40,616 nt of DNA from a virus, in the IMG/VR virus record IMGVR_UViG_3300042453_003974, positions 1 through 40,616 of that record; one strand, 5' to 3'. The notes beneath the pieces are model-generated. The model ran no database searches. It was not told the origin of the DNA and was given only the letters and a program-made list of their open reading frames with translations. Shown here one piece after another: positions 1 through 40,616 of this stretch. Positions within the stretch are counted from its first letter, which is position 1. Each line of letters opens with the position of its first letter. The translations under genes and the position numbers were made by a program.

Positions 1-127
1 GCGGGTCGCGCTGGCGGGTCGCGCTGGCGGGTCGCGCTGGCGGGTCGCGCTGGCGGGTCGCGCTGGCGGGTCGCGCTGGCGGGTCGCGCTGGCGGGTCGC
101 GCTGGCGGGTCGCGCTGGCGGGTCGCG
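1..127. repeat. 13-bp tandem repeat array, left end
   Basis: Nine exact head-to-tail copies of the 13-mer GCGGGTCGCGCTG start at 1, 14, 27 and so on. A tenth copy is cut after 10 bases at 127. The same array, in the same unit, closes the other end of the window, so the two ends join in a circular molecule and the true copy number is unresolved. The array is non-coding. It lies next to other repeats at the far right end, which fits an iteron-type origin or a packaging/partition site; the role is inferred. Confidence 0.95.
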
Positions 128-152
128 TTATTCGTGTGTCCGAAAAGCACAA

Positions 153-189
153 ACCCCACGCCACGACTCTTAGAGTCGTGGCGTGGGGT
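153..189 (-). terminator. Strong hairpin terminator below the leftward operon
   Basis: A perfect 17-bp inverted repeat (ACCCCACGCCACGACTC and its complement) encloses the 3-nt loop TTA. On the minus strand the stem is followed by TTTGTGCTTTT, a T-rich tail suited to factor-independent termination. The stem lies 36 bases beyond the stop codon of the last leftward gene (225-431). Weak pyrimidine-rich sequence also follows on the plus strand, so it may act in both directions and insulate the tandem array. Confidence 0.8.
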
Positions 190-224
190 CTATTCTCTTC
201 GGGTGATTTGGTGCTTCTGCAGGT

Positions 225-431
225 CTAGGTCGGCTCGCCTACCTTGATTGTGTAGATTGGCAAGTCTGGTTCCTCTTGTTCCACTACTTCGATTGTCGTG
301 TGGTCCCGCGAGTCGCGCCACGACTGCCCGTACGCGACGGCGGACCTAAGCGAAAGCCCCGGTGGGAGCGCGACAATGCCGGTTAGGCCGCGCGCGCGGA
401 TTCGTAGCGCGTACCGCGTCGAGCGGCTCAC
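225..431 (-). CDS. Small hypothetical protein, last gene of leftward operon
   Basis: A 68-residue basic protein of unknown function starts at GTG 431, whose last two bases overlap the TGA stop of the upstream gene (GTGA). This is the same translational coupling used at other junctions in the operon. No recognisable domain is seen. The N-terminal half is rich in Arg and the C-terminal half is acidic and beta-like (TIEVVEQEEPDLPIYTIKV). It ends just before the terminator hairpin at 153-189, which defines the 3' end of this transcription unit. The reading frame is supported mainly by the coupling, so confidence is moderate. Confidence 0.55.
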   Translation of the reverse strand: MSRSTRYALRIRARGLTGIVALPPGLSLRSAVAYGQSWRDSRDHTTIEVVEQEEPDLPIYTIKVGEPT

Positions 432-1129
432 GACTCCACCTTCACGACGAAGCCACTGGCATCACTGCGCGCTTTGCCTTTGGCGCGAAGGCCAACCACC
501 ACACCCCTTGGGTCAAGAAAGCGCAAATCGTGCAAATCACCATCGATAACGCGCGCGCCTCGATAGGTGGTCGGCAGGTCGTGACCGCGCGCTACCGCGA
601 AGGGAACCGCCACATTGATGCCAGCGGACAACGCGCGCGCGCCCATTGACAAAGGTACGGTTACAGGGTCGTAAGACAATGTAACGTGCAAGTTTGACGG
701 GATGCGTTCCGAAAGCGCATGACTGTACACCTTTGTGTAGTCATAGAATTGAATCGAAGGGAAATCCTCTGCCAATTCCACCGAATCGCCCACTAGGTCA
801 CTCGTTCCGTTGGGGCGCACGACGAGCGTAAGACCCGCGCGCCGCGCGCGTTCGTTGGCGCGGCGGATTTCCTCGCGGCATGCATCCATGTGCGCCGCTT
901 TGTCCGCCAACCTCCACGCGGTACGCATGCGCCGGGTTTCGTTGATTTGGGCGAAAATTGCCGCTCTTCCCGCCGTGTACAGACATGCCGCGACGCAAGC
1001 GCCCGCTCGCGGGCAGACGTTGACGCCGAGCCCGCTATCATAGTGCGGGGCTAGGTATCGAATTGCAGTGAGATAGCCCAACGACTCTCCCTTAGAGGTT
1101 TTCGCGTTTTCAAAGGTAAAGATATTCAC
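428..1129 (-). CDS. GP88-family protein
   Basis: A 233-residue protein resembling the phage 'gene product 88' family. The supporting features are the Cys cluster in NVCPRAGACVAACLYTAGR near residues 35-55, an Arg-rich helix after it, the segment RPNGTSDL, and the sequence FYDYTK. Members occur widely in phages and mobile elements, but their biochemical role is not established; the cysteines suggest a metal or cluster site. The frame is open upstream to a TTG at 1231, which would add an (Asn-Pro)n tail from a GGGTTT repeat. I prefer GTG 1129 because GGAG lies 9 bases upstream, and because the same leader (GAAACCGGAGCC) precedes the ATG of the first gene of this operon at 1977. Downstream it overlaps the next gene by GTGA. 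Confidence 0.75.
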   Translation of the reverse strand: MNIFTFENAKTSKGESLGYLTAIRYLAPHYDSGLGVNVCPRAGACVAACLYTAGRAAIFAQINETRRMRTAWRLADKAAHMDACREEIRRANERARRAGLTLVVRPNGTSDLVGDSVELAEDFPSIQFYDYTKVYSHALSERIPSNLHVTLSYDPVTVPLSMGARALSAGINVAVPFAVARGHDLPTTYRGARVIDGDLHDLRFLDPRGVVVGLRAKGKARSDASGFVVKVES

Positions 1130-1136
1130 GGGTCTT

Positions 1137-1221
1137 GGCTCCGGTTTCAGGTTTGGGTTTGGGTTTGGGTTTGGGTTTGGGTTTGGGTTTGGTTTGGGTT
1201 TGGGTTTGGGGTTCGTGCTAC
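1137..1221 (-). promoter_or_regulatory. Leader of the GP88 gene containing a (GGGTTT)n insertion
   Basis: Read on the minus strand this is GTAGCACGAACCC, then a run of AAACCC units, then GAAACCGGAGCC, ending a few bases before GTG 1129. The same flanks without the expansion occur at 1984-2013, immediately before ATG 1977. The GGAG is the ribosome binding site in both. So this is a duplicated translation-initiation leader, in one copy of which a 6-bp unit has expanded to about ten copies. Confidence 0.7.
1151..1211. repeat. Telomere-like hexanucleotide microsatellite (GGGTTT)n
   Basis: About ten GGG tracts separated by TTT run through this stretch of the plus strand, with one imperfect unit (GG). 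Four or more GGG tracts with 3-nt loops can form a G-quadruplex on the plus strand. In the mRNA (minus strand) the sequence is C/A-rich and unstructured. It lies in the leader between the stop of the 1218-1451 gene and the start of the GP88 gene. A slippage-prone repeat here could vary the spacing between the two genes. Confidence 0.9.
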
Positions 1222-1451
1222 TCGATTTCAATGCGCCCCATCATTAGCAATTCCTCGCACCCATAGACGCGATGCGCCCCGCATGCCTCGCATTCGTACT
1301 GCCGCGCGTCTGGCTCAACCCCGCTCGCTTCGACCATGCACGCGAGGCAATACCCTGTGTCAAACCGGGCACTGAATTCACGTTCCGTCATGAGCAGGCA
1401 TTTGATTGCCTTTGACGAATCACGCTTGGAGCGCCGCTCGATAACTCTCAC
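1218..1451 (-). CDS. Small zinc-ribbon protein
   Basis: A 77-residue protein. Two Cys pairs, YCLAC and YECEAC, with a following His, make a typical treble-clef or zinc-ribbon metal site in the C-terminal two thirds. The start is GTG 1451, sharing GTGA with the stop of the upstream gene. An alternative is ATG 1391 (MTEREFSARF), which keeps the whole zinc motif. Such small zinc ribbons in phage early operons commonly bind nucleic acid or host proteins, but no specific role can be assigned. The gene ends 88 bases before the preferred start of the GP88 gene. Confidence 0.6.
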   Translation of the reverse strand: MRVIERRSKRDSSKAIKCLLMTEREFSARFDTGYCLACMVEASGVEPDARQYECEACGAHRVYGCEELLMMGRIEIE

Positions 1452-1711
1452 GACGCGCCCCCGCTGTTGAGCCGCTCGGCCAGCGCGCGCGCCTCTACCA
1501 GCGCGCGCTGGTACGCGCCCCGCTCTGTGATGCCGACGTGCAATCGCTCCCAAGTCTGGACGATTCGCACGACGCCGCGCGCGCGAGGGGAAATCATCTT
1601 GGGCCGGCCGGCGAAACCGTCGCACAATTCTACGACGGCGATTCGGCGATATCGACCCCAGCAGCTGCGAGGCATAGGCGCTGCAGCGGTCAACACGAGG
1701 TATCGGCTCAC
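1448..1711 (-). CDS. Hypothetical basic protein
   Basis: An 87-residue protein of unknown function. It starts at GTG 1711, coupled by GTGA to the stop of the first gene of the operon, and its own TGA is embedded in the GTG of the next gene. It has several hydrophobic segments (RYLVLTAAAP, RRIAVVELCDGF) and a predicted amphipathic C-terminal helix (YQRALVEARALAERLNSG). No catalytic motif is seen. Its reading frame is supported by the two flanking 4-base overlaps and by its continuous GC-rich codon use. Confidence 0.55.
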   Translation of the reverse strand: MSRYLVLTAAAPMPRSCWGRYRRIAVVELCDGFAGRPKMISPRARGVVRIVQTWERLHVGITERGAYQRALVEARALAERLNSGGAS

Positions 1712-1977
1712 GACTCGCCCCCAATCCACAGCGCGCGCGCGGCGCTCTTGTCCGCGCCAAGGTACGACGCGAGGACGTACGTCCTACCGTGAAGATGGTC
1801 CGCCACGACAACGTGAAGCGGGCCCGAATCAAGCGACACGAGATAGAGACCAACCGTGTCTGTATCGCCCGCGACCAATTCGTGAGCGTAGGAAGAGGCG
1901 GCGGATGGACGACAAGCGAAATAAGGGACATGAGGACGGGTGTTGCCAGCGTAGGTTTCGGACTCAATAGCGGTCAT
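1708..1977 (-). CDS. Hypothetical protein, first gene of leftward operon
   Basis: An 89-residue protein of unknown function. The start ATG 1977 is preceded by GGAG eight bases upstream within a leader that is repeated before the GP88 gene. A promoter-like sequence lies about 45-75 bases upstream. The centre (GLYLVSLDSGPLHVVVADHLHGRTYVLASYLG) looks like a small all-beta fold. It is the promoter-proximal gene of the five-gene accessory operon running 1977 to 225, and is translationally coupled to the next gene through GTGA. Confidence 0.6.
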   Translation of the reverse strand: MTAIESETYAGNTRPHVPYFACRPSAASSYAHELVAGDTDTVGLYLVSLDSGPLHVVVADHLHGRTYVLASYLGADKSAARALWIGGES

Positions 1978-1983
1978 GGGCTC

Positions 1984-2013
1984 GGCTCCGGTTTCGGGTT
2001 GGGTTCGTGCTAC
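1984..2013 (-). promoter_or_regulatory. Translation leader repeated before two genes
   Basis: On the minus strand GTAGCACGAACCCAACCC is followed by GAAACCGGAGCC, six bases before ATG 1977. The same two blocks flank the hexanucleotide repeat at 1137-1221 and precede GTG 1129 in the same arrangement. GGAG is the Shine-Dalgarno element. The conservation of more than the Shine-Dalgarno sequence suggests either recent duplication or a bound factor. Confidence 0.6.
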
Positions 2014-2020
2014 GCCAGAA

Positions 2021-2050
2021 CGTATATACATTCCCCATGCCACGCTTCAA
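2021..2050 (-). promoter_or_regulatory. Promoter of leftward operon with overlapping operator
   Basis: On the minus strand TTGAAG (2050-2045) is separated by 16 bases from TATATA (2028-2023), a good sigma-70-type match, upstream of the gene starting at 1977. The -10 element sits inside TGTATATACG (2030-2021), which is identical to one copy of the ten-site array at 2738-2940. A protein bound to that array would therefore be expected to block this promoter. The promoter is inferred from sequence alone. Confidence 0.6.
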
Positions 2051-2224
2051 ACCATTGAATTTGCTGGAAACCTGAAAAATAGGAACGTGCCAAACGCGAC
2101 GCGCGCGCCATAGTGGGGCGTAACCCATTGGAATGTGGTGTGCTATTTTCGGACAGTGTGGTGCGTGCATGCTCCATGTGCGACGCTCGCGCACACCCTT
2201 GAGGTATAGACACCCAAGGCAATT

Positions 2225-2432
2225 CGTCTTGGGAAGGCAAAAAGCCCAATGATTTCGCGTTTTTAACCCATGTTGCCCAAGTTCCCATAGGATTTGGCCA
2301 AACCTCCCGGGCTGCAAAAGCTCTGTATATACTGAGCTTTTTCTGATTCCCAGACTCTCCTGCTTTCAATGGGAACTTGGGCAACATGGGTTAAAAACGC
2401 GAAATCATTGGGCTTTTTGCCTTCCCAAGACG
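2225..2432. repeat. Perfect 64-bp inverted repeat with 80-bp centre
   Basis: Bases 2225-2288 are the exact reverse complement of 2369-2432, without a single mismatch that I can find. The 80-bp centre (2289-2368) holds a second palindrome with AAAAGCTC arms around TGTATATACT. The arms include AAAAAGCCCAAT and TTAACCC, motifs that recur in the direct repeats just to the right. No convincing gene lies here. Possible roles are a large cruciform, a single-strand initiation hairpin for replication, an invertible segment, or protection of a transcript. Confidence 0.95.
2316..2341. promoter_or_regulatory. Operator-like palindrome in the centre of the inverted repeat
   Basis: Eight-base arms AAAAGCTC and GAGCTTTT flank TGTATATACT. 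The core GTATATAC is shared with the ten-copy array, the leftward promoter and the rightward promoter, so this is probably another binding site for the same protein, located in the loop of the large inverted repeat. Confidence 0.55.
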
Positions 2433-2474
2433 CGCCCAAGTGTCGCTTGACGCAGCGCATTATCGTAATTTCTA

Positions 2475-2675
2475 GAAAACCCCAATGAAATCATAGGGTT
2501 AGAATCGTGACCAACCGGTCGCGCCATAAACCTCTGGAAATCCTGAAAACCCAATGAAATCATGGGGTTAAAAGCGTGACCGGTCGGTCGCAGGAAAAAC
2601 CTCAAGCGAATCAAAGGGTTACGACGTGACCGGTCGGTCGCAGGAAAAAGCCCAATAAAATCAAGGGGTTAACTC
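2475..2675. repeat. Four imperfect direct repeats of about 50-55 bp
   Basis: Copies begin near 2475, 2545, 2595 and 2644. The shared pattern is AAAA(A), then CC-rich bases, CAAT, AAATCA, a G run and GTTA. In three copies this is followed by GTGACC and a CGGTC-type block; GGTCGGTCGCAGGAAAAA is identical in two of them. The piece AATCAAAGGGTTA (copy 3) is also found at 40505-40517, just before the right-end 13-bp array, which links this block to the presumed origin across the circle junction. The stretch is non-coding. Confidence 0.85.
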
Positions 2676-2737
2676 CAAGGGGTGGGGGTCGATGGATTAT
2701 TCAGAGCGTGATATGCGAGCCGGCACCCCTGGAGTTT

Positions 2738-2940
2738 TGTATATACACTAATATTCTGTATATACAAAACAATCAATTTGTATATACAAAACGAATACTT
2801 TGTATATACAAATTGATTGTTTTGTATATACAAAAGTATTATTTGTATATACGAAACAATTGTTTTGTATATACAAATTGATTGTTTTGTATATACAAAA
2901 GTATTCTTTGTATATACAGAATATTCGTTTTGTGTATACA
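2738..2940. promoter_or_regulatory. Array of ten TGTATATACA operators
   Basis: The 10-bp palindrome TGTATATACA occurs at 2738, 2757, 2779, 2801, 2823, 2866, 2888 and 2909, with one-base variants at 2844 (ends in G) and 2931 (TGTGTATACA). Start-to-start distances are 19, 22, 22, 22, 21, 22, 22, 21 and 22, that is, about two helical turns, so all sites face the same side of DNA. Spacers are AT-rich and partly mirror one another (CAATCAATTT, AATTGATTG). The array stops 16 bases before the -35 of the rightward promoter. RHH-family repressors and centromere-binding proteins bind such regularly phased short palindromes; an RHH protein is encoded at 3055-3465. Confidence 0.9.
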
Positions 2941-2955
2941 AACCGTGCGCGGGCG

Positions 2956-2984
2956 TTGACAAAGGGGGTTTTTCCGTATATACC
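2956..2984 (+). promoter_or_regulatory. Rightward promoter for the RHH-terminase operon
   Basis: TTGACA (2956-2961) is a perfect -35 hexamer, separated by 17 bases from TATACC (2979-2984). The -10 lies in CCGTATATACCGG, which carries the same GTATATAC core as the operator array. Transcription would start near 2991 and enter the RHH gene at 3055. This is the best promoter-like sequence on the plus strand and probably serves at least the terminase genes. Confidence 0.7.
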
Positions 2985-2995
2985 GGAGCTGCTTT

Positions 2996-3014
2996 TGTCT
3001 ATACGGTATAGACA
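2996..3014. promoter_or_regulatory. 19-bp palindromic operator downstream of the promoter
   Basis: TGTCTATACGGTATAGACA is a complete 9-bp-arm palindrome around one central base, placed at or just after the expected transcription start. Its outer bases (TGT...ACA) match those of the array sites. It fits an operator for autorepression of the downstream RHH gene. Confidence 0.65.
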
Positions 3015-3054
3015 CAGGCGACGTCACAACCACCTGGAAAGGCAAGGGGCTCAG

Positions 3055-3465
3055 ATGAAGGAAGCGAAGACGACCAGCATCCTGTTCCGCGTGTCCGCAC
3101 GAGAGCACGAGGAGTTTCGCCGGGTTGCGGCAGCGCGCGGCACGACGATGTCGAAGGTGCTTTCGGAGGCGATGTCCAGGTTCTGCAGCGAATCCGGGAA
3201 GTCGCCAGCGGTGGACGAGCTGAAGTCTCAGGGTCTTCCAAACAGCGTACAACTTGGGAGACTTGGGAAAGAATTCGAAGAGGCCGCGCAGACTGCCACG
3301 CCCTTTGCTCGCGAGGCCCTCGCCGCCGCCGTGCGGGCGCAGCTTGCCTTCGGTGAGGAAGACCTCGCCCTGCGCGTCGTCGAGCACTTGCAGGAGACGA
3401 CTCCAGAGGACAAGCTCTCGGAGGTGGACCCGGTGTGCTCGGTCCTCTTGAAGGAGTCTGCATGA
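3055..3465 (+). CDS. Ribbon-helix-helix DNA-binding protein
   Basis: A 136-residue protein. Residues 5-13 (KTTSILFRV) form the beta strand, 15-29 the first helix and 31-43 (TMSKVLSEAMSRF) the second helix of an RHH/CopG-Arc-type domain. The remaining 90 residues are helical and acidic, perhaps for oligomerisation. RHH dimers insert the strand into the major groove of short palindromes, and this gene sits directly behind ten phased palindromes, a promoter and a 19-bp operator. I infer that it binds these sites, as autorepressor and regulator of both divergent operons. Alternatives are a ParR-like segregation protein or a packaging-site binder, because terminase genes follow. ATG 3055 has AAGGGG upstream, and the stop overlaps the next gene by ATGA. 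Confidence 0.75.
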   Translation: MKEAKTTSILFRVSAREHEEFRRVAAARGTTMSKVLSEAMSRFCSESGKSPAVDELKSQGLPNSVQLGRLGKEFEEAAQTATPFAREALAAAVRAQLAFGEEDLALRVVEHLQETTPEDKLSEVDPVCSVLLKESA

Positions 3466-3908
3466 GCCTGCTGTCGCGCCAGGGTCACTTCGTCGTCATC
3501 CGCGACTCCGAAGGGAAGGTGGTGTCGAAGGTGATGGAGGGGAAGTCCACGAAGGACACCTTTCGGCGCGTACTGCGGAAGCTGTCCAACGACGGGCTCG
3601 ACTACGCGATGGCACTCGACGAGATTGCCAGGGGCAAGCCGTTTCAGGTCGAGCTGCCTGACGGGCGCGTGAGCGACCCGCAGGTGGCTCCTCTGGGCGT
3701 GCGTGCCGACGTGCTGAAGTTCCTCTGGGAGCAGATGCATGGTAAGGCAGTGGACCAGACCAAGGTCGTCGAGGCCGAGGTCGCTGCGGAGGATGCCGAG
3801 CGGTACCGCAGCATGACCGAGGAACAGCTACGACGACTCGTGGCGGAGGACGAGGAAGATGCCCAGCTCGTTGCGGGAACTCATCAGCCTACGCCTGATG
3901 ACCGATGA
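3462..3908 (+). CDS. Putative small terminase subunit
   Basis: A 148-residue protein. The central segment (VRADVLKFLWEQMHGKAVDQTKVVEAE) resembles the 'R-A-x-x-L-W-hGK' region of small terminase-like phage proteins that recognise the packaging site and hand DNA to TerL. The C-terminal third is a highly charged helix. It is four genes before the end of a short operon leading into TerL (RHH, this gene, GNAT, small ORF, TerL), which supports the role. The start ATG 3462 has AAGGAG seven bases upstream and shares ATGA with the RHH stop. The family call rests on a weak motif plus position; it could instead be another DNA-binding early protein. Confidence 0.45.
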   Translation: MSLLSRQGHFVVIRDSEGKVVSKVMEGKSTKDTFRRVLRKLSNDGLDYAMALDEIARGKPFQVELPDGRVSDPQVAPLGVRADVLKFLWEQMHGKAVDQTKVVEAEVAAEDAERYRSMTEEQLRRLVAEDEEDAQLVAGTHQPTPDDR

Positions 3909-4278
3909 CGACCGGCGCTTCGTCGCCTCGTCCTGGTTTGAGAGCTTCTGGAAGAACAGCGAGCGGCACCGTGGGATTGCCTTCTCGGTGTACCGCCCGC
4001 ACATGGACACGCGCATCAACCGCCTGCTCGATGCCGGCGAGACGCTCATCGTTCACGCCGCGCACATCCCCGACGAGATTCTCGGCTACGTCGTTTTCGA
4101 TGTGGACCGGGAGGCGATTCACTGGTGCTACGTCAAGTCCGCGTACCGAGGAGAGGGAATCGCGACGGCCCTCTGCAAAGGGCGCGGGAAGTGGTATACA
4201 CACGCTGCCGGCGATGCCGGTACGAGGCTCGCGAGGACGTTGGGCTTTGAGTTCAACCCGTACCTGAGTGAGAGGTAG
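3859..4278 (+). CDS. GNAT-fold N-acetyltransferase
   Basis: A 139-residue protein. EILGYVVFDVD is the core strand, and WCYVKSAYRGEGIATALC carries the acetyl-CoA-binding motif A (R/Q-x-x-G-x-G/A), a clear GNAT signature. The C-terminus (TRLARTLGFEFNPY) matches the family's last strand. GNAT genes sit next to the terminase in several podovirus lineages, where the substrate is unknown; it may acetylate a host or virion protein. It overlaps the preceding gene by 50 bases if ATG 3859 (GAGGAAG upstream) is used. ATG 3898 is an alternative start that reduces the overlap to 11 bases. Confidence 0.75.
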   Translation: MPSSLRELISLRLMTDDDRRFVASSWFESFWKNSERHRGIAFSVYRPHMDTRINRLLDAGETLIVHAAHIPDEILGYVVFDVDREAIHWCYVKSAYRGEGIATALCKGRGKWYTHAAGDAGTRLARTLGFEFNPYLSER

Positions 4279-4281
4279 CGA

Positions 4282-4503
4282 ATGAAGGTCGACAACAGCA
4301 ACCCGCTGAAGCTGAAGCAGCTCAACGTCCGCGAGGGCGTCACCGTCGGAGCGATGGGCACCACGTCGGTGAACGACACCCAGGCGAACCTGACGTACTA
4401 CCCTGCCATCGGCATCGTCATCGTCGAGAAGCGCGACCGCCCGGCGGTGCTCGTGCCTCTGAGCAACGTGCGCTCGATGGAAGTGGCCCCGGAAAAGAAG
4501 TGA
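4282..4503 (+). CDS. Small conserved-position hypothetical protein
   Basis: A 73-residue protein of unknown function, predicted to be mostly beta (VREGVTVGAMG, NLTYYPAIGIVIVEKRDRPAVLVPLSNV), like a small barrel. ATG 4282 lies three bases after the GNAT stop with GAGAGGT upstream, and its TGA overlaps the GTG start of TerL (GTGA), so it is translated together with the packaging ATPase. The alternating hydrophobic pattern and final VRSMEV strand suggest a small nucleic-acid- or protein-binding fold. Confidence 0.65.
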   Translation: MKVDNSNPLKLKQLNVREGVTVGAMGTTSVNDTQANLTYYPAIGIVIVEKRDRPAVLVPLSNVRSMEVAPEKK

Positions 4504-6020
4504 ATCGTCGGCTAGCTCTGGAGGAGCTGGCTCGTCGCAAGGCGGCGAAGGCGGCGACGCGCAGCGTCATCCAGAACATTAGGTCGGAGCTGTTCGACAA
4601 ACAGCTCGACTTTATCGACGACCCGTCGGTCTACAAGGCCGCGCTCTGTACTCGGCGCGCCGGGAAGACCTCGATGTGGGCGCGGTACTGCACCATCGAG
4701 GCGCTGCGGAACGAGCGCGTGCTGCTTCGCGTGTGGGCCATCTCTCGCCTGCGCGCGAAGCAGCTCTTGTGGGAGGAGTTGAAGCTCCTCCACGCGCGGC
4801 ACGGCATCAAGTCTCAGGCGAACGAGACGGAGCTGACGCTGCGCCTGCCGAACGGCAGCGAGATTCGTCTGCTGGGCGCGGACAAGGACAAGGAAGTCCA
4901 GAAGAAGCGTGGCGACAAGACGTGGATGGAAGTCATCCTGGAGGCCCAGCTCTTCGGCCCGCTGCTGAAGGGGCTCGTCGAGGACGTAGCAGACCCGTGC
5001 CTCATGGACGAGCGCCAGCGCGGCGGCGGAATCTTCTGCCTTGAGGGCACGCCCGGTCCCGTGTGCGCCGGCTACTGGTACGACGTCACCGGGCGCGACG
5101 ACAACTCGCGAAGGTGGCCGTCGGTGGGGGCGAAGGACGGCACCGGAGCCGGCTGGAGCTGCCACCGATGGAGCGTCATGGACAACCCGTTCATGCCGCA
5201 TGCGCGGGCGGAGCTGAACGCGCTCAAGACGCGCCGCAGGTGGGCGGAGGACAACCCCACCTACCTTCGCGAGTGGCGAGCGCAGTGGGTCAACGATGTT
5301 GGGGCGTTGTTCTACAAGTTCGACGGCAGGCGTAACCTGTACGACCCGGCGAAGGTGCAGCCGTGGGGCCACGGGTGGGAGCACGTCCTCGGCTGGGACT
5401 TGGGCTTTCGCGACGACATGGCACTCGTCGTCTGGGGCTGGCACCCGCACTTGCCGAACCTGTACGAGGCATTCTCGTGGAAGAAGCCGGGCGCGCTCGC
5501 CCAGGAGGTCATGGACCAAATCGACGAGCTGGAGGCCAAGGGCTTCAACTTCACGAAGAAGGTGGCGGATACCGGCGGTGGCGGTAGAATGTACGTCGAG
5601 GAGGTGATGTCGCGGTACTCTCAATCCTTCGAAGCGGCAAAGAAGGTTGAGAAGTACGAGCACGTCAAGCTACTCAACGACGACCTCCTGACAGCTCACA
5701 TTCTTCTGCGCCCCGGCAGCCCGCTGGCCGACGAGATGTCGTCGCTTCCGACCGACCCCGATTGGCCCGACCCGGAGAAGCCAGAGAAACCGCCGACCGA
5801 AGACCCTCGGTTCCCGAACCACTGCTGCGACGCGGGCTTGTATGCCTATCGAGCGGCGTGGCACTATCTACACACAACAGAGCGCACGCGCCCCGTGGAG
5901 GGCACGGCAGACTACTACCAGGATTTGGAGGCTCGATTTGAGCGACAACTTGAGCAGCCCAGTGAGCGCGATTGGTGGGAGCCTGCCGCAGACGCTCCAG
6001 GACTTGACGACCTTGATTGA
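4500..6020 (+). CDS. terL: Terminase large subunit (packaging ATPase/nuclease)
   Basis: A 506-residue protein that pumps DNA into proheads and cuts concatemers. Residues 50-58 (CTRRAGKTS) are the Walker A loop, and 181-187 (LEGTPGP) the coupling motif III. The RNase H-like nuclease domain shows Asp300 in GWDLGFRDD, Asp357 in VADTGG and Asp444 in HCCDAGLYAYR. The Walker B region reads MEVILEAQ (143-150): the catalytic Glu is present, but the usual preceding Asp is not obvious. GTG 4500 overlaps the previous stop by four bases. The last 83 bases overlap the next gene. It docks on the portal encoded at 6220. Confidence 0.92.
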   Translation: MNRRLALEELARRKAAKAATRSVIQNIRSELFDKQLDFIDDPSVYKAALCTRRAGKTSMWARYCTIEALRNERVLLRVWAISRLRAKQLLWEELKLLHARHGIKSQANETELTLRLPNGSEIRLLGADKDKEVQKKRGDKTWMEVILEAQLFGPLLKGLVEDVADPCLMDERQRGGGIFCLEGTPGPVCAGYWYDVTGRDDNSRRWPSVGAKDGTGAGWSCHRWSVMDNPFMPHARAELNALKTRRRWAEDNPTYLREWRAQWVNDVGALFYKFDGRRNLYDPAKVQPWGHGWEHVLGWDLGFRDDMALVVWGWHPHLPNLYEAFSWKKPGALAQEVMDQIDELEAKGFNFTKKVADTGGGGRMYVEEVMSRYSQSFEAAKKVEKYEHVKLLNDDLLTAHILLRPGSPLADEMSSLPTDPDWPDPEKPEKPPTEDPRFPNHCCDAGLYAYRAAWHYLHTTERTRPVEGTADYYQDLEARFERQLEQPSERDWWEPAADAPGLDDLD

Positions 6021-6216
6021 CTTCCTCCGCGCGAAAGGCGTCCTGTCCTACTCTGCCGGCGGAATCAGCCTCTCGCTGCTGCCGGATGAGCCTCCTCCGC
6101 CGGCAAAGCCCGAAGAGCCCCGACAGGTTGAGCCGCCCAAGCTGGGCTCGGACGGGCTGACGGCAGAGCAGCAGGTCGAGCTGTACGGACGCGCTTTCTC
6201 GGACACCAAGGAGTAA
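5938..6216 (+). CDS. Small hypothetical protein between TerL and portal
   Basis: A 92-residue protein whose best start is TTG 5938, with GGATTTGGAGG just upstream, inside the TerL 3' end in another frame. Residues 10-40 form a hydrophobic helix-like segment (LPQTLQDLTTLIDFLRAKGVLSYS is interrupted by Gly). The middle is Pro-rich (DEPPPPAKPEEP) and the tail is charged. No family is recognised. Position suggests a small head-assembly or packaging accessory factor. The stop is three bases before the portal ATG. Confidence 0.6.
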   Translation: MSDNLSSPVSAIGGSLPQTLQDLTTLIDFLRAKGVLSYSAGGISLSLLPDEPPPPAKPEEPRQVEPPKLGSDGLTAEQQVELYGRAFSDTKE

Positions 6217-6219
6217 CCC

Positions 6220-8193
6220 ATGCCACGCGACTACCGTGACGCCAAGGTCTACAAGAACAGCACGGAGGCGCGGAAGGACAAGGCTGCGTCGTCCTACGTC
6301 GAGTCTCGCTGGTGGCAGGAGACGGACCCGGAGACGAGGTCCAGTGCGCTCATCAAGATGGCGACCGCTCTGGAGGACAACAGCGTCGAGCGGCATCAGG
6401 CGAACCTTCGTCACGCGCGGCTCTACGAAAACGTGGAGCTGGACACGCTGACCGGCGTCGACTACGCGCAGGCTCTCATTCGGCAGGCGCTCTACGGCAC
6501 CGGCATCGTGCGGCTGAACGTCATCGCCGCGTGCATCGACACGCTGGCTGCGAAGATTGCCAAGAACAAGCCACGCCCGAACTTCATCACGAGCGGCGGA
6601 AGCTGGAACATGCAGCGCAAGGCGCGGGCGCTCGACAAGTTCATGCGCGGGCTGTTCTACGAGACGCAGGTCCACAACAAGGCGCAGCAGGTCTTCGTCG
6701 ATTCGTGCGAGTTTGGCACCGGGATGCTGCACGTCTACCTCAACGACGACGGGCGGCTCGACTGCGAGCGAGTCGTCCCTGACGAAATCTACGTCGATGA
6801 CGCTGACGCGATGTACGACGCACCTCGCTCGCTCTTCAGGAAGAAGCGAGTGTCGCGCGAGGTGCTTTCCGCGATGTTCCCCTCGTGCGTCGATGACATC
6901 TACCAGTCGGATGAGTCGGTGGATGAGGCAAGCTCTCTCGTCTCCAAGGACGCGCGCACGCCGTCCGTTGACGTCTGGGAGGCGTGGCACCTGCCGTCGA
7001 AGCTGGGCGCGAAGGACGGGCTGCACTGCATCACCATTGATGGCAAGGAGCTGTTCTGCGAGCGGTGGAACCTGGACTGCTTCCCGTTCGTGAAGCTGCG
7101 GTTCAAGCGACGCACGCTGGGGTTCTGGGGTAAGGGTGTTGCCGAGACGCTCACTGGCATTCAGGTCGAGCTGAACAGGCTCGTCCTGTCGGTGAGCGAG
7201 CAGCTTCGCCGCAAGGGCAAGGGGCGAATCTTCGTGCAGATGGGCTCCAAGCTCAACCCGAACCACATGACGAACGGCATCGGGGACATCGTCTACTACA
7301 CGGGCGCGCCCCCGGTCGTTGACAGCCAGAACGCGGTCGCGCCGGAAGAGTTCATGCAGATTGACCGGCTCTACCAGAAGGCGTTTCAGGAGGTCGGCAT
7401 CAGCGAGCTGTCCGCTGCGGCGAAGAAGCCCAGCGGGCTCGACGCGGCGGTCGCGCTGCGCGAGTACAGCGACATCGAGAGCGAGCGGTTCGCTCTCGTC
7501 CATCAGGCTTGGGAGCAGTTCTTCCTCGACTACGCCGCGCTGTGTCTGAAGCTCATCAGCAAGCAGTACGGGGATAAGGGGTACCGCATTCGCATGCCGT
7601 CGAAGCGGTACGTCATCGAGGTCGATTGGAAGGACATCAACCTCGACGAAGACTCGTACATCATGCAGATGTTCCCGACGTCGAGCCTCCCGCAGACCCC
7701 TGCCGCGCGCTACGCGAAGGTGAAGGAGATGCGACAGGACGGGTTCATCTCGGATGCCGTGGCGAAGCGGCTGCTGGAGTTCCCTGACATCGAGGCTGAG
7801 ATGAGCCTCGGCAACGCGGCAATCGACGATGCAGATGCGGTCATCTCTGCGGTGCTCGACAACGAGAAGCCAGAGATGCTCCCCATCGAGCCGTACGAGG
7901 ACTTGGAACTCATCATCGAGCGCGCCACCGCCTCGTACCTGTTTGCTCGGCACTTCAAGGACATCGAGCCCGAGCGGCTGGACATGCTCCGCCAGCTCAT
8001 CGACAACGCGGCGGCGATGCTCGCCCCGCCTCCTGCGGCGATGTCCGCTGGCCCCGGCATGCCCGCTGGCCCTGAGATGCCGATGCCCACCCCGCCGCCC
8101 GCACCCGGAGGCGGTATGGCGGCGAATGTCGGAAACGTGAACATCAATGCAGCGCCCCCAGTAGCACCCGTTACGCCACCAGTGATTGCGTAA
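6220..8193 (+). CDS. Portal (head-tail connector) protein
   Basis: A 657-residue protein expected to form the dodecameric portal ring at the special vertex. Its length is slightly above the podovirus norm, and it has the typical order: N-terminal charged helices, a wing region with many Trp/Tyr, the segment GVAETLTGIQVELNRLVLSVSEQLRR corresponding to the stem-helix region, and a long helical C-terminal crown. The last 60 residues are Pro/Ala/Met/Gly-rich and disordered. It lies between TerL and scaffold, as in most tailed phages. ATG 6220 has AAGGAGT six bases upstream. The identification rests on position, size and helix pattern. Confidence 0.85.
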   Translation: MPRDYRDAKVYKNSTEARKDKAASSYVESRWWQETDPETRSSALIKMATALEDNSVERHQANLRHARLYENVELDTLTGVDYAQALIRQALYGTGIVRLNVIAACIDTLAAKIAKNKPRPNFITSGGSWNMQRKARALDKFMRGLFYETQVHNKAQQVFVDSCEFGTGMLHVYLNDDGRLDCERVVPDEIYVDDADAMYDAPRSLFRKKRVSREVLSAMFPSCVDDIYQSDESVDEASSLVSKDARTPSVDVWEAWHLPSKLGAKDGLHCITIDGKELFCERWNLDCFPFVKLRFKRRTLGFWGKGVAETLTGIQVELNRLVLSVSEQLRRKGKGRIFVQMGSKLNPNHMTNGIGDIVYYTGAPPVVDSQNAVAPEEFMQIDRLYQKAFQEVGISELSAAAKKPSGLDAAVALREYSDIESERFALVHQAWEQFFLDYAALCLKLISKQYGDKGYRIRMPSKRYVIEVDWKDINLDEDSYIMQMFPTSSLPQTPAARYAKVKEMRQDGFISDAVAKRLLEFPDIEAEMSLGNAAIDDADAVISAVLDNEKPEMLPIEPYEDLELIIERATASYLFARHFKDIEPERLDMLRQLIDNAAAMLAPPPAAMSAGPGMPAGPEMPMPTPPPAPGGGMAANVGNVNINAAPPVAPVTPPVIA

Positions 8194-8215
8194 CGTCAAC
8201 CACAGGAGAGACAAC

Positions 8216-9193
8216 GTGGCAGAGCAGAAGACCGAACAGCCGGCTGCAGCACCGAAGTCCAACCTCGACGCGATGAATGAGGCGTTTGCGGAAGCCCTGA
8301 AGGCGGAGGGTGTCGTCAAGACCGACTCGCCCTCGGTTCCGCCTTCGCCCCCGACGGAAGCGCCCAAGGACGCCCAACCCCCCGCCACCGAGTTTCCGAA
8401 GGAAGCGCCCGCGCCAGCACCTGCCCCCGAGAAGTCTTGGGAGAAGCTTATGGCCGAGAAGGCCGAGCTTCGCCGGCAGCAGGAAGCACTGCGCGCCAAC
8501 CCGAACGTGGCACTGCAGGGCAAGCTCGACCCTGGGAGCGTACAGGCGCTCGTGAGGGCGAAGGAGTCGGGCGACCCGCTCGGCGCGCTCGCCGCCCTCG
8601 GCTTCTCGTACGGTGACATCACCAAGCAGCTCTTGGCGTCCCCGGAGGCCCCTCCTGCCCAGAAGCAGCAGAAGGAAGCCGACCCGGAACCGGAGCCGGC
8701 GCGAGTCCCTGCCGAGCTTCAGGCGCGGCTGCAGCGTCTCGACCAGCTTGAGGCATGGGCACTTCAGCAGCAGCGGAAGGAGATTCTGTCTCAGGTGAAG
8801 GCGTCAATCCCAGCCGACAAGTTCAAGCTCATCTCTGGGCGAGAGGACTACGAGCGGGTGCTCGGGTTCTTGGAGCACTTCCATTCGCAGACGGGCTCTC
8901 TCCCGGCAGACAATTTCTCTGAGTCTGTCTTGGTTGCGGCAGAGGCGCTGGAGCGTCAGTTGTCGCAGGAGGCTGAAAGGTGGAAGCGGGTGTTGACACC
9001 AGCGCCCGCCGCTGCCACCATTCAGACCGAGGCTCAGAGAGAGTCGCCTCCGCAGTCCGGCCAAGTGACCCCGGTCCACAAGACGCTCACGAATCAAGTC
9101 GCGGCCCCCGCCACGACTCAACCGGAACCCAAGACTCGGGATGAAGTGATTGCATCACTTCTGAAAGACCCCGAGTTCCTCAAGACGCTGTGA
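8216..9193 (+). CDS. Scaffolding protein
   Basis: A 325-residue protein, acidic, Pro/Ala/Glu/Gln-rich and largely helical or disordered, between portal and major capsid genes. This is the composition and place of capsid scaffold proteins, which line the procapsid and leave or are cleaved before DNA filling. GTG 8216 is chosen because AGGAG lies seven bases upstream; an in-frame ATG at 8186 has no comparable site. The C-terminal 40 residues (TRDEVIASLLKDPEFLKTL) form a charged helix of the kind that binds the coat protein. The stop codon lies within a 12-bp hairpin stem. Confidence 0.8.
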   Translation: MAEQKTEQPAAAPKSNLDAMNEAFAEALKAEGVVKTDSPSVPPSPPTEAPKDAQPPATEFPKEAPAPAPAPEKSWEKLMAEKAELRRQQEALRANPNVALQGKLDPGSVQALVRAKESGDPLGALAALGFSYGDITKQLLASPEAPPAQKQQKEADPEPEPARVPAELQARLQRLDQLEAWALQQQRKEILSQVKASIPADKFKLISGREDYERVLGFLEHFHSQTGSLPADNFSESVLVAAEALERQLSQEAERWKRVLTPAPAAATIQTEAQRESPPQSGQVTPVHKTLTNQVAAPATTQPEPKTRDEVIASLLKDPEFLKTL

Positions 9194-9215
9194 CTCTCCA
9201 TGTGAGAGTCACAGC
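9187..9215 (+). promoter_or_regulatory. Hairpin between scaffold and capsid genes
   Basis: GCTGTGACTCTC and GAGAGTCACAGC form a perfect 12-bp stem around CATGT, overlapping the scaffold TGA stop. There is no T-run, so it is more likely an mRNA-processing or stability element than a terminator. Part of the stem (GTGACTCTC) is repeated at 9222-9230 just before the capsid ATG, and could pair alternatively with the GAGAGTCAC arm and mask the capsid Shine-Dalgarno region. Confidence 0.65.
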
Positions 9216-9232
9216 AACAAGGTGACTCTCAC

Positions 9233-10474
9233 ATGCCCGTTTCCACTTCGTCCATTGCCTACGCGCTTAAGCGCGTCTACACCAACCGAGCCGTTGAGAA
9301 CGCCATCTACAAGGACAACCCGCTCCTTGCGATGATGCGTAAGGAGGGTGGCTTCACCGGCTCCGTCCACGTCCACGCGATTCGCTACCGCGACACGCTG
9401 GGCCGCTCGCCCGCCTTCGGCACCGCGCAGACCATCGCGCAGGGGTCGAACGGCACGACCGCCGGTCTGCAGTTCCTGCTGACCCGCGTCAGGAACTATC
9501 AGGTCTACACGCTGGAGACGGAGGCGATTCTGGCCGGGCGGGACGACAAGGGCTCGCTCATCCGCACGCTGACCACCGAGGTGGACTCGGCACTCAACAA
9601 CATCGGTCGCGACCTCGCGAAGGATTTGTACCGGCAGGGTAACGGCGCGCAGGCCCAGCTCGCCAGCATCTCGGGCGCTGGTCCGTTCACTTGGACCGTG
9701 GGCGAGGCAATCACCAATTTCGAGCAGGGCATGACCATCGTCGTGTCGAACGGCTCGACGGTCACGGCTGCGCTCCGCAACTCGGGCGGTGGCGTGGACA
9801 TCACCAGCGTCAATCGCGACGCGGGCACGTTCACCACTGCGACCAACCCCGACTCCGCCGCCGGCAGCGACTGGATTTTCATCAAGGGGGACCGCGCGGC
9901 TGGTGCCATCACCTCGGCGGATTTCCTGAAGCTGTCCGGTCTGGACGCCTGGGTGCCCTCCGCTGCTCCGTCGTCGGGTGAGTCGTTCTTCGGTGTGGAC
10001 CGCAGCCCTGATGCGACCCGCAACGCCGGCCTCCGCATCGACATCAGCTCGTTCAACCCCGAGGAGGGCCTCGTCGTCGCCATGCACCGGCTGGCGCGCG
10101 AGGGCGGCTCGCCGTCGCACCTGTTCATGTCGTTCACCGACAGCCGGAACATCCACCTTGCGCTCGGCGCGAAGGCGGAGACGGAGTACATGCAGGTGGG
10201 CGACATCGGGTACAGCTCGATTCGCGTGACCGGCCCGAAGGGTGATGTCCGCATCATCCCCGACCAGAACGCGCAGGCTGCGGTCGGCAACCTGCTGACG
10301 ATGGACACCTGGGCGCTGAAGCACCTCGGTGACTTCATCAACGTGCTCGACCTCGACGGGGCGCGCCTGAGCCGTGAGTCGGGTGCTGACCGTTTCGAGG
10401 GCCGCATGGCGTTCTACGGCAACGCGGTGTGCTACGCGCCCGGCCAGAACGCGCGTCTCGTGCTGCCGAGCTAA
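9233..10474 (+). CDS. Major capsid protein
   Basis: A 413-residue protein, the size of an HK97-fold coat protein of podoviruses. It has an N-terminal arm (MPVSTSSIAYALKRVYTN), a long helix with DNIGRDLAKDLYR-like spine character, Gly/Ser/Thr-rich loops in the A and P domains, and a C-terminal segment ending in YAPGQNARLVLPS. It is directly downstream of the scaffold and followed by a strong terminator-like hairpin at 10483, a usual arrangement that raises coat-protein dosage. AAGGTG lies about ten bases before ATG 9233. Confidence 0.88.
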   Translation: MPVSTSSIAYALKRVYTNRAVENAIYKDNPLLAMMRKEGGFTGSVHVHAIRYRDTLGRSPAFGTAQTIAQGSNGTTAGLQFLLTRVRNYQVYTLETEAILAGRDDKGSLIRTLTTEVDSALNNIGRDLAKDLYRQGNGAQAQLASISGAGPFTWTVGEAITNFEQGMTIVVSNGSTVTAALRNSGGGVDITSVNRDAGTFTTATNPDSAAGSDWIFIKGDRAAGAITSADFLKLSGLDAWVPSAAPSSGESFFGVDRSPDATRNAGLRIDISSFNPEEGLVVAMHRLAREGGSPSHLFMSFTDSRNIHLALGAKAETEYMQVGDIGYSSIRVTGPKGDVRIIPDQNAQAAVGNLLTMDTWALKHLGDFINVLDLDGARLSRESGADRFEGRMAFYGNAVCYAPGQNARLVLPS

Positions 10475-10482
10475 GTCGAGTC

Positions 10483-10515
10483 GTGAGGGGTGGGGCATGG
10501 TGCTCCACCCTTCAC
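10483..10515 (+). terminator. Terminator-like hairpin after the capsid gene
   Basis: GTGAGGGGTGG pairs with CCACCCTTCAC (one G-T wobble), and the stem extends inwards through GCA/TGC to a 3-nt loop TGG, giving about 15 bp. It is followed by the pyrimidine-rich ACTCTTCTCTTCT. It probably terminates part of the transcripts or protects the coat mRNA. Confidence 0.65.
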
Positions 10516-10539
10516 ACTCTTCTCTTCTGGAGAAACAAC

Positions 10540-10941
10540 ATGGCTGCTCGGAACACTACGGACATGCTGGCCCTGCTGAACCGGGGCGACGTGCTGCTCA
10601 CCGGGTCGTGCGTCGGTGCTGGCACTTCGAACCCCACGAGCGTGCGCGGCAACGGGATTGCCAGCATCGCGCGCACCTCGTCTGGCAAGTACACCATCAC
10701 GCTCGCGGACAAGTACGCGGCGTTGCGTGGCTGGAGCTTCGGCGTCATCGACTCGACGGCGCTGCGACACTACGAGGTCACCGTGTCGGCTGAGACGGTG
10801 GCGTCGAACCGCACCATCGTCATTGAGGTCTTCGGCGCGGCCACGGGCGTTGCCCCGGCGCGCAGCGACCTTGCGACGACGGACACGCTGCGCTTCTCGC
10901 TGCACCTCTCCAACTCGGCGGTCGTGCCGGCGGGGGTGTAA
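10540..10941 (+). CDS. Putative capsid decoration / minor virion protein
   Basis: A 133-residue, Ser/Thr/Ala-rich beta protein. SIARTSSGKYTITLADKYAALRG is a motif often seen in small virion proteins and fibre-associated domains of phages, and the rest alternates beta strands (HYEVTVSAETV, RTIVIEVFG). It starts at ATG 10540 with CTGGAGAAACAAC upstream. Its position right after the coat gene, beyond the hairpin, fits a decoration or head-stabilising protein exposed on the capsid. No catalytic residues are seen. A role as a minor fibre-like head protein is the alternative. Confidence 0.55.
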   Translation: MAARNTTDMLALLNRGDVLLTGSCVGAGTSNPTSVRGNGIASIARTSSGKYTITLADKYAALRGWSFGVIDSTALRHYEVTVSAETVASNRTIVIEVFGAATGVAPARSDLATTDTLRFSLHLSNSAVVPAGV

Positions 10942-10944
10942 CAC

Positions 10945-11613
10945 ATGGCTATCGTCTCGCTCGCCACTTTGCGCTCGCGGGTGCGCGAGCGAGCCGATAT
11001 GCCGGTTGCCGGGTTCATCGCTGACTCGGCCACGAGCCTGGACGCCTTCATCAACGAGGGCGTTCAGCGGCTCCACGAGAAGCTCATCGAGGCGTACGGG
11101 GAGGAGTACGCCTCCAGCCAGCAGAACTTCGTCACGGTTGGCGGGCAGGAGAACTACTCCCTGCCGGCTGACTTCTTCAAGCTGTACGGAATCGACCTGC
11201 CCATCTCAGGTACGCGACGTACCCTGCGCCCGCACATGCGCGCAGAGCGGAACGGCTACCGCGAGGGCGGAGTCACTTGGCAGATGATTCCCCGGTACTC
11301 TCTGGCCGGCGACCAGTTCCGCCTGCTCCCAGCTCCTGCCGGCGGGATTCAGGGAACCATCTACTACGCCCCTGTCGCTCCGACGCTCGTGCTGGGCACG
11401 GACACGGTCAATTTTGTGAACGGCTGGGAGCGGTACGTCGTCTTGCATGCGGCCATTCAGTGCCTCATCAAGGAGGAGTCGGACGTGCGCGACCTTCGGT
11501 ACGAGCTTGAGAAGCTGGAGCGCGACCTCGATGGCATCAAGGAGAACCGCGACGCAGCGTTCCCGCGACAGGTGGTTGACCTCGACCTCGTGGACCTGAC
11601 GAGCACGTTCTGA
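10945..11613 (+). CDS. Head-tail adaptor (neck) protein
   Basis: A 222-residue helical protein. The N-terminus (VSLATLRSRVRERADMP, then SLDAFINEGVQRLHEKLIEAYGEEY) and the middle sequence ENYSLPADFFKLYGID, followed by a strand pair, a TIYYAP segment and C-terminal helices (IKEESDVRDLRYELEKLERDL), are characteristic of phage adaptor proteins of the T7 gp11/P22 gp4 kind, which bind below the portal. Its place between capsid and the large tail protein agrees. It overlaps the next gene by TGATG at 11613. Confidence 0.7.
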   Translation: MAIVSLATLRSRVRERADMPVAGFIADSATSLDAFINEGVQRLHEKLIEAYGEEYASSQQNFVTVGGQENYSLPADFFKLYGIDLPISGTRRTLRPHMRAERNGYREGGVTWQMIPRYSLAGDQFRLLPAPAGGIQGTIYYAPVAPTLVLGTDTVNFVNGWERYVVLHAAIQCLIKEESDVRDLRYELEKLERDLDGIKENRDAAFPRQVVDLDLVDLTSTF

Positions 11614-11918
11614 TGCTTCCGCCCATCGAGCGGGTACGAGTCGATGGACCGACCGGACGTGCGCTGGAGCGGTACTACACGCTTCTGACTGCGCTTCGTG
11701 AGCTTCCTCTGCTTGACGGAGCCCTGCTGGAGAACGTCACCCTCGTTCACCCCGGAACAAACGTCGTGCCGCACGGGCTGGCTCGCAGACCGCTCGGATA
11801 CATTGTCGTCTCAAGAAGCGCCGCAGCGACTGTGCATGAGTTGAAGGCGAGTCGCACTGAGCGCACGCTGTCTCTGCTGGCGAGCGCAAACGTCACCGTT
11901 GACCTCTGGGTGTTCTGA
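11613..11918 (+). CDS. Small tail/neck accessory protein
   Basis: A 101-residue protein. VHPGTNVVPHGLARRPLGYIVVSRSA resembles the 'HGLGR-P-GYIVV' segment of small virion proteins that lie next to the nozzle gene in podoviruses. The C-terminus (RTLSLLASANVTVDLWVF) is strongly beta, like an oligomerising strand. It has one-base stop-start overlaps (TGATG) with both neighbours, indicating co-translation with the neck and nozzle proteins. A structural role is inferred from position and the motif. Confidence 0.55.
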   Translation: MLPPIERVRVDGPTGRALERYYTLLTALRELPLLDGALLENVTLVHPGTNVVPHGLARRPLGYIVVSRSAAATVHELKASRTERTLSLLASANVTVDLWVF

Positions 11919-14900
11919 TGCTCAACAAGCAACTGGTTCGTCTGAACATGCGCGGTGGAGTGGACACAAAGCTGGACAACCGGCTGACGCTCCCATCGAA
12001 ACTGCTGCAGGCAACGAACGTTGTGTTCGACGAGCAGAACCAGTTCACGGGCGGCGGCACTGGCACGGTTACTCGTCGAGGTGGCCTTACGAGCCACCCG
12101 CTGACTGCACTTGAATCCGGTGGACCTATCGCCAACTCGCCCAGGCGACTGTTCACCAACAACGGCTCCTGCGTCATCGAGGACGTTGCTTCTGGTCCGC
12201 TACTGGTCGTCAAAGATGCCGGCCAGCGTCACGTTCCACCAGCCGCGGAGACGAACTTCGTACGCGGCAGTCTGCTGACGAGCCCCGTGTCGGACAATTT
12301 GAACAAGTTTCCGAACGGCGCGTACACCGTGCCGCTCACGAACGGAGACTACGACGTTGCGTTCAACAGCACACACACTCGCTCGGTGTGGGCTTGGCTC
12401 GGGTTCAACCTGTACCCTACTGGAATCAACTCACGCATCTACGTCGGGCTGTCCGTTCGAGATGAGCAGACTGGTAAGGAGCTGGCGTCGCTCAAGCTGG
12501 AATCTGCAGACACCTACTACGGCATACGCGTCATCTATTGCCCGAACAGTGACAACTTCTTTGTCTACTATGCTGTGACGACGTCAGCTACGCAGTTTCG
12601 CATTCGCGTGCGTAAAATTCCAGGCGCTGGCACTGTCACCATCAGTGGCGAGACGACGGTTTGGACGAGCCCGGCGTACGGCGGAGCGAAGTTCATCGGC
12701 TCCGCGGACTACATCCCGCTGTTTGATGTCGTGCTTGACAATAATGGCGGCGATTTGTTTCTCGCCGTGGCTAAGGAGAACACAACTCCGAACGACAGAG
12801 TTGATTGTTACCTGCTGTCCTCAGTCGATGGGGCGACCGCCCTCTCGTCGTACACTCTGACGCCGACCGCGCGCGTATGGCAGATGGCAATCACCACCAG
12901 CGACAACAGCGAGTATTACGTTGTGTACGGGAGAGGCTCCGCCGGCTACGTCCGCGCGATTCGACTGCTCAACTTTACGAGCAGCACTGAGGCCGACGTT
13001 GCCAATCGTGGGTTCTCAGGGAACGAGTTTGGTCGCATCGCTGTTGACTACGATGTTGATAACTCGCAGCAGTTGTTCATCGCGTACGACAACCTGGACA
13101 CGAACAGCAGCTCCAGTTTCATTCGCTTTTCCACGGCTGCAAACGACCTGAGCGCGTACACGGATGTCACATCTGCTATTTCTGGTCGCTGGGTCATTGG
13201 TAGTCGCTTGGCTGAGACTGCTTTCGGCTGGGCACTCGTAGCCCATAACAACTCTGCGACACAGCCGACGTTCTATCTGATGGACGTCACGTCACTCTTC
13301 TATAGTCAAACCACCGCAGGCGTGCCTACTGTGCTTGCTCGCGTGGAGTACGGGGAGTGTGGTTACGCGCGGAATGACTGGACGCAGACTCGTCGCGTGC
13401 CCTCGCTTCTCAGCTACCAGAGCAAGACGAAGTTCGCGTTCACCAAGTGGGTGCCAGACGCGCAGCTTGTCTCCGGTACATTCACTCAGCCGTCACTGCT
13501 CAACCGAGCTGACTTCGACACTGCTGACCAGCTTGGCTACGCCGAGGTGAACGGACTCACCTACCTTGCCGGCGGCTGCCCGTACATCTTCGACGGTGTG
13601 AACCTTGTAGAGGAAGGGTTTCACCATGCGCCTGAGCTGCTGTCGCTTGTGGGCGGCACCTCGGGTGGCGTACTCAATGGACTGCCTAACGGCACCTACT
13701 ACCTGACGCTGACGTGCGCTTGGCAAGACGCGCGCGGCAACTGGCACGAGTCTGCCCCCGCCACCCCGGTGTCTGTTACTTTGTCTGGTACGAACGACCA
13801 CGTTCTCGCGTCATTTCTTGTACCGCCGACCCAGAAGTCGAACATGCAGATTCTGTGGTACAGGACTGCAGCCGGCGCAGCGAGTGGTCCGTACTACCGC
13901 GCGCAGACCGCGTCTGGCGCCACAATCACGTCCGACGCAACACTGGTTCAGGGCGAGCAGCTCTACACCGTGCCTGGAGTCGCGGGGCAGGCACTGTACC
14001 ACGACCCCGCACCCGCCTGTCGCCACATCGAGATTCACCAGCGCAGGTTGTTTCTCTCAGGCACGAGCGACGGGTACGGAGTTGCGTACTCCAACGTGAT
14101 TCAGCCGGGCCGCGGCGTCGAGTTCAACGAGCTGCTCGACCGCCGCACGGACGGAGAATTCGGTAGGGTGGTCGCCACGCAGTCGCAGGACGGTAGGCTG
14201 TTCGTTCTTGGCGAGCGGAAGCTCGGGCTGCTGCTCGGCACCGGACCCACGGACACAGGCGAGCAGGACGGCTACTCGGAAATCGAGCTGGTCGTGAACG
14301 ACACGGGTGCTAAGTGGGAAGCACCGAATGCAGTCGTGACCACCGACGACGGGACTTGGTTTCAGTCGAACACGAACGGCATTCGGCTGTTCTCTCGCAA
14401 CGGACAGCTCGCACGCCGGCAGGAGGGCGCGTACACCGGCTCCGAGGTGGATGCGTTCACTAGAAGCGTAACCATCAAGCGGGCACTGCTCGACAGCACG
14501 AGCAGCCAAGTGCGGTTCTACGACGGAAGCTCGGTCCTCGTGTACGACAAGTCATGGGGGCAGTGGAGCACGTTCTCAAATCACACTTGCAACGACGCAG
14601 CATTCGCGGACGGGCGGTTCTACCATATCGCTGGCACCAAGCTCCTGTACTATGACATTGCCGCGCAGACGGATGACGGTACGGCAATCGTCATGCAGTT
14701 GCAGTTCCCTCCCCTGCAGTTTTCTGGCATCCAGGGGTTTGAGCGCCTCATGCGGCTGATGGTCATCGGCGGGCCGATTGACGTGCTGAACAACACGCAA
14801 ATCGTGACGTTGCTTGTCAGCTACGACTTTGAAGCCGCTGTCACTACTCCAATCAACGCGCAGGAGATTTCTTCGTCAGGCGGCTTGATGCAGTTTGAGC

Positions 14901-15052
14901 ACCAGCTTACGAGGCAGAAGTGTCAGGCGATGTCGTTTCAACTCAACATTCAGTCGAAGAGCAATCAGTCCCGCTTCCGGCTCACTGATGTAACCTTGCA
15001 AGTTGGATTGAAGGCTGGCAGGTTCAAGCTGCCCAACACCAGGAGGTTCTGA
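11918..15052 (+). CDS. Large tail nozzle protein (T7 gp12/P22 gp10-like role)
   Basis: A 1044-residue, predominantly beta protein. Its N-terminus (LNMRGGVDTKLDNRLTLPSKLLQATNVVFDEQ) is like that of podovirus nozzle or stabilisation proteins: 'n..GG.n...s..l.p..l..a.N..f'. The long middle is a series of beta repeats suggestive of a propeller. The C-terminal part (LGTGPTDTGEQDGYSEIELVVNDTGAKW) resembles the conserved end of this group. The protein would form the hexameric tail tube/nozzle that binds the neck and carries fibres. It follows the adaptor and precedes the ejection proteins. AGGAGG at its end serves the next gene. Confidence 0.65.
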   Translation: MLNKQLVRLNMRGGVDTKLDNRLTLPSKLLQATNVVFDEQNQFTGGGTGTVTRRGGLTSHPLTALESGGPIANSPRRLFTNNGSCVIEDVASGPLLVVKDAGQRHVPPAAETNFVRGSLLTSPVSDNLNKFPNGAYTVPLTNGDYDVAFNSTHTRSVWAWLGFNLYPTGINSRIYVGLSVRDEQTGKELASLKLESADTYYGIRVIYCPNSDNFFVYYAVTTSATQFRIRVRKIPGAGTVTISGETTVWTSPAYGGAKFIGSADYIPLFDVVLDNNGGDLFLAVAKENTTPNDRVDCYLLSSVDGATALSSYTLTPTARVWQMAITTSDNSEYYVVYGRGSAGYVRAIRLLNFTSSTEADVANRGFSGNEFGRIAVDYDVDNSQQLFIAYDNLDTNSSSSFIRFSTAANDLSAYTDVTSAISGRWVIGSRLAETAFGWALVAHNNSATQPTFYLMDVTSLFYSQTTAGVPTVLARVEYGECGYARNDWTQTRRVPSLLSYQSKTKFAFTKWVPDAQLVSGTFTQPSLLNRADFDTADQLGYAEVNGLTYLAGGCPYIFDGVNLVEEGFHHAPELLSLVGGTSGGVLNGLPNGTYYLTLTCAWQDARGNWHESAPATPVSVTLSGTNDHVLASFLVPPTQKSNMQILWYRTAAGAASGPYYRAQTASGATITSDATLVQGEQLYTVPGVAGQALYHDPAPACRHIEIHQRRLFLSGTSDGYGVAYSNVIQPGRGVEFNELLDRRTDGEFGRVVATQSQDGRLFVLGERKLGLLLGTGPTDTGEQDGYSEIELVVNDTGAKWEAPNAVVTTDDGTWFQSNTNGIRLFSRNGQLARRQEGAYTGSEVDAFTRSVTIKRALLDSTSSQVRFYDGSSVLVYDKSWGQWSTFSNHTCNDAAFADGRFYHIAGTKLLYYDIAAQTDDGTAIVMQLQFPPLQFSGIQGFERLMRLMVIGGPIDVLNNTQIVTLLVSYDFEAAVTTPINAQEISSSGGLMQFEHQLTRQKCQAMSFQLNIQSKSNQSRFRLTDVTLQVGLKAGRFKLPNTRRF

Positions 15053-15840
15053 TGCCTGATACAACTGACCCGAAATGGCAGAATCTTGGTGCTTGGCACG
15101 AGGAGGAGCGAAAGCGTCGGCAGCAAATCGCTACTAAAGGCAACGCAGAGCAAAGTCACTGGCTGAATTGGTACAAGGACCAGATTGATAAGCAGCGCCC
15201 TGGAATCACCGCAGATACTCAGGCGCAGGATGAAGCGAGGAAGCAGCAGCAGTCATTCTTGCAGCAGCTTCATCGTCTGTCACAGGGTGACCCAAACTCA
15301 CTCGCACAGCAGGCTCTCGCTCGCTCGACGCAGACGGCTCAGGGGCAGCTTGGCGGAGCAATTGCGGCTCGTGGCAACTTCGGCGGTGCCGGCGCGGCCA
15401 TGAGGCAGGCGCAAGCTGGGCAGCAGGCGGTTGGCGCTGCCGGCGTGGACGCATCTGGGCTGCTCATGCAGCAGGAGCGCGCCGCCGCCCAGCAGGCACT
15501 CGCGCAAGCACTGGCAGCGCAGCGTCAGCAGGACATTGGGCAGGCTGGCACGATGGCTGACATCACCCAGCGCGACATGGCACTGAATGACGCACTCAGA
15601 CAGTTCATGGTCAGTCAGGGACTTGGTGCCTCCTTGTTCCAGATGGAGCGAGGGCAACGTGACGCAGTCACCAACGCCGGGTTCGACTTGGAGATGAGGG
15701 ATATTGACAGAAACAACAGAAACCAGTTGTTTCAGATGGGCGCAGGCGCACTGGGGACTCTGAGCAACATGAACTTCAACCTCGGCGGCTCCAGTTCCGA
15801 CCCAGCAAGGGATGCCATTGAAAAGGCATTCAACTCCTAG
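15052..15840 (+). CDS. Internal virion (ejection) protein A
   Basis: A 262-residue Gln/Ala-rich, almost wholly helical protein, with long runs such as ARSTQTAQGQLGGAIAARGN and QQERAAAQQALAQALAAQR. It has low-complexity coiled-coil character and a Gly-rich small-residue centre, as in ejection proteins that leave the capsid with the DNA and form a channel through the envelope. ATG 15052 overlaps the nozzle stop by one base and has AGGAGG five bases upstream. The neighbouring gene has a similar QALAQ/GLG.MGQGALGSRL region, so the two may be distant paralogues. Confidence 0.6.
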   Translation: MPDTTDPKWQNLGAWHEEERKRRQQIATKGNAEQSHWLNWYKDQIDKQRPGITADTQAQDEARKQQQSFLQQLHRLSQGDPNSLAQQALARSTQTAQGQLGGAIAARGNFGGAGAAMRQAQAGQQAVGAAGVDASGLLMQQERAAAQQALAQALAAQRQQDIGQAGTMADITQRDMALNDALRQFMVSQGLGASLFQMERGQRDAVTNAGFDLEMRDIDRNNRNQLFQMGAGALGTLSNMNFNLGGSSSDPARDAIEKAFNS

Positions 15841-15848
15841 AGGGGCGC

Positions 15849-16736
15849 ATGGCTAACTACAAGGACAGGAACGACCCGTTCTACGCCAACAACCCTAACT
15901 ATGTGTGGTCCGGGGGGCAGTGGCAGTACACCAGTACGCCGGGCGGGTCGTCGTCAAAGAACAAAGAAGACCCGAGCTTCAAGAATAACCCAAATTGGTA
16001 CTGGGATGAGAAGACGAACGAGTACCAGCCAAAGGTAACAGGAGTCAGAGCAACCTCTCTCGGCACTGAAGGGTTCAATCTGGACCCCACGCTAGGTGCC
16101 GCTGGCAGGGCCGGCAGCGGCCCCAGCATGCCGCACGATGTCTTTTACAGTAAACTACTTGAGCAAGGCGCAAACGCACCTGAGCGAGCAAGCCCGTACC
16201 AAGCGGAGGTTGCAAATCAGAACCGCGCCGCCCAGCTTGCCTTGCTCCAGCAGATGCAGAGTCGGATTGCCAACGACTCCATTGCCGGTACTCAAGGGGC
16301 TCAGGCGCTCGCTCAGAACGCAAGGCAGGGGCTTGGTGTGATGGGCCAAGGCGCTCTCGGGTCTAGGTTGGCATCAAATCAGATGGCAGGGGTCGGCGGC
16401 GGGCTTGCCGGCGACATCGGGCGAGCGCGAGCGCAGGAAGTCACGGGAGGGCTGTCGGGCGGGTTTGGGGCTGCAAGTCAGATTCGTGGCGGGGATTTGT
16501 CAGTCATGGGCGACCAAGCACAAGCTGCGCTGAAGCAGCGCCAGCTTGATGATGCTGCCAAGATGTTCTTTGCAAGCCAGGGTTCAAGGTTGGGCGAGGC
16601 ACAGTCGAATGCTGCTTCTGAGTACGCCAAGCTGCTGCGGCGGCTTGAGTTGCAGATTGGCAAGGAGAATCAGGAAGGGCAGAAAGCGTTGCTGGACGGC
16701 TTTGGGACGATTCTCAAACTCGGAGCGGGAATCTAG
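15849..16736 (+). CDS. Internal virion (ejection) protein B
   Basis: A 295-residue protein. The N-terminal 80 residues contain two related Trp/Tyr/Asn motifs (DPFYANNPNYVWSGGQWQY and DPSFKNNPNWYWDEKTNEY), an internal duplication that could bind a partner or sugar. Residues 120-290 are Ala/Gln/Gly-rich helices similar in style to the preceding protein. Position among the internal proteins suggests DNA ejection. The start is ATG 15849, eight bases after the previous stop, with AGGGG upstream. No enzymatic motif is seen. Confidence 0.6.
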   Translation: MANYKDRNDPFYANNPNYVWSGGQWQYTSTPGGSSSKNKEDPSFKNNPNWYWDEKTNEYQPKVTGVRATSLGTEGFNLDPTLGAAGRAGSGPSMPHDVFYSKLLEQGANAPERASPYQAEVANQNRAAQLALLQQMQSRIANDSIAGTQGAQALAQNARQGLGVMGQGALGSRLASNQMAGVGGGLAGDIGRARAQEVTGGLSGGFGAASQIRGGDLSVMGDQAQAALKQRQLDDAAKMFFASQGSRLGEAQSNAASEYAKLLRRLELQIGKENQEGQKALLDGFGTILKLGAGI

Positions 16737-16741
16737 ATAAC

Positions 16742-19015
16742 ATGCCGACTCGACTTGGTGACTACATCGAAGCTCCGCCACCCTCCAAGCGCAAGAAGGG
16801 CTCACGCATGAGCGACGACGAGATTGTTCTGCAGAGTGGTCGAATCCTGCGCGGCCCGCTGTCGGATGACGAGTGGGCGCAGCAGGTCGAGAGCGCCAAG
16901 AAGCGCAAGGACTTGGTGTCCTTCACGGTGAACGGCGAGAAGGCCGAAGTCGCCAAGGCCGAAGTCGCCAAGGCCGAGGTCGAGAAGCCCAAGGCCGAGG
17001 GCGGGGCGTCCGCCCGCAACCCAGCCGGCGTCGTGGCCGAGATGGTGAAGGGCGCGACCAGCTCTGCGAAGCCGTCGGAGCGTCCTGAGTGGCTGCAGAA
17101 GACCGGTGTGCAGGCCGGCAGTTCGCTGACGCCGCGCGAGCAGGCAGAGAAGCAGGCGCTGGAGATTGCCAAGGAGATGGGCCTGGAGAACCCCTCCAAG
17201 GCAGTCCAGCAGGCCACCCTTGCCATCCCCGAGCAGTTCGCGGACCCGAAGAAGCAGGCCGAGGAGAACAAGCGGGCCGAGTCCCTCAACCGGGTGGCGC
17301 TGCAGGGCGAGAAGAGCGCGACCGAAGACGCTGCCGCCATCAAAAGCCGCGCCGCCAAGATGGTCGGCAACCCGCTGGAGCGCGTTGACCGCGTCATCGG
17401 CGGCGGCTCATTCATGACGCCGGAAGAGCAGGAAGCTGCGAAGATGGTGCTTCCCTTCGCCGGCTACCTGCCGACGGCGAGCGCCGCCAACGCGATGCAG
17501 GCATTCGGCAGCCTCACCGGCATGCCTAACCTGGAGCAGGCCGGGGCGAACCTCGGCACGAACGCGATGCTCGGCCTCGCTGGGGCTATCGCCCCGCCGG
17601 CTGGGCCGGAAGGCGCCCCCGCCACGCCGCCCATCCCCGCCCCCGGCGCGCCTCCCGAGGTTGCCATGCCTCCCGGCATGCCGCCCGTCGGCCCCGGAGG
17701 CAGTGCCGGCATGTCGATGTCTGGCTCGGCTCCGATGCCCAGCTTCGGCTACACGCCCGCGAAGGTGGATACGAGCGGATTTGAGCAGTCGATGAAGGAC
17801 GTCGCCGCCGCCCAGCAGAGCGTCGTCGAGCAGGCGAAGGCTGATGCGGACAAGTACGCTGTCGATGTAGCGAGCGTGCAGAAGCGGAACCTTGAAGTCG
17901 CTGCGATGAACGACGCGGCGACGCAGGAGCAGATTGCCGCCAAGCAGACCGCCGAGAATGAGTTCAATCGGCTGATGGGTCAGTACCAGCAGAAGATGAC
18001 CGAGGTTGAGCGCGTTTCGGCGCAGGGCGTTGACCCCGGTCGATTTTGGGCGAACAAGAACGCAGGGCAGAAGGCTGCTGCGGTCATCGCTGGCGCGCTC
18101 TTCGGATTCACCGGCAAGGGCATGGAGTGGATTAAGCACCTCGACTCGCTGGTGCTTGAGGACGTGCGGATGCAGGAGTCCGACCTCGCTCGCAAGATTT
18201 CCGGGTTGGAGAAGGGCGCGATGGGGGTGCAGATTCAGGCACAGGGGGTGCTCGCGTCCGGTACGCGCCGAGCCGAGATGCTGGAGCTTGGCAAGGCGCA
18301 GCGACTGAAGGAGATGGACGTCTACCTGCAGAACCTGTCCATGACCGCTCAGAACAACGCTGTCAGGCAGCGCGCGGCTGAGATGCAGGTAGGTGTGCAG
18401 CAGCTTCTCGTACAATCGCAGGAGAAGGTGATGCAGATTGGGCAGTTCAATACTGCTCAAATCAACGAGGCTCGTAGGGCCAACGCCGCGAACAAGCTGG
18501 ACGCCTACCGCTTCGGCGTGCAGATGAGCCAGAAGGCCAGCGGTGCTGGCTTGGACAAGCCTCCGCCGGGCCTTGTACAGGCTGGGCAGAAGGCTGTCGC
18601 CGGTTTGCTGGCTATCGCTGAGTTTGAGAAGGCTCTCGGCAGCGGCAACCTTGGTGATGCCGTCATCGACCAAGTGATGAAGAACATCCCCGGCACTGAT
18701 GCGATGAGCCGCGACCAGAAGGCACAGCTCATGGGCCGCATCATCTTCTCGGGGATTGACAGCTCGGTGGTGAACCCATCGGACCAGGAGTTCCTCAACA
18801 AGCTGCAGTCCGGCGTAGGTATTCGCTCGCTGGCGCGCGGCGACCTGCCTGCCTTCCGACAACTGTTGGAAGCCAGCTACGACTCCGTGCGAGCCACGAC
18901 GTCGTCGTACGGCATGGTCACGGCTCCTCCAATCGAGGATGTCATCCCAGGGTACAAGCGCACCTTTGTCCCTGCTGGTGCGGCGGCACCCCCCTCCTAT
19001 GCGGTGCCCAAGTAA
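16742..19015 (+). CDS. Large internal virion protein C
   Basis: A 757-residue, Ala/Gln/Glu/Lys-rich helical protein. Near residues 65-82 it has a 5-residue tandem repeat (KAEVA three times, 15-bp DNA units around 16938-16985). Residues 280-325 are a Pro/Gly/Ala/Met-rich flexible stretch, followed by a long coiled-coil region (SMKDVAAAQQSVVEQAKADADKY). This composition is typical of ejection proteins; no transglycosylase motif is seen. ATG 16742 follows the previous stop by five bases, but has a weak ribosome site. ATG 16808 (MSDDEIVLQSG), preceded by AAGAAGGG, is a good alternative start. Confidence 0.6.
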   Translation: MPTRLGDYIEAPPPSKRKKGSRMSDDEIVLQSGRILRGPLSDDEWAQQVESAKKRKDLVSFTVNGEKAEVAKAEVAKAEVEKPKAEGGASARNPAGVVAEMVKGATSSAKPSERPEWLQKTGVQAGSSLTPREQAEKQALEIAKEMGLENPSKAVQQATLAIPEQFADPKKQAEENKRAESLNRVALQGEKSATEDAAAIKSRAAKMVGNPLERVDRVIGGGSFMTPEEQEAAKMVLPFAGYLPTASAANAMQAFGSLTGMPNLEQAGANLGTNAMLGLAGAIAPPAGPEGAPATPPIPAPGAPPEVAMPPGMPPVGPGGSAGMSMSGSAPMPSFGYTPAKVDTSGFEQSMKDVAAAQQSVVEQAKADADKYAVDVASVQKRNLEVAAMNDAATQEQIAAKQTAENEFNRLMGQYQQKMTEVERVSAQGVDPGRFWANKNAGQKAAAVIAGALFGFTGKGMEWIKHLDSLVLEDVRMQESDLARKISGLEKGAMGVQIQAQGVLASGTRRAEMLELGKAQRLKEMDVYLQNLSMTAQNNAVRQRAAEMQVGVQQLLVQSQEKVMQIGQFNTAQINEARRANAANKLDAYRFGVQMSQKASGAGLDKPPPGLVQAGQKAVAGLLAIAEFEKALGSGNLGDAVIDQVMKNIPGTDAMSRDQKAQLMGRIIFSGIDSSVVNPSDQEFLNKLQSGVGIRSLARGDLPAFRQLLEASYDSVRATTSSYGMVTAPPIEDVIPGYKRTFVPAGAAAPPSYAVPK

Positions 19016-19018
19016 CCT

Positions 19019-21364
19019 ATGGCTACCCTGGTCTGGACCGACGGCAAGCTCTACGAGGTGCCCGAAGAGCGACTGCAGGAGGCGCTGCAGTCGGGTTTCT
19101 CGCAGCCCACGCAGGAGCAGCTCGCTCGCTCCGAGGCTCGGCAGCAGCCGGCTCAAGCCGGCCTTGAAGGCGTCGCGCGCGGAGCCTCGTTCGGCCTGAG
19201 TGACCCGATGCTGCTCGGCACCGGGCTCGTCACGCGCGAGGGCCTGCGCCTGCGCCGGGAGGAGAACCCGCTCGCCGCGACTGTGGGCGAGATTGGCGGT
19301 GCAGTCGGCACCTCGTTCCTGCCGGGCGGCGGAGTCGCTCGGCTTGCCGGCGGAGGCATCCGAGGTGCGACGGTCGAAGCCGGCCTCTACGGGCTCGGCA
19401 GCGTCGTCTCCGAGGCGGCGCTGGAGAACAAGGAGCTGACCGCAGAGCGCCTCGCCGCCGGCATGGCTGGTGGTGCGCTGGCCGGCGGTGCGCTGGCTAC
19501 CGCCGCCAAGGGTGTGACGAAGGCAGTCTCTGCCACGACCAAGGCGCTCGGCGGGAAGTCGCTTGGTACCGTCTTGCAGGAGGCCGGTAAAGAGGCGGAG
19601 TGGCGAACGCTCGCGCAGAAGAACAAGAAGCTGGCGCGAATCAACGAGCCGCTGAAGGACGAGATTGTCGAGAAGGCTCGCACCATTGGCGTCAACGCAC
19701 TCGATGAGAACGCAGTAGCCCTCGCCAGCGCCGAGCGGGACCGCGTTGGAGCTGAAATCGGAGGGGCTATCGAGGAGCTGCAGCGACTCAAGCCCTTGGA
19801 TGATAAGGAGCGGGGCAAGCTCATCGGAGCGGTGGAAACCGCTCTCGACAACGAGTACGGCAATCAGAGGGCCATCTACGGTCCTGCGCTGGATGGCATG
19901 AAGAAGCAGTTCGACGAAGTGCTTCAATCCACAGGCTCGACCTGGGCCGACATCTGGGCGTGGCAGTCGAACCTGTTCAAGAAGCTCCCGCGCGACCCGA
20001 ACCTCGTCATTCCTGCCGAGAAGGAGGTCGTATCCTCGGTGCGGCAGACCATTCGCGACTACGTCATGGATGACGTCGCCGCAAAGGTGCTTCCCGCTCG
20101 ACCAATGGCGGGTGCAGGCCCGCAGGCGATTAGTGCCGGGCTTGTCATGCGACGGCTCGGTAAGGAATACAAGGTCGCCTCTGCGCTGGAGGAGATGCTG
20201 GAAAGCCGGGTGAATGCGCTGGAGTCATCTGCCGGCCCGCTGGACATTGGCGGCGCGCAGGCGCTCGTGGCCGGTGCGATTGGCACTGCAGCCGGCGGAG
20301 GCAATCTTCTCGCTGGTGCGGCAGCGGCGGTCGCTGCGCGCCAGTTCGAACGCCGGGGCGGGTTTCTCGTCGGTCGTGGCTTGCAGATGCTCGGCAGCGC
20401 CACCGTGCCCAAGGCCGCGCAGCAGCTTCAGCAGCGCATCTCGGCGGTGCTCGCGAGCAACCCCACGCTGCTGGGGAAGTTCGCCCTGCCACTCATCGAC
20501 GCAGGGGCGCAGGGGGCCGAGGCGCTGCTGGAAGAGCACGCTCGCATCGCGAGTGGACCAGACGGCGACTTCTACCTTGCGACGCTGGGCATGCACCGCG
20601 AGACGCCCGAGGAGGTCGCCGCCGCAAGCCACCGCATGGCCGTGCTCGACGCTCTCGACAGCGAAGCAAAGGCCCACAAGGCCGACGTGGACAGCGCAGT
20701 CAGCGGCTTCTTCGGCTCTCGCCCAGGGCCGAAGCCTGCGGTCAAACCGCTCTCTCGTGCCGACTACGAGGAGCGGCTCGGCGCGCTCAAGAACCTCGTC
20801 ACGAACAATCAGGGTATCTTCGATGCCATTCCGTCCGATTTCCTCGGCATGGCCCCCGAGACGTCCGGTCTGATGGGGCAGAAGCTCGGCACCGCCGCCC
20901 AGTACCTTTTGAGCAAGGCCCCGCGCAGCCCGTGGGAGGACAAGCCGGCGGCGCTTCAGCAGCCATGGAAGCCTTCGGATGCGGACCTCTCTCGCTGGTA
21001 CAGGCACATCGACGCGGTCGAAGACCCGTACAAGGTGGTCGAGCGCATGCGGGCCGGCGAGGTGGCCGTCGAGCACTTGGACGCCCTGCAGGCTGTCTAC
21101 CCGCAAATCTTTGAGAGCATCAAGCAGTCAATGTCCGAGCGGTTGATGCTCTGGGAGAAGCCGCTGACCTGGGACAAGCGGCAGATTCTTGCCAAGGTGC
21201 TTGGACCGGAAGTGCTCGCAACGCCTCAGCAGGTGTCGATTCTGCAGGCGGTGCATGGTAAGACAAAGCAGGCGAAGCAGGGCGCAGGTGGCCCCGACGG
21301 GCGGCAGCAGGTCGATATGACGAAGAACATGCAGACCCAAGCGCAGCGCATGGAGGCGCGTTGA
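19019..21364 (+). CDS. Large internal virion protein D
   Basis: A 781-residue protein. The N-terminus LVWTDGKLYEVPEERLQEALQSGF carries the short 'Y-x-V/I-P-E-E-x-x-x-x-A-x-x-x-G-F' motif common at the start of large podovirus internal virion proteins. Next come Gly/Ala-rich, membrane-compatible stretches (VGEIGGAVGTSFLPGGGVARL, AAGMAGGALAGGALATAAKGV) that could insert into the host membrane during ejection. The C-terminal half is charged and helical. It is the last of the four presumed ejection proteins. The next gene begins three bases after its stop. Confidence 0.65.
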   Translation: MATLVWTDGKLYEVPEERLQEALQSGFSQPTQEQLARSEARQQPAQAGLEGVARGASFGLSDPMLLGTGLVTREGLRLRREENPLAATVGEIGGAVGTSFLPGGGVARLAGGGIRGATVEAGLYGLGSVVSEAALENKELTAERLAAGMAGGALAGGALATAAKGVTKAVSATTKALGGKSLGTVLQEAGKEAEWRTLAQKNKKLARINEPLKDEIVEKARTIGVNALDENAVALASAERDRVGAEIGGAIEELQRLKPLDDKERGKLIGAVETALDNEYGNQRAIYGPALDGMKKQFDEVLQSTGSTWADIWAWQSNLFKKLPRDPNLVIPAEKEVVSSVRQTIRDYVMDDVAAKVLPARPMAGAGPQAISAGLVMRRLGKEYKVASALEEMLESRVNALESSAGPLDIGGAQALVAGAIGTAAGGGNLLAGAAAAVAARQFERRGGFLVGRGLQMLGSATVPKAAQQLQQRISAVLASNPTLLGKFALPLIDAGAQGAEALLEEHARIASGPDGDFYLATLGMHRETPEEVAAASHRMAVLDALDSEAKAHKADVDSAVSGFFGSRPGPKPAVKPLSRADYEERLGALKNLVTNNQGIFDAIPSDFLGMAPETSGLMGQKLGTAAQYLLSKAPRSPWEDKPAALQQPWKPSDADLSRWYRHIDAVEDPYKVVERMRAGEVAVEHLDALQAVYPQIFESIKQSMSERLMLWEKPLTWDKRQILAKVLGPEVLATPQQVSILQAVHGKTKQAKQGAGGPDGRQQVDMTKNMQTQAQRMEAR

Positions 21365-21366
21365 AC

Positions 21367-21720
21367 ATGAAGAAGCTGACTTTTGCCTTTGCCTTTGCCT
21401 TGACTGCGGCGCACGTCGCTGCGGCTGCTGAGCCTGTTGTGTGCTCAATCTCGGTGAACACCTCGACTGCCACCAGCACGAGCGGTACTTGCTCGTGGCC
21501 GCTGGGCTCGACGGTGATGCTGCAGTGCGACGTCGATGTCTTCATTGACTCGACCAAGGGTGCGGCGGCGACGTCTGCGGACCAGCGCATCAACTTCACG
21601 TCGAACAACGACCCGTACCTCGTGTACCTCGACGCAGGCGACCAGCACATCTCCATCCTGTCGATTGGTTCGTCGGGGACGTGCAAGTTCATGCGTACCC
21701 TGCGTCGTAAGCCGTACTGA
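21367..21720 (+). CDS. Small secreted protein with signal peptide
   Basis: A 117-residue protein. MKKLTFAFAFALTAAHVAAAA is a textbook Sec signal peptide (basic n-region, hydrophobic h-region, AxA cleavage near residue 20). The mature part is beta-rich with three or four Cys (VCSISVNTS, TCSWPL, LQCDVDVF, GTCKFM) that could form disulfides. It would be exported to the periplasm or cell surface of the host. A start at ATG 21367 is natural; TTG 21361 is in frame six bases earlier. It opens the fibre cluster. No family is recognised; it may be a surface-exclusion or adhesin-like protein, or a virion protein with an unusual assembly route. Confidence 0.6.
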   Translation: MKKLTFAFAFALTAAHVAAAAEPVVCSISVNTSTATSTSGTCSWPLGSTVMLQCDVDVFIDSTKGAAATSADQRINFTSNNDPYLVYLDAGDQHISILSIGSSGTCKFMRTLRRKPY

Positions 21721-21725
21721 GCGCC

Positions 21726-22997
21726 ATGCTGACACTCGTCCTGCTGGCTACTGCAGCGCAAGTGCAGGTGTACCATCAGCACGAGAGCGAGCAGTTTCGC
21801 ACTCGGCTGATGCGCGTACCGCGTGCCGGTGGGCGTGCCGGCGTGCAGCCGCCGGCCTTCTTTGAGTTCGCTCCTGCTTCTGGTGCCGGCATGGGCGCTG
21901 CCTGCGCCTGCACGGTACCGACAGGTGCGAAGGGCGAGTCGCTGACATTCACCCGCAGCGGCAGCGCGACGTGCAGCAAGGTTGGCGCGTCCACCACCGG
22001 CATCGCAAACGGCGACGTCGTGACGTGCAGCGGCAACCAGCCGCGCATCGAGCCGTCAGCCGGCGCGCTGGCCGTGCGGATGGAAGCGCCGCGCACGAAC
22101 AGCCTCGTGCAAAGCGAGTCCATCGACAATGCGGCATGGACGAAGGGGCCGGCCGTCGGCACCATCACCGCGAACTTCGCAATCGCGCCAGACGGCACCA
22201 CCACCGCGGAGCGATACCAGTACAGCAACACCAACAACGACTATGTCCTCCAGGGCTTCGGCGTCGGCGGCGTCGCGGCGACCACGTCCGTCTACCTGCG
22301 CGGCAACGGCGTCAACGGCACCATCAACATGTGTCGCGGTGGTGGCGTCGGTCAATGCGTGACGTGCAGCTACGTCTCGACCTCGTGGAGTCGCTGCGTG
22401 TACGCGGGCACGCTCGCCGCGAGCAACAATGTTTTTCTCGGCTGTGAGACTTCCACGCTTGGCGGCGCCTGCGCGCAGACGGGCCTCGACGTGCTGGTGT
22501 GGGGTCTCCAAGGCGAGGTGGGCGGGCACGCCTCCAGCTACATCGCCACCGCTGGCGCGTCGGCTACACGCAACGCTGAGGCGCTCAGCCTCACCAGCTT
22601 CAATCTCGACATGACGAACGGCAGCTACGCCCTGACGAGCGCCGCGCTTGGGCTTGACACAATCTACGGCGTGCCGCTGGGCCTGACGCCACCGACGGAC
22701 GGCTGGCAATTCTACAACGACTATTCAAGCTGGAATGGCTTTTGGTCGCTGTACTACAACGGCGCCGCTGTCAACACCTCTGCGATTGCTGCCTATTCAG
22801 GCACGCAGCGCCTCGCATCGTGGCGCACGGGCGGCAGCGTTTTCTTCAACATCAACGGCACGCAGGGAAGCGCAGTGCGTAGCGGCGTCACCACCGTCAC
22901 GGGCGTCACCATCGGTGGCGACAACACCGCAAACGACTACTACAGCGGGCACATCAGCCGCGTGTGCATCGACCCCAACGCCTTGAGGTGTCGATGA
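21726..22997 (+). CDS. Tail fibre/spike with carbohydrate-binding-type domain
   Basis: A 423-residue protein. Residues 1-15 (MLTLVLLATAAQVQV) are signal-peptide-like. Residues 120-250 contain RTNSLVQSESIDNAAWTK and APDGTTTAERYQYS, a pattern very common in phage tail-fibre/spike receptor-binding domains ('R-T-N-L...S..f....W.k....aPDGT.TAd'), followed by a lectin-like beta sandwich with many Ser/Gly/Asn. It has ten or more Cys, unusual for a cytoplasmically assembled fibre. The C-terminus (NTANDYYSGHISRVCIDPNALRCR) resembles the end of concanavalin/LamG-type domains. It is probably the receptor-binding protein. Its stop overlaps the next gene by ATGA. Confidence 0.65.
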   Translation: MLTLVLLATAAQVQVYHQHESEQFRTRLMRVPRAGGRAGVQPPAFFEFAPASGAGMGAACACTVPTGAKGESLTFTRSGSATCSKVGASTTGIANGDVVTCSGNQPRIEPSAGALAVRMEAPRTNSLVQSESIDNAAWTKGPAVGTITANFAIAPDGTTTAERYQYSNTNNDYVLQGFGVGGVAATTSVYLRGNGVNGTINMCRGGGVGQCVTCSYVSTSWSRCVYAGTLAASNNVFLGCETSTLGGACAQTGLDVLVWGLQGEVGGHASSYIATAGASATRNAEALSLTSFNLDMTNGSYALTSAALGLDTIYGVPLGLTPPTDGWQFYNDYSSWNGFWSLYYNGAAVNTSAIAAYSGTQRLASWRTGGSVFFNINGTQGSAVRSGVTTVTGVTIGGDNTANDYYSGHISRVCIDPNALRCR

Positions 22998-23404
22998 AAC
23001 GCGTACTGACAGCCGCCGCCGTCGCTGTCGTCTCGACCCTCGCATCCGTCGCTGTGCTGCGTCAATCGGACATCGACGCGCAGACGCGCGACGTCAGCAA
23101 CGAGAGGCCCATGGAGTCGAAGGCCGTGGTGCTGCCAGATGGCGGTCCAGGCTACGTCTGGCCTGCGACGCTGGCGTCCGACGGGGGCCGCACCCTCGTC
23201 CTCTCCGAGGTGGCCCCGTGCGTGCGTCGCCCCGCTGGCGCGCTGGCGAACGACTGTCGTCGGCGCACTGAGGACGGCGGCGCGCGGGACTTCGGCGACC
23301 TCAACCGATTCCCCGCCTCCGAGGCCATTGGCACCGGATGTCAGCCGGTGGCGTGCAGTGTGGTGTTTGGCGAGGACTCCAACAACGACGCGGGAAGTCC
23401 GTGA
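22994..23404 (+). CDS. Hypothetical secreted or membrane-anchored protein
   Basis: A 136-residue protein. MKRVLTAAAVAVVSTLASVAVL is a signal peptide or uncleaved anchor, and the remainder is hydrophilic with four Cys in two pairs (APCVRRP/NDCRRR and TGCQPVACSV). ATG 22994 shares ATGA with the fibre stop and has TTGAGGTG upstream. No known domain is seen. With its neighbours it forms a run of secreted-type products unusual for a virion module. It could be a fibre-associated surface protein or a superinfection-exclusion factor. Confidence 0.55.
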   Translation: MKRVLTAAAVAVVSTLASVAVLRQSDIDAQTRDVSNERPMESKAVVLPDGGPGYVWPATLASDGGRTLVLSEVAPCVRRPAGALANDCRRRTEDGGARDFGDLNRFPASEAIGTGCQPVACSVVFGEDSNNDAGSP

Positions 23405-23425
23405 TGCCGACAAGAGGAGCATGAT

Positions 23426-23560
23426 ATGGACCACGTCAAAGAGGCGGCGGAGTTTCTTCTGGTTTTCTTGGCTGCGATGATTGTCACGGCGGGGTCGTGC
23501 GTCCGTCAGCATGCGGGGGTGTCCTGTGGCGGACAGCGAATCGAGCAAAAGTCGCCGTAA
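23426..23560 (+). CDS. Small single-span membrane protein
   Basis: A 44-residue protein beginning MDHVKEAAEFLLVFLAAM. The hydrophobic stretch of residues 9-23 is followed by VTAGSC, weakly like a lipobox, then a Cys-containing polar tail. ATG 23426 has GAGGAG six bases upstream; an ATG at 23421 in another frame gives only a short basic peptide. It overlaps the next small gene by 35 bases. It could be a small holin-like or lipoprotein-like component. Evidence is limited to the ribosome site and the hydrophobic segment. Confidence 0.45.
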   Translation: MDHVKEAAEFLLVFLAAMIVTAGSCVRQHAGVSCGGQRIEQKSP

Positions 23561-23690
23561 GCGGTTGGCCCTCGCAGCCATGATTGGTACTTTGGCTGGC
23601 TTGGGGTGTATGCTTGTTCCGCCTGCCTTCCAGGCACCGTGCCTTGCAGCCGCGAAGCTCCTTGGACTACTACTCGGCGGGTCACCATGA
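23526..23690 (+). CDS. Small hydrophobic protein (membrane, holin-like?)
   Basis: A 54-residue protein starting at GTG 23526 with GGGGGT upstream: a basic stretch (SKSRRKR), then two hydrophobic segments (LALAAMIGTLAGLGCMLV and APCLAAAKLLGLLLGG). This is the size and topology of a small class II holin or an inner-membrane regulator, but a better holin candidate lies at 26840. It ends in TGA overlapping the ATG of the next gene. Function is uncertain. Confidence 0.45.
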   Translation: MADSESSKSRRKRLALAAMIGTLAGLGCMLVPPAFQAPCLAAAKLLGLLLGGSP

Positions 23691-24040
23691 GCGTCTCTGT
23701 TCTCGCTGTTGTCTCTGCTCCGACGGTCATCTCGGTGGCCCCCACCGAGACGGTGCTGCTCCGCGTGTCTCGTGAACACTGCCGCGCATCGAAGCGGGTG
23801 ACCGTGCAGATTACGAACAACGACGGCTCGCAGACCTTTTCGGGTACCGTCTACCGGCGGCTCAACGGAATGGCGTTCGCGCCATCCACGCTTGCTGACT
23901 TTGTTGCGGTCGCTGCTGGTGATTCGGTGGTCGCGGACCTGGACACCGAGGCGACTGAGGAGCTGGAGATTCGCGGAACGATGAGTGGTGCCGGCGGCAA
24001 CGTCACGGTGGCGGCGGTGCGGAGGGCTTACACCCCATGA
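23687..24040 (+). CDS. Putative small virion (fibre-associated) protein
   Basis: A 117-residue, mainly beta protein without a signal peptide: TETVLLRVSREHCRASKRVTVQITNNDGSQTFSGTVYRRL, then FVAVAAGDSVVADLDTEATEELEIRG. The pattern resembles small phage head or tail decoration domains that recur before fibre genes. ATG 23687 overlaps the stop of the preceding gene, and its own TGA overlaps the next ATG, so it is co-translated in the fibre cluster. A structural role is inferred from context only. Confidence 0.5.
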   Translation: MSVSVLAVVSAPTVISVAPTETVLLRVSREHCRASKRVTVQITNNDGSQTFSGTVYRRLNGMAFAPSTLADFVAVAAGDSVVADLDTEATEELEIRGTMSGAGGNVTVAAVRRAYTP

Positions 24041-24477
24041 TGACCGTGCTGCTTCTCGCTCTGGCGCAGACACCGAATTCGACGCTGAATCTCAACCAGA
24101 ACCCTATCCTCTGCATGGACGAGGGCCTCTACTGCCGCGCCGACAGGAGGCGGGCTTTCGAACTCAACTGTAGCGGCGCCGGCATCTCCTGCGCGCAGAC
24201 GGGCGGGCGCATGACCGTCACCGTCACGGGCGGCGGTGGAGGCGGCGGTAGCCCCACGGTGTCGTGCGGCAGCGGCGAGGCGCTCTCCTGGAACGGCACC
24301 ACCTGGCTGTGCGTCAACACCATCACCACCGCCAACCGCCTGCCGCTGACGTGCGCCTCCGGCGACTTCGTCACCTGCGACGGCGGCGCGTGCGGCTGCG
24401 CCACGCCGTCCGGTGGTGGCGGTAGCGGCATCTCGCAATCAACCGCGCAGCGTCTCATCGCCATTGGAGGCCCGTAA
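24037..24477 (+). CDS. Cys-rich protein with signal peptide and Gly linkers
   Basis: A 146-residue protein. MMTVLLLALAQTPNST is a short signal-like N-terminus. The rest contains about ten Cys in pairs (ILCMDEGLYC, LNCSGAGISC, TVSCGSG, WLCVN, LTCASGDFVTCDGGACGC) and two Gly runs (GGGGGGGS, SGGGGSG). Disulfide-linked small domains joined by flexible linkers would suit secretion. SGEALSWNGTTWLCVN is like the 'W-n-G-s-t-W' segment found before fibre and peptidase domains in phage structural proteins. It precedes the second fibre gene by one stop codon. The function is unknown, probably a fibre component. Confidence 0.5.
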   Translation: MMTVLLLALAQTPNSTLNLNQNPILCMDEGLYCRADRRRAFELNCSGAGISCAQTGGRMTVTVTGGGGGGGSPTVSCGSGEALSWNGTTWLCVNTITTANRLPLTCASGDFVTCDGGACGCATPSGGGGSGISQSTAQRLIAIGGP

Positions 24478-25695
24478 ATGCTTGCAGCCGCACTCCTCGC
24501 CCTCGCTTCGGGCCAGACGATTCTTGAGCCAACTCACTCGCTGGAAGTCGTCACCACGACGACGGCGCCCATCGACTTCATGGTTTCGTATGTCGACTAC
24601 ACCTCGACGACGGTGACGCCCGCGTCCTCACAGGGCGCCATCACCTCGGCCACGACGACGACGTGGGTGGCCGCGCCCTCTGCCGGCACGCAGCGCCAGC
24701 TTCGGCGCGCCGCCTTCCGAAACAAGTCCACGACGACGGCTAACCGCCTGACGTTCCAGAAGGACGTGAGCGGCACCAATTACGAGACGTACCAAGTGTC
24801 GCTGGCCCCCGGCGAGTCGGTGCGGATGGATGGAGACGGTGAATGGCAGGTGTACGACTCTGCGGGCATCCAGCGCGTCCCGGCCACCACCGTCATTGAT
24901 GGACGAACCGTCAACATCCTCAAGGTTGGGGCCACAAACGAAGCAGCCGGCATCATCCATGGGCTGTTTGACCGCACCGGCACGCCCGGCGCGTGGGTGC
25001 CCGGCACTCCCGGCGTCAACGGCTCGTCCGTCTCGTGCAACACCACCGCAGACGCGACGAAGGCCGGCGCGCCCTACCTGCCAAACCCGGCGTCAGGCGG
25101 CTACTACCTGACGGCGGCCATCGCCAACGCGAACACGGTCAGCGTGCCCATCGTCTACGACCTCCTCTGGTACAACACCGGTCTCGTCGTCACGACGACG
25201 ACGGCGCAGCTTTTCACTACGCCGACTTGGGCCGCGCGGGACCAAGAGGGCGGCACCACGGGCGAGGGCCTTCAATTCGGCATCATGGTGACGACGGCCA
25301 CAACCAACGCCGCCGCCATCACCAACATGACTGCGGAATACACCAACAGCGACGGCACCGGCACGCGCACGGCCACCATCGCCTCGTTCCCGGCGACGGC
25401 GGCCCTCGGCACCATCGTTCCGTTCCAGCTTGCCGCTGGAGACCGGGGCGTGCAGTCGATTCAGTCGGTGACGTTGGGCACGTCTCTCCTCACGGGGGCG
25501 GTCTCCGTCATCGTCTTTCGACAAGTCGCCGCTACACCCATGACTGTCGCCAACGGCGGCGGCGCAAACAACCTCCTCAACGCCCAGCCCGCTGGCGCTC
25601 GTCTCTGGAACGGTACCTGTCTCCAGTCCAGCTACCTGCCGTCCACCACTACCGCAACCACGCTTGTCTGGCAGGGCCAGCTCACGGTGCGATGA
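24478..25695 (+). CDS. Second tail fibre protein
   Basis: A 405-residue protein. Residues 1-14 (MLAAALLALASGQT) are signal-like. Residues 25-130 match a domain frequent in phage receptor-binding proteins: TTTWVAAPSAGTQRQLRRAAFRNKST, then LAPGESVRMDGDGEWQVYDSAG. A short collagen-like stretch (GTPGAWVPGTPGVNGSS) leads to a C-terminal beta-rich domain of about 210 residues containing VPIVYDLLWYNTGLVV, typical of fibre shaft/tip domains. GGAGG lies eight bases before ATG 24478. It is likely to form a trimeric fibre attached to the nozzle. Confidence 0.65.
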   Translation: MLAAALLALASGQTILEPTHSLEVVTTTTAPIDFMVSYVDYTSTTVTPASSQGAITSATTTTWVAAPSAGTQRQLRRAAFRNKSTTTANRLTFQKDVSGTNYETYQVSLAPGESVRMDGDGEWQVYDSAGIQRVPATTVIDGRTVNILKVGATNEAAGIIHGLFDRTGTPGAWVPGTPGVNGSSVSCNTTADATKAGAPYLPNPASGGYYLTAAIANANTVSVPIVYDLLWYNTGLVVTTTTAQLFTTPTWAARDQEGGTTGEGLQFGIMVTTATTNAAAITNMTAEYTNSDGTGTRTATIASFPATAALGTIVPFQLAAGDRGVQSIQSVTLGTSLLTGAVSVIVFRQVAATPMTVANGGGANNLLNAQPAGARLWNGTCLQSSYLPSTTTATTLVWQGQLTVR

Positions 25696-25907
25696 TGATT
25701 CTCGACTTCAACGCGCTGTCGCCCGACGCGCTGCGCGCCGTACTGCTTGAGGCCAATGCAGGCGGCTTTGAGGTGGAGGCGCGCGGCGAGACATTCACCG
25801 CATCCGACGTACTGGACGTGACGCCCACGCACATCACTTTCAGCCTCAACGGCCCGCCGTACGGGGTGGCCCGCGAAAACATCATCCGCATCATCGCCAA
25901 GAGGTAG
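25692..25907 (+). CDS. Hypothetical small protein after fibre gene
   Basis: A 71-residue protein (MMILDFNALSPDALRAVLL and so on). Its ATG overlaps the fibre stop by four bases. The alternating pattern, an amphipathic helix (SPDALRAVLLEANAG), then strands FEVEARGETFTASDVLDV and HITFSLNGPP, suggests a small alpha/beta domain, perhaps a fibre-assembly chaperone or lysis accessory. Nothing specific is recognised. It sits between the fibre and the lysis genes. Confidence 0.5.
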   Translation: MMILDFNALSPDALRAVLLEANAGGFEVEARGETFTASDVLDVTPTHITFSLNGPPYGVARENIIRIIAKR

Positions 25908-25909
25908 CC

Positions 25910-26326
25910 ATGGACATCGCCTTCTCGATTGCCGCCTTTCTCGCCTCTGCCGCCTCGCTGGCCGTCGTCCTGCTGCGGAAGAGTGTCTTCGCTGAAAAGG
26001 CTCCGCTGTACGCGGAAATCACTGACGAGAACAACGCCCTGCGCGACCGAATTAAGGCGCTGGAGTCGAGTCTCAGTGTGATTGAAGAGCAGCATCGCGC
26101 GCTGCGAGCGAAGCTGAACACTGAGAACCTCGACGAGCATGCCGTCCGCGCTGTCTCGTACGCGGAGCAGCTCGGTGGCTCGGACGAGGAGAAGCTGCGG
26201 CACGCGCTCGGTGCGTGCAAGCAGTTCGACAAGGACGCAAACGGTCTGCAGGATTGGACGGACGCGCAGCACCGCATTGCCATCGAGGCGGCGCTCGCTC
26301 GTCGAAAGGCCGCTCGTGCCGGCTGA
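25910..26326 (+). CDS. Membrane-anchored coiled-coil protein, i-spanin candidate
   Basis: A 138-residue protein. Residues 2-22 (DIAFSIAAFLASAASLAVVLL) form one N-terminal transmembrane helix. Residues 36-70 (EITDENNALRDRIKALESSLSVIEEQHRALRAKL) are a strong heptad coiled coil, and the rest is helical. An N-terminal anchor followed by a periplasmic coiled coil is the design of inner-membrane spanins, and the endolysin gene follows immediately, overlapping by 11 bases. ATG 25910 has AAGAGG upstream. A scaffold or tail accessory role is possible but less likely. Confidence 0.5.
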   Translation: MDIAFSIAAFLASAASLAVVLLRKSVFAEKAPLYAEITDENNALRDRIKALESSLSVIEEQHRALRAKLNTENLDEHAVRAVSYAEQLGGSDEEKLRHALGACKQFDKDANGLQDWTDAQHRIAIEAALARRKAARAG

Positions 26327-26837
26327 TTGCTTCAAGCGCATCAACCTCGACTACCTGATGCCCGAGCTTCGGGACAGGCTGTTTGAGGTCATCGCGCGCT
26401 GTGCTGCCAAGGGGCAGCGGTACGTCGCGACCCACGGCTATCGCAGCTACCAAGAGCAGATGGGGCTGTGGAAATCTGGTCGCGTCGTTCCAGGGCGTGT
26501 CGTGACGAACGCGAAGGGTGGCGAGAGCCAGCACAACTTCGGCCTCGCCGTCGATTTCGTGCGCGACTTGGACCCTGCCACCGGCAAGGTCGAGCCGTCT
26601 TGGCTGGAGTCGGATTACTCGTTGCTCGTCTCGGAGCTGCAGCGAGCGGGGCTTCACTCCGGCATCGGGTACAAGGACGCCCCACACGCCGGCTGGGGCA
26701 CGTTCTACGACGGGAAGTCGCTCAAGGTGCTCGACAAGATTTGGAAGTTGAGCACCGGCACAGAGATTGAGCGGCTGTCTCAGGTGTGGCAGTATGTTCT
26801 GGCGAATTCACCGGCTCTGCCGGATTACAGGGAGTAG
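26316..26837 (+). CDS. Endolysin, M15-family peptidase
   Basis: A 173-residue protein. SQHNFGLAVD (His73, Asp80) and PHAGW (His124) are the zinc ligands of M15 (VanY/L-alanyl-D-glutamate endopeptidase-type) peptidases, and the GYRSYQEQ segment before them is typical. It would cleave peptidoglycan stem peptides at lysis; no signal peptide or cell-wall-binding domain is present, so it needs a holin. GTG 26316 is chosen because AAAGG lies just upstream and the overlap with the preceding gene is small; ATG 26358 is a possible shorter start. The holin gene follows within three bases. Confidence 0.85.
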   Translation: MPADCFKRINLDYLMPELRDRLFEVIARCAAKGQRYVATHGYRSYQEQMGLWKSGRVVPGRVVTNAKGGESQHNFGLAVDFVRDLDPATGKVEPSWLESDYSLLVSELQRAGLHSGIGYKDAPHAGWGTFYDGKSLKVLDKIWKLSTGTEIERLSQVWQYVLANSPALPDYRE

Positions 26838-26839
26838 AT

Positions 26840-27094
26840 ATGGACCTGCAGAGCATCATCAACGAGGCGGCTCAGAGTCGTGACTGGCTGATGCTCGCCG
26901 CCGCGTCGCTCGCCCTCATCGTGCCGGTCGTCCTGAAGGCTCTCGGCAAGTCGGTGCCGATCGTGGACCAGCTCCTGGGCCTGCTGCTCAAGGTCGTGTC
27001 GGCGTTCCGTAAGCCGCCGCAGGCTCCTCCGCCGGCTGACGGCAAGGCAGGCATCGCTGCGGTGGTGCCCATCAAGGACGAGAAGAAGGAGTAG
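26840..27094 (+). CDS. Holin candidate
   Basis: An 84-residue protein. There are two hydrophobic segments, residues 15-33 (WLMLAAASLALIVPVVL) and 42-53 (VDQLLGLLLKVV), then a Pro/Lys-rich charged tail ending KDEKKE. Together with its place right after the endolysin this fits a class II-type holin, which permeabilises the inner membrane to release the endolysin. ATG 26840 has GGGAG six bases upstream, overlapping the endolysin end. The call is by topology and position. Confidence 0.6.
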   Translation: MDLQSIINEAAQSRDWLMLAAASLALIVPVVLKALGKSVPIVDQLLGLLLKVVSAFRKPPQAPPPADGKAGIAAVVPIKDEKKE

Positions 27095-27098
27095 GACT

Positions 27099-27419
27099 TT
27101 GGCCCAGCGAGCGGTGGCCCACCGTAAAACCCTCGCCTGCCTGCTGTCCGTGGCCCTCGCGCTCATCCCTGTAAGCGCGGGGGCCACGGACGGGGGCGTG
27201 CCTGCCTCCGATGCGCCTCTGGCGCTGCGTACGACGTGTGGGTTGTGCCTCAACCCGCCGGCAGAGAAGGCGCTCGACGACGAGCTGAAACGATTGCAGG
27301 GAGTGGAGCGTACGCACAATGCCGAAAACTGGCTCGGAGTCGTCGGCACCTCGCTCCTCGTCGGGCTCACTGTCGGCCTCGCGGCTGGCGTCGCAGTCGG
27401 ACTCCTCTCTGCCCGGTAA
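27099..27419 (+). CDS. Secreted protein with C-terminal membrane segment
   Basis: A 106-residue protein with start TTG 27099, chosen because AAGGAG precedes it by seven bases. Residues 10-28 (KTLACLLSVALALIPVSAGA) are a Sec signal peptide. A polar middle with TTCGLCLNPP and a helix (EKALDDELKRLQGVE) follows. The last 25 residues (LVGLTVGLAAGVAVGLL) form a transmembrane helix. An N-terminal export signal plus a C-terminal anchor is the topology of unimolecular spanins, though those have a lipobox Cys that is not evident here. Because it is in the lysis cluster, a spanin-like role is plausible. Confidence 0.5.
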   Translation: MAQRAVAHRKTLACLLSVALALIPVSAGATDGGVPASDAPLALRTTCGLCLNPPAEKALDDELKRLQGVERTHNAENWLGVVGTSLLVGLTVGLAAGVAVGLLSAR

Positions 27420-28275
27420 GGTCTGCCGTCGCTGCGGCTTGGACAAGCCCGCAGAGCAGTACCGGCGCACGAACTTCGGCGTTCGACGCGACTGTCGCCC
27501 CTGCGAGAACGAGGTCAAGCGACTGCGAGAGAGGTCGCTCAAGAAGCTGCGCTCGGTCGTTTTCATCCCAGACTGCCATCACCCGAACGTTAACGACGCC
27601 GCATGGAGCTTGATGCTCCGTGCGCTGCATACGCTGAAGCCATCCATCATCGTCGTGCTGGGTGATTTCGCGGACGGCGAATCGCTCTCGCTCCACGAGC
27701 CGGACGAGCCAGGGTCACGAGACTTCAGCGATGAGGTAGGTGAGGTGATGCGCGCCTTGACTCAACTCGATGAGGTCGGGGCCGAGCGCAAGGTCTACTT
27801 GGAGGGCAACCACGAACAGCGCCTCCAGCGTTACCTCGCACGCAAGGCCCCCGCTCTGTACCGGAGTCTGGCGCTGCCCGAGCTGCTAAAGCTCAAGGAG
27901 CGCGGCTGGGAGTGGGTTCCGTACAAGCAGTCCCTGAAGCTCGGCAAGCTCCACCTGACGCACGACACCGGCAGCGCGGGTATGAACGCCCACCGGGCGT
28001 CCGCCAAGGCTTTCATGGGCAGCGCCATCATCGGCCACACGCACCGCATGGCGTACGAGGTAACGGGGCGCTTCGACGAGCCGCCCTACCTCGCAGCCAT
28101 GCTGGGCTGGCTGGGCGACGCCAAGAAGGCCGCGCGCTACATCCACGAGGCCAAGTCAGCGGAATGGGTCCACGGCTTCGGGATTGGCTACATGGAGCCG
28201 GACGGTGTCATCCACGTCCAGCCCGTGCCGATTATCGGCGGGCGCTGCGTCGTGGGCGGGAAGCTCATCACCTAA
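27319..28275 (+). CDS. Metallophosphoesterase with N-terminal zinc ribbon
   Basis: A 318-residue protein. Cys36/Cys39 and Cys59/Cys62 make a zinc knuckle like those of HNH-associated ribbons. Residues 83-250 carry all calcineurin-like phosphoesterase motifs: DCHH (85-88), GDFAD (115-119), GNHEQ (163-167), a later LTHD (213-216) and GHTH (239-242), so the two-metal centre looks intact. Substrates could be nucleic acids, nucleotides or a phosphoprotein. The frame begins at ATG 27319 within the preceding gene (101-base overlap). A later start is possible, since residues 1-33 look like a low-complexity shadow. Its stop overlaps the convergent gene by four bases. Confidence 0.8.
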   Translation: MPKTGSESSAPRSSSGSLSASRLASQSDSSLPGKVCRRCGLDKPAEQYRRTNFGVRRDCRPCENEVKRLRERSLKKLRSVVFIPDCHHPNVNDAAWSLMLRALHTLKPSIIVVLGDFADGESLSLHEPDEPGSRDFSDEVGEVMRALTQLDEVGAERKVYLEGNHEQRLQRYLARKAPALYRSLALPELLKLKERGWEWVPYKQSLKLGKLHLTHDTGSAGMNAHRASAKAFMGSAIIGHTHRMAYEVTGRFDEPPYLAAMLGWLGDAKKAARYIHEAKSAEWVHGFGIGYMEPDGVIHVQPVPIIGGRCVVGGKLIT

Positions 28276-28520
28276 GAGATGGGCTTCCAGGTGTGCGGCT
28301 TACCGTCAATCTCGACGGTGCCGTCGCTTCGCAGTTCGTCCTTGTCGCAGAGCCTCAAGTACGCCGTGTCGGGGCCATAGACCCAAACAAGGCGCTGACG
28401 ACGCGACTCAGCAACGAACTCATCGTACGTCCAAAGCGCCTTGCACTTCGGATTGGTACACATGACATACATGCTCCACTCGTGGGAGCCGACTTTTGAA
28501 TGGCAGCGGGGGCATTGCAT
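28272..28520 (-). CDS. Zinc-ribbon protein, end of leftward operon
   Basis: An 82-residue protein. MQCPRC and VMCTNPKCKALW give the C-x2-C...C-x4-C pattern of a single zinc ribbon similar to transcription-factor or Ogr-like domains, and the C-terminal part is beta (RLVWVYGPDTAYLRLCD). ATG 28520 has only a weak ribosome site, so it may be expressed by read-through from upstream. Another frame overlapping its 5' half is open from GTG 28582. It ends tail-to-tail with the phosphoesterase gene, marking the meeting point of the two transcription directions. Confidence 0.65.
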   Translation of the reverse strand: MQCPRCHSKVGSHEWSMYVMCTNPKCKALWTYDEFVAESRRQRLVWVYGPDTAYLRLCDKDELRSDGTVEIDGKPHTWKPIS

Positions 28521-28582
28521 GACCGAAGCACCATAACCAACTTCCAGCCTGCAATCACCCCGTCTTCTTCAGGCGTACTCAC
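28355..28582 (-). CDS. Possible overlapping small ORF after resolvase
   Basis: A 75-residue frame that begins at GTG 28582, sharing GTGA with the RuvC-like gene's stop, with AGGAAACGCTC upstream. This is the same coupling used at most junctions of this operon. It then runs for 166 bases through the zinc-ribbon gene in another frame. The unique first 20 residues (STPEEDGVIAGWKLVMVLRS) have average composition and the rest looks like a shadow. It is reported because of the start context; no domain is visible. Confidence 0.25.
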   Translation of the reverse strand: MSTPEEDGVIAGWKLVMVLRSCNAPAAIQKSAPTSGACMSCVPIRSARRFGRTMSSLLSRVVSALFGSMAPTRRT

Positions 28583-29064
28583 GAGCGTTTCCTGTTGATT
28601 CTGCCGTAGTAGTGGAGCCCGATTCCTACTGCGTCGAGCGTGTTGTGGTCCTTCGCACCGTGCGTCTCAATCGACTCAATCTCATCTTTCTGCAGAGCCA
28701 GCAGGACACGCTCGTTCATCACCTTCTTCGGCACCTGCCCCTTCCAGTCACTCGGGAAGACGTGGCCCAGCGGCTTGATGAGCGCACCCAGCGCCCCCGC
28801 CACGCCGGCAAGGTCAAGCAGGTCGTTGGGGTCCGTCTTCGGCATTCCGGGGTACACGCGAGGAAACTCGACCATCAGCGCAGCCGGCCACGCCTTGGCT
28901 AAAACAGCCTCTTGGTGAACGGCTCTTGCCATGCCGACGTGAGCCACGGGACCGCGACCGCTCGCTATGGGGTTGACGACGTAGTTGGCCCAGACGAGCT
29001 TCCCTTCGTCAAACAGCGCGCAACCGCACCCTCGCAGCCCTGGGTCCACGCAGAGCAGTATCAC
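28579..29064 (-). CDS. RuvC-like Holliday-junction resolvase
   Basis: A 161-residue protein. The RNase H-fold catalytic carboxylates are visible: Asp7 in CVDPGLRGCGCALF, Glu66 in MVEFPRVYPG, and Asp139/Asp144 in KDHNTLDAVGIGLHY. This matches RuvC-type resolvases, which cut four-way junctions during replication and recombination and trim branched DNA before packaging. GTG 29064 is selected because GGAG(AAGCC) lies just before it and it overlaps the DUF3310 stop (GTGA). The gene is embedded in the replication operon, below the DNA polymerase. Confidence 0.85.
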   Translation of the reverse strand: MILLCVDPGLRGCGCALFDEGKLVWANYVVNPIASGRGPVAHVGMARAVHQEAVLAKAWPAALMVEFPRVYPGMPKTDPNDLLDLAGVAGALGALIKPLGHVFPSDWKGQVPKKVMNERVLLALQKDEIESIETHGAKDHNTLDAVGIGLHYYGRINRKRS

Positions 29065-29270
29065 GGCTTCTCCGCTTGCAGGAACTGCAGGTACTTCTCG
29101 GCCTTCTGAAGGTCCGTCGCCCCGCCCTTCAGGCGCTCGCGCCAGACGTACTTGAGCACGTTGCCCTTGCAGAAGCCTCGGAACTCTTCGGGCGTAAGCG
29201 CGGCGCGAATGGCGTCGATGCACTCGATGCTACCGCTCGCATAGTGAGCCGGCTGTTCTGTTTCGTTCAT
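29061..29270 (-). CDS. DUF3310-family protein (T7 gp1.7-like)
   Basis: A 69-residue protein. PAHYASGSIECIDAIRAAL, then GFCKGNVLKYVWRERLKGG, then DLQKAEKYLQFL, match DUF3310: 'HY..g.iE.id.i', 'GN.lKYl.R...Kgg..DL.KA..YL'. The T7 member gp1.7 is a nucleotide kinase acting on dTMP/dGMP, although many short members are uncharacterised. ATG 29270 overlaps the stop of the HTH gene (ATGA), and its own stop overlaps the resolvase GTG, so all are co-translated. A role in nucleotide supply for replication is inferred from the family. Confidence 0.85.
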   Translation of the reverse strand: MNETEQPAHYASGSIECIDAIRAALTPEEFRGFCKGNVLKYVWRERLKGGATDLQKAEKYLQFLQAEKP

Positions 29271-29488
29271 GATTCCGCCGCCTTTAGCACGCGAGCCTTC
29301 GGGCCGCGAGCACCCTGACGCGCGTAGCCGTCGAGGTACTCATTCTCCTGCGCCCAGAGTTCGAACCACCGCTTCGCGGTAGGGTAGGTGACGCCGAGCT
29401 TCTCGGCCAGCTCCGACAGAGAGATGGGCGTCTTCCTGCGGAGCAGCTTGTCCACCCGCTTCAAGTCCTTCTCGTTGACTGTCCTCAC
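29267..29488 (-). CDS. Small HTH DNA-binding protein
   Basis: A 73-residue protein. Residues 23-48 (TPISLSELAEKLGVTYPTAKRWF) form a clear winged-helix/HTH unit preceded by a basic helix, and the tail is basic (GARGPKARVLKA). GTG 29488 is preferred to GTG 29503 because GGGAG lies eight bases upstream and it shares GTGA with the polymerase stop. It could be a regulator of the early operon or an accessory to the polymerase. Both flanking junctions are 4-base overlaps. Confidence 0.7.
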   Translation of the reverse strand: MRTVNEKDLKRVDKLLRRKTPISLSELAEKLGVTYPTAKRWFELWAQENEYLDGYARQGARGPKARVLKAAES

Positions 29489-31428
29489 GACTTTGGCTCC
29501 CACGGGACCAGCTTCCCGTTCTCGTACTTCGTCTCTGCGTCCTTGTACCAGCGCCGCATCAGGGCCGGCTCGGCCTTGATGGCGACATCCGGTACGACCT
29601 TTCGCATCTCTTCGACCATGATTAGTGCCTGCTCGTGGGCCGCGTCGTGTGCAGTCTCCTCGGGCAGCTCCGTGAACGTCTCGTCGTGCGCGAAAACAAC
29701 GAGGCGAGCGCCGCGCAGCGGGCCGGTGCCCAAGTACATCTCGTGCGTGAGTCGAATGACCGCTCGCTTCGCACCGTCCGCCGCCAGCCCCTGGAACAGA
29801 GTGTTCGCCCCCGAAGGTCCGGTCACACCCGCGCGCTTTCGCTTGCTGACGAACTGCGTCAGTGAGTCATCGACGATGTCAGTGTTCGCCTGCACCCACT
29901 GCCAGTACGCCGGCACCTCGGGCCATGTCTGCAGGTAGAACTGCCGCAGCGTCTCTGCCTCTTGGCAGCAGCGGGCGCAGAGCGGGTAGTCCGTCGGGCG
30001 TCCCTTCCACTCCAGCGTCTTCTCCTGCCCGCACTTGCCGTCGCGGTGAATCAGCTCGCACACGCGCATGCCCTCGCGCCTCTTGGCGACGACAAACTTC
30101 GCAGCGCCCATCATGCCGGGGAAGCCGAAGTTCGCCGCCTTCGCCGCCTGCCGCTTGTCCTTCAGCTCCGGCTCCGACTTGCGAGCCACGAAGTCCTCGT
30201 AGCGCATGTCCATCATGCGCGCCGCGAAGAAGGCGTGCGGGTCCATGCTCGCGTTGATGGCATCGGCCAGCGCCGACTCACCGACCGTCCACAGGCACAC
30301 CTGAGCCAGCGTGGAAAGCTCGACTGCCGCGTAGTCCACCGAGCAGAAGACTCTGCCAGGGCGAGGCACGAAGCAGTCGCGCACGCCACCCTTGCGCGGC
30401 ATGAGCTGCACGAGCCCTTCGTAGCTGGAACGACCCGAGGACAGCAGTACGTTGGGCCTCACGTTGAGCGGCTTGGTGGCCGCTTCGCGGAGGGCCGGGA
30501 TGTAGGTGGCAATCTTGTCCACCTTGGACACGGTGGCGAAAGCCTCCAGCACGGGGTCGTGCGACTCCTCCAGCGCCACCCGGTCGGTCGCAACGTCGCC
30601 CTTCTCGGTGCGGGGCGGCTGGCCCATGTACGCCTGCTCGACCAGCGCCTTGAGCTTCTTGGTGTCCTTCACCAGCTTCGGCTCTGCCTTGGTGCCACCG
30701 ACCTTGTACAGCCCCTCCTTGAGAAAGCGGGCCTTGAGCGACTCCTGCTGCTCGACAGTCGCATGCGCGAGAGCCTCGACCGCCGCCGGGTCAGTGCGGA
30801 GCCCCCACATCGCGCCCAGGTGCATGCAGAACGCTGCGTGGGCCTGCGTGGGTTGGTCGTGCAGGTTCTGGCAAGGCTCACGGGTCAGCAGCATCGCCTT
30901 GGCGACCGCGAGCGTGTTTCGCACGTCATCGAGGGGGTACTGCTGCGCGTCGGCGGGCCACTGCTCGATGGGAGTACCGTCGAGCAAGGCATAGGAGGTG
31001 CGGAAGCGAGCGTTGTCCTTCGCATCCGCGCGCCCCAGCCACTCCTCGACCAGAAGCTGCAGGCTGTATCGACCTGACTGCACCTTCGTGCCGTCCTTGC
31101 GGAACAGGTCGCCTTCACGGAGCCGGCCCTCGGCAATCGCGTTGAGCGTGGCAGCGATGCCGATGTCGAGCACCCTGCCCTGCTCGTACGCGCGCCAGAT
31201 GAGCCCCATCATGGCCGGGCGGTGCGCGAGCACACAGCCAAAGTCGTAGGCGATGTTCTGCCCGACGACCGTGCCAGACTGCAGCGCGAATGCCAGCGAA
31301 TCCAAGGCATCCTCACGAGCGAGCAGCGACACTTTCTCATCGCTGGCGAACGCGCCGCAGACGATGGGCGGCGAGAGGAGGCCGGGCTGGATTTTGTGAG
31401 TCTCGACGTCGAACGCGACAAGGTTCAT
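29485..31428 (-). CDS. Family A DNA polymerase
   Basis: A 647-residue protein. The N-terminal 3'-5' exonuclease has the D-x-E motif at residues 5-9 (FDVET). The polymerase palm shows motif A (FCSVDYAAVELSTLAQ) near 360, motif B (RQAAKAANFGFPGM) near 435 and motif C (FAHDETFTEL) near 580, all with the catalytic Asp residues. It is the replicative enzyme, compact like T7 and mycobacteriophage polymerases. ATG 31428 overlaps the previous gene's stop by four bases; an in-frame extension to 31698 lacks these features. It works with the primase-helicase at 38034 and the SSB-like protein. Confidence 0.93.
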   Translation of the reverse strand: MNLVAFDVETHKIQPGLLSPPIVCGAFASDEKVSLLAREDALDSLAFALQSGTVVGQNIAYDFGCVLAHRPAMMGLIWRAYEQGRVLDIGIAATLNAIAEGRLREGDLFRKDGTKVQSGRYSLQLLVEEWLGRADAKDNARFRTSYALLDGTPIEQWPADAQQYPLDDVRNTLAVAKAMLLTREPCQNLHDQPTQAHAAFCMHLGAMWGLRTDPAAVEALAHATVEQQESLKARFLKEGLYKVGGTKAEPKLVKDTKKLKALVEQAYMGQPPRTEKGDVATDRVALEESHDPVLEAFATVSKVDKIATYIPALREAATKPLNVRPNVLLSSGRSSYEGLVQLMPRKGGVRDCFVPRPGRVFCSVDYAAVELSTLAQVCLWTVGESALADAINASMDPHAFFAARMMDMRYEDFVARKSEPELKDKRQAAKAANFGFPGMMGAAKFVVAKRREGMRVCELIHRDGKCGQEKTLEWKGRPTDYPLCARCCQEAETLRQFYLQTWPEVPAYWQWVQANTDIVDDSLTQFVSKRKRAGVTGPSGANTLFQGLAADGAKRAVIRLTHEMYLGTGPLRGARLVVFAHDETFTELPEETAHDAAHEQALIMVEEMRKVVPDVAIKAEPALMRRWYKDAETKYENGKLVPWEPKS

Positions 31429-31640
31429 CGCTCCACCCCGTACCGCTCGTCGAGCAGCGAGACGACCTCGCTCGTCGTCAGGTGCGAGCCGCCTTGACCC
31501 TCGACAAACGCCCACGCGCACGCCACAGAGACTGTCTCGTTCAGCATTCGCTCCAGGGCCTCTGCCACGTCTGTGATGTCGTCGCGCTCGCGTGTCAGCT
31601 TCTGCACCCGCTTCTGCAGCATCTGGATAGCCTGATTCAT
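31425..31640 (-). CDS. Small coiled-coil protein
   Basis: A 71-residue protein. The first 36 residues (MNQAIQMLQKRVQKLTRERDDITDVAEALERML) are a heptad-rich coiled coil, followed by a compact helical tail (TTSEVVSLLDERYGVE). ATG 31640 is chosen for AGGAG seven bases upstream and the ATGA overlap with the preceding gene; GTG 31646 is also in frame. Function is unknown. It lies directly before the polymerase gene and could be a processivity or recruitment factor, but this is guesswork from position. Confidence 0.6.
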   Translation of the reverse strand: MNQAIQMLQKRVQKLTRERDDITDVAEALERMLNETVSVACAWAFVEGQGGSHLTTSEVVSLLDERYGVER

Positions 31641-31924
31641 ACCCACTCCTGTACAGGAAATCCGCCGAGGTGTGCCTTCTTGAGCCCCTTGCGTGCAATC
31701 AACTCCCAGTCATCGAGCATCATCGTCGCAGGGACAACAACGACAACAGGCTGCGTGTGGCTGTCGTACCGATTCCACACAACGCGGTAGTAAGCAGCGA
31801 CTCGCGACACACCGTCAACCTTTGCGTACACGCAGCCAACGATGCGCCTGTTACCCGCCTCGTCCCTGTCCACCTCTTCGTTGAACGAGACACTCCCTGC
31901 AAACCCTGGTTTCGCTTTTGGCAT
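31637..31924 (-). CDS. Hypothetical beta-rich protein
   Basis: A 95-residue protein. VGCVYAKVDGVSRVAAYYRVVWNRYDSHTQPVVVVVP is a run of beta strands, then a helix (MMLDDWELIARKGLKKAHLGGF). No known family or catalytic residue is visible. ATG 31924 has AAAGGTGAG upstream and lies inside the 3' end of the preceding zinc-motif gene (74-base overlap). It ends with an ATGA overlap with the coiled-coil gene. Small beta proteins in this position often antagonise host enzymes, but nothing specific can be said. Confidence 0.55.
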   Translation of the reverse strand: MPKAKPGFAGSVSFNEEVDRDEAGNRRIVGCVYAKVDGVSRVAAYYRVVWNRYDSHTQPVVVVVPATMMLDDWELIARKGLKKAHLGGFPVQEWV

Positions 31925-32210
31925 CGCTTGGACTCACCTTTCGTGTGTGACCGCACTCTAGCTCTTCGGAACAAAGCACCATAAGGTCGTCGCTCGTCCT
32001 CGACGGACGGTAGCCGCGCCCGACAATTTTCCGGCGAGCAGACTCGCGCTTATCCACCCTGTAGTACCGCTGGTACGCGGTCTGGCAGACCGAGTCTCCG
32101 CAGGTCATCGAGGGCTTGGTGACTTTGGGCGCTCTAGGCTCTCCGCAGAACGGGCACTCGTCCGGTCGAGCGGAGGCCAGCATGTCACGGAGTCCGACTC
32201 GTCGCGGCAT
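31851..32210 (-). CDS. Zinc-finger protein with two Cys clusters
   Basis: A 119-residue protein. Cluster one is CPFCGEP with TCGDSVC (residues 20-42), and cluster two is VLCSEELECGHTRKV with CREC (residues 79-106), so two zinc sites are likely, separated by a basic linker (RVDKRESARRKIVGRGYR). Such basic double zinc ribbons bind DNA or RNA. ATG 32210 has GGAGG six bases upstream. It overlaps both neighbours (26 bases upstream, 74 bases downstream). It may be a nucleic-acid-binding early regulator. Confidence 0.6.
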   Translation of the reverse strand: MPRRVGLRDMLASARPDECPFCGEPRAPKVTKPSMTCGDSVCQTAYQRYYRVDKRESARRKIVGRGYRPSRTSDDLMVLCSEELECGHTRKVSPSDAKSETRVCRECLVQRRGGQGRGG

Positions 32211-32417
32211 CAAATGCCTCCATGAAGCTCATGCCTTGGGCCATGAGCGAGTCGATGGTGCTGCGCTTGTCCTCGCTGAGGTGAAAGGCGTACTCGTAGC
32301 GCGCCTTGTACTCAGCGGTGTTGTCGCCCATGCTCGCGTACTTCTGGAACTGCTTGAGCCCCCGCTCGACCTCGGGGCTATTTCGCAGTCGGCGCAAGCT
32401 ATCCTTGTCGTCGTGCG

Positions 32418-32421
<4 letters not shown>
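32185..32421 (-). CDS. Small helical protein
   Basis: A 78-residue, charged, mostly helical protein (DDKDSLRRLRNSPEVERGLKQF, then MSFMEAFDAATSR). It starts at GTG 32421 (GGGAG upstream; GTGA overlap with the previous stop). No family is recognised. The two helices could form a small helical bundle binding DNA or a polymerase partner. The stop lies 26 bases inside the next gene. Confidence 0.55.
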
Positions 32422-33112
<691 letters not shown>

Positions 33113-33116
<4 letters not shown>

Positions 33117-33370
33117 TTGTCCTCCGTCACGAGCGGGGTGGCGCGGCACAGCACGCAGCCTCTCTCGTGCGGGTGCTCCGCGCGCCCACGGTGCTCGCCC
33201 CGGCCTTCGGTGCGGCACACCCGGCACCACGAACGCTCCAGCGCCACCTCCACCTCCGCGAGCGCCAGCGCATCGCGCAGCCGCTCGACCTCGGCCACCA
33301 GTCGGAGGCGCTCGACCTCCGCGGCGGCGAGGTTGCGCTGTAGTGCTGCGATGGTGTCCTTGTCACTCAC
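33113..33370 (-). CDS. Coiled-coil protein with Cys-pair zinc motif
   Basis: An 85-residue protein from GTG 33370 (GGAGGGGGAAGCC upstream). Residues 5-45 form a coiled coil with AEVERLRLVAEVERLRDAL repeats. Residues 50-75 hold WCRVC and CVLC with intervening His (a likely zinc site), and the end is RATPLVTEDK. It resembles the protein encoded at 33611-33958 in coiled-coil style and in its ending (TPLVTEE), so the two are probably duplicates. Its stop overlaps the next gene (ATGA). Role unknown. Confidence 0.55.
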
Positions 33371-33614
33371 GGCTTCCCCCTCCTTCGGCTGACGGACGGC
33401 ACTCCAGCCTGACCGGTCCCGTCTCAATTCTCGCGCATCCAATGGGAATGCAGCGACTCTCACCCCACGTTCCCGCTGGGCAGTCTGTCAGTCGGTGAAA
33501 CTCCGCGTGCGTTGCGCGCTCATAGCCACCGCCAAGCACCGTGCCGAAAACAAAGGCAACGAGAACTGCACCGACGCCGAGCGTGTCGGGTAGCCACCAA
33601 AGGCGCTCGCTCAC
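33363..33614 (-). CDS. Small membrane protein
   Basis: An 83-residue protein starting at GTG 33614 with GGAGGAGAAGCC just upstream. Residues 11-30 (TLGVGAVLVAFVFGTVLGGG) form one transmembrane helix, and the rest is polar with three Cys (TDCPAGTW, SRCIPIGCA) and a Gly/Ser/Arg tail. It may insert in the host membrane as an early host-modifying protein, but no family is recognised. It sits between the two similar coiled-coil Cys proteins, and its end overlaps the next start by eight bases. Confidence 0.55.
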   Translation of the reverse strand: MSERLWWLPDTLGVGAVLVAFVFGTVLGGGYERATHAEFHRLTDCPAGTWGESRCIPIGCARIETGPVRLECRPSAEGGGSRE

Positions 33615-33958
33615 GGCTTCTCCTCCGTCACGAGCGGGGTGGTGCGAATCGCATCGGCAAGGCACTGGAGCGGCACGCCGTCGTCCGCGTCCTCGACCAT
33701 GCTCGCGCACGCCTCCCGCAGCCGCTCGACCTCGGCGCGGGCCTCGCGACAGCAAATAGAACACGCGCCACACCCGCCATTCCCGGCGTCTCTCTCCTCC
33801 CTGCAAGACTCAGCGGGATACTTTTTCTGCATAAACGCAGCTTGCCAGTGACCGGCCTCCTCGCGTAACCGCTCGACCTCGGCGCGGGCTTCGTTGCGTT
33901 CGCGCTCCAGTCGGTAAAACAGCTCGTAGTCTGAATCTCTCCACCATGCGCGTGCCAT
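33611..33958 (-). CDS. Coiled-coil Cys-rich protein (paralogue of 33113-33370)
   Basis: A 115-residue protein from ATG 33958 (GGAGG five bases upstream). It has repeated heptads (LERERNEARAEVERLREEAG, and again ARAEVERLREACASM) around a Cys-rich middle (GNGGCGACSICC). It ends IRTTPLVTEEKP, close to the RATPLVTEDK end of the 33113 gene, and the encoding DNA, a 21-base block starting CGTCACGAGCGGGG at 33627 and 33127, differs at one base. It is the first gene downstream of the tRNA-like element. The Cys cluster may bind metal. Confidence 0.55.
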   Translation of the reverse strand: MARAWWRDSDYELFYRLERERNEARAEVERLREEAGHWQAAFMQKKYPAESCREERDAGNGGCGACSICCREARAEVERLREACASMVEDADDGVPLQCLADAIRTTPLVTEEKP

Positions 33959-33970
33959 GTAATCCTCCAA

Positions 33971-34098
33971 GGCCGGTGCGGGGTTCGAACCCGCGTTTCT
34001 GGTTTTCCAGGTCTTGCCTCAAGCGACGCAGAACCACGAGAACGTGTTGAAGTCTCTGCGCCGCAGGTCGGGTGTGCCCCGTACAGGATGAACCGGCT
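33971..34098 (-). other. tRNA-like structured element (128 nt)
   Basis: On the minus strand ACCGGCC (33977-33971) follows a canonical T-arm (GCGGG, loop TTCGAAC, CCCGC), the usual 3' half of a tRNA. AGCCGGT at 34098-34092 can pair with six of the seven acceptor bases. Between them lie a CGGG/CCCG hairpin, a long hairpin (GCGGCGCAGA against TCTGCGTCGC with one wobble, plus an inner CACG/CGTG) and CTGG-AAAA-CCAG. There is no acceptable 5-bp/7-nt anticodon arm and no encoded CCA. It could be a decayed tRNA, a tRNA-like RNA, or an attachment-site core copied from a host tRNA gene. It occupies the only long gap in the leftward operon. Confidence 0.45.
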
Positions 34099-34109
34099 TT
34101 GCTGCAAAT

Positions 34110-34619
34110 CTACCCGCCAAGCTCCTTGCGGCGCGTCGCTACCTTCTCAGGCGAGTTCTCACCGTTCACGGGCGAGAACCGAGCGAAGCTCTTCGACGGG
34201 TCTTTCGTCGAGCGAACCATGTCGTACGCCACGACGAAGCCCTTCAGTGCCTGCGAGGGACCGTAGACCTCCTCCAGCGTCTCGGTCACCTCCTCGGGCT
34301 TCACCTCCGACTCGCGGAGCCCCAGGCACGCGAGGCAGAAGTCCTTCGCGTTCGCCAGCGCCATCTCGCCGCCGACACCCGGCTTGTCGAAGTTCTGCAC
34401 CCAGCTCTTCTGAGAGCCCACGGTCGGAAGCCCCGTCATGCCGGCCACCTTCGGCTCGACGCTCAGAATGCGGAAGTTGTGAATGCCCGAGCGACCCTTG
34501 AACCCGGTCTTGATGGTCGTCTCCAGCACCAGCAGCGTACCCCGCGTGTCCGGCGGCAGGTACTCACCCGACGACATGGACTTCGCAGCAGCAATCTTGG
34601 AGAAAAGAGGATTCGACAT
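34110..34619 (-). CDS. Possible single-stranded DNA-binding protein
   Basis: A 169-residue protein. The strand pattern SGEYLPPDTRGTLLVLETTIKTGFKGRSGIHNFRILSVEPK is similar to OB-like phage SSB and DUF669-type proteins ('Y..pG.y.l.v..ik......g..f...'), with a charged acidic C-terminal region (KPEEVTETLEEVYG). ATG 34619 has AAAGGT eight bases upstream and its own strong promoter at 34680-34708, in line with a protein needed in quantity. It lies between the helicase gene and the small early genes. The assignment is by pattern and position; other roles are possible. Confidence 0.45.
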   Translation of the reverse strand: MSNPLFSKIAAAKSMSSGEYLPPDTRGTLLVLETTIKTGFKGRSGIHNFRILSVEPKVAGMTGLPTVGSQKSWVQNFDKPGVGGEMALANAKDFCLACLGLRESEVKPEEVTETLEEVYGPSQALKGFVVAYDMVRSTKDPSKSFARFSPVNGENSPEKVATRRKELGG

Positions 34620-34679
34620 TGCTTTACCTTTCGTTGGTTTTGACTTCGGTTTCGCGTCCCCGGAATTGGGAACGAGAAC

Positions 34680-34708
34680 GTTATAGCCACCTGCGATGGG
34701 GCTGTCAA
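34680..34708 (-). promoter_or_regulatory. Strong sigma-70-type promoter before the SSB-like gene
   Basis: On the minus strand TTGACA (34708-34703) is followed after exactly 17 bases by TATAAC (34685-34680). It starts one base after the stop codon of the helicase gene and reads into the gene at 34619. It is the closest match to a consensus host promoter in the window and would boost the downstream early operon. Confidence 0.75.
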
Positions 34709-36655
34709 CTACGAGAAGCCCCACGTCGCTCTGGCGACCAGTTTCTGCGGAGCCCCGAAGGACTCCTGAATGTACCCCGCCAGCCCCCGCGCGCGGTCTA
34801 CCGCCTCGACGTACGCCGGGGTGTGGCGGTAGACCTCGACGGTCACCTCGTCCGCGAGCTGCCCCTGCCGGTGCATTCGCCCTACGAGCTGCTCCCAGGT
34901 GGCCCCATCAGCCGGCGGGTGAGCAACAAGGCTATGAGCAAATGCCTGTAGGTTCTTTCCAGTGCCGTGCGCGCGGATGGATGCCACGACCCGCTCGTTT
35001 CCAGAAAGAAGGAGCACTCGTTTATCGCCGTCTGCGCCCGGGCAAGCGAAGACCACACCGTCTGCACCGCTTCCAGCGTGTCCGACCATTCGACGTGCGA
35101 ATGCGTCATGCTCGTACCAGCAGATGCCTCCGCTGCTTTGCTCTCGGAGCCACTCGACGGCATCGAAGACGAGGAAGTCGTGCAGCCAGACGGCTTCCGT
35201 TTCGGGCTGGGCCGTTTCTCGGACTTCTCGCCATTCAAGCCAGTGCTCCGACTCCCACGTCGGCTGCGGGCCGCTCCTCGTGCGCGGCTTGATTTCGACC
35301 CTCTGAATCTCTCTCCCATGCTCATCCCTCTCGATGTGAACGTACCCGTCGTGCCACCGAATCGCGGCCTTCGTGAGCAGCAACGGGCTGTCCATGTGGA
35401 CACCACCAGACTTCAGCCGCTCACGCAGCTCCGAATGCCACGCCTTCCGCACTGCCAGCCAACGGTCGATGATTTCGACCGACTCACCCCGAGGCCAGCG
35501 CCAGCGGTAGTAGAACCCGCTCGACAACTCCCTCTGGACCCGGCGGATGTCGAGCGCCTGCACCAGCTCCTCGCCGTCAGGCCGGCACCACGTCTGCTCT
35601 ACGCGCTTCAGGGCCTCTTGGATGACCTCGGGGCATTCGACCTGCCGTTCGTTGATGAGGAGGGATGCCTCGCAGCGGGTGTCGTCGGCGCTGGAAACGA
35701 CACCGTGAGTGTCCAAGAGCCGTCGTCGAAGACCTGCGCGAGCATCAGCCTCTCCGAGCCGTCGAAGCTCGCCCGCATCCAAGGGAAAGGGAGACGGGTC
35801 CACAGCCGCGCTCCACTCCTCCACAGTCGGGTGGAAAAGAGGTACTGGGCTTCCCTGTCTGAGGGCTGCGGCAGAGATGTGGGCGTAGTCCTTGAGGCTG
35901 CGGGACGTGAGCGTGCCGCTCCACGCGAGGACTCTGACATACGGGTGCTCCTTGAGGAAACGCATGAACCGCTTCGTTCGCGCGGCGGTTGAATTTCGGA
36001 CGTTGTGGGCCTCGTCGATGATGATGAGGTCCGGGTTCAACTTCGGCAGCAAGTCGCTGGACTTGGCTCCTGACAGCTCCGAGAACGCGACGACGTGCAG
36101 CAGCGGTTTCCCAGGAACGTACCAGCCGGCACCGACGAGGTTGGGGAGGTGCCAGTGCTGCCCATAGAAATGCCAGTCCACGTCGAGCATCTGCCGTTTG
36201 AGGTTTGGCGGGAGCAGCAGCGCCGCCGTCTTGGTCGCAGGGACGACGGTCGATGACAGCAGGTCGAGCAGGCTCTTCCCGTGTCCAACGCCGATGGGGC
36301 CGAGCAGCCCGCCGGCATTAGACATTTCCTCAAGTGCCCACGCCTGCACCGGCAGAAGGCGAGAACAGCAGCGGCGGCGGAAGCGAGTCTCGCACTCGCA
36401 GCGCACGTTGCCCTTGCCGAGCTTCGCAGTCCACTTCTCGACGAGCGCCTGCAGCTCCGCCTCGGACGGGCGCGCACGACGAGGGAGCGCGAGCACGCGC
36501 TCCAGGTCGGCAGAGTTCCCGACGTGGCGACCCTTCCGCAAGGAGAGGTCGCTCGCAGGGAAGTGGCTTCGGGGCACGGTTGGGGGGTCACCGCTACTTG
36601 CGGTAGCGATGGAGGGCCGTGCCCCGAAGCCTAGTTTTTGAAGCAGCGACGGCAC
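34709..36655 (-). CDS. SF2 (SNF2/Rad54-like) DNA helicase
   Basis: A 648-residue protein. Walker A is atypical, GPIGVGHGKSLL (near residue 128). Motif II is LIIIDEAHN (near 213), motif III LAWSGT (near 243) and motif VI EQLVGRMHRQGQ (near 595), so both RecA-like domains are complete. It resembles SNF2-type translocases found in phage replication modules and may unwind or remodel DNA or clear proteins at forks. Its ATG 36655 is three bases after the nuclease stop. The promoter of the next gene lies immediately beyond its stop. Confidence 0.85.
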   Translation of the reverse strand: MPSLLQKLGFGARPSIATASSGDPPTVPRSHFPASDLSLRKGRHVGNSADLERVLALPRRARPSEAELQALVEKWTAKLGKGNVRCECETRFRRRCCSRLLPVQAWALEEMSNAGGLLGPIGVGHGKSLLDLLSSTVVPATKTAALLLPPNLKRQMLDVDWHFYGQHWHLPNLVGAGWYVPGKPLLHVVAFSELSGAKSSDLLPKLNPDLIIIDEAHNVRNSTAARTKRFMRFLKEHPYVRVLAWSGTLTSRSLKDYAHISAAALRQGSPVPLFHPTVEEWSAAVDPSPFPLDAGELRRLGEADARAGLRRRLLDTHGVVSSADDTRCEASLLINERQVECPEVIQEALKRVEQTWCRPDGEELVQALDIRRVQRELSSGFYYRWRWPRGESVEIIDRWLAVRKAWHSELRERLKSGGVHMDSPLLLTKAAIRWHDGYVHIERDEHGREIQRVEIKPRTRSGPQPTWESEHWLEWREVRETAQPETEAVWLHDFLVFDAVEWLREQSSGGICWYEHDAFARRMVGHAGSGADGVVFACPGADGDKRVLLLSGNERVVASIRAHGTGKNLQAFAHSLVAHPPADGATWEQLVGRMHRQGQLADEVTVEVYRHTPAYVEAVDRARGLAGYIQESFGAPQKLVARATWGFS

Positions 36656-36657
36656 GA

Positions 36658-38037
36658 CTACTTCTTCGACCCGTCAGCGAGGCTCGCGGTCTGGTAGAGG
36701 CTCAACTCCTGATTGAGCCGCTCGCGAATCTTCTGCGAGAGGGCGTCGAGCACCGCGCTTTCATCTCGGTCCACCTCGGCGTCCATCGACAGGTCCACGC
36801 GAGCGGAGTTGAAGTTGCCCATGTTGAGCGTCAACCCGTGGCTCAGGGTCACCCGCTTGATGCTGAAGAAGACCGGGCTAGGGGCGGGCGCGGGTTTCGA
36901 CGTCGGCGCGGGCGCGTACGCCGCAGCGACCGCAGGGGTGGGCGGCGCGGGTGCGGGAGGCGGAACGGAAGGCGCGTCCTCAATCTTCAGCTTGCGAGGA
37001 CGACCAGGGCCGCGCTTCGCCGGAACCGGCGCGGGTGAAGGAGCTACCGGGGCCGGCGGAGGGGGCGCTGCTGGGGCCTCGACCGCAGGGGAGAAGCCGG
37101 GCACCGGGTCGGCGGCGAGCGCGGGCACCGACGCCGGGGCATCGGGCGGGAGCACGGGCTCGGCGGAAGGCTCAGAGGCGGTGGGGGTGGTAGCGGGCGA
37201 CTTGTACGACGCGAGGAGTTCCTTGAGAGATGGCATGAGGCTGTCCTTTGGGCAACGGTCTTGGAAACTGCAGAACTTACACTTCGCTGTGTCGATTCGG
37301 GTTTTGGCTACGTCTGTGACTTTGGCTGCGACCTTCATCCGCTCGACGATGGGCACAATAACGTTATTCGTATGGGCGTCAAGGCCCTCGTGCGTCACCT
37401 GCGTCGAAACTCGCTCGGCCCGAATGCTTCCGCGCGTTTGGAAGTAGACGTGCGAGAGCGTCAGCGGGTTGCCGCACTCCTTCGCCCGCTTGACGTACTG
37501 CGCGTAGAGGACGAGTTGCGTGTTCGTCTTGAGGCTCTGCGGGTTCTTGGCGTACCGCTCGATGGAGCTGGTCGTCTTCCAGTCAAGCACGGTGTGGACG
37601 CCGTGGGTTCCCAGCAGCAGGTCGATGCGACCGCGCACGAGGCAGCCGGCCAGCTCCAGCTTCATCCACTCCTCGACGGCGAGCACCTCGGGCTTCACGT
37701 CATCGACGATGTGCTTGCCGGCCTTGAACAGCTCCCAGGCGCGGGGGTTGTTGGGGGCCTCGGGTCGCGCTCCGAGGTAGTGCTCGATGGTGGCGTGCAG
37801 AGCGTCACCGAGGCTCTGGCTCTCGGTCTGCGGCTCGGGCCACTTCAGGATGCTCTTGAACCACCACTTTCGCTCGCAGCCGAAGGGGCTGGAGTGGTCG
37901 AAGGACTCAATCTGCGAAGGGCTGATGATGAGTTCATACTTCTTGCCCTCTTCCAACTTCGCCTCGGCTCTGAGCCTTTGTGTAGGAAAGTACGCCTCGT
38001 TAGGGAGGTTCTTGTCGCTGTTGTTCACTTCGCTCAC
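36658..38037 (-). CDS. PD-(D/E)XK nuclease with AT-hook and extra C-terminal domain
   Basis: A 459-residue protein. Residues 37-270 form a RecB/Cas4-like nuclease: FGCERKWWF, then RGRIDLLLG (about 137) and LDWKTT (about 150) as the metal-binding D...D-x-K, with CKFCSFQDRC (about 257) completing a probable Fe-S cluster. Residues 280-390 form a Pro/Ala linker holding RGPGRPRK, an AT-hook. Residues 395-450 (TLSHGLTLNMGNFNSARVDLS and following) form a separate small domain. It could resect ends in recombination. Its ATG overlaps the primase-helicase stop (ATGA), so the two are coupled. Confidence 0.85.
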   Translation of the reverse strand: MSEVNNSDKNLPNEAYFPTQRLRAEAKLEEGKKYELIISPSQIESFDHSSPFGCERKWWFKSILKWPEPQTESQSLGDALHATIEHYLGARPEAPNNPRAWELFKAGKHIVDDVKPEVLAVEEWMKLELAGCLVRGRIDLLLGTHGVHTVLDWKTTSSIERYAKNPQSLKTNTQLVLYAQYVKRAKECGNPLTLSHVYFQTRGSIRAERVSTQVTHEGLDAHTNNVIVPIVERMKVAAKVTDVAKTRIDTAKCKFCSFQDRCPKDSLMPSLKELLASYKSPATTPTASEPSAEPVLPPDAPASVPALAADPVPGFSPAVEAPAAPPPPAPVAPSPAPVPAKRGPGRPRKLKIEDAPSVPPPAPAPPTPAVAAAYAPAPTSKPAPAPSPVFFSIKRVTLSHGLTLNMGNFNSARVDLSMDAEVDRDESAVLDALSQKIRERLNQELSLYQTASLADGSKK

Positions 38038-40259
38038 TTTGCACCCATCCTTTGAAGTAGTTCCTGCTCCGAATCGTTTGACGACAGTCTCTCAGCACGA
38101 CGCAAGGCATCAGGCACGACGTAGACGTACCCGCTGACGGTGCGCTCGCGTCGGCATCCAAGCCGACGCAGCGCCTTGCCGATGCGAATGAACAGCCCCC
38201 GGTGCGATGCCTCATCGACCCCAGCCATGAAGACGTACTGAGCGATGTCCGCTGACCTGAGCACCTTCGGTCGCTGCTCGATTGCCTTCTTCGTGTACCA
38301 ATCCGAGATGCGAGCAGCCATCAGCTCGACGGGCGACTCGCGCGCGTAGACGCCGGCCTCTTCGGCAAAGAGGTTGCGCTCGTCCAGCAGCACCCACCAG
38401 GGGATGTTCGCAAGGTACATCTCCGTCGCCTCGGCCCAAATCTGCGTCAGGTCGGCCTTGATGCGCTCGTAGTCCACGCGAGTCACGCTCACCGGCCAGA
38501 AGCGGCGGTGCCCGGTGTCGTCCTCAAGGAACTCGTCGTCGTTCGTCGTGCCGATGAACACGCCTCGCCTGGGGTACTTGGCGTTTGTCCGCTCGTAGGG
38601 CATGCGGACTGAGTCATGGGTCGTCGTGAGGAATGCCTTGAACGACTCCATGTCGCTGCGTCGCAGCGTCGCAAGCTCGGCCAGCTCGACCAGCCAGTGC
38701 GTCGCCACGATTTGTACGCTGTCCTTGTTGTTGACGTCCAACTTCGTCGTCGTGCTCCACTCACCTTCGTTGGCGAGCAGCTCGACCAGCCGCGTCTTGC
38801 CGAGCCCCTGCACACCCTGCAGCACGAGCATGGTGTCCACCTTCGCGCCTGGGGCGAAGGCGCGGGCCACGCACGCGACGAAGAACTTCCGGCCCACCTT
38901 CGACAGGTAGTCGTAGTTCCCCTCCGCGCCGCAGTAGTCGAGGAAGAACCGCTCCACACGAGACTTGCCGTCCCAGCGCAGCCCCTCCAGCCACTGCCTC
39001 ACGGGGTTGAAGCCGTGCCGGCGGGCCACGAGGTTGAGCACCGCCGCGCATGCCTCCCGCGTCGCAGCCATCCGGTACGCGCTCGCGGACAGCCACGAGG
39101 ATAGAGCCACGTCCAAGTAGCCCGGCGGCTGGTTCTCCAACGGAGTGCCCGTGACGTCCAGCTCCAGCGTCAGCTCGTTCAGTCGCACCCGCCCGGCGAA
39201 GTGCCGGTCGCGCTCCAGAATCTGCTCCAGGTTGTACAGGCACGATTGCAGGTCGCCCTTCGCGTTTCGCAGTAGCTCGACGGACTCGATGGTCTGCCCG
39301 TAGCTGCTCGCGGTCGAGTGCGGGGCGAGGGCATCGACCGCCGCCTTGGCTGCGTTGAGCCGCTGCCGGTCGGCCTCGACGTTGGCGAACGCGCGGACGA
39401 TGCTGGAGCGAGCGACGGCGACCCACTCCTCGACCGTGTCGCCCTCCAGGGGCATGGAGCTGCCGAAGTTGCGGCTGATGAGGTCGAGCAACGACTCCGG
39501 GTCAACGCCCGTGCCGGCGTAGCGCGCCAGTGCCGCGCAGGCAGCGTGAAGGCGTACGTTCCGCTCACCGGGGCCGGCGTCAAACCGCACCTCCAGCAGC
39601 TTCCGCGCGTCGGATGCAGCTCGCGACCCCACTCTCGGCAGGCGAAGCAGCAGCTCCGACACGTCGAGGGGCTGCAGAATTTTTTCAGCCGCTGATGACG
39701 GGCTGGGCTTGTTGAACGTGCGGGCCGAGGTTACGGGCGCGGGCGCAGTGGCGCGCGGCAAGGGCTCCAGCAGCCGACCGCTTGCGCTCAGTGCCACGGG
39801 CTCGACGCCGGGCGGATTCGACGGCAGGTAGTACAGGCGCGCCGCATCACGGCACGCTGCGTCGGGCTTGATACCGAGTCGCTCGGCGGTGGTTTGCCAC
39901 AGCTCAGGCAGCTCCTGGGGCAGGATATCGCGAGCGAGCGGCAGCACGAGCCTCCAGCAGCCACTGTGGGTGCTGTGAAGGACGTGCGTGTACTGCTGCA
40001 GCTCCTCGGGGTGCTCAACGGTCGGGTCCGCCTCATCCAAGTCGAAGACGAGGCATGACAGCGCCTCTACGTTCTCGATAGCGCGAGGGGCATCCGTTCG
40101 AAAGCGCGCAGGGCTCCAGGCGGGGCCGTCCTTGTCAGGGCGTGTCTCGTGCGTCGAGAGCGCGTGACACAAATCGGCCCAGGTCACCGTCAGGGGGGAT
40201 GGTTGGTTGTCTTTCGCAGAGGCGAAGAGGGACACTGCCAGCAGGCGCGGCTCTCGCAT
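38034..40259 (-). CDS. Primase-helicase: AEP-type primase fused to SF3 (VapE) helicase
   Basis: A 741-residue protein. The N-terminal archaeo-eukaryotic primase shows D-x-D in VFDLDEAD (about residue 70), the His motif HSTHSG (about 95) and the Arg/Asp motif RDAARLYYLPSNPPG (about 137). The C-terminal helicase has Walker A GVQGLGKTR (about 485), Walker B WLVELAELATL and the motif C/sensor GTTNDDEFLEDDTGHRRFWPV (about 568-588), as in VapE/VirE and D5-like proteins. It would open the origin and prime synthesis for the family A polymerase. It is the first gene leftward from the origin-like repeats. ATG 40259 is the first in-frame start. Confidence 0.9.
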   Translation of the reverse strand: MREPRLLAVSLFASAKDNQPSPLTVTWADLCHALSTHETRPDKDGPAWSPARFRTDAPRAIENVEALSCLVFDLDEADPTVEHPEELQQYTHVLHSTHSGCWRLVLPLARDILPQELPELWQTTAERLGIKPDAACRDAARLYYLPSNPPGVEPVALSASGRLLEPLPRATAPAPVTSARTFNKPSPSSAAEKILQPLDVSELLLRLPRVGSRAASDARKLLEVRFDAGPGERNVRLHAACAALARYAGTGVDPESLLDLISRNFGSSMPLEGDTVEEWVAVARSSIVRAFANVEADRQRLNAAKAAVDALAPHSTASSYGQTIESVELLRNAKGDLQSCLYNLEQILERDRHFAGRVRLNELTLELDVTGTPLENQPPGYLDVALSSWLSASAYRMAATREACAAVLNLVARRHGFNPVRQWLEGLRWDGKSRVERFFLDYCGAEGNYDYLSKVGRKFFVACVARAFAPGAKVDTMLVLQGVQGLGKTRLVELLANEGEWSTTTKLDVNNKDSVQIVATHWLVELAELATLRRSDMESFKAFLTTTHDSVRMPYERTNAKYPRRGVFIGTTNDDEFLEDDTGHRRFWPVSVTRVDYERIKADLTQIWAEATEMYLANIPWWVLLDERNLFAEEAGVYARESPVELMAARISDWYTKKAIEQRPKVLRSADIAQYVFMAGVDEASHRGLFIRIGKALRRLGCRRERTVSGYVYVVPDALRRAERLSSNDSEQELLQRMGAK

Positions 40260-40345
40260 AGGGTCGGCTACCTTGCGTTACTTTCGCGATGGGCGCAAGC
40301 CACTAGGGATTGTGGCTCGGCTCGGTGAGGACACTAGAAACGCTA

Positions 40346-40373
40346 ACGAAAATTTTTCAGGCGAAAATTTTTT
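40346..40373. other. AT-rich direct repeat, possible unwinding element
   Basis: Two copies of GAAAATTTTT (in CGAAAATTTTTCAGG and GCGAAAATTTTTTGCC), about 15 bases apart, in an otherwise GC-rich genome. Short AT-rich runs beside iterons are the usual site of strand opening at replication origins. The stretch lies between the start of the primase-helicase gene and the 19-bp iterons. No good promoter for that gene was found here. Confidence 0.45.
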
Positions 40374-40430
40374 GCCAGATTCTGCGGGGTTGAATTCTGT
40401 TTGGACCAGTTTTCAGAGGTTAGAGAATCG

Positions 40431-40487
40431 TGTAGGGGCGCATGCGACATGTGGGGGCGTGTGGGATATGTAGGGGCGTGTGGGATA
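40431..40487. repeat. Three contiguous 19-bp iterons
   Basis: TGTAGGGGCGCATGCGACA, TGTGGGGGCGTGTGGGATA and TGTAGGGGCGTGTGGGATA follow each other without gaps at 40431, 40450 and 40469. Units 2 and 3 differ at one base. This is an iteron-type organisation expected for a replication initiator; the adjacent primase-helicase is the obvious candidate binder. The stretch 40488-40524 contains AATCAAAGGGTTA (40505-40517), which is shared with the 2475-2675 repeats. Confidence 0.8.
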
Positions 40488-40524
40488 AAACTTACATGAA
40501 CAAAATCAAAGGGTTAGCGCGCTG

Positions 40525-40616
40525 GCGGGTCGCGCTGGCGGGTCGCGCTGGCGGGTCGCGCTGGCGGGTCGCGCTGGCGGGTCGCGCTGGCGGGTCGCGC
40601 TGGCGGGTCGCGCTGG
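40525..40616. repeat. 13-bp tandem repeat array, right end
   Basis: Seven full copies of the 13-mer plus one base, identical to bases 1-92. Together with the left-end array this means the window wraps in a circle, and at least nine (at most sixteen or more) copies join the ends. It immediately follows the AATCAAAGGGTTA motif. The actual copy number is uncertain because the array is the assembly break-point. Confidence 0.95.

Follow-up and report, generated by a model that had tools for sequence, protein, structure and literature searches.

Ten palindromes upstream of an RHH gene in a 40.6-kb phage genome: a probable multi-site operator of an autorepressor

Background

RelB of E. coli is an RHH autorepressor that binds hexads of the form [A/T]TGT[A/C]A, arranged in TTGTAATTACAA; in its operator, relO, the inverted hexads lie at the operon's own promoter and are bound cooperatively (PMC2812701). 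The phage locus described here, an array of TGTATATACA palindromes that precedes the gene of the RHH protein P0001, resembles this system, but relO consists of two contiguous 12-bp half-sites that tolerate no spacing, whereas the array comprises ten palindromes about 22 bp apart, and next to P0001 no gene for a RelE-type toxin was recognised. In the case of MazE6, the RHH operator lies on a -10 element (PMC9477884). The BrnA/CopG_antitoxin operons (PF12441) of plasmids and prophages likewise encode an RHH protein, with an exact TGTATATACA upstream in 6 of 7 plasmid loci examined, and in the L078 group the sites precede a two-gene operon; these loci differ from the array in carrying one or two sites and in their toxin-antitoxin gene order.

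Two viral systems are also comparable. The Arc-like repressor operon of Cheoctovirus (Ovechkin gp73-71) encodes a phage RHH protein and has two near-matching palindromes between divergent genes, but these are only two and the RHH gene is the third in the operon. The archaeal virus RHH regulators SvtR and AvtR likewise target viral promoters, through operators of other sequence and with few sites; nucleation on distal sites and oligomerisation into promoters have been proposed for viral RHH proteins, including SvtR (PMC5569661). Finally, in the type II partition loci the operon of the RHH protein ParR is preceded by the phased repeats of parC (PMC5016525), which are, unlike the sites of the array, tandem repeats of about 10 bp, each bound by one ParR dimer; moreover, no motor gene was found in the phage.

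Results and discussion

The array and the surrounding control region

The window analysed here is a whole IMG/VR virus record of 40.6 kb. Its plus strand carries the genes for terminase (P0005), portal, capsid and lysis proteins, and its minus strand those for primase/helicase, exonuclease and DNA polymerase. The leftward and rightward operons are separated by a non-coding stretch of about 1 kb, which includes the array. The contig ends (1-127 and 40518-40616) consist of a 13-bp tandem repeat, GCGGGTCGCGCTG, and share an identical overlap of 92 bases, therefore the record may be circular, or else an assembly broken at the repeat. No integrase was found in this phage. Two further repeats were observed elsewhere in the genome: a (GGTTTG)n tract (1150-1210), telomere-like and with some 10 copies, at the upstream end of a minus-strand gene of the GP88 family, and a 264-bp CGGCGGCGG-rich repeat (32747-33010) with ORFs on both strands.

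The motif search identified ten unstranded 10-bp palindromes TGTATATACA at 2738-2940, with starts at 2738, 2757, 2779, 2801, 2823, 2844, 2866, 2888, 2909 and 2931; eight are exact and two have one mismatch (TGTATATACG at 2844 and TGTGTATACA at 2931). The start-to-start steps are 19, 22, 22, 22, 21, 22, 22, 21 and 22 bp (mean 21.7 bp), with spacers of 9-12 nt, which bears out the preliminary description of ten palindromes, eight of them exact, at steps of 19-22 bp before an RHH-like gene. With up to two mismatches allowed, TGTATATACA occurs 19 times in the window against 1.67 +/- 1.39 expected, and 0 shuffles reached 19; the array is not a product of chance. The phasing proposed earlier holds in that the steps approximate two helical turns (2.06 turns at 10.5 bp/turn), but it is not exact, since at this period the sites drift by about half a turn across the array; among the periods tried, 10.75 fits best. 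The region is AT-rich (82% at 2801-2900) in an otherwise GC-rich genome. The Rfam search over the array and the neighboring inverted repeat returned only sub-threshold miRNA models on hairpin-like DNA, which were discarded, and terminator scores over the array were likewise rejected, as they stem from the palindromes and involve few G-C pairs.

Only 2 of the 100 palindrome bases in the array deviate, while the spacers vary more, and the conserved unit is wider than 10 bp (approximately TTTGTATATACAAA). The spacers form two related families, each present in both orientations (spacers 4 and 7, for example, both match the reverse complement of spacer 2 exactly), and a higher-order period of 65 bp is apparent, which shows that the array expanded through duplications, some of them with inversion, with the palindromes staying fixed. 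It is nonetheless scarcely credible that the array is merely a non-regulatory tandem repeat expanded by slippage or recombination, given its near-invariant palindromes among differing spacers, the variant sites at both candidate promoters (see below) and the occurrence of the same motif at unrelated RHH operons.

Variant TGTATATACA-type sites flank the array at 2021, 2203, 2324, 2975, 2996 and 3005. Reading of the sequence revealed a candidate rightward promoter (TTGACA-15-TATATA, 2956..2982, plus strand), whose -10-like hexamer is enclosed by the variant site CGTATATACC (2975-2984). Between this promoter and the start of the RHH gene, two variant sites form an unstranded 19-bp dyad, TGTCTATAC-G-GTATAGACA (2996..3014). 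On the other side, the unstranded site CGTATATACA (2021..2030) lies in the -10-like region of a candidate leftward promoter (TTGAAG-16-TATATA, minus strand); the site precedes the minus-strand ORF 1708-1977 by 44 bp. Both candidate promoters are below consensus grade according to the consensus scan, which omitted the 2956..2982 candidate because of its non-standard spacer and -10 element.

The control region contains other repeats as well. A 64-bp inverted repeat with perfectly matching arms (2225-2288 and 2369-2432) may belong to an origin or act as a bidirectional terminator. Its 80-nt loop contains a 26-bp dyad, AAAAGCTC-TGTATATACT-GAGCTTTT, with the unstranded variant site TGTATATACT (2324..2333) in the middle. 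At 2477-2672 there are iteron-like repeats of about 50 bp, each with an imperfect AACCC...GGGTT dyad and a GTGACCGGTCGGTCGC palindrome. A blastn search of the flanking control region against annotated phages gave no match.

The RHH protein P0001

The proposed array binder, P0001 (3055..3465, plus strand, 136 aa), is an RHH-type DNA-binding protein. Its N-terminal RHH domain (residues 4-46; TTSILFRVS followed by two helices) is joined to a C-terminal region that is also helical. The search of public libraries yielded a weak hit only, to the PHROG 'Arc-like repressor' (E=0.008), and there was no match to the Pfam RHH families, to ParR, to PF12441 or, with the single sequence, to the PDB; of the families with which the preliminary description proposed to compare this gene, Arc received a weak indication and ParR none. 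A profile built without P0001, from eleven RHH proteins encoded by viruses, confidently identified P0001 (E=6e-8) and matched no other ORF of the window significantly, which places P0001 in the RHH superfamily (Arc/MetJ/CopG); the members of this profile were found near the palindrome elsewhere, some of them initially through a profile that contained P0001. The arginine of the N-terminal beta strand (R12) is nearly invariant among the twelve proteins (the eleven and P0001). Solved structures matched by the site-associated RHH profile include AvtR (among the best matches, E=5e-6), ORF56, NikA, MazE7 and ParG. The AlphaFold model of P0001 itself is poor (pLDDT 56) and places helices at 15-28 and 32-48; its quality is insufficient for a fold search. 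No homologues of P0001 were found in the viral, phage and plasmid collections searched.

The next gene encodes P0002 (3462-3908), which matches no Pfam family and no strong PHROG family. Its homologue is kept in relatives that lack the RHH gene, which argues against P0001 and P0002 being a toxin-antitoxin pair.

Association of the palindrome with RHH genes in other elements

Pairs of TGTATATACA spaced by 9-13 nt were found at 44 viral loci, and pairs of TGATATATCA, a palindrome chosen as matched control, at 6. Several of the tight TGTATATACA pairs stand at the 5' end of RHH-type ORFs. All ORFs were scored with a five-sequence RHH profile that included P0001, and all matches with E<0.01 in the tight-pair set lie within 603 bp of the pair. 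An RHH gene is present within 700 bp of the tight pair in 9/26 independent loci, some of which were found with a profile that contained P0001, compared to 0/43 for TGATATATCA (Fisher p=5e-5); the association persists when the profile seeds are removed (5/22 loci, p=0.003). Matches to Pfam RHH families exceed the cut-off at L015, L034 and L108, and fall below it at several other loci. At L015, L020, L021, L022, L023, L041, L047, L052, L108 and in the L078 group, the sites coincide with the start of the operon or precede it; at L034 and L057 they are downstream of the RHH gene. For pairs spaced by 14-44 nt, an RHH gene is near in 3/65 loci and far in 3; the association is therefore mainly with tight spacing, apart from the toxin-antitoxin-like L078 group. 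Many viral TGTATATACA clusters have no RHH gene nearby. Among them are L026 and its relatives. In these myovirus-like contigs, TGTATATACA pairs with a spacing of 11-12 nt are flanked by terminase-like genes on one side and tail-sheath-like genes on the other, and an RHH gene was not seen; the pairs are probably hairpins.

A protein search in annotated phages identified an RHH homologue in the mycobacteriophage Ovechkin, while none was found for the RHH protein of L052. The prediction that sites should be present at the RHH operon of Ovechkin held at the sequence level: CGTATATACG and TGTATGTACA lie just in front of it, at a distance of 12 bp from each other. DLane, Kenuha5 and DillTech15 have near-matching sites, and Inventum and StAnnes have neither the RHH operon nor the sites, their homology stopping near the sites. 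Of the seven plasmid BrnA/CopG-antitoxin loci compared, those from Klebsiella, Salmonella, Neisseria, Acinetobacter, Pasteurella and Moraxella, six in all, have an exact TGTATATACA ahead of the antitoxin gene; the Psychrobacter locus has none. Taken at the sequence level, these comparisons point to TGTATATACA as a recurring operator common to RHH proteins that have diverged strongly, those of phages as well as those of toxin-antitoxin operons. Among the papers listed, in a search that covered few subscription journals, none relevant linked TGTATATACA or GTATATAC to RHH proteins.

Rarity of the array and comparison with relatives

No other viral contig was found to carry three exact TGTATATACA sites 10-13 nt apart, in a scan from which the record of the window was possibly absent. 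Among 11.3 million genome contigs, 3 have three exact sites at 8-14 nt: L057, where they are beside an RHH-like ORF, L058, where the region is origin-like, and L059, where they follow a relaxase-like gene. In L058 (Oligoflexia, 6600-7140) there are nine TGTATATACA-type sites, most of them interleaved with DnaA-box-like TTATCCACA repeats near rnpA- and yidC-like genes, and this region is probably a chromosomal oriC. In L059 (Lachnospiraceae, 3389-4123) 26 exact or one-mismatch TGTATATACA sites follow immediately on the relaxase-like gene and precede the gene of a Phd-like antitoxin; an RHH gene was not seen at this cluster. The blastn search for array-like DNA in annotated phages revealed only non-significant AT-rich matches.

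No relatives were detected via the VapE helicase. Four relatives whose terminase is 60% identical (L005-L008) keep P0002, the GNAT protein, P0004 and the terminase in order. In the three whose contigs extend upstream of the P0002 homologue (L005, L007 and L008), neither an array nor an RHH gene precedes it; the intergenic region contains a different repeated palindrome there, approximately TGACGC-N3-GCGTTA, of which the window has a single degenerate copy (TTGACGCAGCGCATTA) at about 2448. The joint absence fits an exchange of gene and operator as a unit, although it amounts to one presence against one absence. No relative with both a P0001-type gene and a comparable array was found in the collections searched, and none of those examined keeps the RHH gene without the array, a combination that would have spoken against the gene and the array belonging together. 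The same relatives retain the downstream gene order and lack the array, and the earlier suggestion that the array marks the start of packaging was rejected on these grounds.

Proposed function of the array

Taken together, the hexads bound by RelB, the action of MazE6 on a -10 element and the proposed spreading of viral RHH proteins lead us to interpret the array as probably a multi-site cooperative autorepressor operator for P0001 (3055-3465). Operator-like sites extend over 2738-3014, at the protein's own promoter, and the RHH gene starts at 3055. The core TTGTATATACAA is present in five of the ten sites and differs from the perfect RelB half-site in the two central bases of 12. By analogy with RelB on its half-site, P0001 dimers may bind the TTGTATATACAA palindromes, probably one per inverted half, i.e. 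two dimers per palindrome; binding of the palindromes by the RHH protein, the central idea of the preliminary description, is well supported by the comparison of RHH operons, phages and plasmids and by the profile match. Neighboring complexes, about two helical turns apart, would bind cooperatively, and P0001 would assemble along the AT-rich array toward the promoter, where it could occupy the weaker variant sites, i.e. the one at 2975 over the -10-like region and the dyad at 2996-3014. P0001 would thereby repress its own operon, which runs on into the genes for GNAT, terminase and structural proteins. The variant site at 2021, in the leftward -10-like region, suggests that the divergent operon may be controlled as well; of the dual repression envisaged earlier, the part concerning the own operon fits the positions of the sites, and the leftward part is possible. 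Ten strong sites would be expected to make the switch steep and to titrate much P0001, thus imposing a delay or a threshold.

Perhaps P0001 and the array form an extended nucleoprotein filament or ring with a role beyond repression, by which switching between the operons for replication (leftward) and structure (rightward) is tied to origin activity or genome copy number, each new copy of the array titrating the repressor; we regard this extension as unlikely. Nor do we favor the view that the whole 2.0-3.05 kb region is the replication origin of the phage, with the 50-bp repeats serving as initiator iterons, the AT-rich array as the unwinding element and the RHH protein in an auxiliary or competing role. 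The base composition of the array, the adjoining inverted repeat (2225-2432) and GTGACCGGTCGGTCGC repeats, the primase/helicase and DNA polymerase encoded in the leftward module and the palindromes among DnaA-box-like repeats in Oligoflexia all agree with such a function. However, the cumulative GC skew (a measure confounded here by gene strand) has no extremum near 2.7 kb, with its minimum at 35.6 kb and its maximum at 24.0 kb, and across unrelated elements the palindrome tracks RHH operons and not origins, which makes the origin a rather unlikely alternative to the autorepressor operator.

The array could also be bound by another regulator, a host factor or a different phage protein, the RHH gene being merely adjacent. 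This would agree with the TGTATATACA clusters that have no RHH gene nearby, e.g. in the myovirus-like contigs and beside the relaxase-like gene, but P0001 is the sole phage ORF that matches the RHH group repeatedly accompanying the palindrome, and the phage has no strong HTH_3 repressor (one sub-threshold match of 21 residues was detected); hence, we consider it improbable. Still less can be said for a centromere-like partition or nucleoprotein-ring site of the ParR/parC kind acting in extrachromosomal segregation of the phage, as envisaged in the preliminary description. The RHH domain with a helical C-terminal region and the repeated, roughly phased upstream sites do resemble type II par loci, but there is no ParA-type ATPase in the phage (PF13614, controls positive) and no match to actin-like ParM-type motors (PF17989 and PF06406, with controls weak or silent), the RHH gene is followed by an operon that continues to GNAT and terminase, and the palindromes recur at 22 bp and not as 10-bp tandem iterons; together with the missing ParR match of P0001, this leaves partition very improbable.

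Implications

If TGTATATACA is a recurring RHH operator, the operators of small phage regulators that are hard to annotate would become predictable from sequence. The ten-site array may then serve as an extreme case for measuring how the number of operators relates to the steepness of the switch and to the titration of the repressor.
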